NCBI GenBank assembly: GCA_021779735.1
Contig: JAJYAC010000011.1
Location: 1-37,303 of the forward strand
Direction of reading: 5' to 3'
Origin: Actinomycetes bacterium
GTDB taxonomy: Bacteria > Actinomycetota > Acidimicrobiia > Acidimicrobiales > RAAP-2
Length of the DNA stretch: 37,303 bases
A program made the translations under genes and the position numbers. Below the pieces are notes generated by a model that saw only the letters and a program-made list of their open reading frames with translations, did no database searches and was not told the DNA's origin. Of the stretch, positions 1 to 37,303 are shown piece by piece (the stretch's first letter is position 1; each line of letters opens with the position of its first letter).

Positions 1-1
1 C

Positions 2-1762
2 GACGCGAGCGCCCGCGTCGCCGCCGAGCGTGCGCAGAGCGACGCCGAGTGCCACGCGCGCGAGGCCGAGTCGGAACGCGCGCGCAACGAACGGCGCTTC
101 CGTCTGGCCTTCGGCGCGAATACGTCAGGCATGGCGATCACCGACGGCGACGGCATTCTCCTCGACGTCAACCAGGCCTACTGCGACATGCTCGGTCTCG
201 GGCTCGACGACCTCGTGGGCCGACACGTCAACGAGGCGACGCATCCCGACGATCGAAAGCTGACGATGGACATGATCAGCGAACTGGTGCGCGGTGATCG
301 TGCGGGCGCGCGCTACGTCAAGCGCTACGTGCACCGCGACGGGCGTGTCATCTTCGGCGAGCTCTCGGTGGGCGTCGTGAAAACCGACGACGGCGACCTC
401 GAGGGGGTCGTCGCCTCGATTAAGGACGTGACCGACGAGCGGGCTCTCGTCGCCCAGCTCTCGCACCAGGCCCTGCACGATCCCCTGACGGGGCTCGCCA
501 ACCGTGCGCTCTTTCAGGACCGATTGGTGCGCGCCATCGAAACGCGCGCGCGTCACGGTGGCGTGAACGCCCTCTTCTTGCTCGACCTCAATGACTTCAA
601 GGGCGTGAACGACAACCTTGGCCACCACGTCGGCGACGAGCTGTTGGTGGAGATCTCGCGGCGCCTCGAGGCGGTCACGCGCGCCACCGACACGCTGTGT
701 CGCTACGGGGGCGACGAGTTCTTGTACCTGGCCGAGGCGCTCACCGGCGACGCCGACGAGGTGGCCCAACGGCTCCTCGCCGTCTTTGACGAGCCGTTCC
801 TCGCGAACACCCTCAACATCGATCAGCACGCGAGCCTCGGCGTCGTCGTCGACGACGCCGAGCCCCTCGAGGCCTACGAGTTGATGCGCGACGTGGACAC
901 TGCGATGTATGAGGCGAAGCGACTCGGCTCGCGCCACCACGTGACCTTCACCTCGGAGATGAAGGATCAGGCCTCGGAGCGTTACCAGCTGCGCCGCGAC
1001 CTGCGCCGCGCGTTGGCGCTCAACGAGATCTCCATGGTGTACCAGCCCCTGGTGAACCTCATCACCGACGAGGTGGTGGGCTTTGAGGCCCTGATGCGCT
1101 GGCAGCACCCGCGCTTTGGTGCCGTCTCGCCCGGGGTCTTCATCGAGCTCGCCGAACAGAGCGAGCTGATCATCGAGCTGGGCGAGTACGCGCTGATGCG
1201 CGCCTGTGAGGCGGCGGCGGCCTGGCCCGCGAACTCGCGCGGACGCTTCCCCCACGTGTCGGTGAACCTCTCGACGCGCCAGTTCCACGACCCGCACCTG
1301 GCCGGGACCATCGAGCGCGCCCTCGTCGCGAGCGGCCTCTCCTCCCAGCGCCTCGTTCTGGAGATCACCGAGAGCGCGACGCTCTCTGACGTTGCGGGCG
1401 CGCAGAGCCTCGTCGAGGACCTCGAGCGCCTCGGCGTCGTGATCGCCCTCGACGACTTCGGCACGGGGTACTCCTCGCTGTCCTACCTCGCCCACCTCAA
1501 GCCCGTCATCATCAAGATCGATCGATCCTTCGTCGAGCCCATCCACTCGCCACTCGACACGAACCCGCTGCTCGAGTCGATCATCGCCTTCGGCCACCAA
1601 CTGGGGCTCTCCATGGTCGCCGAGGGCATCGAGACCGAGAGCCAACTCGAGTACCTGCGCCACGTGGGCTGTGACTACGGCCAGGGGTTCCTCTACGCCT
1701 CGCCCATGACCGACGAGTCCGTGCACGAGATGCTGCGCGCCGAGGCCGGGCACCTCGTCTGA
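2..1762 (+). CDS. PAS-GGDEF-EAL cyclic-di-GMP signalling protein (5' end outside window)
   Basis: The reading frame is open from the first bases, so the N-terminus lies upstream; 586 codons are visible. In order there is a charged Ala/Arg/Glu-rich stretch that could be a coiled coil, a PAS domain, a GGDEF domain and an EAL domain. The GGDEF motif is intact (707-721) and is preceded at the usual five-residue distance by an RxxD product-inhibition site (RATD). The EAL motif (1085-1093) and the downstream DDFGTGYSSL and AEGIET motifs are also intact. Both diguanylate cyclase and c-di-GMP phosphodiesterase activities are therefore possible; this is inferred from residues only. The PAS domain probably senses a ligand or redox state. 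An in-frame ATG at 131 falls inside the PAS domain and is not a credible start. Confidence 0.93.
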   Translation, partial: DASARVAAERAQSDAECHAREAESERARNERRFRLAFGANTSGMAITDGDGILLDVNQAYCDMLGLGLDDLVGRHVNEATHPDDRKLTMDMISELVRGDRAGARYVKRYVHRDGRVIFGELSVGVVKTDDGDLEGVVASIKDVTDERALVAQLSHQALHDPLTGLANRALFQDRLVRAIETRARHGGVNALFLLDLNDFKGVNDNLGHHVGDELLVEISRRLEAVTRATDTLCRYGGDEFLYLAEALTGDADEVAQRLLAVFDEPFLANTLNIDQHASLGVVVDDAEPLEAYELMRDVDTAMYEAKRLGSRHHVTFTSEMKDQASERYQLRRDLRRALALNEISMVYQPLVNLITDEVVGFEALMRWQHPRFGAVSPGVFIELAEQSELIIELGEYALMRACEAAAAWPANSRGRFPHVSVNLSTRQFHDPHLAGTIERALVASGLSSQRLVLEITESATLSDVAGAQSLVEDLERLGVVIALDDFGTGYSSLSYLAHLKPVIIKIDRSFVEPIHSPLDTNPLLESIIAFGHQLGLSMVAEGIETESQLEYLRHVGCDYGQGFLYASPMTDESVHEMLRAEAGHLV

Positions 1763-1828
1763 GGCGGATTCGCCTCGCGCTGTTGGTGGCGGTAGGGTCG
1801 CGATAGAGCCACTCTGAAAGAGGCTGAC

Positions 1829-3310
1829 ATGATCGTCAGTGTCGCTGTTGTCCTCGTCGTCGGCATCCTCGTGGCCTCCAGCGTGTCGCGCCATCGGCGC
1901 GCGGGATCGTCCGCTGGGCCGAGCCCCGTCAGCGAGTCGGGCCTCTCGAGCGAAGCGGGCCCCGTGGGAACGGCGACGCCGTCGGGTTTTGCCGACGAGT
2001 TGACGCGCTGGCAAGCGCAAGGACTCCTCAGCGCCGACCAGGCCAGCGCGATCGCCGCGTTCGAGGCATCGCGCGCGCCCGCACCCGTTGCGGCCCGCGC
2101 GCCGTCTCGCGCGGCGTCGCGACGAGTGCCGGCGATCGCCGAGACGTTCGGCTACATCGGCGCGGCCCTCGCGGTGACCGGCGCCATTCTCATCATCGTG
2201 CGCTACTGGCCGAACATGGCGACCAGCGCGCGCCTGGTCCTCTCGGGGTCCCTGGCGATCCTCTTGGGCGCCGGGGGCGCGCTGGTGCGTGAGAGCGCCG
2301 ACGCGGCGTTCGCGCGCCTGCGCGGGGCGCTGTGGCTCGCCTCCACGGCCTCGGCCGGGCTCTTCGGCCTCGTCGCGGCGCGCTCGCTACACCGCGGCGG
2401 CGACCAGCGCGCCGAGGTGGCCGTCCTCGTGGGCGCTCTCGTGGTTTCGGGGCTCAGTGGGGTGATGTGGAACGGGCGTTTTCGCCCCCTCCAGGAGGCG
2501 ACCACGTTCGTGGGAGCCGTGGTCGCCGTGGGCGCCGCGCTGCGCCTCGTGTCCACCCCGGGCGCGATGGGCGTGGGCGTGCTCGTCTGCGGGGCGGCTC
2601 TCGTCGCCCTCGCCCTGTCGCGGCGCGTCTCGACGCCCTACGTGGCCGACCTCGTGGGTGCGAGCGCCGTCGTGGTGGGTGGCGTGATCCTCACCAACTT
2701 CACCCTGCGCGCCGGCGGTCCGCTCGCGAGCGCGTGTGCCCTCGGCCTCGTGGCGCTGGCCCTCTACCCCAAGGTCGTGGTCGACGAGGTTGAGGTGCGC
2801 TTCTTTCTCGTAATGGGCCTCATCGCCATGATCCAGACCTGGCCGATGACGCTGAACTACTACGCGCACGGTGCGGGCCTTCTCACGGGGGGCGTGGTCT
2901 GGGTGATCGGCGTCCTCGGCCTGGTGGCGGCGATGCGCTCGCTGGCGCGTTCGCCCCTGCTCGTCGAGTGGGGCGCGAGTCTCATCTTGCTCCTCGGCGC
3001 GGCGATCACCCAGGCGCAGTTCCCCACGCTCGCTCCGGCCCTGGGACTGCTCACCGCGCTCGGACTCTTGGCCCTGGGCACGCGCCCGGGCGAGGTCATG
3101 CTCTCTTTCGTTGGTGCGGTGGGCCTGCTCGTCAACGTCCCGTGGTTGGTGGTGAGGCTCTTCCCCGGTCAGGTGCGCGCGCCGGTCGTCATCGTCATCA
3201 CCGGCGTCCTCTTCGTGGGACTCGCCGTCGTGCTCTCACGCGAGAGGGGGCGACTCCACGACGCGCTGAGCTCTCACGCGCCCCACGGACATCGGACGCT
3301 CAGGCACTAG
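1829..3310 (+). CDS. polytopic membrane protein, DUF2157-like
   Basis: This is a 493-residue protein. It has one N-terminal hydrophobic segment (residues 2-18), a basic and Ser/Pro-rich stretch, then a short soluble region around residues 55-85 (WQAQGLLSADQASAI) that resembles the start of DUF2157 proteins. About a dozen hydrophobic segments rich in Leu, Val, Gly and Ala follow to the end. The ATG is preceded by AAGAGG at proper spacing. Function is unknown; DUF2157 proteins are uncharacterised integral membrane proteins. It follows the GGDEF-EAL gene by 66 bases on the same strand. Its stop overlaps the convergent nucleoside phosphorylase gene by 11 bases. Confidence 0.8.
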   Translation: MIVSVAVVLVVGILVASSVSRHRRAGSSAGPSPVSESGLSSEAGPVGTATPSGFADELTRWQAQGLLSADQASAIAAFEASRAPAPVAARAPSRAASRRVPAIAETFGYIGAALAVTGAILIIVRYWPNMATSARLVLSGSLAILLGAGGALVRESADAAFARLRGALWLASTASAGLFGLVAARSLHRGGDQRAEVAVLVGALVVSGLSGVMWNGRFRPLQEATTFVGAVVAVGAALRLVSTPGAMGVGVLVCGAALVALALSRRVSTPYVADLVGASAVVVGGVILTNFTLRAGGPLASACALGLVALALYPKVVVDEVEVRFFLVMGLIAMIQTWPMTLNYYAHGAGLLTGGVVWVIGVLGLVAAMRSLARSPLLVEWGASLILLLGAAITQAQFPTLAPALGLLTALGLLALGTRPGEVMLSFVGAVGLLVNVPWLVVRLFPGQVRAPVVIVITGVLFVGLAVVLSRERGRLHDALSSHAPHGHRTLRH

Positions 3311-4070
3311 CGAGAGCGTTCGCGGTGGCGATCGCCACGCGCAAGAGCTGCTCTCGTACGTCGCCGGCGTGCACCCAGTGGCGCGAGTCCCAGGACTCTC
3401 CGGCCAGCGAGTCGCCGGCGTAGAGCATCTGGGCAAAGCGCACCCCCCGGTAGCGCGCGACCGCGATGAAGGCGGCGGACTCCATGTCGACCATGAGACA
3501 GTCTTCGGCGACGCGACGCGCGACGCGCGAGCGCGTCTCGCGCAAGAAGCCGTCGGTCGTCCAGGTCCGACCCACCACGTGCTCGACGCCCGCCGCGCGC
3601 AGCTGCGCCTGGGCGACGCGCACGCCGAGCTCGTCGGCCTCGATCGTGCGACTGGGGGCCGCGTAGTGAAAGCTCGTGCCCTCGTCGCGCAGGGCCGAGC
3701 CCACGACCATGACGTGCCCGAGGCTGAGGCCCTCGACGAGCGCGCCGGCCCCGCCGCAGGCCACGAGCGTCGTGGCGCCCAGTCCGATCATCTCCTCGGC
3801 GAAGCCCGCGGCGAGGGGTGCGCCGACGCCGGGGTGCACCACCGAGACCGGTCCCGCGGGGGTGTCCACCTCGTAGACGGGGTTCACGCCCATCTCGCTG
3901 CGCAGCCGGTAGCGCGCCACGAGCTCACCGCTCGCGACCAGGCGCTCGAGGACGTCGTTGAAGAAGCACAGCACCGCCACCGGCGAGAGTCCCACGTCGC
4001 GCCGGTGCAGCATCGTCGCGTCGATGACGCCGGGCTCGGAGAGGTCGTCTTCGAAGAGGGGTAGGTCCAC
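3300..4070 (-). CDS. nucleoside phosphorylase (PNP/UDP family)
   Basis: The protein resembles purine/uridine phosphorylases of the PNP_UDP_1 superfamily, which cleave nucleosides with phosphate to base and pentose-1-phosphate. Visible signs are the glycine-rich core ATTLVACGGAGAL and the late VDMESAA motif that contacts the ribose in this family. The substrate cannot be assigned; the uridine phosphorylase side is a guess. I place the start at a GTG two bases after the stop of the SCP2-like gene. An in-frame GTG at 4103 would add 11 Arg/Pro-rich residues and overlap that gene, and neither start has a clear ribosome site. It is the last gene of the sdh run and may be cotranscribed with it. It overlaps the convergent DUF2157-like gene by 11 bases. 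Confidence 0.85.
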   Translation of the reverse strand: MDLPLFEDDLSEPGVIDATMLHRRDVGLSPVAVLCFFNDVLERLVASGELVARYRLRSEMGVNPVYEVDTPAGPVSVVHPGVGAPLAAGFAEEMIGLGATTLVACGGAGALVEGLSLGHVMVVGSALRDEGTSFHYAAPSRTIEADELGVRVAQAQLRAAGVEHVVGRTWTTDGFLRETRSRVARRVAEDCLMVDMESAAFIAVARYRGVRFAQMLYAGDSLAGESWDSRHWVHAGDVREQLLRVAIATANALASA

Positions 4071-4072
4071 CG

Positions 4073-4426
4073 TTAGCGCTCGCGGTGCGCGCCGAGGAGC
4101 CACTCGAGCAGAGGGACAATCGCGTTGACGTCGCCGCGGACCTTGACGCGACCCTCGCGCAGCGCCTCGGCGCTCGCGAGGCGTCCCTCGGCGAGAGAGC
4201 GCGCGTCCTCGTAGGAGAGTCGCAACAGTGCGTCGGCCGCGAGGTGGTCGCCCGCGGCCACGCCGCAGGCCCCCGGCGAGACGGTGAGGGTCATCGCGTG
4301 CGGCAGCGACGACGGTGCGTCGAGGAACTCGACGACGACGCGGCGGATCTCACCGTCGGGCGCCTCGACCTCAGCGAGGAGGGCGTTGAGCGAGGAGAAC
4401 CACTCGGGGCTGAGAAAGTCGGGCAC
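4073..4426 (-). CDS. stand-alone SCP2-like sterol/lipid-binding domain protein
   Basis: The 117-residue protein is a single domain. The stretch LRLSYEDARSLAEGRLA followed by GRVKVRGD and a C-terminal helix fits the SCP2 / alkylsulfatase C-terminal fold, where a hydrophobic tunnel binds lipids. No signal peptide or membrane segment is seen. The GTG start directly follows the sdhB stop codon with no gap, which suggests translational coupling. Its job next to succinate dehydrogenase is unknown. Identification rests on the recognisable glycine/lysine motif and length, so a different lipid-binding role is possible. Confidence 0.7.
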   Translation of the reverse strand: MPDFLSPEWFSSLNALLAEVEAPDGEIRRVVVEFLDAPSSLPHAMTLTVSPGACGVAAGDHLAADALLRLSYEDARSLAEGRLASAEALREGRVKVRGDVNAIVPLLEWLLGAHRER

Positions 4427-5206
4427 CTAGGGCGCGGGCTGCACCGCGGCGTCGGTCGCGCTCTTCTTCTCGCGGCGGCGGATCTTGCGTCCGAGCCAGG
4501 CGATCGGGTCGTAGTGGGCGTCGACGACGCGCTCCTTTAGCGGGATGATCGCGTTGTCGGTGATCTTGATGTGCTCGGGGCAGACCTCGGTGCAGCACTT
4601 GGTGATGTTGCAGTAGCCCAGGCCCATCTCCTCACGGATGAGGTCGCGCCGGTCGTTCGTGTCGAGCGGGTGCATCTCGAGCTCGGCGTAGCGGATGAAG
4701 AAGCGCGGACCCGCGTAGTGGGCCTTGTTGTCCTCGTGGTCGCGGATGACGTGACAGACGTCCTGGCAGAGGAAGCACTCGATGCACTTGCGGAACTCCT
4801 GGCCGCGCGCGACGTCCTCTTGGAACATGCGGTACCCGCCCTCGGGCATCGGCGGGGGCAGCAGGGCCGGTACCTTGGCCGCCATCGCGAAGTTGAACGA
4901 GACGTCGGTCACGAGGTCGCGGATGATGGGAAAGGTCCTCATCGGCGTGACGGTAATGGGCCCCTCGGGCAGCTCGTCGACGCGGGTCATGCACATGAGG
5001 CTGGGCTTGCCGTTGATCTCGGCCGAGCACGAGCCGCACTTGCCGGCCTTGCAGTTCCAGCGACAGGCCAAGTCCGGTGCGTCGGTCGCTTGGATGCGGT
5101 GGATGACGTCGAGGACGACCTCGCCCTCGTTCTGCTCGAGCGTGTAGCTCTCGAAGTCACCACCGCTGGCGTCTCCGCGCCAGACTCGCATGGTCACGTT
5201 CGCCAT
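4427..5206 (-). CDS. sdhB: succinate dehydrogenase iron-sulfur subunit
   Basis: The 259-residue protein carries the three clusters of the SdhB/FrdB family. The N-terminal plant-type [2Fe-2S] site is C52-x4-C57-x2-C60-x11-C72. The C-terminal part has C141, C144, C147 and C209 for [4Fe-4S], and C151, C199 and C205 for [3Fe-4S]. It passes electrons from the flavin subunit to quinone at the inner face of the membrane. An extra cysteine (C48) precedes the first cluster. The ATG overlaps the sdhA stop by one base (TAATG), and a GGAGGG ribosome site lies within the last sdhA codons. The Lys/Arg-rich tail ends in a short Ala/Pro extension. Confidence 0.97.
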   Translation of the reverse strand: MANVTMRVWRGDASGGDFESYTLEQNEGEVVLDVIHRIQATDAPDLACRWNCKAGKCGSCSAEINGKPSLMCMTRVDELPEGPITVTPMRTFPIIRDLVTDVSFNFAMAAKVPALLPPPMPEGGYRMFQEDVARGQEFRKCIECFLCQDVCHVIRDHEDNKAHYAGPRFFIRYAELEMHPLDTNDRRDLIREEMGLGYCNITKCCTEVCPEHIKITDNAIIPLKERVVDAHYDPIAWLGRKIRRREKKSATDAAVQPAP

Positions 5207-7020
5207 TACTTGCCCTCCTCGAGTAGTTGCGCCAGCTCTGCTGGCATGCTTAGGAGCGCCGAGCGCTCGGTGGTGATTGCGCCGTCGAAGGCGCCGTTGG
5301 CCAGGGAGTGCGCGAAGTTGACCTTGCCGTACTCGGCGTCGGCCTTGGGGAAGTCGTCACGGGTGTGGCCGCCGCGCGACTCCTTGCGCTGCGCCGCCCC
5401 CAGCGCCGTGCAGCGCGAGACCGTGATCATGCTCGGCAGGTCGGTCGCCAGGTTCCAACCGGGGTTGTAGGCCCGCCCGCCCTTGACCGAGAGGTTGCGC
5501 ACGCGCTCGGCGAACTCGCCGAGCGCCTCGATGGCGAAGTTGATCTCGCTGCCGGTGCGAATGATGCCGACGTTGGCCTGCATCATCTCTTGGAGGTCGC
5601 GCTGGACGTCGTAGGGGTTCTCGCCGTCCTCGTTCTCAAAGGGCGCGAGAGCGTCCTTGACCGCGAGCTGGACCTCGGCGAGGTCAAAGCCGCTCGGACC
5701 CGCGCCGCCCTCGATGTAGTCCGCCGCGCCCATGCCGGCGCGCCGGCCGAAGACGACGAGGTCGCTGAGGGAGTTGCCGCCCAGGCGGTTGGCGCCGTGA
5801 AGTCCGGCGGCCACCTCACCGGCCGCGAAGAGCCCGGGCACGCTCGTGGCGGTCGTCTCGGCGTCGACCTTGACGCCACCCATGATGTAGTGGCACGTGG
5901 GGCCGATCTCCATGGACTCGCGCGTGATGTCCACGCCGGCGAGCTCCATGAACTGGTGGTACATCGAGGGCAGGCGCCGGCGGATGAACTCGGGCGTGCG
6001 TCGCGAGGCGATGTCGAGGAACACGCCACCGTGGGGGCTGCCCCGGCCGGCCTTGACCTCGGCGTTGATCGCGCGCGCGACTTCGTCGCGCGGCAGCAGT
6101 TCGGGCGGACGGCGCCCGGCGGTGTGGTCGTCGTACCAGCGGTCGCCCTCGTCCTCGGACTCGGCGGTCTCGGCGCGGAACATGTCGGCGACGTAGTTGA
6201 ACATGAAGCGCTGGCCCTCGGAGTTGCGCAGCACGCCCCCGTCACCGCGCACGCCCTCGGTGACGAGCAGGCCGCGCACGCTGAGCGGCCAGACCATGCC
6301 GGTGGGGTGGAACTGGATGCACTCCATGTCGATGAGGTTCGCCCCCGCCCACAGGGCCATGGCGTGGCCGTCACCCGTGGACTCCCAGGAGTTCGAGGTG
6401 AACTTCCAGGACTTGCCGACGCCGCCGGTGGCCAAGATGACGGCCTTGGCGGCGAAGGTGACGAACTCGCCGCTGGGTCGCCAGTAGGCGACGCAGCCGG
6501 CGATCGCGCCGCTCTCGTCGTGCACGAGGCGAAGCACCTTGCACTCCATGAACACGTCGGTGCCCATGGAGACGACCTTTTGCTGGAGCGTGCGGATCAG
6601 CTCGAGGCCCGTGCGGTCTCCCACGTGGGCCAGGCGCGCGTAGCGGTGCCCGCCGAAGTCGCGCTGGAGGATCTTTCCGTCCTTGGTGCGATCAAAGAGT
6701 GCCCCCCACTGCTCGAGCTCGAGGACTCGCTCGGGGCTCTCCTTGGCGTGCAGCTCGGCCATGCGGTAGTTGTTGAGCATCTTGCCCCCGCGCATGGTGT
6801 CGCGGAAGTGGACCTTCCAGTTGTCCTCTTCGTAGACGTTGCCCATGGCCGCGGCCATGCCGCCCTCGGCCATGACGGTGTGGGCCTTGCCGAGGAGGCT
6901 CTTGGTGATGATCGCCACGCGCAGCCCGCGCTGCTTGGCCTCGATGGCCGCGCGTAGTCCGGCGCCGCCCGCGCCGATGATCAGTACGTCGTAGTCGTGG
7001 TGTTCGTAGGGAGATGTCAC
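5206..7020 (-). CDS. sdhA: succinate dehydrogenase flavoprotein subunit
   Basis: The 604-residue protein oxidises succinate to fumarate. An N-terminal Rossmann motif (GAGGAG, residues 16-21) binds FAD. H47 in the KAHTVMAEGG context is the residue that carries covalent FAD in this family. HPTGM, and GANRLGGNSL with its catalytic-region arginine, follow. The GTG start has AAAGGA five bases upstream, and this ribosome site overlaps the sdhC stop codon, so the genes form one operon. The gene order (anchor, flavoprotein, iron-sulfur) and the large anchor protein resemble mycobacterial Sdh1 (Rv0249c-Rv0247c) rather than the sdhCDAB type. Confidence 0.97.
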   Translation of the reverse strand: MTSPYEHHDYDVLIIGAGGAGLRAAIEAKQRGLRVAIITKSLLGKAHTVMAEGGMAAAMGNVYEEDNWKVHFRDTMRGGKMLNNYRMAELHAKESPERVLELEQWGALFDRTKDGKILQRDFGGHRYARLAHVGDRTGLELIRTLQQKVVSMGTDVFMECKVLRLVHDESGAIAGCVAYWRPSGEFVTFAAKAVILATGGVGKSWKFTSNSWESTGDGHAMALWAGANLIDMECIQFHPTGMVWPLSVRGLLVTEGVRGDGGVLRNSEGQRFMFNYVADMFRAETAESEDEGDRWYDDHTAGRRPPELLPRDEVARAINAEVKAGRGSPHGGVFLDIASRRTPEFIRRRLPSMYHQFMELAGVDITRESMEIGPTCHYIMGGVKVDAETTATSVPGLFAAGEVAAGLHGANRLGGNSLSDLVVFGRRAGMGAADYIEGGAGPSGFDLAEVQLAVKDALAPFENEDGENPYDVQRDLQEMMQANVGIIRTGSEINFAIEALGEFAERVRNLSVKGGRAYNPGWNLATDLPSMITVSRCTALGAAQRKESRGGHTRDDFPKADAEYGKVNFAHSLANGAFDGAITTERSALLSMPAELAQLLEEGK

Positions 7021-7030
7021 GATCGTCCTT

Positions 7031-7846
7031 TTAGAAGAGCTTGTAGTCGGTGAGAGCGCCCGAGGCTACGAGGCGCACGTAGACGTCGGTGAAGGCGACG
7101 AAGAGCAGCGAGGCCCAGGCCAGGTTCATGTGCTTGGCGTTGAGCGGCGTCATGACCTTCCAGAACCAGTAGCGGAACGGGTGCTTCTTGAAGCTCTTGA
7201 CGTGGCCGCCGAAGAGGTGGCGACAGGCGTGACAGCTGATCGAGTACATCCACAGCAGCGTCGCGTTCGCGAACAAGACGAGAGTGCCGATCGTCACGCC
7301 CCAGCCCAGGCCCGGCTGGCGCAGCGCGCGAAACGCGTCGTAGGTGAGCATGACGTTAAAGGCGAGGCCCGCGTAGAAGAAGTAGCGGTGCAGGTTCTGC
7401 ATGATGAGCGGAAAGCGCGTCTCACCCGAGTAGGTCTTGTGCGCGTCAGCCACCGCGCAGGCCGGCGGCGACCACCAAAACGCCCGGTAGTAGCTGCGCC
7501 GGTAGTAGTAGCAGGTCATGCGAAAGCCGAGGGGGAAGAGGAGGATCAAGAGGGCCGGCGACAGGTTCCAGCCGTGAAGGATGAAGCCGTGCGAGGAGCC
7601 GGGCAGGCAGCTATTGGCCAGACAAGGCGAGTAGAAGGGGCTGATGAGGTCGCGGTGCGCGGTGGCACCCACGTAGTAGTTCTTGTTCTGGAACGCCGCC
7701 CAGGTGGAGTAGATGATGAAAGCCGTGAGAACCGACACGGTGACGACGGGCTGAACCCACCACCGGTCCTGGCGCAAGGTGGTGACGTCGGGACCGCCGC
7801 GCCTTCCACCCAGCACAACTTTCGTTGAACTCTCCACGGTCGCCAC
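7031..7846 (-). CDS. sdhC: succinate dehydrogenase membrane anchor, Sdh1-type
   Basis: This is a 271-residue membrane protein with about five hydrophobic segments. It has many histidines near or in them (HGFILHGW, LHRYFFY, CHACRHLFGGH), candidates for haem ligands. Position before sdhA, length and sequence character match the single large anchor of mycobacterial Sdh1, not the paired SdhC/SdhD subunits. I chose the GTG at 7846 because GAGGAG lies five bases upstream; an in-frame GTG at 7888 would add 14 charged residues and lacks such a site. It is the first gene of the run sdhC-sdhA-sdhB-SCP2-phosphorylase. The spacer up to the LysR gene (7847-8006) should hold the operon promoter, but I see no convincing -35/-10 pair. 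Confidence 0.88.
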   Translation of the reverse strand: MATVESSTKVVLGGRRGGPDVTTLRQDRWWVQPVVTVSVLTAFIIYSTWAAFQNKNYYVGATAHRDLISPFYSPCLANSCLPGSSHGFILHGWNLSPALLILLFPLGFRMTCYYYRRSYYRAFWWSPPACAVADAHKTYSGETRFPLIMQNLHRYFFYAGLAFNVMLTYDAFRALRQPGLGWGVTIGTLVLFANATLLWMYSISCHACRHLFGGHVKSFKKHPFRYWFWKVMTPLNAKHMNLAWASLLFVAFTDVYVRLVASGALTDYKLF

Positions 7847-7995
7847 GTCGTCTCCTCGCTCTCTCGCTTCGCGAGTCGCCTCGCGCACGATCGCCTATCC
7901 TACGCACGAAAAAATGGTGCCTTGGGCGTATCGACGTCACTCAACCTAGCCCACTCCCCGGGTCCCTTCGTGGTGAAGATGGTGGCCCAGATCAC

Positions 7996-8010
7996 GTGAA
8001 AAATTCTCAC
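7996..8010. promoter_or_regulatory. imperfect palindrome GTGA-N7-TCAC
   Basis: GTGAAAAATTCTCAC is a near-palindrome about 150 bases upstream of the sdhC start, overlapping the stop codon of the LysR gene. It resembles a CRP/FNR-family half-site pair, but the spacer is seven bases instead of the usual six. The role is inferred from position only. Confidence 0.25.
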
Positions 8011-8981
8011 ACGCCTCTCGCCACCTCGTGGCGTTCGCTGGCGCCGGGCTCGTGTAATTCGCTGTGGGACCTGCCCGGCCAGCCGCGCTCGCCCAAGTAG
8101 GCCGTCAGTTCACTCGCGAAGGCGTTGGCCGCGCGCGAGAGACTGCGGTGTCTTGGCTGCACGAGGCCGATGGTGCGCTCTAAGACCGGGCTCTGAAGGT
8201 GCAAGAGGTGCAGGTTCGGGTGAGAGCTCGCCATCAGGCTCGGTACGATCGCCGCGCCGAGCCCGGCCGCGACGAAGGCGTGACACGTGCCCATCTCGGC
8301 GCCCTCGAGAGCGATGGTGGGAGAGAAGCCCGCCCGGTCGAAGGCGGCGAGGGTGACGGTGCGAATCTCGTAGCCCTCGGCGAACATGATGAGCGGTACG
8401 CCGCGCAGGTCCGCGAGCTGCACGCGCGCGCGCGCGGCCAGGGGGTGGTCTTTGGCTACGACGACGACGAGGCGTTCGACGGCGAGGACCGTGGACTCGA
8501 GGCTGGCCGCGTGCAGCGGCAAAATCGCCAGAGCGAGGTCGAGCTCGCCGCTGTCGAGTCGCGAGGCGATCTCGTCGGTATCGCGCTCGACGACGCGCAG
8601 CGAGATCCCCGGGTGGCGCTCGTGGAAGGTGGTGAGCGCGTGGGGTAGCACCGTGGCGCCGAGGCTCGGCGTGACCCCGATGGTCAGCTGGCCGCGTAGC
8701 ACGTCGTCGATCTCGGTGACGGCCGTCAACACGTCGTCGAGGCCCTCGAGGACCCGTCGGGCGAAGGGTAAGAGGGCGCGTCCCGCGTCGGTCAGGGCGA
8801 CCGGTCGCTGGTCGCGGTGAAAGAGAGTGGCGCCCAGTATTCGCTCGAGGCGGTGGATCTGAGAGCTGATCGAGGGCTGGGCGACGTGCAGCGCGTCGGC
8901 GGCGGCGGTGAACTGCTGTTCGTCGGCGACCGCCACGAAACAACGCAACTGCTGGACGGTGAGATCTCGGCTCATCAACAT
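8007..8981 (-). CDS. LysR-type transcriptional regulator
   Basis: It has an N-terminal winged helix-turn-helix (FTAAADALHVAQPSISSQIH) and a C-terminal periplasmic-binding-protein-like effector domain (from about residue 90, GQLTIGVTPSLGATVLP). The effector is unknown. Only one cysteine (AEMGTCHAF) lies in the effector domain, so the OxyR two-cysteine peroxide switch is absent. Of three closely spaced ATGs I prefer 8981, because AGGAG then sits six bases upstream; the ATG at 8987 would abut the ribosome site. The gene diverges from the secreted-protein gene at 9052, and the intergenic palindromes at 8994-9024 are likely its operator, giving autoregulation and control of that neighbour. The C-terminal extension after the effector domain is unusually His/Glu/Arg-rich. 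Confidence 0.93.
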   Translation of the reverse strand: MLMSRDLTVQQLRCFVAVADEQQFTAAADALHVAQPSISSQIHRLERILGATLFHRDQRPVALTDAGRALLPFARRVLEGLDDVLTAVTEIDDVLRGQLTIGVTPSLGATVLPHALTTFHERHPGISLRVVERDTDEIASRLDSGELDLALAILPLHAASLESTVLAVERLVVVVAKDHPLAARARVQLADLRGVPLIMFAEGYEIRTVTLAAFDRAGFSPTIALEGAEMGTCHAFVAAGLGAAIVPSLMASSHPNLHLLHLQSPVLERTIGLVQPRHRSLSRAANAFASELTAYLGERGWPGRSHSELHEPGASERHEVARGV

Positions 8982-8993
8982 AGTCATCTCCTA

Positions 8994-9024
8994 TTGATAT
9001 CAAAGGTAAGATTGATTTGATATC
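8994..9024. promoter_or_regulatory. candidate LysR operator: repeated TTGATATC palindromes
   Basis: A perfect ten-base palindrome TTGATATCAA lies at 8994-9003, and a second copy of its first eight bases, TTGATATC, at 9017-9024, so the two copies start 23 bases apart. They sit between the divergent LysR gene and the gene at 9052. The first overlaps the LysR leader next to its ribosome site. The second contains the -35 box of the rightward promoter. LysR regulators usually bind two such sites upstream of a divergent target. Confidence 0.6.
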
Positions 9025-9051
9025 TGCACTAGTTCACTATACGTTCTTCAT
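9017..9051 (+). promoter_or_regulatory. sigma-70-like promoter for a leaderless transcript
   Basis: TTGATA (9017-9022), a 17-base spacer and TACGTT (9040-9045, fitting TANNNT) end six bases before the ATG at 9052. That places the expected transcription start on the A of the start codon. No ribosome-binding sequence precedes this gene, which fits leaderless translation, common in actinobacteria. The -35 box is inside a predicted LysR site. Confidence 0.6.
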
Positions 9052-9624
9052 ATGACCTCATTTAGACAATTCTTAAGAGTCGGACTGGCCCCCGTGGCCG
9101 CCCTCAGTCTCACCGGTGTCGCGTCGGGTGTGCTTGCCCCGGCCGCCCACGCGGCATCGGTGGCACACGTTCTCAAGGTGACCAAGGTGCCCTTCAGGGG
9201 CACTTACACCGGCACGATCGCCATGCTCTGGAACGCGAACAGCGTGTCGGCGACGGCCGTGCGCGGTACGGGCACGGGCACGCTCGTGGGCAAGAGCACC
9301 GTGGTGGGCTCGGGCACGGCGGTGACCTCGAGTACCTGTGACCCGCTCTCGGGCACCGGGTCGATCACCGGCAGCGGCTCGAAGCTGATGCTCAAGGTCG
9401 TCTCGTCCTCGGCGACCAAGGCCTGTGCGGCCGCCGAGAGCGCGCCGACCACGGTGACCGTGACCGGCGTGGCGAAGGTCACCGGCGGCGTGGGCAAGTA
9501 CAAGGGCGCCTCCGGCACGCTCAAGATCAACGGCTCCTTCCAGATCCAGTCCAACAAGGCCGGCTCGAGTGAGACCGACACGTTCAAGGCGACGCTCTCG
9601 GGCGTCATCACCATTCGCAAGTAG
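9052..9624 (+). CDS. secreted beta-rich protein of unknown function
   Basis: The 190-residue product has a signal peptide of about 34 residues with an AHAA cleavage region. The mature part is rich in Thr, Ser, Gly and Val, with alternating hydrophobic residues typical of beta strands. A pair of cysteines (STCDPLSG and TKACAAAE) may form a disulfide. The stretch TGGVGKYKGASGTLKI resembles a motif found in many small secreted actinobacterial barrel-like proteins. No catalytic motif is visible. There is no ribosome site; the promoter at 9017-9045 suggests a leaderless message. It heads a set of three exported-protein genes and is likely controlled by the divergent LysR protein. Confidence 0.8.
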   Translation: MTSFRQFLRVGLAPVAALSLTGVASGVLAPAAHAASVAHVLKVTKVPFRGTYTGTIAMLWNANSVSATAVRGTGTGTLVGKSTVVGSGTAVTSSTCDPLSGTGSITGSGSKLMLKVVSSSATKACAAAESAPTTVTVTGVAKVTGGVGKYKGASGTLKINGSFQIQSNKAGSSETDTFKATLSGVITIRK

Positions 9625-9647
9625 TTATCGATTCAGAGGAGACAGAC

Positions 9648-10316
9648 ATGAAGCGCATTATCTCTCTAGCCACCGCCGGGGCGCTCGCCCTCAGTGGCGC
9701 GTCCTTCGTCGGGGTCGTAGCCGCCGGGGCCGACTCGACGACGACGACATCGACCACCACCACGACGGGTCCCACGACGACGACGACGCTCGGCCCGCCC
9801 ATCCAGGGCACGACGCCGCTGCCGATGTACCTCAACGTCGACACCGTGGTGGGCAGTCACTCGCCGGCGGGCGTCCCCTCGCCGGCCGTGGGATGCGCCA
9901 TGACCAATGAGTTCCTGCTCGGCCAGATGGTCGTCTTTCGCATGTCGGGCGTGAACGTCGCGACCGGCGGGACGCCTCTCACACCCAAGAACGTGGTGAG
10001 TGCCAACGTGGTCATCCCCGGCGTCGCCACGCCGCTGCCGATGAACTACGGCAACCACGGCACCGTGGCCTTCTGGACCGTTGGCTGGTCGACGGTCGGC
10101 TACCCGACGCTGGGCATCGTGAACTTCCAGATCGTGGTCAAGACCGCCGCGGTCAAGGCAGTCACCAAGCGCGTGAAGGTTCGCCTGTCCACTGGCAAGT
10201 ACGTGTTTCGCACCAAGGTCCTCAAGCCCGCGATCGGCGTGAAGACCTTCACCTACACCCAAGCCGGTACCGCGGCTCCCTCACAGCTCACACTCAACGC
10301 CGCACCCAAGGCGTAG
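9648..10316 (+). CDS. secreted protein with Thr-rich N-terminal linker
   Basis: This is a 222-residue protein. A signal peptide (residues 1-28, cleavage near VAAGADS) is followed by a low-complexity threonine run encoded largely by ACG/ACC repeats (about 9735-9790), then a globular domain of about 140 residues. The domain contains VVFRMSGVNVATG and a Lys-rich C-terminal part (KAVTKRVKVRLSTGKYV), and looks like an immunoglobulin-like beta sandwich. The function is unknown. The threonine run may be a surface stalk, possibly glycosylated. The ATG has AGAGGAG seven bases upstream. It follows the previous secreted-protein gene by 23 bases, so they are probably cotranscribed. A strong hairpin follows. 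Confidence 0.78.
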   Translation: MKRIISLATAGALALSGASFVGVVAAGADSTTTTSTTTTTGPTTTTTLGPPIQGTTPLPMYLNVDTVVGSHSPAGVPSPAVGCAMTNEFLLGQMVVFRMSGVNVATGGTPLTPKNVVSANVVIPGVATPLPMNYGNHGTVAFWTVGWSTVGYPTLGIVNFQIVVKTAAVKAVTKRVKVRLSTGKYVFRTKVLKPAIGVKTFTYTQAGTAAPSQLTLNAAPKA

Positions 10317-10323
10317 TACCTCG

Positions 10324-10354
10324 TTGATGCCCGGGCCCCTGGCCCGGGCATCAA
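10324..10354 (+). terminator. 14-bp perfect hairpin between two secreted-protein genes
   Basis: The arms at 10324-10337 and 10341-10354 are exactly complementary (left arm TTGATGCCCGGGCC) with a three-base loop. There is no T-tract after it, as is common in GC-rich actinobacteria. It lies eight bases after the stop of the Thr-linker protein and 45 bases before the next start, so it probably ends or attenuates that transcript. Confidence 0.7.
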
Positions 10355-10398
10355 AGTATCCGCGCCGTGATAACCGCGGCCTCTGGAAAGGATAAGAA

Positions 10399-12075
10399 AT
10401 GAAGTCTGACACGATGCGCAGGCGCCGCCTGCTGGTGGCCGCGGTGGGGGCCCTGCTCCCGCTCACCCTGCTCGGCAGCGTCGGCGCCGACGCGAGTACG
10501 CCGGCGGTAACGACCCTGACCGCCCCCACGCTGCCCGGGCTCGCCGCGCTGCCCTTCACTGGCATCACGGCTGCGCCGGCGAGCGTGAGTCCCACGATGG
10601 GCAACCTGACCCTGACCCCGTACTCGGGAGTCGAGGGCACGCCCTTTACCATCTCGGGAGCGGGACTCGCCGCCAACACCAGCGTCGAGCTGACCTGGTC
10701 GACGGCCAACGTGTCGTGGAACGTCGACGCCGAGCCCAACACGGTGAACTACCTCGGGCGCGCCCAGAGCAACTTCAACGTCGTGCTCGCCAACGTCACC
10801 ACCGACGCTTCGGGCGCCTTCTCGGTCAAGACGACCGTGCCCGTTGACTTTGGCGGCACCCACGACATCTACGCGGTGGTCAACGGCGTCGAGGTGCTAC
10901 ATGGCGGCTTCGAGGTCTTTCGCACGCTCAGCGTCTCACCCAAGAGCGGCCCCATCGGCACGCCCATCACCATCACCTACACCGGCATTGGCGCCTCGCT
11001 CTACACCGGTGGCGCGTCGGTGCTCTGGGATAACAAGTTCACCGGCGAGATGATGGCCAACTGGACTCGCGGCACCGCGACGACCACGATTCGCGCGGCC
11101 GGACCGCTCGGACGCCACCTCATCCAAGTCGGTGACGGCATCGGCGTGCTCTACATGAACATCATCCAGTCACCCGTGCCCTACGCCAACGGCGACGCCG
11201 TGACCTTCACGACGACGCCGGGCAAGGTCAATCTCACGCCCTCGATCGTCTGGCCCACCAAGGTGACACCCACCCTCAATCAGGTCACCACGCTTTCGAA
11301 CGCCGGCCTCGACCCCGCGAGCACCGCGGTGGCGAGCCTGTCGGTGGCGAGCGGCCCGGTGCTCTCTAAGACCAACGTCTCGGTGACGGGTCTCAGCGGC
11401 ACCGGCACCGACCAGCTCGTCTGGTCGACCGTCGTGGGCAGCCGCGTGAACTGCCCGACCTCGTCGTGTTGGGCCTTCCAATCGGTCAACCTGGGTTCGG
11501 CCGCGATTGTCAACGGCGCGCTGAACGCCAGCGTGACGATTCCCGACGGACTCGGTGGCTGGCACGTGATCCAGGTGATGAACGGCTCGAATATCGAGGC
11601 GCAGGTGCCCTTCTACGTCATGGAGAGCATCGTGCCCTTCTACAACAAGGCCGGCAAGCTCCTCTCCATGGGCATCGCCACCTCGACCAAGTCCACGAGC
11701 GCCGACGCCCTCGCCGCGGGACAGTCCGGCGTGGGCACCTACACCTTCAAGCAGGGTCAGGAGTTCACGATCAGCTTGAAGGGCGTGGGCTGGACCCAGC
11801 TCGACAACACTCTCGCCGTGGACTACGACAACAGCTTCATCGGCTACGGCTGCGGGTTCAACTCTCAGGGCTACACGGTGATCCACCTCTACGCCACCGG
11901 TGGCGTGGGCACGCACATCATCGACCTGTACCCCCAGCTCTACACGAACCAGCCGTCGTTCTCGAGCACGCCCTACGGCATGCTGCCGGTGCTGACCTAC
12001 GCGCGTGACTTCCCGGGTCTGGCCCTGGGATATCAGGTGCCGTCGATCAAGTTCGCCATCACCATCGTGAAGTAA
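10399..12075 (+). CDS. large secreted protein with Ig/IPT-like repeats
   Basis: The 558-residue protein has an Arg-rich N-terminus, a hydrophobic signal (about residues 11-33, cleavage near GADAST) and no later membrane segment. At least two repeats start with a phrase like LTPYSGVEGTPFTISGAG (from about residue 70) and LSVSPKSGPIGTPITITYTG (from about 175). These resemble the opening strand and turn of IPT/TIG or other Ig-like domains. The C-terminal half is Gly/Ser/Thr/Tyr-rich with two cysteine pairs (CPTSSC and YGCGF). No enzyme motif is seen; a structural or adhesive surface role is inferred. The start has AAAGGA upstream. A strong hairpin precedes the gene and another follows it. Confidence 0.8.
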   Translation: MKSDTMRRRRLLVAAVGALLPLTLLGSVGADASTPAVTTLTAPTLPGLAALPFTGITAAPASVSPTMGNLTLTPYSGVEGTPFTISGAGLAANTSVELTWSTANVSWNVDAEPNTVNYLGRAQSNFNVVLANVTTDASGAFSVKTTVPVDFGGTHDIYAVVNGVEVLHGGFEVFRTLSVSPKSGPIGTPITITYTGIGASLYTGGASVLWDNKFTGEMMANWTRGTATTTIRAAGPLGRHLIQVGDGIGVLYMNIIQSPVPYANGDAVTFTTTPGKVNLTPSIVWPTKVTPTLNQVTTLSNAGLDPASTAVASLSVASGPVLSKTNVSVTGLSGTGTDQLVWSTVVGSRVNCPTSSCWAFQSVNLGSAAIVNGALNASVTIPDGLGGWHVIQVMNGSNIEAQVPFYVMESIVPFYNKAGKLLSMGIATSTKSTSADALAAGQSGVGTYTFKQGQEFTISLKGVGWTQLDNTLAVDYDNSFIGYGCGFNSQGYTVIHLYATGGVGTHIIDLYPQLYTNQPSFSSTPYGMLPVLTYARDFPGLALGYQVPSIKFAITIVK

Positions 12076-12096
12076 CCAGTCGCCTCCCAGCGGATG

Positions 12097-12125
12097 AGTG
12101 CCCGCCCTCGTTGAGGGCGGGCACT
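12097..12125. terminator. 13-bp perfect hairpin between convergent genes
   Basis: The arms AGTGCCCGCCCTC (12097-12109) and its exact complement (12113-12125) flank a three-base loop. It lies between the stops of the rightward secreted-protein gene (12075) and the leftward MMPL gene (12128), so it can terminate both transcripts. Confidence 0.8.
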
Positions 12126-12127
12126 TG

Positions 12128-14161
12128 TCATCGCCAGGCGCGTTCGCCCGCGAGCGCGAGCACGCTCGGCAGCACGAGCGCGCGCACGAGAGCGGCGTCG
12201 ATGAGAACCCCCGCCGCGAGTGCGACGCCGAGCTCCTGGAGTCCCGCCACGCGCCCGATGATGAGACCCACGAGGGCGGCCACCATCACCCCGGCCGCTC
12301 CCGTGACGACCGGGCCGGTCGCGGCGAGCGCGCTCTCGATCGCCGCGCGACTCGTGAGGCCGCGCTGGCGCGCCTCGCGCACCGCGCTCACCACGAAGAC
12401 CTCGTAGTCCATCGAGAGGCCGAAGAGGACCGCGAAGAGAAAGACCGGCACCCAGGACTCGATCGCGTCGACGCGGTAGGTGCCCAGGAGGCTCGCGCCC
12501 ACGCCGTCGCGAAAGACGGCGGTCAAGACTCCGAGAGCGCCGGCCACCGAGGCGAGGTCGAGGAGAATTGCGAGCAGCGCGATGGGCAGTGACGAGAAGG
12601 CCAGCCACAAGATGGCCCCGGCCAACAGCAACGCGCCCGCGATGACGAGCGGCAGCGACGAACCCACGCGAGAGACGAAGTCGCGCGCTTGCGCCGGGGC
12701 ACCGCCGACGCTCACGGAGACGCCGGCGGGAAAGCGAACGCCGCGAATGGCGTCGCGAATCTGGGCGACGAGGGCGCTCGTCGCGGGGCTCGCGAAGTCC
12801 TCTCGCGTCACGACGATGACGCGCTCGTAGCGCCCCGTGGCGTCGACGAAGGGGGGCTTCTCGCCCTCGGCGACGACCGCGACGTCGCCCAGGGCGAGGA
12901 TGCGCGCGGCGAGAACGTCGCGCGCGGCGCGAACGGCCGGGTCGTTCACGTGGCGCGACCCCGCGTCGAGGACGATCTGCACCGGGGCGACGACGCCGAC
13001 GCCGACGTGGGCCTCGATGAGAGCGAGCGCCTCGGTGGAGGCCAGGCCCCCGGGCACCGCGCGCAGCGAGCCGGCGGTGAGCGAGAGCCCGACGAGGGGC
13101 GCACTCAGCAACGCGAGCACCGCGAGTGAGCCGGCGAGCACGAGGCCCGGACGGGTGACGACCCCGCGCGACCACCGCGCCCAGAACTGGCTCGCGCGCC
13201 GGTGGCTTCGCGCGCGCGTCGGTCGAACGAAGGAGGAGAGGGCGGGCGCGAGGCTGAGAGTCGCCCCCAGCGCGCACACCGGCACCACGAGTCCCGCCAC
13301 GCCGAGTGAGCGCAGGAACGGGATGGGCACCGCGAGCATCGTCGCGAGGCCGGTCGTGGCCACGAGGGCCGCGACGAGGAGCGTGCGACGCGTCGGGGCC
13401 GCGGCGAGCACGGGGTCGGCCCGCCCGGCGCGTCGCTCGTCGCGCACGCGCCGCAGCCACAGCAGTGAGTAGTCAACGCTTAAGCCCAGTCCCACGAGCA
13501 TCACGACGTTGGGGGTGTAGAGGACGAGGGCGACGACGCGGCTGAGGACGTCGAGCAGAATCAGCGCGGCCCCCATGGCCCCGCCGGCGACGAGGAGGGG
13601 GATGAGCGCGTCGGCCCCGAGGCCGAGCACCGCGACGCTCACCAGTAGCGCGAGCGCGGCGCCGATAACCTCACCGCGGCGAAGGTCGGAGGCGAGCACG
13701 GGCGAGAGGTCGTGCTGGAGGGCGGCCGGCCCGGTGACGAGCGCGCCCGCGAGGTGCTCGAGGGCGATGGCGCGACGCAGCGGCTGGGTCAGGGCCGCGG
13801 CGTCGCGCAGGTCGAGCGCGCTCGTGACGCCGGCGATGAGCAGGTCCCCGTCGACCTTCTCCTGGGAGATCGCGAGTCCGGGCACCGCGCCGACGGCCGC
13901 CTCGAGGCGGGTCTCGGCGTTCGCCGCGCTCGCGGGTGTGACGGGCACGACGACGCTGAAGTCCCCCTCGACGCTGTCGGCGAAGTGGGTGCGCAGAAGT
14001 GTCGCCGCGCGCGCCGACTCACTCGAGGGCACCGCGAGGGACGTCGTGAGGCGCCCGGTGAGATTGGATGACGCGAAGAGCCCGCCGACACCGATGACGA
14101 CCCAGGCAAAGAGGATCGCGACGCGCCAGCGACGAATCGCGGCGCTCAGTCCGGCGGGCAC
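12128..14161 (-). CDS. MMPL/RND-family transporter
   Basis: The 677-residue membrane protein has the RND repeat layout. After TM1 (about residues 15-33) comes a large extracytoplasmic loop, then a block of TM segments around 165-345, a second TM1-like helix near 350, a second loop, and a final TM block from about 525. The Asp-Tyr pairs seen in MMPL proton-relay helices occur in both halves (GLSVDYSLLW and GLSMDYEVFV). Such proteins export lipids or other hydrophobic compounds; the substrate is unknown here. The start is a GTG with no ribosome site, but TAGCCT lies at exactly -12 to -7 of it, so a leaderless transcript is possible. It is 26 bases downstream of ctaF on the same strand. Confidence 0.92.
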   Translation of the reverse strand: MPAGLSAAIRRWRVAILFAWVVIGVGGLFASSNLTGRLTTSLAVPSSESARAATLLRTHFADSVEGDFSVVVPVTPASAANAETRLEAAVGAVPGLAISQEKVDGDLLIAGVTSALDLRDAAALTQPLRRAIALEHLAGALVTGPAALQHDLSPVLASDLRRGEVIGAALALLVSVAVLGLGADALIPLLVAGGAMGAALILLDVLSRVVALVLYTPNVVMLVGLGLSVDYSLLWLRRVRDERRAGRADPVLAAAPTRRTLLVAALVATTGLATMLAVPIPFLRSLGVAGLVVPVCALGATLSLAPALSSFVRPTRARSHRRASQFWARWSRGVVTRPGLVLAGSLAVLALLSAPLVGLSLTAGSLRAVPGGLASTEALALIEAHVGVGVVAPVQIVLDAGSRHVNDPAVRAARDVLAARILALGDVAVVAEGEKPPFVDATGRYERVIVVTREDFASPATSALVAQIRDAIRGVRFPAGVSVSVGGAPAQARDFVSRVGSSLPLVIAGALLLAGAILWLAFSSLPIALLAILLDLASVAGALGVLTAVFRDGVGASLLGTYRVDAIESWVPVFLFAVLFGLSMDYEVFVVSAVREARQRGLTSRAAIESALAATGPVVTGAAGVMVAALVGLIIGRVAGLQELGVALAAGVLIDAALVRALVLPSVLALAGERAWR

Positions 14162-14167
14162 CTGGTC

Positions 14168-14173
14168 AGGCTA
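14168..14173 (-). promoter_or_regulatory. candidate -10 box for leaderless MMPL transcript
   Basis: On the minus strand TAGCCT (fits TANNNT) ends six bases before the GTG at 14161. No good -35 box is seen. It would give the MMPL gene its own transcript in addition to read-through from ctaF. Confidence 0.35.
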
Positions 14174-14187
14174 TCCCGCGCGGGTAA

Positions 14188-14580
14188 TTAGACCTGGCCC
14201 CCGCGGCGTCCCTCGGACGTGCCACCGATGATCGCCCAGACGACGAGGCCCAGTCCCGGGACGAGTAGCCAGATGCCAAAGACGAGGGCGAGCACGCTAA
14301 AGAACGCGCCCATGCCCAGGGTGAAGGGCCAGATCGAGGTGCCCGGGAACGCCCCCACGACGCCGGCTCCCTGGGCGTGGGTGCCCTGGGGGTCGTCCTC
14401 GGGGCGCGTCTTCATGCGCCGGCTCCACCAGTAGAAGTAGCCCCCGGGCAGGAAGCCCAGCAGCATGCCGGCGAACATCATGACGCCGCCGGCGTTCTCG
14501 AGTGACCAGTTCCAGTAGACCGCGCACATCAGGCCGAAGAAGACGCCGAGGCCGAGCAGGAGTTTGGCTTCGACCTTCAT
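14188..14580 (-). CDS. ctaF: cytochrome c oxidase subunit IV, actinobacterial type
   Basis: The 130-residue membrane protein begins MKVEAKLLLGLGVFFGLMCA. It has two hydrophobic segments, a short polar middle (YFYWWSRRMKTRPEDDPQG) and two further segments, the layout of the small actinobacterial subunit IV of aa3 oxidase. Position directly after ctaD supports this. Its ATG overlaps the ctaD stop (ATGA), and AAAGG lies upstream, so translation is coupled. A longer in-frame start inside ctaD (14844) encodes Arg/His-rich sequence without membrane character and is rejected. Confidence 0.88.
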   Translation of the reverse strand: MKVEAKLLLGLGVFFGLMCAVYWNWSLENAGGVMMFAGMLLGFLPGGYFYWWSRRMKTRPEDDPQGTHAQGAGVVGAFPGTSIWPFTLGMGAFFSVLALVFGIWLLVPGLGLVVWAIIGGTSEGRRGGQV

Positions 14581-16250
14581 CGATCCGCCTTTCCGTGGGC
14601 CAGCGCGTGGTGCTCGGGGTGATTGTGGTCCCACGTGGGACGCTCGGAGCGGATCACGGGTAGGCGGTAGAAGTTGTGGTGCGGCGGCGGCGACGTCGTG
14701 AACCACTCGAGAGTCTGGGCGTCCCAGGGGTTGTCGCCCGCCGGGTACTTCTTCCAGCTCACCACGAGGTTGACGACGAAGATGATCGTCGAGATGCCGA
14801 TCAGCACGGCGCCAAGGGAGGCGATGTCGTTGAGGAACTTCCACTGCGGGTCGTGGGGGTAGACCGCCATGCGACGCGGCATGCCGCGCAAACCCAACAG
14901 GTACATCGGCAGGGTGAAGACCTGCGTGCCGATGAAGAGGAACCAGAACTGGATCTTGCCGAGGCGCTCGTTGAGCAGGTAGCCCGTGACCTTGGGTCCC
15001 CAGTAGTAGAGGCCGCCCATGCCGGCAAAGACCAGGGCCATCACGACCGAGTGAAAGTGCGCGACGACGAAGTAGGTGTCGTGGGTGAAGAAGTCAAGCG
15101 GCGGGCTGGCGAGGTAGATGCCGGTGAGCCCACCGATGAGAAATGTCACGAGGAAGCCAATAGCCATCAACATCGCGCTCGAGAACCAGACCTGCCCTCG
15201 CCACATGGTGCCGATCCAGTTGAAGATCTTGATGCCCGTGGGCACCGCGATGAGGAGGCTCATGATGGAAAAGAACGGCAGCAGCACGACGCCGGTGGTG
15301 AACATGTGGTGAGCCCACACGCCCAGCGAAAGCGCCGCGATGGAGATCGTGGCAAAGACCATGCCCTTGTAGCCAAAGACCGGCTTGCGTGAGAAGACCG
15401 CGAAGATCTCGGTCGCCATGCCGAAGAACGGTAGGGCCAGGATGTAGACCTCGGGATGGCCCCAGAACCAGAAGATGTGTTGCCAGAGCACGGGCACCCC
15501 GCCTCCGGCGACCGAGAAGATGTGCGTGCCGAAGTGCCGGTCCGCGTAGAGCATGATGAGACCGGCCGTCAGCACCGGGAAGGCGAGCAAGATGAGAATC
15601 GCCGTCACCAGCATGTTCCAGGTGAAGATCGGCATGCGAAACATCGTCATGCCCGGCGCGCGTAGGTAGAAGATCGTCGCCACGAGATTCACGCCGGTGA
15701 AGATCGCCGAGAATCCCGTGAGGAGCAGTCCGCCGATCCACAGGTCCGCCCCCGCGCCGGGAGTGTTGATCGAGTTCGACAGCGGCGCGTAGGCCACCCA
15801 GCCGAAGTTGGCGGCGCCGCCGGCGGTAAAGAAGCCGAGCAGCATCGTGATCGAGCCCGTGAGGTAGAGCCAGTACGAGAGCGCGTTGAGGCGCGGGAAG
15901 GCCATGTCGGGCGCGCCGATCTGGATGGGCACGATGATGTTGGCGAGTCCCCCGAAGGCGAAGGGGCCGGCGAAGAGGTAGATCATCACCGAGCCGTGCA
16001 TCGTGAAGAGCTCGTTGTACTGGGCGAAGGAGACGAGCGTGCCGTTGGGCGAGGCGAGCTGGGCGCGAATCAACTCGGCGAACGCGCCACCAATCACCAG
16101 CATCAGCACCGACGTGACGGTGTAGCTGAGTCCGATGATCTTGTGGTCCGTGGTGGTGAGCCACTTCAAGAGCCCCGAGGGGCCGTGGTGCGCGTCGTGC
16201 CCGTGGTGCTCGGGCTCTTCGACGTGCGGGCGCTCGAGGACGTCGGTCAT
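14577..16250 (-). CDS. ctaD: cytochrome c oxidase subunit I (aa3 type)
   Basis: The 557-residue subunit has twelve hydrophobic segments and contains the haem-copper site. The haem a ligand region (TMHGSVMIYLF), the Cu-B region with the His-Tyr crosslink sequence (WGHPEVYILALP), the pair AHHMF, and HDTYFVVAHFH with the haem a3 ligand are all intact. It reduces oxygen to water and pumps protons across the cytoplasmic membrane. The order ctaC-ctaD-ctaF is compact: the ATG overlaps the ctaC stop by one base and the stop overlaps the ctaF start. The subunit III gene ctaE is not in this window. Confidence 0.98.
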   Translation of the reverse strand: MTDVLERPHVEEPEHHGHDAHHGPSGLLKWLTTTDHKIIGLSYTVTSVLMLVIGGAFAELIRAQLASPNGTLVSFAQYNELFTMHGSVMIYLFAGPFAFGGLANIIVPIQIGAPDMAFPRLNALSYWLYLTGSITMLLGFFTAGGAANFGWVAYAPLSNSINTPGAGADLWIGGLLLTGFSAIFTGVNLVATIFYLRAPGMTMFRMPIFTWNMLVTAILILLAFPVLTAGLIMLYADRHFGTHIFSVAGGGVPVLWQHIFWFWGHPEVYILALPFFGMATEIFAVFSRKPVFGYKGMVFATISIAALSLGVWAHHMFTTGVVLLPFFSIMSLLIAVPTGIKIFNWIGTMWRGQVWFSSAMLMAIGFLVTFLIGGLTGIYLASPPLDFFTHDTYFVVAHFHSVVMALVFAGMGGLYYWGPKVTGYLLNERLGKIQFWFLFIGTQVFTLPMYLLGLRGMPRRMAVYPHDPQWKFLNDIASLGAVLIGISTIIFVVNLVVSWKKYPAGDNPWDAQTLEWFTTSPPPHHNFYRLPVIRSERPTWDHNHPEHHALAHGKADR

Positions 16251-17143
16251 TACTTCACTCCCGAACTGTTAGTTACCTTGGTGGGAACGTACGTCGCGCT
16301 CTGGCCCGACTGGGCGTTGAGGGCGGCACTCGCCGCGCTGGCACTGGGAAAGCTCGCGAGCCACGTCGCGTAGTCCGACGCGGAGACGACCTTGACCTTG
16401 AAGAACATCAGCGAGTGGTAGAGGCCACAGAGCTGGGTGCACTGGCCAAAGAAGGTCCCCGTGTTGACCGCGCGGAACGTGAACTGGTTCACGATGCCCG
16501 GCAGCGCGTAGCGGCTGAAGTTAAAGGCCTTCACGTAGAAGCCGTGCACCACGTCGGTCGAGGTGAGATTGATGTGCACGTTCGTGTCCACCGGCATGAC
16601 CATCACGGGGTCCTGAGTCGTCTGGCCCACCACGACGGCGTTGGAGCCGGGGTAGGAGAACTTCCAGCCCCACTGGAAGGCGTTGACGTTGATCGTCACG
16701 TTGGTCGCGGGGTTGGCGACTTCCTTGTTCTCCACCACCAGCGTCGCCGCGAAGAGGCCAAAGACGATGAGAATCGGCAGGATCGTGTAGGTCAACTCGA
16801 GGGGGATGTGGTACTGGGACTGTACGGGAATCGCGTCGCCCTTGCGCCGATAGCGCACCAGCGCCCAGGCCAAGAGCGCGAGCACGATGGCCCCGATGAT
16901 GAAGGCGCCGATCGAGAAGCCCTGCCAGAGGTGAAAGACGGAGCGAGAGCTCGTCGTGTCACCGGCGCGGGCCCCGAAGGACGGCACGGTACAACCGGAG
17001 AGTGCGAGAGCAGCGACGGGGAGTGCAGCGGCTCGGCGCACGCGACGCCACTTGCCCGATCGAGCCGTTACACCCTGTGGGGACAGGGCGGGTGAATCCA
17101 CGTATGGAAGATTAGTCAGGCACCCCACGAGGCTTCGGGGCAC
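16250..17143 (-). CDS. ctaC: cytochrome c oxidase subunit II
   Basis: A lipoprotein-type signal (AALPVAALALSGC, lipid attachment at the Cys) is followed by two membrane helices (FSIGAFIIGAIVLALLAWAL and LTYTILPILIVFGLFAATLV). An exported cupredoxin domain with the CuA site comes next: a His in STDVVHGFY, then CTQLCGLYHSLM. The Gln in this motif replaces the Glu found in most subunit II proteins, which also helps bind Mg. The start is uncertain: the GTG at 17143 is the longest, but GTGs at 17101 and 17041 would give shorter, more usual lipoprotein leaders, and TAATCT upstream of 17101 could be a -10 box. It is the first gene of ctaC-ctaD-ctaF. Confidence 0.95.
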   Translation of the reverse strand: MPRSLVGCLTNLPYVDSPALSPQGVTARSGKWRRVRRAAALPVAALALSGCTVPSFGARAGDTTSSRSVFHLWQGFSIGAFIIGAIVLALLAWALVRYRRKGDAIPVQSQYHIPLELTYTILPILIVFGLFAATLVVENKEVANPATNVTINVNAFQWGWKFSYPGSNAVVVGQTTQDPVMVMPVDTNVHINLTSTDVVHGFYVKAFNFSRYALPGIVNQFTFRAVNTGTFFGQCTQLCGLYHSLMFFKVKVVSASDYATWLASFPSASAASAALNAQSGQSATYVPTKVTNSSGVK

Positions 17144-17179
17144 AAGTTATGAAAACCCTTATTTACGACGGCCCCGCGT

Positions 17180-18442
17180 CTAAAATCGCGCGCCGCGTGA
17201 CTCGCGCGCGGCCCAGGTGAAGACCCCGCGGGCCATCGTGGAGGTCGCGGCCTCGGCGCGCTGGGTGAAGATGCGCTGGCGCGCGTCTTGGATGGCGTCG
17301 TCCTCCGGCGTCGCCAGCCAGGCCAACTCGATGAGGTGCCCCGCCAGGCGTAGCGCCTCGTCGGTGCCCGCGCCGGCGAGCTCCTCGGCTCGCGCGGCCA
17401 GGCGCGTGGCGCCACCCGCGAGGGCGGCCACCTCGCTCGCGAGGTGGCGCTCGGGTGCGGGCTTCAAGGTGGCGGGGTTGCCGTCCCACCAGCCGCCGTA
17501 GAGGCGCCAGACGTTGTGCACGATGAACTCGGGCTCGTCGTAGACGGGCTGGAGGAAGGGACGTCCGGCCAGGTGCGCGGGCGCGGTGACACTCTCGAGG
17601 ACCTGGCTGAGGCGCGCGCCGGCGTTCATCAGCGCCAGGGTCTGGTCGACGATGCTCTCGAGGTACTCGGCGGTCTCTTCGAGGGCCTGGGTCACCCGCG
17701 CCGCGCCCACGATGGGCAGTCCGTGCCCCGAGAGCAAGAACTCGGGCTCGAGGGCGGCCATACGGCGCAGCGCGGCCGCCCACTCGCGCGGGTAGCGCTG
17801 AACCTTCTGGGGGTTGCCCGCGTTGGGGCTCGACCAGACGAAGAGGTCTCCGGTGCACAGCACGCGCTGGGCCGGCAGCCAGGTGACGGTCGCGTCGTCG
17901 GTCTCGCCCTTCTCGTGATGCAGGTGCACCGCGACGTCGCCCACGTGGAATTCGTGGATGTCGCGGTAGGTCTCGTCGGGGTAGCGGTACTCGCGCGGCC
18001 AGACGAGGTTGTCGATGCCGAACTGGCGGCGATTGACCACTTCGTTGTACCCCGCGGTGAGGACGTAGCGGTCAAAGCGAGCGGGCAGGTGCTCGTGGGC
18101 CAGTACTCGTGGCGCCCGCCAGCGCTGCTGGGCGGACTCGTCCTCGAAGAGTCCCACGCCAAAGACGTGGTCGATGTGCCCGTGGGAAAAGACCGCGGTG
18201 TTGAGGCGCGACGTATTCCAGCGGCGCACCTGTTCAAAGATGGTGGGCGCCGAGATGGGCGAACCCGTGTCGACGAGCAGCAGTCCATCGTCGCTGGCGA
18301 CCGCGACCGCGTTGGCGAAGGAGGGCACGAAGGCCACGCCGTCGGTGATCTCACAGATCTCGCCGCCGGCGAGAACCGGGTGGTGTTGAGCGGTGGAGGC
18401 TTCGCCGCGCCAGAGGCGATCAGCGAGTTCGAGGACGTCCAC
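17180..18442 (-). CDS. alkylsulfatase-like metallo-beta-lactamase-fold hydrolase
   Basis: The 420-residue protein has an N-terminal metallo-beta-lactamase fold: the metal motif SHGHIDH (H-x-H-x-D-H), GETDDATV, LCTGDLF and LSGHGLP. A C-terminal helical part containing VHNVWRLYGGWWDGNPATL is typical of the alkylsulfatase dimerisation domain. Relatives cleave alkyl sulfates or other esters using two zinc ions. The SCP2-like third domain of full-length alkylsulfatases is missing. No signal peptide is seen, so it is probably cytoplasmic. The GTG start lies eight bases after the tatA stop. The substrate is unknown. Confidence 0.85.
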   Translation of the reverse strand: MDVLELADRLWRGEASTAQHHPVLAGGEICEITDGVAFVPSFANAVAVASDDGLLLVDTGSPISAPTIFEQVRRWNTSRLNTAVFSHGHIDHVFGVGLFEDESAQQRWRAPRVLAHEHLPARFDRYVLTAGYNEVVNRRQFGIDNLVWPREYRYPDETYRDIHEFHVGDVAVHLHHEKGETDDATVTWLPAQRVLCTGDLFVWSSPNAGNPQKVQRYPREWAAALRRMAALEPEFLLSGHGLPIVGAARVTQALEETAEYLESIVDQTLALMNAGARLSQVLESVTAPAHLAGRPFLQPVYDEPEFIVHNVWRLYGGWWDGNPATLKPAPERHLASEVAALAGGATRLAARAEELAGAGTDEALRLAGHLIELAWLATPEDDAIQDARQRIFTQRAEAATSTMARGVFTWAARESRGARF

Positions 18443-18450
18443 CCGACGCT

Positions 18451-18660
18451 CTACTGGTCGACGTCGGGCTTCTTGTCGGCGTCGCTGGCCGCGGCGGCGT
18501 TGTCGGCTCCCTTGCCCGCCTTGAGACCCTTCTCAAACTCGGTCTTGGCCGAGCCCAGGTTGCGCGCCAACTTGGGGATGGCCGCGCCGCCAAAGACGAG
18601 AACCGCCACCACAATCACCACGATCAGGAGATCGGGACCAAACAATTCGCCAAACAACAC
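18451..18660 (-). CDS. tatA: Sec-independent translocase protein TatA
   Basis: The 69-residue protein has one N-terminal membrane helix (LLIVVIVVAVLVFGGAAIP), the conserved FG hinge, then the amphipathic helix LARNLGSAKTEFEKGL and an acidic, Ala/Lys-rich tail, the standard TatA layout. It forms the pore of the twin-arginine export system. The start is a GTG with AAAGGAG six bases upstream; the longer frame beginning near 18795 has no membrane character. TatB/TatC genes are not in the window. It diverges from azlC. Confidence 0.92.
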   Translation of the reverse strand: MLFGELFGPDLLIVVIVVAVLVFGGAAIPKLARNLGSAKTEFEKGLKAGKGADNAAAASDADKKPDVDQ

Positions 18661-18736
18661 TGCCTTCTCCTTTGACGTGTTATCGCCACAGTAGTGCGTG
18701 GGGCTCGCAATCGTCCGTAGCGGGCACACTGGAGAG

Positions 18737-19402
18737 ATGTCCCTGCACCGCCCGACTCTGCGCATCGCGTCGAGCGTGGCGGTCACGGTGGGCACCTACG
18801 GCGTCGCCTTCGGCGCGGCTGGCGTCGCGGCCGGATTTTCCGTCCTCCAGACGTGCCTCTTCTCCCTGATCGCCTTCACCGGCGCGAGCCAGTTCGCGGC
18901 CGTGGGCGTCGTCGGCTCGGGTGGTACGCCCCTCAGTGCGATCGCCGCCGCCACGTTGCTCGGGGTGCGCAACACCCTCTACGGGGTCCAGCTCGCGCCC
19001 CTGCTGCGCACGCGAGGCTGGCGTCGCGCGCTCGCGGCCCAGATCACCATCGACGAGTCGACGGGCGTCGCGCTCGGCCAGGTCCGTGAGGGCACCGTCG
19101 CGATGCGCCAGGGATTCTGGTTGACCGGTGGGGGCGTCTACGTCTTTTGGAACGTGGCGACGCTGGTGGGAGCGAGCGGCGCCCACCTGCTCGGTGACCC
19201 GTCACAGTGGGGCCTCGACGCGGCGGTGCCCGCCGCCTTCCTCGCCCTCGTTTGGCCACGTCTCGAGACGACGTTCCTGCGCGTCGTCGCGGCAGCGTCG
19301 GTGCTCTTTTGCCTGGGCGTGACGCCGCTCTTACCCGTGGGACTTCCCATCGTGGCGACAACGCTCGTGGCCCTCGTCGCGGGGTGGCGAGAGCGTGGGT
19401 AA
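18737..19402 (+). CDS. azlC: AzlC-type branched-chain amino acid exporter large subunit
   Basis: The 221-residue membrane protein has the conserved AzlC segments VTVGTYGVAFGAAGVAAG, FTGASQFA and a region around LGVRNTLYGVQLAP. AzlC works with the small subunit AzlD to export branched-chain amino acids or related compounds. I prefer the ATG at 18737, with GGAG just upstream; a GTG at 18698 would add 13 residues. The next gene, azlD, overlaps the end by eight bases, so the two form an operon. Confidence 0.9.
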   Translation: MSLHRPTLRIASSVAVTVGTYGVAFGAAGVAAGFSVLQTCLFSLIAFTGASQFAAVGVVGSGGTPLSAIAAATLLGVRNTLYGVQLAPLLRTRGWRRALAAQITIDESTGVALGQVREGTVAMRQGFWLTGGGVYVFWNVATLVGASGAHLLGDPSQWGLDAAVPAAFLALVWPRLETTFLRVVAAASVLFCLGVTPLLPVGLPIVATTLVALVAGWRERG

Positions 19403-19700
19403 CTGGCTCGTCGTGCTCGCCACGGGGCTCTTCGCCTTCGTTCTCAAGTTGAGCGGACACCTCGTGCCCGAGCGCTGGCTCGCGAGCGCGCGCCTCCAGC
19501 GCGTGAACGCCCTCGTGCCTATTGCGTTGTTGAGTGCGCTCGTCGTCGCTGAGGGTCTGGTCATCAAGACCCACGTCGTGATCGACCACCGACTCGCGGG
19601 TCTGGCCGCGGCTGTCGTGGCGCTCGTGTTGCGCGCGCCCTTTCCGGTGGTGGTGATCGCCGCCGCCGTCACCTCAGCGCTGGTGGTGCACTTTCACTGA
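19395..19700 (+). CDS. azlD: AzlD-family small membrane subunit
   Basis: The 101-residue protein has four hydrophobic segments and the AzlD-typical early stretch FAFVLKLSGHLVPERWL. It is the partner of AzlC in amino-acid export. The GTG start overlaps the azlC stop by eight bases, which couples their translation. It ends 27 bases before the convergent beta-propeller gene. Confidence 0.85.
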   Translation: MGNWLVVLATGLFAFVLKLSGHLVPERWLASARLQRVNALVPIALLSALVVAEGLVIKTHVVIDHRLAGLAAAVVALVLRAPFPVVVIAAAVTSALVVHFH

Positions 19701-19726
19701 GACGTTTCGCCAGCCTCGCGACGGCG

Positions 19727-20875
19727 CTAGCGACGCCGCCAGCCCGCGGGACAGCGGGGGTCAGTCCCGGTGACGTGGCGCACGAGGCGATCGCGCGTGC
19801 AGGTGATGGTGGTCGCGAGTGCGCCCGCCATGGCGACTGCCGAAGTGCCCTGGCCGCCTAGGGTGCTCACGCGCACGCCGTAGGGGGTGTCGCTCGCCAG
19901 GTTGTAGAAGGTGCACGATGAGCTCGTCGTGCGGATCGTGAAGGTCGAGGGCGAGTTGAAGCCGTACATCAACGTGCATATGAAGGGCCCCGTGCCACCG
20001 CTCCAGGTCGCACTCAGTGAGGCCGCGCTGCGCGCGACGTGCACGCTCAGGGGCGAGGCGGGCGAGAGCGCGTACTCGCTGTTGTCGCCCCACATGCTCA
20101 CGTAGATGCGCCCGTCGGGGCCGACCGCGACCGACCCCGAGCTTCCCGTCGCACTCGTGGGAAAGGCGCTCGCCGGTACGACTATCGAGATCGCACCACT
20201 GGGGGAGACGGCCACCACATCCCCGTTTGAGTTGACGCTGTAGAGGGTCCCGTCGGAGGCGATCGCGACGTCGTAGGCCCCGTCGAGCAGGCTTGAGCTT
20301 GCGACGGGGGTGGCCGTGCCCGAGGGGCTGATGCGATAGATAGTGGCGGGAAAGGCGTTGTCGCTGGTGTAGAGGTTGCCGGCCGCGTCAAGCTTGAGTC
20401 CGTAGCCACCGTCACTGGATAGTGGAGTGACCACACCCGAAATCGTCACGTGCTTCACCCCCGCATAATTGGAGACGTAGAAGCCGCCCGCCGGATCTAC
20501 GGCAATGCCGTAGACAGAGGACCACGGCGAGCCGCTCGCGAGCAAGTTCACGGTGCCGCCCGCGGTGATTTCATAGAGGCGGTTGTCACCCCAGTCGACC
20601 ACGTAGGCGTTGCCGCTCGTGTCTGTCGTGAGGGCCCACGGACTGGGGACGGAAAAGACCGAGGTGGCCCCCGAGGGCGAGAGGCGCGTCACCGTGGAGT
20701 TGTAGTAGTCAGGAAACCAGAGGTTGCCGGCGGGGTCCACCGAGCTGTAGCCGTAGCTCGTGCCCGCGGGAGAGATCGGCACGACCTGGGGCGACGCACC
20801 CGCGGCGCTCGGTGTCAGTGCGAGCGCGAGGACGCTGACGACGGGAAGTAGGGCACGTAGGAGAACCGGACGCAT
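19727..20875 (-). CDS. secreted beta-propeller protein with Fn3-like C-terminal module
   Basis: A signal peptide (about 29 residues, cleavage near AAGASPQ) is followed by about six repeats built on a phrase like GNLYVxDxxNxxVxRISPSG. Examples are GNLWFPDYYNSTVTRLSPSG and GNLYTSDNAFPATIYRISPS. These are typical of NHL, SMP-30 or virginiamycin-lyase-like propellers. The last 108 residues are a separate module with four cysteines: PFICTLMYG, SSCTFYNL, TPYGVRV, then ITCTRDRLVRHVTG and PRCPAG. This module is shared with the protein at 35992-37119. The function is unknown; binding or structural use on the cell surface is inferred. I choose the ATG at 20875 with GAGG upstream; a GTG three bases earlier is equally in frame. 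Confidence 0.85.
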   Translation of the reverse strand: MRPVLLRALLPVVSVLALALTPSAAGASPQVVPISPAGTSYGYSSVDPAGNLWFPDYYNSTVTRLSPSGATSVFSVPSPWALTTDTSGNAYVVDWGDNRLYEITAGGTVNLLASGSPWSSVYGIAVDPAGGFYVSNYAGVKHVTISGVVTPLSSDGGYGLKLDAAGNLYTSDNAFPATIYRISPSGTATPVASSSLLDGAYDVAIASDGTLYSVNSNGDVVAVSPSGAISIVVPASAFPTSATGSSGSVAVGPDGRIYVSMWGDNSEYALSPASPLSVHVARSAASLSATWSGGTGPFICTLMYGFNSPSTFTIRTTSSSCTFYNLASDTPYGVRVSTLGGQGTSAVAMAGALATTITCTRDRLVRHVTGTDPRCPAGWRRR

Positions 20876-20935
20876 CACGCCTCACTGGATTGGATCGAAG
20901 TTTCTCGAAATCTACCAGGGAAATCTCGGGGCCGA

Positions 20936-21358
20936 TCAGCCCGCGAGCGCGACGCCAAGCACGAGAGCGAGGATCGAGCCGAGCGCCGAGATCCCCGCGT
21001 ACATGCCGCGCGCACTGGGGGTTGCGGCCTTGGTGTGCCGGTAGGCGCCAAAGCCCGAGACCACGACACAGATCATCTTGATCGAGAAGACGACCATCCA
21101 ACTCGCGGCGACCGAGCCGTGGGCCACGGCGAGGTAGTTCCACACGCCGGTCGCGATGAGGACCCAGAACGCGGGCCAGCTGAGCCGGCCAAAGACGCGA
21201 GCGACCTTTTGCGTCGCGCCCTCGCCGAAGTCGCGCACTGTCGGGATGAGTCCGGCGAGCACGAGCTGGCCACCGACCCAGATCGAGGCTGCGAGCACGT
21301 GCAGGCTGAGCCGCGTGATGTCGAGCCAACTGCCCAGTTGAAGGGTCTCGCCAATCAT
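20936..21358 (-). CDS. small CopD-like membrane protein
   Basis: The 140-residue protein has four hydrophobic segments. The first, LSLHVLAASIWVGGQLVLAG, resembles the start of CopD-superfamily proteins (copper resistance or DUF-type membrane proteins). Charged loops follow between helices. No copper-binding cluster beyond a few His residues is visible, so a copper role is not shown. Its ATG overlaps the stop of the enoyl-CoA hydratase gene (ATGA), so the two are translated together. A longer frame extending into the hydratase gene (to 21463) is rejected as Arg-rich shadow sequence. Confidence 0.72.
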   Translation of the reverse strand: MIGETLQLGSWLDITRLSLHVLAASIWVGGQLVLAGLIPTVRDFGEGATQKVARVFGRLSWPAFWVLIATGVWNYLAVAHGSVAASWMVVFSIKMICVVVSGFGAYRHTKAATPSARGMYAGISALGSILALVLGVALAG

Positions 21359-22119
21359 CGACCACTCCAGATCGGCGCGCGCTTCTCGGCGAAGGCGACG
21401 GCGCCCTCGAGGGCGTCGGCGCTCGCGCCAATCGCTCCGAAGGCGGCGTCGTTCACCTTCCACGACTCGGCCTCGGTGAGTTCGCGCGCTTCGCGCATCA
21501 CGCGCTTAGACGTGCGCACCGCGAGCGGCGCGTTCGCGCCAACGCGCTCGGCGAGGGCGAGCGCGGCTTCGAGCAGTTGCTCGCCCGGGACCACTTGGTT
21601 CACTAGTCCCAGCTCGTAGGCGCGAGACGCGCTGACGGGATCTCCCGTGAGGGCCATCTCGTTGGCGATCGCCAGGGGCACGCGCTTGGGCAGTCGAATG
21701 AGTCCGCCGCCGCCGGCGATGAGTCCGCGCTTGGCCTCGGGGATGCCAAAGAGCGCGTGTTCGGCGGCCACCACCATGTCGCAGCTGATCATGATCTCAA
21801 AGCCCCCCGCGAGGGCCGCGCCGTTGGCCGCGCAGACGAGGGGTTTTTGCATCTGGCGCGTCGTGATGCCGGCGAAGCCGTGCGGCGTGAAGGGCACCTC
21901 ACCAGTCGCGAACGCCTTTAAGTCCATGCCGGCGGAGAAGGCCTTGTCGCCCGCACCGGTGAGAATGATGACCCAGACGTCGTCGTCGGCCTCGGCCGCG
22001 TCGAGGGCCGCGTCGAGGGCGAGGGCCGTCGCGCGGTTGATGGCGTTGCGCGCCTCGGGTCGGTTGATCGTGAGGATCTCTACGTTGCCTCGCCGCTCGC
22101 GCAGTACTTCGTCAGCCAT
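21355..22119 (-). CDS. enoyl-CoA hydratase/isomerase (crotonase family)
   Basis: The 254-residue protein has the crotonase fold. The oxyanion-hole segments AFSAGMDLKAF and ANGAALAGGFE are present, as are both glutamates used for hydration, E108 in GGFE and E128 in GIPE, spaced by 20 as in rat crotonase. This supports a true hydratase in fatty-acid beta-oxidation, although the family includes isomerases and other enzymes. The ATG has AAGGAG with proper spacing. It is followed by the overlapping CopD-like gene. Confidence 0.93.
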   Translation of the reverse strand: MADEVLRERRGNVEILTINRPEARNAINRATALALDAALDAAEADDDVWVIILTGAGDKAFSAGMDLKAFATGEVPFTPHGFAGITTRQMQKPLVCAANGAALAGGFEIMISCDMVVAAEHALFGIPEAKRGLIAGGGGLIRLPKRVPLAIANEMALTGDPVSASRAYELGLVNQVVPGEQLLEAALALAERVGANAPLAVRTSKRVMREARELTEAESWKVNDAAFGAIGASADALEGAVAFAEKRAPIWSGR

Positions 22120-22163
22120 GTCGACTCCTTGGTGGTGCCCGCGCTGAACGCTAGTGGAACTCG

Positions 22164-22871
22164 CTAGTCAACGGTGGAGTCGGGGTGGGCCTTGAGCCAC
22201 GCCTCGTCGCTCGCCTCGTCGCGGCGCTGGCGGCGCAGGTGCATCACCCACACGAGGGCGATCACGACCACGAGCAGTCCAATGCCGGCCCAGCTCGCGT
22301 ACTTCTCGATGCGCGACAGCGCCGAGCCCGCGAAGTAGCCGAGTAGCGCGTAGCCCACGCCCCAGATGAGGCCCCCGAGGGAGTTGGCCACGAGGAATCG
22401 CCGGTAGTGCATCTTGCTCATGCCCGCGAGTCCCGGCATCACCGCGCGCAAGAAGGCGGTGAAGCGTCCGACGAAGACGTAGATCGGCCCGCGCTGGCGC
22501 AGGCCCTCGAGGGCGCGCGAGAGCGCCACCTGGCGATGTCGAATAACCGGCAGCTTCAAGAGTTGCTCGCCGTAACGGTGTCCAATGGCGTAACCCACCG
22601 AGTCGCCGATGATGGCCGCGGCGACCACCAGCACGCACAGCACCGCGATGTTGACGTGACCCTTACTCGCGATGACCCCGGCGACGATGACCGAGGTCTC
22701 CCCGGGCAGGACGAAGCCAATGAAGAGGGCCGCCTCACCAAAGACGAGCAGAGCCACGAGCGCGTAGACCAGTCCCCCCGAGAGCTTCTGGAGCTCGTTC
22801 ATGATGGAAGACACGATGGTGGCGCTGACCATCTGACCATTGTGGTGGAAAAAAGTCAGCCCGCGCGCCAT
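22164..22871 (-). CDS. DedA-family membrane protein
   Basis: The 235-residue protein has the DedA/SNARE-associated hallmarks FIGFVLPGETSVIVAG and GRFTAFLRAVMPGLAGMS, several membrane segments, and a basic cytoplasmic tail. DedA proteins act in lipid (undecaprenyl phosphate or phospholipid) flipping and membrane homeostasis. The ATG at 22871 is chosen because GAAAGG lies upstream; later ATGs at 22832 and 22802 have no ribosome site. It diverges from the DoxX-Rieske gene with only 42 bases between the starts, so the two may share regulation. Confidence 0.9.
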   Translation of the reverse strand: MARGLTFFHHNGQMVSATIVSSIMNELQKLSGGLVYALVALLVFGEAALFIGFVLPGETSVIVAGVIASKGHVNIAVLCVLVVAAAIIGDSVGYAIGHRYGEQLLKLPVIRHRQVALSRALEGLRQRGPIYVFVGRFTAFLRAVMPGLAGMSKMHYRRFLVANSLGGLIWGVGYALLGYFAGSALSRIEKYASWAGIGLLVVVIALVWVMHLRRQRRDEASDEAWLKAHPDSTVD

Positions 22872-22913
22872 CGGTGGCCTTTCCCCAGCGCGCGCACTGT
22901 GACAGCATGGGAC

Positions 22914-24143
22914 ATGCCCAGCACGCGTCCCGTACGTAGCCCCTCGCGCGCGCGCGCGCCCGAGCGACGACTTCCCCTGAACGCGCCCGTGCGCGCCTGG
23001 GCGATGAGCGAGTGGGCCCTCTTGCCCCTACGCGTCTTTCTCGGGGTCACCTTCGCCTACGCGGGCTTACAGAAGCTCGCCAACCCCAACTTCTTGAACG
23101 CCGCGAGCCCCGTCTCGATTCAGTCCCAGATGATCGCGAGCGCGCGAATCAGCCCGATTCACCTGATTCTCAGCCACCTGGTGCAGTTCGCCAAGCCCCT
23201 GGGTCTCGTGATCGCTCTCGGGGAGGTGGCCATTGGCGTGGGCACGCTCGTGGGCCTGTGGACGAGGGCCGCGGCCCTGGGTGGGGCAGTCCTCTCCTTC
23301 ACCCTCTTTCTCACAGTGAGTTTTCACGCGTCGCCATACTTCACGGGCGCCGACATCGTGTTCTTCTTCGCCTGGCTGCCCCTCGTGCTCGCCGGTGGGG
23401 GTTCACGGCTCTCCATTGACTCGTGGATCGCCACGCGCGCGGCCAAGATGGAGGGCGCGCCACCGCCCGCGCTGGTGGCGATTCCCTTTATCAAGGTCCA
23501 GCAGCTTTGTGGCCACTTCAACCGGGGTCGCTGTAACGCGCGCGAGGGCCTGCGCTGTGAGGCAGCGGTCTGTCCTATTCTCCTGGGCGAGCGCGCGCCG
23601 ATGGTCACGCGCGTCACGATTGACTCGGTCGATCGGCGCTCGCTGGTGCTCGGTGGCGCCGCCGCGGCCATGGTGGGCACGACGGCCGCCCTGATGGGTG
23701 GCGCCGTCGCGGCGGTGGGCCGCGCGATCGGGGGAGCGAAGCCGGCGGTGGGCCCCAACCAGCTCGGCGCGACGACGACGACGGCCGCGGGGGCGGGCAA
23801 GACTACGACCACCACGAACGCGACGACGTCGGCGCTGGGCACCAAGCTCGGTCCGGCGAGCGACGTGCCGGTGGGCAACGCGGCGACGTTCTCCATCCCC
23901 TCGAGCGGGGATCCGGGCATCGTCGTCCAGGCGGTCAAGGGTCAATTCGAGGCCTACGACGCGGTCTGTCCCCACGCGGGTTGCACCGTGGGCTACTACG
24001 CGGCCAACCAGGTGCTGGCCTGTCCGTGCCACGGCTCGCAGTTCATGCTCGACACGGGCGCGGTCATCAATGGTCCCGCCCCGCACGGCCTCACCAAGCT
24101 CAACGTCACCGAGGGTCCCGACGGTAACCTCTACCTCAAATGA
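22914..24143 (+). CDS. DoxX-like membrane domain fused to cysteine cluster and Rieske [2Fe-2S] domain
   Basis: The 409-residue protein runs in one frame without a break. A basic N-terminus precedes four DoxX-like helices (about residues 34-50, 93-115, 120-138 and 146-162). A basic linker follows with C199-x7-C207-x7-C215-x4-C220 and a His at 201. Then come a Tat-like VDRRSLVLGG, a fifth helix, a Thr-rich linker (287-306) and a Rieske domain with C352-P-H354, C357, C370-P-C372-H373. The cluster ligands and both disulfide cysteines of high-potential Rieske proteins are present. Positive-inside topology puts the four cysteines in the cytoplasm and the Rieske domain outside. A role as a quinone-linked redox protein is inferred; the nearest known idea is DoxD/DoxA thiosulfate:quinone oxidoreductase. 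The start is uncertain (ATG 22914 or ATG 23004; neither has a ribosome site). The stop overlaps the response regulator start. Confidence 0.85.
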   Translation: MPSTRPVRSPSRARAPERRLPLNAPVRAWAMSEWALLPLRVFLGVTFAYAGLQKLANPNFLNAASPVSIQSQMIASARISPIHLILSHLVQFAKPLGLVIALGEVAIGVGTLVGLWTRAAALGGAVLSFTLFLTVSFHASPYFTGADIVFFFAWLPLVLAGGGSRLSIDSWIATRAAKMEGAPPPALVAIPFIKVQQLCGHFNRGRCNAREGLRCEAAVCPILLGERAPMVTRVTIDSVDRRSLVLGGAAAAMVGTTAALMGGAVAAVGRAIGGAKPAVGPNQLGATTTTAAGAGKTTTTTNATTSALGTKLGPASDVPVGNAATFSIPSSGDPGIVVQAVKGQFEAYDAVCPHAGCTVGYYAANQVLACPCHGSQFMLDTGAVINGPAPHGLTKLNVTEGPDGNLYLK

Positions 24144-24826
24144 GTGAAGAACGGCGCCGGGTGCTCGTGATCGAGGACGATCACGACCTGGCCCGGGCCG
24201 TGGCCGACCTGCTGGGCGACGAGGGCTTTGACGTCACGATGCGCCACGACGGCGAGTCCGGCCTCGCCGAGGGGCTGCGCAGTGACTACGACGTCATCGT
24301 GCTCGACGTCATGTTGCCCAAGCGAAACGGCTTCTCGGTCTGTTTGGACCTGCGCGGCGCGGGCGTGCACACGCCCCTCTTGATGCTCACCGCCAAGGAC
24401 GGCGAACTCGACGAGGTCGAGGGGCTCGAGGTGGGCGCCGACGACTTCTTGCGCAAGCCCTTCGAGCGCGCGATTCTCATCGCGCGTATTCACGCCCTGC
24501 TTCGTCGTCACGACCGCGAGCGCCCCCAGCCACTCGTGGTGGGCGCGGTGGCCCTAGATCCCATCAGCCGCCACGTCGTGAGCCACGGGCGCGACATCAC
24601 GCTCACCCCGCGCGAATTCGCGCTGCTCGAGTACCTGATGAATCGCACCGGGGTCTCGATCGCCAAGTCCGACATCCTCGAGGCCGTCTGGGGCAGCTCC
24701 TTTGACGGCGATCCCAACATCGTCGAGGTGTACATCGGCTACCTGCGGCGCAAGATCGACGTGGCCGACCGGCCGTCGATTATCCGCACGGTGCGCGGCG
24801 TGGGTTACAGCGTCCGCGAGGACTAG
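24140..24826 (+). CDS. OmpR/PhoB-family response regulator
   Basis: The 228-residue protein has an N-terminal receiver domain with acidic residues at 12-14, the phospho-acceptor D56 (VIVLDVMLP), T84 and K106. A C-terminal winged helix DNA-binding domain ends in the typical RTVRGVGYSV hairpin. It is an output partner of the kinase encoded next. The ATG overlaps the DoxX-Rieske stop (ATGA), and its stop shares one base with the kinase start, so all three are likely translated from one message. Targets are unknown; the upstream redox protein is the first candidate. Confidence 0.96.
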   Translation: MSEERRRVLVIEDDHDLARAVADLLGDEGFDVTMRHDGESGLAEGLRSDYDVIVLDVMLPKRNGFSVCLDLRGAGVHTPLLMLTAKDGELDEVEGLEVGADDFLRKPFERAILIARIHALLRRHDRERPQPLVVGAVALDPISRHVVSHGRDITLTPREFALLEYLMNRTGVSIAKSDILEAVWGSSFDGDPNIVEVYIGYLRRKIDVADRPSIIRTVRGVGYSVRED

Positions 24827-26217
24827 TGGCCCGGCGCGAGCTCTCGATTCGGGCGCGCCTGACGCTCTTCTTCGTCTTGTCAGTCACCGTGGTGCTCGTC
24901 TTCACCGGCGTCGCGCTCGTCAACCTCGTGCATCGCTCGCTCGTGACCTCGGCCAACGACCAGGTCCAGGGCGCGATCGTGGCTACTCAGGACTACCTCG
25001 CGCACACGACGTTGCCGTCATCAAAGGTGGCCCTACCCATTCACGGCGACGTCGTGGTTCAGGTGACCAACGCGGCCGGCACCACCGTGTGGGCCGCGAG
25101 CTCGCCCATCGTCGAGGCGCCCGTGCTCGCCGTGGCCTACGGGGTCAACTCGGCGATCAGCGACTACCGCCTGCGCATCGTCGCGGCCTCGAGCGCGGTC
25201 GTCGACGTCTCCCAGCTGACCCAGGGCCAGGTCCAGACGGTCTCGACGAGTCGAGGGCCCGGGCTCGTCTTCGGCTTCGTCTACGGCACCTCGATCACCC
25301 ACAGCGTGACGATCCTGCTCGCGAGCGTCGTCATCTCCTTTCCCCTCCTGCTCATGCTGGCCGGCGGACTGATCTGGTACGCGCTGGGACTGGCCCTCGC
25401 GCCGGTCGAAGCCATTCGCCGACGCGTGGAGCGCATCGCCTCGCGCGACCTCTCCGAACGCGTGCCCGTGCCCGGCGGCGACGATGAGATCGCGCGCCTC
25501 GCGCGCACGCTCAACGCGATGCTCAATCGCCTCGAGGCCGGGTCGAAGTTCCAGCAGGAGTTCGTCTCCAACGCCAGCCACGAGCTGCGCTCACCGCTCA
25601 CGACGCTGCTCGCGACGGTCGAGCGCGCCGCGAACGACCCCGACCGGGCCGACTGGCCCGCGACGGCCGAGACGATTCGCCGCGAGGGGCGACGGCTCGA
25701 CGGGCTCATCGACGACCTGTTCTGGCTCGCGCGCCACGACGAGAACCAGATCGAGGTCGTCGCGGTGGAGGTCGACCTTGATGACTTGCTCTTCGAAGAG
25801 GCCGAGCGGGTACGCGCGATGAGCGACGTCTCCGTGGACACCTCGGCCGTGACGCCCACCCGGGTGATCGGCGACCCGCGGCTTCTAAAGCGCATGATTC
25901 GCAACGTCGTCGACAACGCGGTGCGCCACGCGCGCGAGAGCCTCGCCTTCACCTCGCGCTACGACGGGGCCCTTGGCGTCGTGACCGTCGCCGACGACGG
26001 CGAGGGCATCGACGTCGAGCAGAGCGGGCGCTTCTTCGAACGCTTCGTGCGCGCCGACCCCGCGCGGGACCGCCAGACGGGCGGCACCGGGCTCGGGCTC
26101 TCGATCGTCACCGACATCGTGTCGCGCTACGGGGGTTCGGCGCGCTTCGTGGACGTCGCGAGCGGCTCGACGATCGAGCTGCGCGTGCGCGTCGACGGCA
26201 CGCGCGACGGGACTTAG
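24826..26217 (+). CDS. membrane sensor histidine kinase
   Basis: The 463-residue kinase has TM1 (about residues 11-34), an extracytoplasmic sensor region of about 120 residues, TM2 (about 162-190), a HAMP linker with LAPVEAIRRRVERIA, and a HisKA domain with phospho-acceptor H252 (SNASHELRSPLTT). A catalytic ATPase domain follows with N box (NVVDNAVRHA), G1 (ADDGEGI), F box (FFERFVR) and G2 (GTGLGLSIV). All boxes are intact. The sensor region is not a recognised domain and has no cysteines, so the signal is unknown. It starts with a GTG overlapping the response regulator stop by one base. Confidence 0.96.
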   Translation: MARRELSIRARLTLFFVLSVTVVLVFTGVALVNLVHRSLVTSANDQVQGAIVATQDYLAHTTLPSSKVALPIHGDVVVQVTNAAGTTVWAASSPIVEAPVLAVAYGVNSAISDYRLRIVAASSAVVDVSQLTQGQVQTVSTSRGPGLVFGFVYGTSITHSVTILLASVVISFPLLLMLAGGLIWYALGLALAPVEAIRRRVERIASRDLSERVPVPGGDDEIARLARTLNAMLNRLEAGSKFQQEFVSNASHELRSPLTTLLATVERAANDPDRADWPATAETIRREGRRLDGLIDDLFWLARHDENQIEVVAVEVDLDDLLFEEAERVRAMSDVSVDTSAVTPTRVIGDPRLLKRMIRNVVDNAVRHARESLAFTSRYDGALGVVTVADDGEGIDVEQSGRFFERFVRADPARDRQTGGTGLGLSIVTDIVSRYGGSARFVDVASGSTIELRVRVDGTRDGT

Positions 26218-26226
26218 AGTCAAGGG

Positions 26227-26967
26227 ATGGATGCTCTGACTTGCGCCACCCTCCTCGCAGAACCCGTCGGCGAGCTCGGCGCTCGCTTCTACTTCGACGC
26301 GCCGACGCGCGCTCGCGCCAAGGAACTTGGTCTGCGCAGCGTCGAGTACTACGGACTGGGCCGCGCTGGGGTGATGGGTGACGTCTCGCCGGCCGAGGTC
26401 GAGAGCGTCTTCGCGTTCTTCTCGCCCTCAGCGATCGAGGCGATGTACACGATTCCCTCGGCGCGCCTCGCCGCGAGCGAGGCGGCGCGACACTACCTCG
26501 CGAGTGCCGACGACTACGCCGAGCGCACGTTCGCCACAGTGTCGAGCGACGTGCTCGAGAACGTCGCGGGGGCGTGCGCGCGCGTCGCGGGCGCGGTTCC
26601 CAAGGGCCTCTACCGTCTCGTGGACGGCTACGTGGGCGCCGCGCCCGCCACCTCGGCGCCCGCGCGGGCCTATCGCGGTGTCATCATCGTGCGCGAGCTG
26701 CGCGGTGGGGTGCACGCGCTCGCCGCAGCCGACGCGGGCCTCGCGAGTGCCGATGCGGCCTACGTCGAGAATCCGGACCTCTTTCAACTCCACGGCTTCG
26801 TAGAAGAGGACCGCGTGGATCGCGACGGCGCCCCCGCGCGGCGCGCGCTGGTCGAAGAGGAGACGACGCGGGCCATGGCCACCTACCTCGAAGTGCTCAG
26901 CGCGTCCGCGCGGGTCGACCTCGTCGAGGGCGTCCGGGCAATGGCCGCCTGCGGAGGCGGCGCGTAG
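26227..26967 (+). CDS. SCO6745-like protein
   Basis: The 246-residue soluble protein matches the pattern of the actinobacterial SCO6745 family: an early LAEPVGELGARFYFDAPTRA-type helix, LGLRSVEYYGLGRAGVMG, then VFAFFSPSAIEAM and a helical body. These are about 250-residue, mostly helical proteins of unknown function, annotated as helix-turn-helix-like in some databases. Here AAGGG directly abuts the ATG, an unusually short spacing. It follows the kinase by nine bases and precedes a membrane-protein gene by two bases, so all may be cotranscribed. Function is not known. Confidence 0.68.
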   Translation: MDALTCATLLAEPVGELGARFYFDAPTRARAKELGLRSVEYYGLGRAGVMGDVSPAEVESVFAFFSPSAIEAMYTIPSARLAASEAARHYLASADDYAERTFATVSSDVLENVAGACARVAGAVPKGLYRLVDGYVGAAPATSAPARAYRGVIIVRELRGGVHALAAADAGLASADAAYVENPDLFQLHGFVEEDRVDRDGAPARRALVEEETTRAMATYLEVLSASARVDLVEGVRAMAACGGGA

Positions 26968-26969
26968 CG

Positions 26970-27431
26970 GTGGCCAACGAGACGACGGATCTGGGACGTC
27001 GGCTCTTTCGCATCCTCACCGTCGCGGCCATCGCCGAGACGATCTGGACGATCTACCTCGGCTGGAAGCTGCCGCACACCTACGTCGCCGATCACTGGGA
27101 CGCGGCCTGGGTGGGACTCGACGTCGCCCAGGTCCTGAGCCTGCTCGCCTGCGCGTGGGCCGCGTGGCAACACCGCGCGGTCATCGCCCTCTACGCCACG
27201 ATCGCCGCGACGCTGCTCTTGGTGGACGCGTGGTTCGACCTCACGACGGCCAGTCGCGGCGACTTCGACCAGAGCCTCATCACCTTGATCGTCGAGGTGC
27301 CCTCGGCGGCCGTCTTGTTGTGGATCGCTCGGCGCGCGCTGCTCGCCTACAGCGGGCGCGCGGGCGGGCGTCGCCTGCACCACGTCTCACTGCCGCACCA
27401 CGAGGTCAGGGGGCCCGACCCTCGAGACTGA
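26970..27431 (+). CDS. small four-helix membrane protein, unknown function
   Basis: The 153-residue protein has four hydrophobic segments: LTVAAIAETIWTIYLGWKL, WVGLDVAQVLSLLACAWAAW, VIALYATIAATLLLVDAWF and LIVEVPSAAVLLWIARR. A His-rich C-terminal tail (GGRRLHHVSLPHHEV) follows. I do not recognise the family. The GTG start lies two bases after the SCO6745-like stop, with GGAGG further upstream. A longer frame starting within that gene is Arg-rich shadow. Its end overlaps the convergent ogt gene by 26 bases. Confidence 0.7.
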   Translation: MANETTDLGRRLFRILTVAAIAETIWTIYLGWKLPHTYVADHWDAAWVGLDVAQVLSLLACAWAAWQHRAVIALYATIAATLLLVDAWFDLTTASRGDFDQSLITLIVEVPSAAVLLWIARRALLAYSGRAGGRRLHHVSLPHHEVRGPDPRD

Positions 27432-27870
27432 GCAGAAATCGCTTCACCTCGAGTCCGCCGCCGTAGCCGCCCAGGTCGTGGGCGGCCACGACGCGGTGAC
27501 AGGGCACGAGAATCGGCCAGGGGTTGGCGTGGTTGGCGTTGCCCACCGCGCGCATCGCGCGCGGGCGCCCCAGCGCGGCCGCGACGTCACCGTAGGTGCG
27601 GGTCTCGCCGTAGGGGATGCGCTCGAGCACGCGCCAGACCGCTCGTTGAAAGTCGGTGGCTTCGACGTCGTCGAGGGGGATCGTGAACTCCCGCCGCGTG
27701 CGCGCGAAGTACTGGGTGAGTTGACGCGCCGCGTCGGCGAGGGGAGCGGGCACGCGGGGCGTCTCACGAAAGCTCTCGCCAGGCATGAAGACGCGCGAGA
27801 TAGCACGAGCGTTGGCCTCGATGCCCCAGTCGCCCACTGGTGAGGGAACGCGCACGCGGTAGTGCTCCAC
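27406..27870 (-). CDS. ogt: methylated-DNA--protein-cysteine methyltransferase
   Basis: The 154-residue protein has the O6-alkylguanine transferase signature with the acceptor C124 in ILVPCHRVV. It also has the helix-turn-helix recognition region YGETRTYGDVAAALGRP and the Asn hinge stretch RAVGNANHANP. It removes alkyl groups from guanine in one suicide reaction. The N-terminal domain is short but complete. The GTG start has no clear ribosome site. The gene overlaps the convergent four-helix membrane protein gene by 26 bases at the 3' ends. Confidence 0.95.
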   Translation of the reverse strand: MEHYRVRVPSPVGDWGIEANARAISRVFMPGESFRETPRVPAPLADAARQLTQYFARTRREFTIPLDDVEATDFQRAVWRVLERIPYGETRTYGDVAAALGRPRAMRAVGNANHANPWPILVPCHRVVAAHDLGGYGGGLEVKRFLLSLEGRAP

Positions 27871-27906
27871 GCGCCATGTCTACCCCGCGGACGGCGCACC
27901 GTGATG

Positions 27907-28941
27907 TCAGGTCTTCACCGTGGCAATCATGGCGAGCACCGCCGGATTGGCATTGAGTGGTACCAGACGCGAGCGGGGGTTCTCTCGCGCCCACACTCGA
28001 AACAACTCGTCGGCGAACCCTTGTCCGATCTCCGCGATGCCGGTGAAGTCGAGTTCCACTTCGTCAAAGCCCTCGAGGTGAGATCCGACTCGTTTGGCTT
28101 CGGTGCGCGAAACGAAGTCGCCCGCGCGTTCACGAAAGAGGTTCACGTGGATCGTGGTCTTGTCAAAGCGTCCCGACACGGGATTGGCGCGCTCGGCGTA
28201 CACCTGACGAGGCGTCAGCGAGGTGTCGCGGCGAATCTCACATCGTACCAGCGTGCCCTTGCGAGGCTTATCGAGCCAACCGTAGGCAGTGTCGTCGACA
28301 TCGTGGTCGACCGTCCAGGTGAGTTGGCCCGCGCTCAGCACGAAACGATTCACCATGCGAGACGTGAAGTAGATGCCCAAGCCACTGTGACGATCCGGGT
28401 CTGTGGTCTGCTTTCCTTTGGAGAGTTCGCCCAACGCCTCGAAGTCGTCGGCGAGTGCGTAGTGCTGGCGAATGGTGGCGAACGCGCCGACGCCGTCATC
28501 GTCGACCTCGAAGGCGAGGCGGGCAGGGTCGATGAACCACCTGATTGTCACCGCACTCCCACGCGAGTGATCGATCGCATTGTTCACCATCTCGGTGAAA
28601 GCGAAGTTCAGAATCGACACCAGATTGGGAGCATCGAAGAGTTCTGGATCGCTGTGGCGTAGAGCGATGCGCTCACTGACCCAGACTTCGTCCTCACTCA
28701 GCTTCGCCAGTGGGTAGGTGTGGACGCGTTGCGCGTTGAGGCGGTAGCGACTGGATCGGCGAGACCCTTCGTGGACCAGGATTCCCTGTTCACTGAGACG
28801 CGCGAGGTGGTAGTGCGCCGCTTGACGGGTCACGCGGGCGCTCGTGGCCACGTCAGCGGAGGTGATGTAGTGCTGGGCCGCCAAGAGTCGAGCGATGGCG
28901 TCGGGAACGGTAGTCCTGGAAACTCGCGGGTTCCTTGTCAT
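27907..28941 (-). CDS. HTH - GHKL ATPase - STAS-like (DUF4325) regulator
   Basis: The 344-residue soluble protein has three parts. A winged helix-turn-helix lies at about residues 12-58 (TSADVATSARVTRQAAHYHL). A GHKL ATPase domain lies at about 85-240, with N box (FTEMVNNAIDHS, 115-126), G1 (DDDGVG, 147-152) and G2 (HSGLGI, 185-190). A C-terminal domain at about 255-340 resembles DUF4325/STAS-like (VELDFTGIAEIGQGFADELF). There is no phospho-acceptor His domain, so it is not a standard kinase. The STAS-like segment lacks the DSSG serine of classical anti-anti-sigma factors. The combination suggests ATP-dependent control of DNA binding; this is inference. Base composition is visibly less GC-rich than neighbours, hinting at transfer. 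The ATG has GGAGGG four to five bases upstream and a strong promoter at 28990-29018. Confidence 0.85.
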   Translation of the reverse strand: MTRNPRVSRTTVPDAIARLLAAQHYITSADVATSARVTRQAAHYHLARLSEQGILVHEGSRRSSRYRLNAQRVHTYPLAKLSEDEVWVSERIALRHSDPELFDAPNLVSILNFAFTEMVNNAIDHSRGSAVTIRWFIDPARLAFEVDDDGVGAFATIRQHYALADDFEALGELSKGKQTTDPDRHSGLGIYFTSRMVNRFVLSAGQLTWTVDHDVDDTAYGWLDKPRKGTLVRCEIRRDTSLTPRQVYAERANPVSGRFDKTTIHVNLFRERAGDFVSRTEAKRVGSHLEGFDEVELDFTGIAEIGQGFADELFRVWARENPRSRLVPLNANPAVLAMIATVKT

Positions 28942-28971
28942 AGACCCTCCGGGGCCACCTCTTGCTTTACT

Positions 28972-29018
28972 TTTTTACTTACATAGACCATTTTGACCAC
29001 TTTGAGTAAAAATGTCAA
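28972..29018 (-). promoter_or_regulatory. promoter with flanking inverted repeat for the HTH-ATPase gene
   Basis: On the minus strand TTGACA (29018-29013) is an exact -35 match, followed by a 17-base spacer and CAAAAT (28995-28990) as -10. An eight-base inverted repeat, TTTTTACT at 28972-28979 and AGTAAAAA at 29005-29012, has one arm next to the -35 box and the other near the expected transcription start. This is the layout of an operator, perhaps bound by the encoded HTH protein itself. The rest of 28942-29156 is AT-rich to mixed spacer between divergent genes, with no gene seen. Confidence 0.65.
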
Positions 29019-29156
29019 GATAATGTCGAATGCAGTTGTACGAGACCCTGAGGGCGTTCGTCGACCTCTCCACAACGGTCGGGCACTCTCTCGGGCGCCT
29101 CATCTCTGGATACATTGACGGTTTTCTCGAGACATTGTCGTTAGGTAGGTTGAGCC

Positions 29157-29972
29157 ATGGCTCGCTTTGACGTCAACGGCACGGTTCACCTGACTGGCGA
29201 GGTTGCCGGGACTGGTCCAACACTCCTCTTCTTGCACGGCTGGCCCGACACGCGCACGCTCTGGGACGGCGTCGTCGACGACTTCGTGGGGGCCGGCTAT
29301 CGAGTGGCGACACTCGATCTGCGCGGCTGTGGTGAGAGCGAGAAGCCCACGAGCACCGAGAGCTACGCGATGCACCACCTGGTGGGCGACGTCGCGGCGG
29401 CGATCGACGTACTCGGTGGGCCCGTCACCCTGATCGGTCACGACTGGGGCGCGGCGCTCGCCTGGGCCGTGGCCTCGTTTCGCCCCGAGCTCGTCGAGAA
29501 ACTGGTCGTGCTCTCGGTGGGTCACCCCAGCGCCTTTCGTGCGGGGGGACTCGCCCAGCAGATGAAGAGCTGGTACACATTGCTCTTCTTTCACGAGGGC
29601 GTGGGCGAGGCGTTCTTGCGCTTAGAAGACCACGGCGCGATTCGTCACTGGCTCAAACACCCGCGCGCCGACGCCGTCATCGCCGAGCTCGAGCGCGACG
29701 GCCAGTTGTCGGCTCACCTGCGCTGGTACCGCGCGAACCTGCCGCCCGGGGCCTTCGTCAGCGGCCCCCCGGTGATCCCGCCGATTCTCGCGCCGACCCT
29801 GGGCATCTGGAGTAGCGCCGACGTCGCGCTCACCGAGACCCAGATGCTGGAGTCGGCGCCGTACTGCGTGAACGGCTTCACCTACGTGCGCCTCGAGGGC
29901 CTGGGACACTGGATGGTTCTCGAGGATCCTCTTCGCGTGGCGAAGGTCGTACGCGCGTTCTTGTGCGCGTGA
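29157..29972 (+). CDS. alpha/beta hydrolase, epoxide-hydrolase-like
   Basis: The 271-residue protein has the oxyanion motif HGWP (27-30), a nucleophile elbow GHDWG with Asp96, acid candidate D222 (WSSADVA) and H251 (GLGHWM). An Asp nucleophile followed by Trp points to epoxide hydrolase or haloalkane dehalogenase relatives. Lid tyrosines Y140 and Y191 fit epoxide hydrolases, where two Tyr activate the ring. The natural substrate is unknown. TAGGTT lies just upstream of the ATG (29146-29151) and may be a -10 box for a leaderless message; an AGG-containing stretch could instead serve as a weak ribosome site. No signal peptide is seen. Confidence 0.9.
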   Translation: MARFDVNGTVHLTGEVAGTGPTLLFLHGWPDTRTLWDGVVDDFVGAGYRVATLDLRGCGESEKPTSTESYAMHHLVGDVAAAIDVLGGPVTLIGHDWGAALAWAVASFRPELVEKLVVLSVGHPSAFRAGGLAQQMKSWYTLLFFHEGVGEAFLRLEDHGAIRHWLKHPRADAVIAELERDGQLSAHLRWYRANLPPGAFVSGPPVIPPILAPTLGIWSSADVALTETQMLESAPYCVNGFTYVRLEGLGHWMVLEDPLRVAKVVRAFLCA

Positions 29973-30110
29973 CAGCGACGTCTCTCTCACGTCGAGGCGA
30001 GTCGAGTATCGACAGACGTGGTGCTCACTCGTAAGGTACGCGTCGCCAAAACGTTTTCACTGACCAAATCCCCTAGAGGAATCTCCCAGGCCAACTGCTA
30101 GAACAGTGAC

Positions 30111-31264
<1,154 letters not shown>

Positions 31265-31265
<1 letters not shown>

Positions 31266-31588
31266 TGGGTAACACTCTCTTGCAGTACGCGACGGTGCTC
31301 GTGCTCGCGATCTTCGTGGGCATCGAGATCATCGCCAAGGTGCCGAGCATCTTGCACACGCCCCTCATGAGTGGATCCAACGCCATCCACGGCGTCATCG
31401 TCGTGGGCTCGATGCTCATCCTGGGCGCGGCCAACACCAATTTGGAAGAGGTCCTCGGCTTTCTCGCAGTCATCCTCGGCACGCTCAACGTCGTGGGCGG
31501 CTTCGTCGTCACCGACCGCATGCTCGAGATGTTCAAGGCGAAGAAGCCCGCGGCGAAGGCCCCCACGAGTGACGAGGTAGCCCAGTGA
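31265..31588 (+). CDS. pntAB: NAD(P) transhydrogenase alpha subunit, part 2 (membrane)
   Basis: The 107-residue protein has three hydrophobic segments (from VLVLAIFVGIEIIAKVPS, through HGVIVVGSMLILGAA, to the LGFLAVILGTLNVVGGFVV region). It matches the small membrane part of a split transhydrogenase alpha subunit and forms part of the proton channel with PntB. Its ATG overlaps the pntAA stop by one base and its stop overlaps the pntB GTG by four bases, so the three subunits are translated in tandem. The C-terminal tail is Lys/Ala-rich. Confidence 0.94.
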
Positions 31589-32982
31589 GTCGCGACACCG
31601 CCATCAACCTCATCTACCTGGTCTCGGCCGTCTCCTTCCTCGTCGCGCTAAAGGGCCTCGGCAGTCCCAAGCGCGCGCGCCAGGGCAACCTGGTGGCCGC
31701 GGCCGGCATGATCCTCGCGATCGTCGCCACGTTCTTCAAGCACGTCGACGGTCACGCGCTCTACCACGTGCCGCTCATCATTCTCGCCATGGCCATTGGC
31801 CTCATCGTGGCCGTGCCCGTGGCGCGCTTCGTGAAGATGACCGCGATGCCCCAGCTCGTGGCCATCTTCAACGGCGTGGGCGGTGGCGCGGCCGCGCTGG
31901 TGTCCATCACCGAGTTCGTGCACATCAAGTCCACGCACCCGGCGACCTACGTGACGCTGGAAGTTCTGCTGGGAGTTCTCATCGGCACCGTCTCCTTCTC
32001 GGGCTCGGCGATCGCCTTCGCGAAGCTCCAGGAGCTGATGACGGGACGCCCCGTGACCTACCCCGGCCAGCAGGCGATCAACGGCGTGGTGGGACTGGGC
32101 GCGCTCGCCCTGATCATCACCATCCTCGTGGGCTCTTCGACCACGCTGCTGTGGGTCCTACTCGGCCTCTCCTTCTTGCTCGGCATCGCCTTCGTGCTGC
32201 CCATCGGCGGAGCGGACGTGCCGGTTCTCATCTCGCTGCTCAACTCCTTCACCGGTCTTGCCGTGGCGGCGTCGGGCTTCACGCTGGGATCGAACCTGCT
32301 CATCGTCGCCGGTACCCTCGTGGGCGCCTCGGGTATTCTCCTCACGCGTCTCATGTCGGCCGCGATGGGACGTTCACTACCCAACATCCTCTTCTCGGCC
32401 TTTGGCTCGGTGGTGACGGCGAGTGGCGAAAGCGCGCGCGCCGACGGGCGCAGCGTGCGCTCGGGCTCGCCCGAGGACGCGGCCATTCTCTTGGGATACG
32501 CGAGCCGCGTGGTCATCATCCCGGGTTACGGCCTCGCCGTCGCCCAGGCCCAGCACGTCGTGCGCGAGCTGGCCGAAGAGCTTGAAAAGAAGGGCATCGA
32601 GGTCTTCTTCGCGATCCACCCGGTCGCTGGACGCATGCCCGGTCACATGAACGTCCTGCTCGCCGAGGCCAACGTCCCCTACGAGCAGCTAAAGGAGATG
32701 GACGAGGCGAACTCCGAGCTGGCGACGACCGACGTCGCGCTCGTGGTGGGAGCGAACGACACGGTGAACCCGGCCGCGACCGACGACAAGACCTCGCCGA
32801 TCTACGGCATGCCGATCATCCACGCGGACTTGGCCGAGAACGTCTTGTTCTTCAAGCGCTCGATGCGCCCTGGATTCGCCGGCATCGAGAACGAGCTGCT
32901 CTACAACCCCAAGACGACGCTCGTCTTTGGCGACGCGAAGGACACGCTCACCAAGATCCTCGCGAGCGTGAAGACCTCCTAG
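31585..32982 (+). CDS. pntB: NAD(P) transhydrogenase beta subunit
   Basis: The 465-residue subunit has an N-terminal half with about nine membrane helices and a C-terminal NADP-binding domain. The latter contains VIIPGYGLAVAQAQH, FAIHPVAGRMPGHMNVLLAE and GANDTVNPAA, the domain III hallmarks of PntB. It couples hydride transfer from NADH to NADP with proton flow. It is the last gene of pntAA-pntAB-pntB. The GTG start overlaps the pntAB stop by four bases. Confidence 0.97.
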   Translation: MSRDTAINLIYLVSAVSFLVALKGLGSPKRARQGNLVAAAGMILAIVATFFKHVDGHALYHVPLIILAMAIGLIVAVPVARFVKMTAMPQLVAIFNGVGGGAAALVSITEFVHIKSTHPATYVTLEVLLGVLIGTVSFSGSAIAFAKLQELMTGRPVTYPGQQAINGVVGLGALALIITILVGSSTTLLWVLLGLSFLLGIAFVLPIGGADVPVLISLLNSFTGLAVAASGFTLGSNLLIVAGTLVGASGILLTRLMSAAMGRSLPNILFSAFGSVVTASGESARADGRSVRSGSPEDAAILLGYASRVVIIPGYGLAVAQAQHVVRELAEELEKKGIEVFFAIHPVAGRMPGHMNVLLAEANVPYEQLKEMDEANSELATTDVALVVGANDTVNPAATDDKTSPIYGMPIIHADLAENVLFFKRSMRPGFAGIENELLYNPKTTLVFGDAKDTLTKILASVKTS

Positions 32983-33024
32983 CCGTTCGAGGCACCTCGA
33001 GAGGCGCGACTCGCTCGCGTCGTT

Positions 33025-33942
33025 TCAGGTCAGGGCGTTGAGTCGCGCGAGGAGTTCGGGCGAGAGCTCGCGCACGGAGGTGGCGTTGGCGCGCACCTGA
33101 TCGGGGGTCGAGGCCCCGGCGATCACCGAGGCGACCTCGGCGCGGGCGAGCAGCCACGAGAAAGAGAGGTCGAGCAGGGGGATCTCGACTTCCTCGGCGA
33201 GGGAGACCAGGGCGTTGACGCGCTCTCGCATCTCGTCGCTGAGCCAGTGGGCGCGGCGATCGGCGGGCATGTGGGCGAGGCGCGAGTCGTTCGGCACCGC
33301 CTCACCCGGGCGGACCTTGCCGGTGAGGAGCCCGTTGGCGAGGGGGTAAAAGGGCAGGAACGCGACGCCCAGCTCGCGACAGGCCTCGAGCACCCCGTCC
33401 CTCTCGGGCTCTCTCGCGAGCAGCGAGTACTGATTCTGAATCGAGACGAAGGTGGGCCCGTCGCCCGCGGCCACCGTGGCCGCGCGCAGCTGGTCCGCGG
33501 ACAAGTTCGAGCAGCCAATCTCGCGCACCTTGCCCGCGGCGACGAGCTCGTGAAGGGCGCCCAGGGTCTCTTCGATCGGCACGCTCTCGTCGGGGTAGTG
33601 CAGCTGGTAGAGGTCGATGGTCTCGACCCCGAGGCGAGACAGCGAGTCCTCGCAGGCTCGCTTCACGTACGCGGGGCTCGCGCCGTAGCGCGTGTCGTCA
33701 ATGGGCATGCCGAACTTGGTCGCGATGATCGCTTCGGCTCGCCGCTCACCCAGCGCGACGCCGAGGTAGGTCTCCGAGAGCGTGTCGCCGTATATGTCGG
33801 CGGTGTCAAAGAAGGTGATGCCGGCATCCAGGGCGGCGTTTACGACGGCGCTGGTGGCCGCCTGGTCGAGACGCTTGGCGAAGTTGTTACAGCCCACCCC
33901 CACGACCGAGACGCGAAGTGAGCCGATGTGGCGCTGTTGCAC
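33025..33942 (-). CDS. aldo/keto reductase
   Basis: The 305-residue protein is a single (beta/alpha)8 barrel with the catalytic tetrad D46, Y51, K76 and H115 (FFDTADIYG, ATKFG, YQLHYPD). A C-terminal NADPH-binding stretch (SVIAGASTPDQVRAN) completes the family pattern. It reduces a carbonyl compound with NADPH; the substrate is unknown. The GTG start has GAAAGG five bases upstream. It is convergent to pntB and divergent from the ferredoxin gene. An association with NADPH supply by the transhydrogenase is only positional. Confidence 0.95.
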   Translation of the reverse strand: MQQRHIGSLRVSVVGVGCNNFAKRLDQAATSAVVNAALDAGITFFDTADIYGDTLSETYLGVALGERRAEAIIATKFGMPIDDTRYGASPAYVKRACEDSLSRLGVETIDLYQLHYPDESVPIEETLGALHELVAAGKVREIGCSNLSADQLRAATVAAGDGPTFVSIQNQYSLLAREPERDGVLEACRELGVAFLPFYPLANGLLTGKVRPGEAVPNDSRLAHMPADRRAHWLSDEMRERVNALVSLAEEVEIPLLDLSFSWLLARAEVASVIAGASTPDQVRANATSVRELSPELLARLNALT

Positions 33943-34021
33943 GAGAACCTTTCGACGCGCCCAGGCTAGGGCTTCGCGCGCGGCGAGTCGACCGGTACGA
34001 TTGACTCGTCAAAGGAGCCTC

Positions 34022-34213
34022 ATGAAGGTAATCGTGAACTACGACCTGTGCACGAGCAACGCGGTGTGCATGTCCATCGCCCCGGAGATCTTCGAGGTGC
34101 GCGACGACGGCTACATGTACGTGCTCAACGACGAGCCGGGACCCGAGTTCGACGAGCGGCTGCGCGAAGCCGTCGCGGGCTGTCCCAACGGCGCGATCTC
34201 GTTGGGGGACTAG
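34022..34213 (+). CDS. small [3Fe-4S]-type ferredoxin
   Basis: The 63-residue protein starts MKVIVNYDLCTSNAVCMSIA. It has the cysteine layout C-x5-C near the N-terminus and C-P near the end (AGCPNGAI). That is three cluster cysteines, as in actinobacterial ferredoxins that serve cytochrome P450s. The residue at the fourth cysteine place is Asn. The ATG has AAAGGAG five bases upstream. No P450 gene is in the window, so the partner is unknown. Its stop overlaps the gltX GTG by one base, an odd pairing with a tRNA synthetase. Confidence 0.9.
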   Translation: MKVIVNYDLCTSNAVCMSIAPEIFEVRDDGYMYVLNDEPGPEFDERLREAVAGCPNGAISLGD

Positions 34214-35655
34214 TGAATCGGGTGCGTTTCGCGCCCTCGCCCACCGGGTTCTTCCACGTGGGCTCGGCGAGGACCAGTCTCTTCAACTGGCTCTTCGCGC
34301 GCCACACGGGCGGCACCTTCGTTCTACGTATCGAAGACACCGACGCCGAGCGCAACCGCGAGGAGTGGAAGGCCGGCATCATCTCGGCGATGGCCTGGCT
34401 GGGTCTGGACTACGACGAGGGACCCTTCTACCAGAGCGACCTGCTCGCTGAGCACACCGCGGCGGCCGAGGCGCTGCTTGGCGCCGGGCACCTCTACGCG
34501 TGTGACTGCACGCGCGAGGCGATCGACGCGAGGATCGCCACCAACGCCAAGCCCGGCTACGACGGGTTCTGTCGCGATCGCGGCGTCGAGCGCGCCCCCG
34601 GCGTCGCGCTGCGCTTTCGCGTGCCCGACGAGGGCGTCACGGTCGTCGACGACGTGATTAGGGGCGCCATCACCTTTCCCCACGACGCCTACGAAGACTT
34701 CATTGTCGTCAAGGGCAACGGCGTCGTGCTCTACCCCCTCGCCAACGCCGTCGACGACCGCTCGATGAACATCTCGCACATCATTCGCGGCGAGGACCTC
34801 CTGCCCACGACGCCCAAGCAGATCATGATGTGGCACGCCCTCAACGAGTGCGCGGGGGTGACTCCGGTCAACCTGCCGCGCTACGCGCACCTGCCGCTTC
34901 TCGTGAACGAGAGTCGCAAGAAGCTCTCCAAGCGCAAGGACCCCGTCTCGGTCGAGCAGTACCGCAACGACGGCTTCTTGCCCGAGGCGATCGTGTCCTA
35001 CCTCTCGCTGCTCGGCTGGAGTCCGCGAGGTGACGAGGAGATCATCAGTCGCGAAGCGCTCGTCGAGCAGTTTCGCCTAGAGGACGTCTCGGACTCGCCG
35101 GCGTTCTTTGATCTCAAAAAGATGACCCACGTCAACGGCGAGTTCGTGCGCGCGCTCTCGCCCGAGGAGTTCCTCGAAGCCGCCGCGCCCTGGGTGACGC
35201 CGTGGGCGAGCAACTGGCGCCCCGATGATCGCGTCGTCCCCTGGAGCGAGGACGACTTCGACGACGAGCTCTGGCGTCAGGTCGCGCCCCTCGTGCAGAC
35301 GCGCGTCGCAACCATGGGTGAGATTCCCGACATGATCGCCTTCTTCTTCGTTGAGCCCGCCCTCGATGACGTCGCCTTCGCCAAGGTGCTGCGCGCAGAT
35401 CCCCTGGGGCGCGTCATGCTCGCGAGTGCCATCGAGCGCCTCGCCGAGGTGGCGTGGACCGTTGATGATCTGCACGCGGCGATCCTCGAGACGGGTGACG
35501 CGCTCGGCTGGAAGCTGCGCCAAGCCCAGGCGCCGGTGCGCCTCGCGGTCACCGGCGCTCTCGTCGGACCGCCGCTCTTTGAGTCACTCGTCATCCTCGG
35601 GCGCGACGTCGTGCTCGCTCGCTTGGGTAGCGCACTCACCGCGGCGTTGTCCTAG
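34213..35655 (+). CDS. gltX: glutamyl-tRNA synthetase
   Basis: The 480-residue class I synthetase starts MNRVRFAPSPTGFFHVGSAR, with the HIGH-type motif as HVGS. The KMSKS-type loop is KKLSKRKD (from residue 236). The catalytic Rossmann fold, the connecting region and the C-terminal anticodon-binding helices fit the bacterial GluRS length. It attaches glutamate to tRNA-Glu. In bacteria without GlnRS the same enzyme also charges tRNA-Gln, which is then amidated; whether this enzyme does so cannot be read here. Two tRNAs, for Gln and Glu, follow on the same strand. The start is a GTG overlapping the ferredoxin stop by one base. Confidence 0.97.
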   Translation: MNRVRFAPSPTGFFHVGSARTSLFNWLFARHTGGTFVLRIEDTDAERNREEWKAGIISAMAWLGLDYDEGPFYQSDLLAEHTAAAEALLGAGHLYACDCTREAIDARIATNAKPGYDGFCRDRGVERAPGVALRFRVPDEGVTVVDDVIRGAITFPHDAYEDFIVVKGNGVVLYPLANAVDDRSMNISHIIRGEDLLPTTPKQIMMWHALNECAGVTPVNLPRYAHLPLLVNESRKKLSKRKDPVSVEQYRNDGFLPEAIVSYLSLLGWSPRGDEEIISREALVEQFRLEDVSDSPAFFDLKKMTHVNGEFVRALSPEEFLEAAAPWVTPWASNWRPDDRVVPWSEDDFDDELWRQVAPLVQTRVATMGEIPDMIAFFFVEPALDDVAFAKVLRADPLGRVMLASAIERLAEVAWTVDDLHAAILETGDALGWKLRQAQAPVRLAVTGALVGPPLFESLVILGRDVVLARLGSALTAALS

Positions 35656-35704
35656 GGGTCGGCTGGCGGCCCCGCGAGCGAGTCGGGTAAGATTGCCCAG
35701 CCCT

Positions 35705-35776
35705 TCGGGGGTGGTGTAATTGGCAACACAACTGGTTCTGGTCCAGTTATTCAGGGTTCGAGTCCTTGCCCCCGAG
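35705..35776 (+). tRNA. tRNA-Gln (anticodon CTG)
   Basis: The cloverleaf folds completely. The acceptor stem TCGGGGG pairs with CCCCCGA, and the D stem is GTGT/ACAC. The anticodon stem ACTGG/CCAGT closes a seven-base loop with CTG at 35738-35740. The T stem CAGGG/CCTTG has one G-T pair, and the T loop is TTCGAGT. The discriminator base is G and no CCA is encoded. It lies 49 bases after gltX. Confidence 0.96.
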
Positions 35777-35801
35777 CGAAGTGAGCGAGAGCTCGTTTCA
35801 T

Positions 35802-35874
35802 GGTCCCATCGTCTAGTGGCCTAGGACATCACCCTCTCAAGGTGGAGGCACGGGTTCGAATCCCGTTGGGACTG
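35802..35874 (+). tRNA. tRNA-Glu (anticodon CTC)
   Basis: The acceptor stem GGTCCCA pairs with TGGGACT, with a G-T first pair. The anticodon stem TCACC/GGTGG has a loop CTCTCAA with anticodon CTC at 35836-35838. The T arm contains GGGTTCGAATCCC. The discriminator is G and CCA is not encoded. It lies 25 bases after tRNA-Gln and is probably part of the same transcript. Confidence 0.95.
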
Positions 35875-35883
35875 CGATATTTC

Positions 35884-35902
35884 TCCTGGTCAAGTGCCAG
35901 GA
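35884..35902 (+). terminator. short hairpin after tRNA-Glu
   Basis: TCCTGG and CCAGGA form a six-base stem around a seven-base loop just after tRNA-Glu. There is no T-tract. It may end the gltX-tRNA transcript, but the stem is short. Confidence 0.3.
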
Positions 35903-35971
35903 TTGTCGCGAGCACCGTGAAATTCTTAGTATTCTCAGCATCCCGCGTCATCTCACGTAGAATTGTCGCGA
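35902..35971. repeat. ten-base direct repeat ATTGTCGCGA, 60-base period
   Basis: ATTGTCGCGA occurs at 35902-35911 and again at 35962-35971, so the copies start exactly 60 bases apart, upstream of the secreted-protein gene at 35992. TAGAAT at 35958-35963 could be a -10 box and overlaps the second copy. This layout suggests a pair of regulator sites around the promoter; the regulator is unknown. Confidence 0.4.
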
Positions 35972-35991
35972 TTTAGACACAAGGAGAAGAC

Positions 35992-37119
35992 ATGTTTTCC
36001 CCGACACTTCGTCGCTGGACGCGTATGCCCGTCGCCGTCACGGTGAGCATGGTTCTCGCGCTCACTTCGCTCGTTAGCCTGACGCCCAGCAGTGCGGGCG
36101 CCGCGACTTCGCTCACCGCCCTCGTCTACGGGCCGAGCCTCTACAGCGGGGCCACCAGCCTCGAGGTCGTCGATCTCCAGGCACTGGGTTACAGCGTCAC
36201 GATCGCCTCCGACGCCCAGTGGGCCGCGATGACGACGGCCGACTTCTCCGCGTACGGGCTCTTGGTCATCGGTGACCCGCGCTGTAATGACGTCTTCCCC
36301 GGCACCCTCGACTCGCTGGCCGCGGTGTGGACTCCGGCGGTGACCGGCAACGTGGTCGTCTTTGGCACGGACCCCTCGTTCCACGCGGGGAGCCACTCGG
36401 GCGCGGCTACCTTTGAGAGTCACGCACTAGCCTTCGCGGGCGCCGAGGCGGGGGCCACCGGTCTCTACCTGTCGCTCAGCTGCTCCGGCAACGACTCCCA
36501 GCCGGTCCTCGACGCTTTGGCGCCCGGAATGACGGTCGGCTCGGGCAGCTACAGCGACAACATCACGGACGTGACCGCCGCGGGCGCCGCGACGCTCAAC
36601 ATCACGGGGGCCGATCTCACGGGTTGGAACTCCTCGGTGCACGAGTACATCGACCAGTGGCCCGCGAACTACACGCCACTGGGTATCGCCGAGTCCTCCA
36701 ACGGCTGTGCGAGCCTCATCACGACGCCCGGCGGCGTGACGGGCTGTCCCTACATCCTCGCCCGCGGTGCGACGTACGGCGCGGTGCACAACCTCAGTGT
36801 CTCGCGCTCGGGTACGGCACTCACCGCCACCTGGCAGGCGGGCTCCACCGCGGGGCCCTTCCTGTGCACGCTCCTCTACGGACTGGACACACCCTCGAGC
36901 TTCACCGCTCGTACGAGCACTACCTCGTGCACGTTCTACGGTCTCTCGCCCTCGACGCCCTACGGCGTGCGCGTCACCACGAGTGGCGGCAGTGGCGGAT
37001 CCGCGAGCGCGTGGTCGTCACCGGTCAAGTCCACCATCACCTGCGTGCGCGGCTCGAGCGTTCGTCACATCACCGGCTACGCGCCGCGTTGTCCCGCGGG
37101 GTATCACCAGCGCCACTGA
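35992..37119 (+). CDS. secreted protein: GATase-like fold plus Fn3-like C-terminal module
   Basis: The 375-residue protein has a signal peptide (to about residue 37, GAGAA-type cleavage). The domain that follows looks like an alpha/beta flavodoxin or class I GATase-like fold: ALVYGPSLYSG, LQALGYSVTIASDAQW, FSAYGLLVIGDPRC and GNVVVFGTDPSFHAG. It lacks an obvious catalytic Cys-His pair. The last 112 residues are the four-cysteine module also present in the beta-propeller protein at 19727: FLCTLLYG, TSCTFYGL, STPYGVRV, ITCVRGSSVRHITG and PRCPAG. The ATG has AAGGAG at good spacing. The function is unknown; a surface role is inferred. Confidence 0.82.
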   Translation: MFSPTLRRWTRMPVAVTVSMVLALTSLVSLTPSSAGAATSLTALVYGPSLYSGATSLEVVDLQALGYSVTIASDAQWAAMTTADFSAYGLLVIGDPRCNDVFPGTLDSLAAVWTPAVTGNVVVFGTDPSFHAGSHSGAATFESHALAFAGAEAGATGLYLSLSCSGNDSQPVLDALAPGMTVGSGSYSDNITDVTAAGAATLNITGADLTGWNSSVHEYIDQWPANYTPLGIAESSNGCASLITTPGGVTGCPYILARGATYGAVHNLSVSRSGTALTATWQAGSTAGPFLCTLLYGLDTPSSFTARTSTTSCTFYGLSPSTPYGVRVTTSGGSGGSASAWSSPVKSTITCVRGSSVRHITGYAPRCPAGYHQRH

Positions 37120-37277
37120 GGGTTGACTATCACCGTGAGGATTCCCTAGGCGTCGGCGCCCTCTGCCAACTAGGGCGTCACCTGGGATCTGACGTCGACT
37201 TCTACCGGTTGGTGCCCGACGTATCTGTGGAGCCGCGTCCCCCCTACCATCGGGCGTAGAGCTAGTGGGGAGGGCCA

Positions 37278-37303
37278 ATGGCTAGACGAGGGATAATCAC
37301 GGG
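37278..37303 (+). CDS. start of a gene running off the window
   Basis: An ATG follows GGGGAGGG at suitable spacing, and the frame reads MARRGIIT to the edge with no stop. Too little is visible to identify it. The 158 bases before it (37120-37277) hold no convincing gene. They may contain the promoter (a TTGACT at 37123), but no clear -10 box pairs with it. Confidence 0.45.

Follow-up and report, generated by a model that had tools for sequence, protein, structure and literature searches.

A DoxX-Rieske fusion protein encoded ahead of a two-component system: a probable redox module in Acidimicrobiales and related bacteria

Introduction

What might a membrane protein do that carries both a DoxX-type and a Rieske domain, and what ties it to the response regulator and sensor kinase encoded directly behind it? 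These questions are raised by a locus on contig JAJYAC010000011.1 (assembly GCA_021779735.1, Acidimicrobiales), of which a stretch of 37,303 nucleotides, referred to here as the window, was analyzed. A first-pass annotation had proposed that one unbroken frame encodes the fusion, that its stop overlaps the regulator start, that the whole is tied to a sensor kinase, and that the module was not recognizable as one already described. Since the same three genes occur together in dozens of related species, they are, judging from sequence comparison, probably a real, undescribed redox module. The features of the locus are collected in Table 1.

Table 1. Positions of the features of the DoxX-Rieske locus in the window
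Feature	Position	Strand	Basis
VTT/DedA-type membrane protein, divergent, sharing its upstream region with the fusion	22164..22871	-	Pfam
DoxX-Rieske fusion protein, 409 aa from ATG	22914..24143	+	Frames, Pfam; similar N-terminal peptide in relatives (by eye)
DoxX domain (Pfam span)	23016..23327	+	DoxX residues 35-138, DoxD residues 37-180
Four-cysteine cytoplasmic linker motif, C-x7-C-x7-C-x4-C-P	23508..23573	+	Pattern count in 92 fusions
Twin-arginine motif R241-R242 and fifth helix	23628..23729	+	RR counts, model
Rieske [2Fe-2S] domain	23847..24095	+	Pfam, motifs, fold
OmpR-family response regulator	24140..24826	+	Pfam; ATG overlaps fusion stop (ATGA)
Sensor histidine kinase (HAMP, HisKA, HATPase_c)	24826..26217	+	Pfam, structure model, alignment of 46 kinases

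Results

Domains and fold of the fusion protein

The coordinates and frames given by the first-pass annotation were right; the open frame extends 5' of the ATG, to 22407. The DoxX (38.9 bits, cut-off 23.6), DoxD (33.9 bits, cut-off 22.7) and bc/b6f-type Rieske (PF00355, residues 312-394; 48.3 bits, cut-off 20.3) matches all exceed the Pfam cut-offs, which places the N-terminal part in the DoxX/DoxD group. In the AlphaFold2 model, the four membrane helices of the DoxX part extend to about residue 164 and a fifth helix (209-239 of the trimmed model) follows the twin arginines, which are present in 90 of 92 fusions. This 4+1 arrangement, with an RR before the last helix and an even number of helices ahead of it, is that of dual Sec/Tat proteins. 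On the Kyte-Doolittle scale helix 5 (1.95) is not less hydrophobic than helices 1 to 4 (1.54-2.08), and a mean of 2.0 K/R residues lie within the 25 aa after it. The linker cysteines are C199, C207, C215 and C220, as counted by hand on the translation, like the twin arginines R241-R242; the four-cysteine-type pattern is found in 75 of the 92 fusions, the linker of the window matches no Pfam family, and the region is modeled with low confidence.

Both Rieske ligand motifs are present in all 92 fusions, and two extra cysteines make the domain one of the disulfide type. From a mapping onto bovine bc1, we take the ligands to be C352, H354, C370 and H373 and the disulfide to be C357-C372. The best solved fold match of this part is 8hn2_A (Z 14.3, rmsd 1.1 over 96 residues), and structure comparison puts the fold near both the bc/b6f Rieske proteins and the small subunit of arsenite oxidase. 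Among 40 aligned fusions, 37 columns are invariant, including the Rieske ligands and an acidic residue of the DoxX part, E72 (trimmed numbering). A DoxX profile found none of the sequences of solved structures at E<=1; a structural match listed for the DoxX part is NACHO/TMEM35A (9h9e_B; Z 10.9 over 122 residues), which may reflect only a common arrangement, as Z values below about 13 can for helical bundles.

Elsewhere in the genome are a normal QcrC-QcrA-QcrB cluster and another QcrC-QcrA pair that a contig end interrupts (both named by eye), which rules out DoxX-Rieske as the Rieske subunit of the cell's bc complex and makes it a further, separate Rieske protein. None of the bc/b6f NCBIfam models matching the fusion does so above its cut-off, QcrA included (NF050121, 47.8 bits against a cut-off of 275). 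Pfam detected no cytochrome b among the neighbors scanned, and no DoxA at E<=0.01 in the fusion or in the nine neighbors scanned.

Integrity and recurrence of the fusion

From a DoxX-based scan, 80 of at least 548 loci were kept. Both domains lie in one frame in 76 of the 80, including L108, which is truncated 5' by the end of its contig; of the remaining four, L107 and L121 are cut 3' by contig ends, and in L058 and L087 the frame shifts at N bases. An assembly error or chance fusion is thereby ruled out. Genuinely separate DoxX and Rieske genes, which would have spoken against the first-pass annotation, were not found among the 80 loci, and the sole split case met outside them is G157, whose two parts are separated by an inserted transposase-like frame. 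Plasmid records yielded matches to the Rieske part only, in four Deinococcus plasmids. Within the genus, the fusion is present in five of six genomes (in G142 as two pieces at contig ends) and a kinase orthologue in three of six: in G110, G193 and G074, which carry the fusion, no kinase matches at E<=1e-40, and G168 has lost the fusion and kept regulator and kinase. The fusion tree, built by a quick method, contains 28 open forks.

Pairing with regulators and kinases

The fusion TGA (24141-24143) and the regulator ATG (from 24140) overlap by four bases, and the regulator TAG (24824-24826) and the kinase GTG (from 24826) by one. Gene order and overlaps suggest that the three genes form one operon, and the ATGA that fusion and regulator may be translationally coupled. 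The regulator belongs to the OmpR/PhoB group (Response_reg, 83.4 bits; Trans_reg_C, 85.5 bits).

A regulator lies directly downstream of the fusion in 47 of 70 assessable loci, in 42 of the 70 with the same ATGA, so that the recurrence expected of a system was borne out; 23 of the 70 fusions have no regulator behind them. A kinase match at E<=1e-60 was missing in 18 of 19 genomes chosen for a fusion with no regulator seen directly behind it. The proposed tie to the kinase thus stands as a recurring operon but is weakened, as the kinase is not obligatory. Pairs also occur on their own, in G168 and in G045, where a regulator and kinase of the same lineage as those of the window have no fusion within the 10 kb fetched around them, and such pairs therefore have other uses.

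In two other families of the phylum, a divergent regulator adjoins the fusion in six of seven loci fetched, with a kinase match beside five of six, and a further regulator lineage is found beside the fusion at L035-L037, L050 and L090. The regulators beside fusions form at least three separate lineages, with divergent or convergent orientation in the other families. Because the fusion adjoins separate regulator lineages in other families, the sequences indicate that the pairing arose more than once. Within clade A, 45 regulators were counted within 2.5 kb of the fusion and none in 504 kb of further flank; outside clade A, 9 were near and 5 far (rate ratio 3.7, binomial p 0.016, kinship ignored). 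Synteny is broadly kept in clade A, where MGMT (37/48 loci), ECH and other genes also recur, and the clade-A loci are therefore not independent. The VTT gene is likewise a syntenic neighbor, within 5 kb in 39 of 48 clade-A loci, and is at most a putative member of the system. No catalytic partner was recognized near the fusion or among its recurrent neighbors, whose clusters are partly identified outside clade A.

All 49 fusions that are directly followed by a regulator carry the four linker cysteines. Another 17 fusions lack them; 15 of these could be judged, and none has a regulator in that place. This strict coupling is true by count but loses significance after correction for kinship (4 independent pairs), and it is broken in lineage C, L043 and L050, which lie beside regulators yet lack the four cysteines.

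The kinase sensor part and an upstream repeat

The structure model gives the kinase an extracytoplasmic part of about 120 aa, in which an alignment of 46 kinases shows no conserved cysteine. The earlier view that this sensor domain is without a family still holds: Pfam assigns none, and at E<=0.001 the fold matches only integrative models, those of WalK and of a chemoreceptor.

In 13 of 48 clade-A rows, but in none of the 44 others, GATAANNNTTNNNTAAG is found upstream of the operon with at most one mismatch. Its TAA repeats lie 11 bp apart, the spacing of OmpR-type sites. Across 12 genomes (11 selected from clade A), seven of nine exact copies lie at the operon and two elsewhere, and stray one-mismatch copies lie elsewhere in L085, L113, L127 and L042. 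The window has no such repeat near the operon within two mismatches and no exact copy in its genome, which, with the two copies that lie elsewhere, excludes the repeat as a system-wide site. Given its position between divergent genes, it could be a site for the VTT gene, although the VTT-bearing loci L033, L034, L039 and L047 have no direct repeat.

Discussion

Our preferred reading, to which we give roughly even odds (about 0.5), is a quinone-linked electron relay that would be assembled by both Sec and Tat and expressed under its own two-component system. Four Sec-inserted DoxX helices would form the quinone-interacting part, and Tat would insert the fifth helix behind the twin-arginine motif, leaving the folded Rieske [2Fe-2S] domain outside. 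The cluster would relay single electrons between the quinone pool and an extracytoplasmic partner, and the OmpR-type pair would sense an extracytoplasmic or membrane condition and set operon expression. Tat export, quinone binding, the flow and direction of electrons and autoregulation are all predicted features of this scheme. The many fusions without a window-type kinase favor an effector that works alone.

The main rival, improbable in our view, casts DoxX-Rieske as an accessory of the kinase, as SaeP and SaeQ are for SaeS of Staphylococcus aureus: the redox state of quinone or Rieske cluster would act through the membrane or the four-cysteine linker on the balance of kinase and phosphatase. 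Gene order matches saeP-saeQ-saeR-saeS, and two papers (PMC7189620, PMC5083920) describe SaeQ as a predicted DoxX-family protein, SaeP as a predicted DM13 protein thought to be related to electron transfer, binding of SaePQ to SaeS with induction of its phosphatase, and a proposed reduced-quinone signal. The cysteine counts and the lack of a conserved cysteine in the kinase's outer part would fit a signal arriving from the fusion; against it stand the fusions without regulator or kinase match, the kinase and regulator that persist in G168 without a fusion, the loss of significance of the cysteine link after kinship correction, its absence in lineage C, L043 and L050, and the kinase's full extracytoplasmic sensor, unlike that of SaeS. 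A specific form, in which DoxX-Rieske would be a transmembrane redox sensor with iron-sulfur input, signaling in a Sae-like way from quinone or Rieske state through a cytoplasmic four-cysteine switch to the kinase, we regard as a little less probable again.

Distinctly unlikely is a donor-side oxidase resembling thiosulfate:quinone oxidoreductase, in which an outside substrate would be oxidized and electrons would pass from Rieske through DoxX to quinone. The layout of fused DoxDA, with four helices and an anchored outer domain, is comparable, and the DoxD match and the closeness of the Rieske fold to the arsenite oxidase small subunit point the same way. Also in favor, doxDA of Acidithiobacillus caldus is clustered with, and regulated by, the two-component system RsrSR (PMC5093147). 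To our knowledge, however, no catalytic site for thiosulfate is known in a Rieske domain on its own, and the fusion shows neither DoxA nor a recognizable catalytic subunit among its recurrent neighbors. Least probable of all is that fusion and kinase pair are unrelated neighbors kept together by descent, as the breadth of clade-A synteny and the loss of each part alone somewhere in the genus might suggest, since the ATGA is retained in 42 of 70 loci and the fusion also stands beside two or more additional regulator lineages, differently oriented.

The fusion is a DoxX protein with a joined, spectroscopically visible cluster, and closely related genomes carry both modules, the fusion alone or the kinase pair alone; the link between quinone redox state, DoxX and kinase is therefore directly testable.

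Comparison with known systems

Among the papers listed by full-text searches for DoxX or DoxD with Rieske, none concerns the fusion, which agrees with the module's not having been recognized as described; that statement needs qualifying by partial precedents in SaePQRS, A. caldus doxDA and KSE_30950. The closest published layout is that of staphylococcal SaePQRS, where a DoxX-family protein likewise precedes an OmpR-type regulator and its kinase, and where the GTTAA-N6-GTTAA sites of the sae promoter also form an 11-bp direct repeat (PMC7189620, PMC5083920). Sae differs in having two separate accessory genes instead of one fusion and the DM13 lipoprotein SaeP where the outer domain here is Rieske and not of the SaeP type. 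In the passages that describe the system, a linker of just 9 aa joins the helices of SaeS and no counterpart of the four-cysteine linker appears; the route by which the respiratory state is relayed to Sae is called unclear in PMC7189620.

The DoxDA thiosulfate:quinone oxidoreductase shares the DoxD-type membrane domain and, in the A. caldus cluster, a two-component system, but has DoxA in place of Rieske, and that cluster includes tetH (PMC5093147). Cytochrome bc/b6f Rieske subunits share the fold and both cluster motifs and differ in the NCBIfam scores and cytochrome b neighborhood considered above. The dual Sec/Tat proteins (actinobacterial QcrA, the Sco3746 family and KSE_30950) have in common with the fusion an even number of helices ahead of the last one, an RR before that last helix and an outer cofactor domain, as set out in PMC5449189, a paper in which the word DoxX is not present. 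QcrA differs in its three helices and its place in a bc complex, and the published signature, a last helix of low hydrophobicity with positive charges after it, may differ from the fusion, to judge by the Kyte-Doolittle values. KSE_30950, listed by Tooke et al. (PMC5449189), is a Rieske homologue with five predicted helices and twin arginines before helix 5. DoxX-Rieske is one more protein family for which dependence on both Sec and Tat is predicted.

The operon and the architecture of the fusion protein

The first-pass annotation had described an unbroken DoxX-Rieske frame whose stop overlaps a response regulator start, with the regulator in turn overlapping a kinase, and the window sequence, from contig C7 of a 1.7-Mb genome (108 contigs; completeness, 88.7%), confirmed both the single frame and the overlaps. 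The two domains score above their Pfam cut-offs (DoxX, 38.9 versus 23.6 bits; Rieske, 48.3 versus 20.3 bits), as does DoxD (33.9 versus 22.7 bits). The regulator ATG overlaps the fusion stop (ATGA), and the kinase GTG start shares one base with the regulator stop. Pfam assigns HAMP, HisKA, and HATPase_c domains to the kinase; the sole hint for its sensor is a CusS match below threshold, and no conserved cysteine was visible in the extracytoplasmic part among 46 aligned kinases, the window's included. By eye, many relatives have an element resembling TGTGGCANNATG whose end is a few bases 5' of the fusion start (window, ~22890-22914; upstream regions of L054-L109), which suggests that it is a -10 box and that the message is leaderless.

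Features of the fusion operon in the window
Feature	Position	Strand	Description
DoxX-Rieske fusion	22914-24143	+	single frame, 409 aa
C-x7-C-x7-C-x4-C-P	linker, helices 4 to 5		window fusion
OmpR-type regulator	24140-24826		
Histidine kinase	24826-26217		

An AlphaFold2 model of the fusion built with 40 relatives (mean pLDDT, 77.5) contains the DoxX helices, a long helix 5, and a confident Rieske fold; the linker is poorly predicted. Among solved structures, the soluble Rieske domain of Chlorobaculum matches best (Z, 14.3; rmsd, 1.1; 96 residues), closely followed by arsenite oxidase small subunits and PetC3. All 92 fusions have both Rieske motifs, and in 90, all but L090 and L132, an RR pair stands before helix 5; the hydrophilicity of this helix is nothing unusual on the Kyte-Doolittle scale. 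The window linker matched no Pfam family, and that of one relative gave a weak DUF2237 match below the cut-off (E = 0.09). A cysteine linker of the window's type occurs in 75/92 fusions (49 with a direct downstream regulator, 23 without, three not assessable), while 17 fusions lack it (15 without a direct downstream regulator, two not assessable); only contigs ending within 700 nt were set aside in this count. The association has a Fisher p of 6e-7; among four independent pairs, one to three agree and none disagrees, which is not significant. Fusions beside the regulators of lineage C, a group in the regulator tree, adjoin regulators yet have no cysteine linker. By eye, the window's genome (G000) also has one QcrC-QcrA-QcrB cluster, and a further QcrC-QcrA pair is truncated at a contig end (L002, G000:C61; L003, G000:C37).

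Spread of the single-frame fusion

Scanning a DoxX-domain alignment against genome contigs gave at least 548 relatives among at least 595 matched stretches. The best 80 were kept; in 76 of them a single frame encodes both DoxX and Rieske (L108 is open at its 5' end), two others are truncated at a contig end, and two shift frame at N bases. The nearest named relatives are mostly titled Acidimicrobiales or Acidimicrobiaceae. In the order sample, the fusion was found in 20/198 genomes, comprising 17 single-frame cases, two at contig ends (G142 and G047), and one interrupted (G157); among the matches listed, the others span the Rieske part only. What separates the DoxX part from the Rieske part in G157 (L052, 8431-9657) is a transposase-like frame that by eye is of the IS605 OrfB/TnpB type. 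The phylum sample (246 genomes, own order included) contained the DoxX part in nine genomes of two other families (f73 and f107); in six of these, both parts were matched at E ≤ 1e-15. Of the loci L164 to L168, four (L164, L165, L166, and L168) hold a single-frame fusion, the fifth (L167) being truncated by a contig end; in L202 a single alignment covers both parts, and in L203 they share a frame. Fusions in Acidobacteria-titled records (L092, L094, L105, L106, and L118) nest among Actinomycetota in the tree. The label of the L106 record is probably wrong, since its fusion is identical to that of the same-genus genome G193.

The annotation had also not recognized such a module as described. 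Titles and abstract openings listed by literature searches on DoxX or DoxD with Rieske, or on DoxX with two-component, quinone, and membrane, described no fusion, and the combination appears undescribed within that literature. Its parts and layout, however, have precedents, because Tooke et al. (PMC5449189) include a Kitasatospora Rieske homologue with five helices and describe Sec/Tat families whose members likewise have five.

Recurrence and parting of the fusion and the kinase pair

The proposed tie to a kinase-regulator pair stood in part: the pair recurs behind the fusion, but each is also found without the other. Seventy of the 80 loci were assessable, leaving out six ending within 1,500 nt, three without a single frame, and one that was cut. 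A regulator lies directly downstream on the same strand in 47/70 and is absent there in 23/70. The overlap is exactly ATGA in 42/70; L080 has GTGA, and in L081, L083, L114, and L124 the regulator, taken as its longest open frame, begins after a gap of 22 to 79 nt. Two loci outside the 70 (L058 and L087) end as the ATGA loci do. A kinase frame follows the regulator in 44/47 (in two pieces in L083), the contigs of L065, L084, and L095 ending within the regulator. All 42 ATGA loci fall in one 48-row group of the fusion tree (clade A; support 88, not starred), together with the window, L053, L055, L080, L082, and L083. Synteny is broadly retained there (a VTT/DedA-type gene in 39/48, MGMT in 37/48), and its loci are therefore not independent.

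Within the genus (six genomes), the fusion is present in five, in two pieces at contig ends in G142, and a kinase orthologue in three; no kinase match at E ≤ 1e-40 was found in G110, G193, or G074, all with the fusion. Conversely, G168 keeps the regulator (76%) and kinase (66%) and has lost the fusion save its last codons, which abut the intact regulator in a deletion scar (L141, G168:C34, ~9220-9300). Nineteen genomes (20 loci) were chosen because no regulator was seen immediately downstream of their fusion, and 18 had no kinase match at E ≤ 1e-60; of the loci, L116 stops too early for a verdict, and the regulator of L090 is divergent and belongs to lineage B. In the exception, G208, an apparent insertion carrying SRPBCC-, TetR-, and MBL-like frames, as judged by eye, separates the pair from the fusion (L163, 7278-7809; L055, 11140-12992), and the final codons of the fusion are duplicated ahead of the regulator. 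L082 lacks the pair, with no kinase match in its genome, as well as the cysteine linker, and its next gene is related to the window's HTH_67 gene 3' of the kinase.

Outside clade A, other arrangements also place fusions near regulators. The fusion is convergent with another kinase pair in G091 and G124, and at ~1.8 kb in G045; the pair is divergent in G090 and upstream on the same strand in G081. Of seven loci retrieved from the f73/f107 genomes (n = 9), six have a divergent regulator next to the fusion, five of them (all but L166) with a kinase match as well. The regulator tree (n = 47) separates window-type lineage A (including L039, L043, L081, L114, and L124), lineage B (L035-L037, L050, and L090), lineage C (L164, L165, L167, and L168), and L128. 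Adjacency requires five changes on this tree, four forced by starred branches; one of the five is due to L043_1, scored adjacent though ~7 kb off. In clade A, 45 regulators occur in 222 kb near the fusion versus 0 in 504 kb of further flank; outside it, the figures are 9 in 196 kb versus 5 in 402 kb (ratio, 3.7; p = 0.016, kinship ignored). A lineage-A regulator-kinase pair elsewhere in G045 (C3:9705-10361; L175, L201), with no fusion in the 10 kb fetched, speaks against a strict bond. In G021 (L204, 5263-8842), the fusion is flanked by two frames that by eye encode secreted, beta-propeller-like proteins, with another regulator-kinase pair nearby.

An upstream repeat

A GATAANNNTTNNNTAAG repeat lies 5' of the operon, with at most one mismatch, in 13/48 clade-A rows and 0/44 others; eight of the 13 copies are exact, among them those of L055 and of L053, a locus whose contig goes no further than the fusion stop. 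Elsewhere, the loci contain five copies with one mismatch, L042 accounting for two. Eleven genomes chosen from clade A were searched together with the window's; of nine exact copies in these 12, seven are at the fusion operon, and the reversed control has no exact copy. Near the window's operon there is no copy within two mismatches. OmpR-type regulators often recognize TAA triplets spaced 11 bp.

Possible role and comparison with the Sae system

We favor, at about even odds (0.5), a reading in which the fusion would relay electrons in link with quinone and its own two-component system would control that relay. The presence of the fusion without the kinase in many genomes suits such an effector role. 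The main rival, which we consider less likely, is by analogy with staphylococcal SaePQRS: the fusion may be an accessory sensor, as SaePQ. SaeQ (DoxX family) and SaeP (DM13) are described as binding SaeS and inducing its phosphatase activity, and a signal from reduced quinone is proposed for Sae (PMC7189620, PMC5083920). The partings of fusion and pair are compatible with this rival too, because SaePQ is likewise dispensable for SaeRS activation, according to PMC5083920, which gives SaeR sites as GTTAA-N6-GTTAA.
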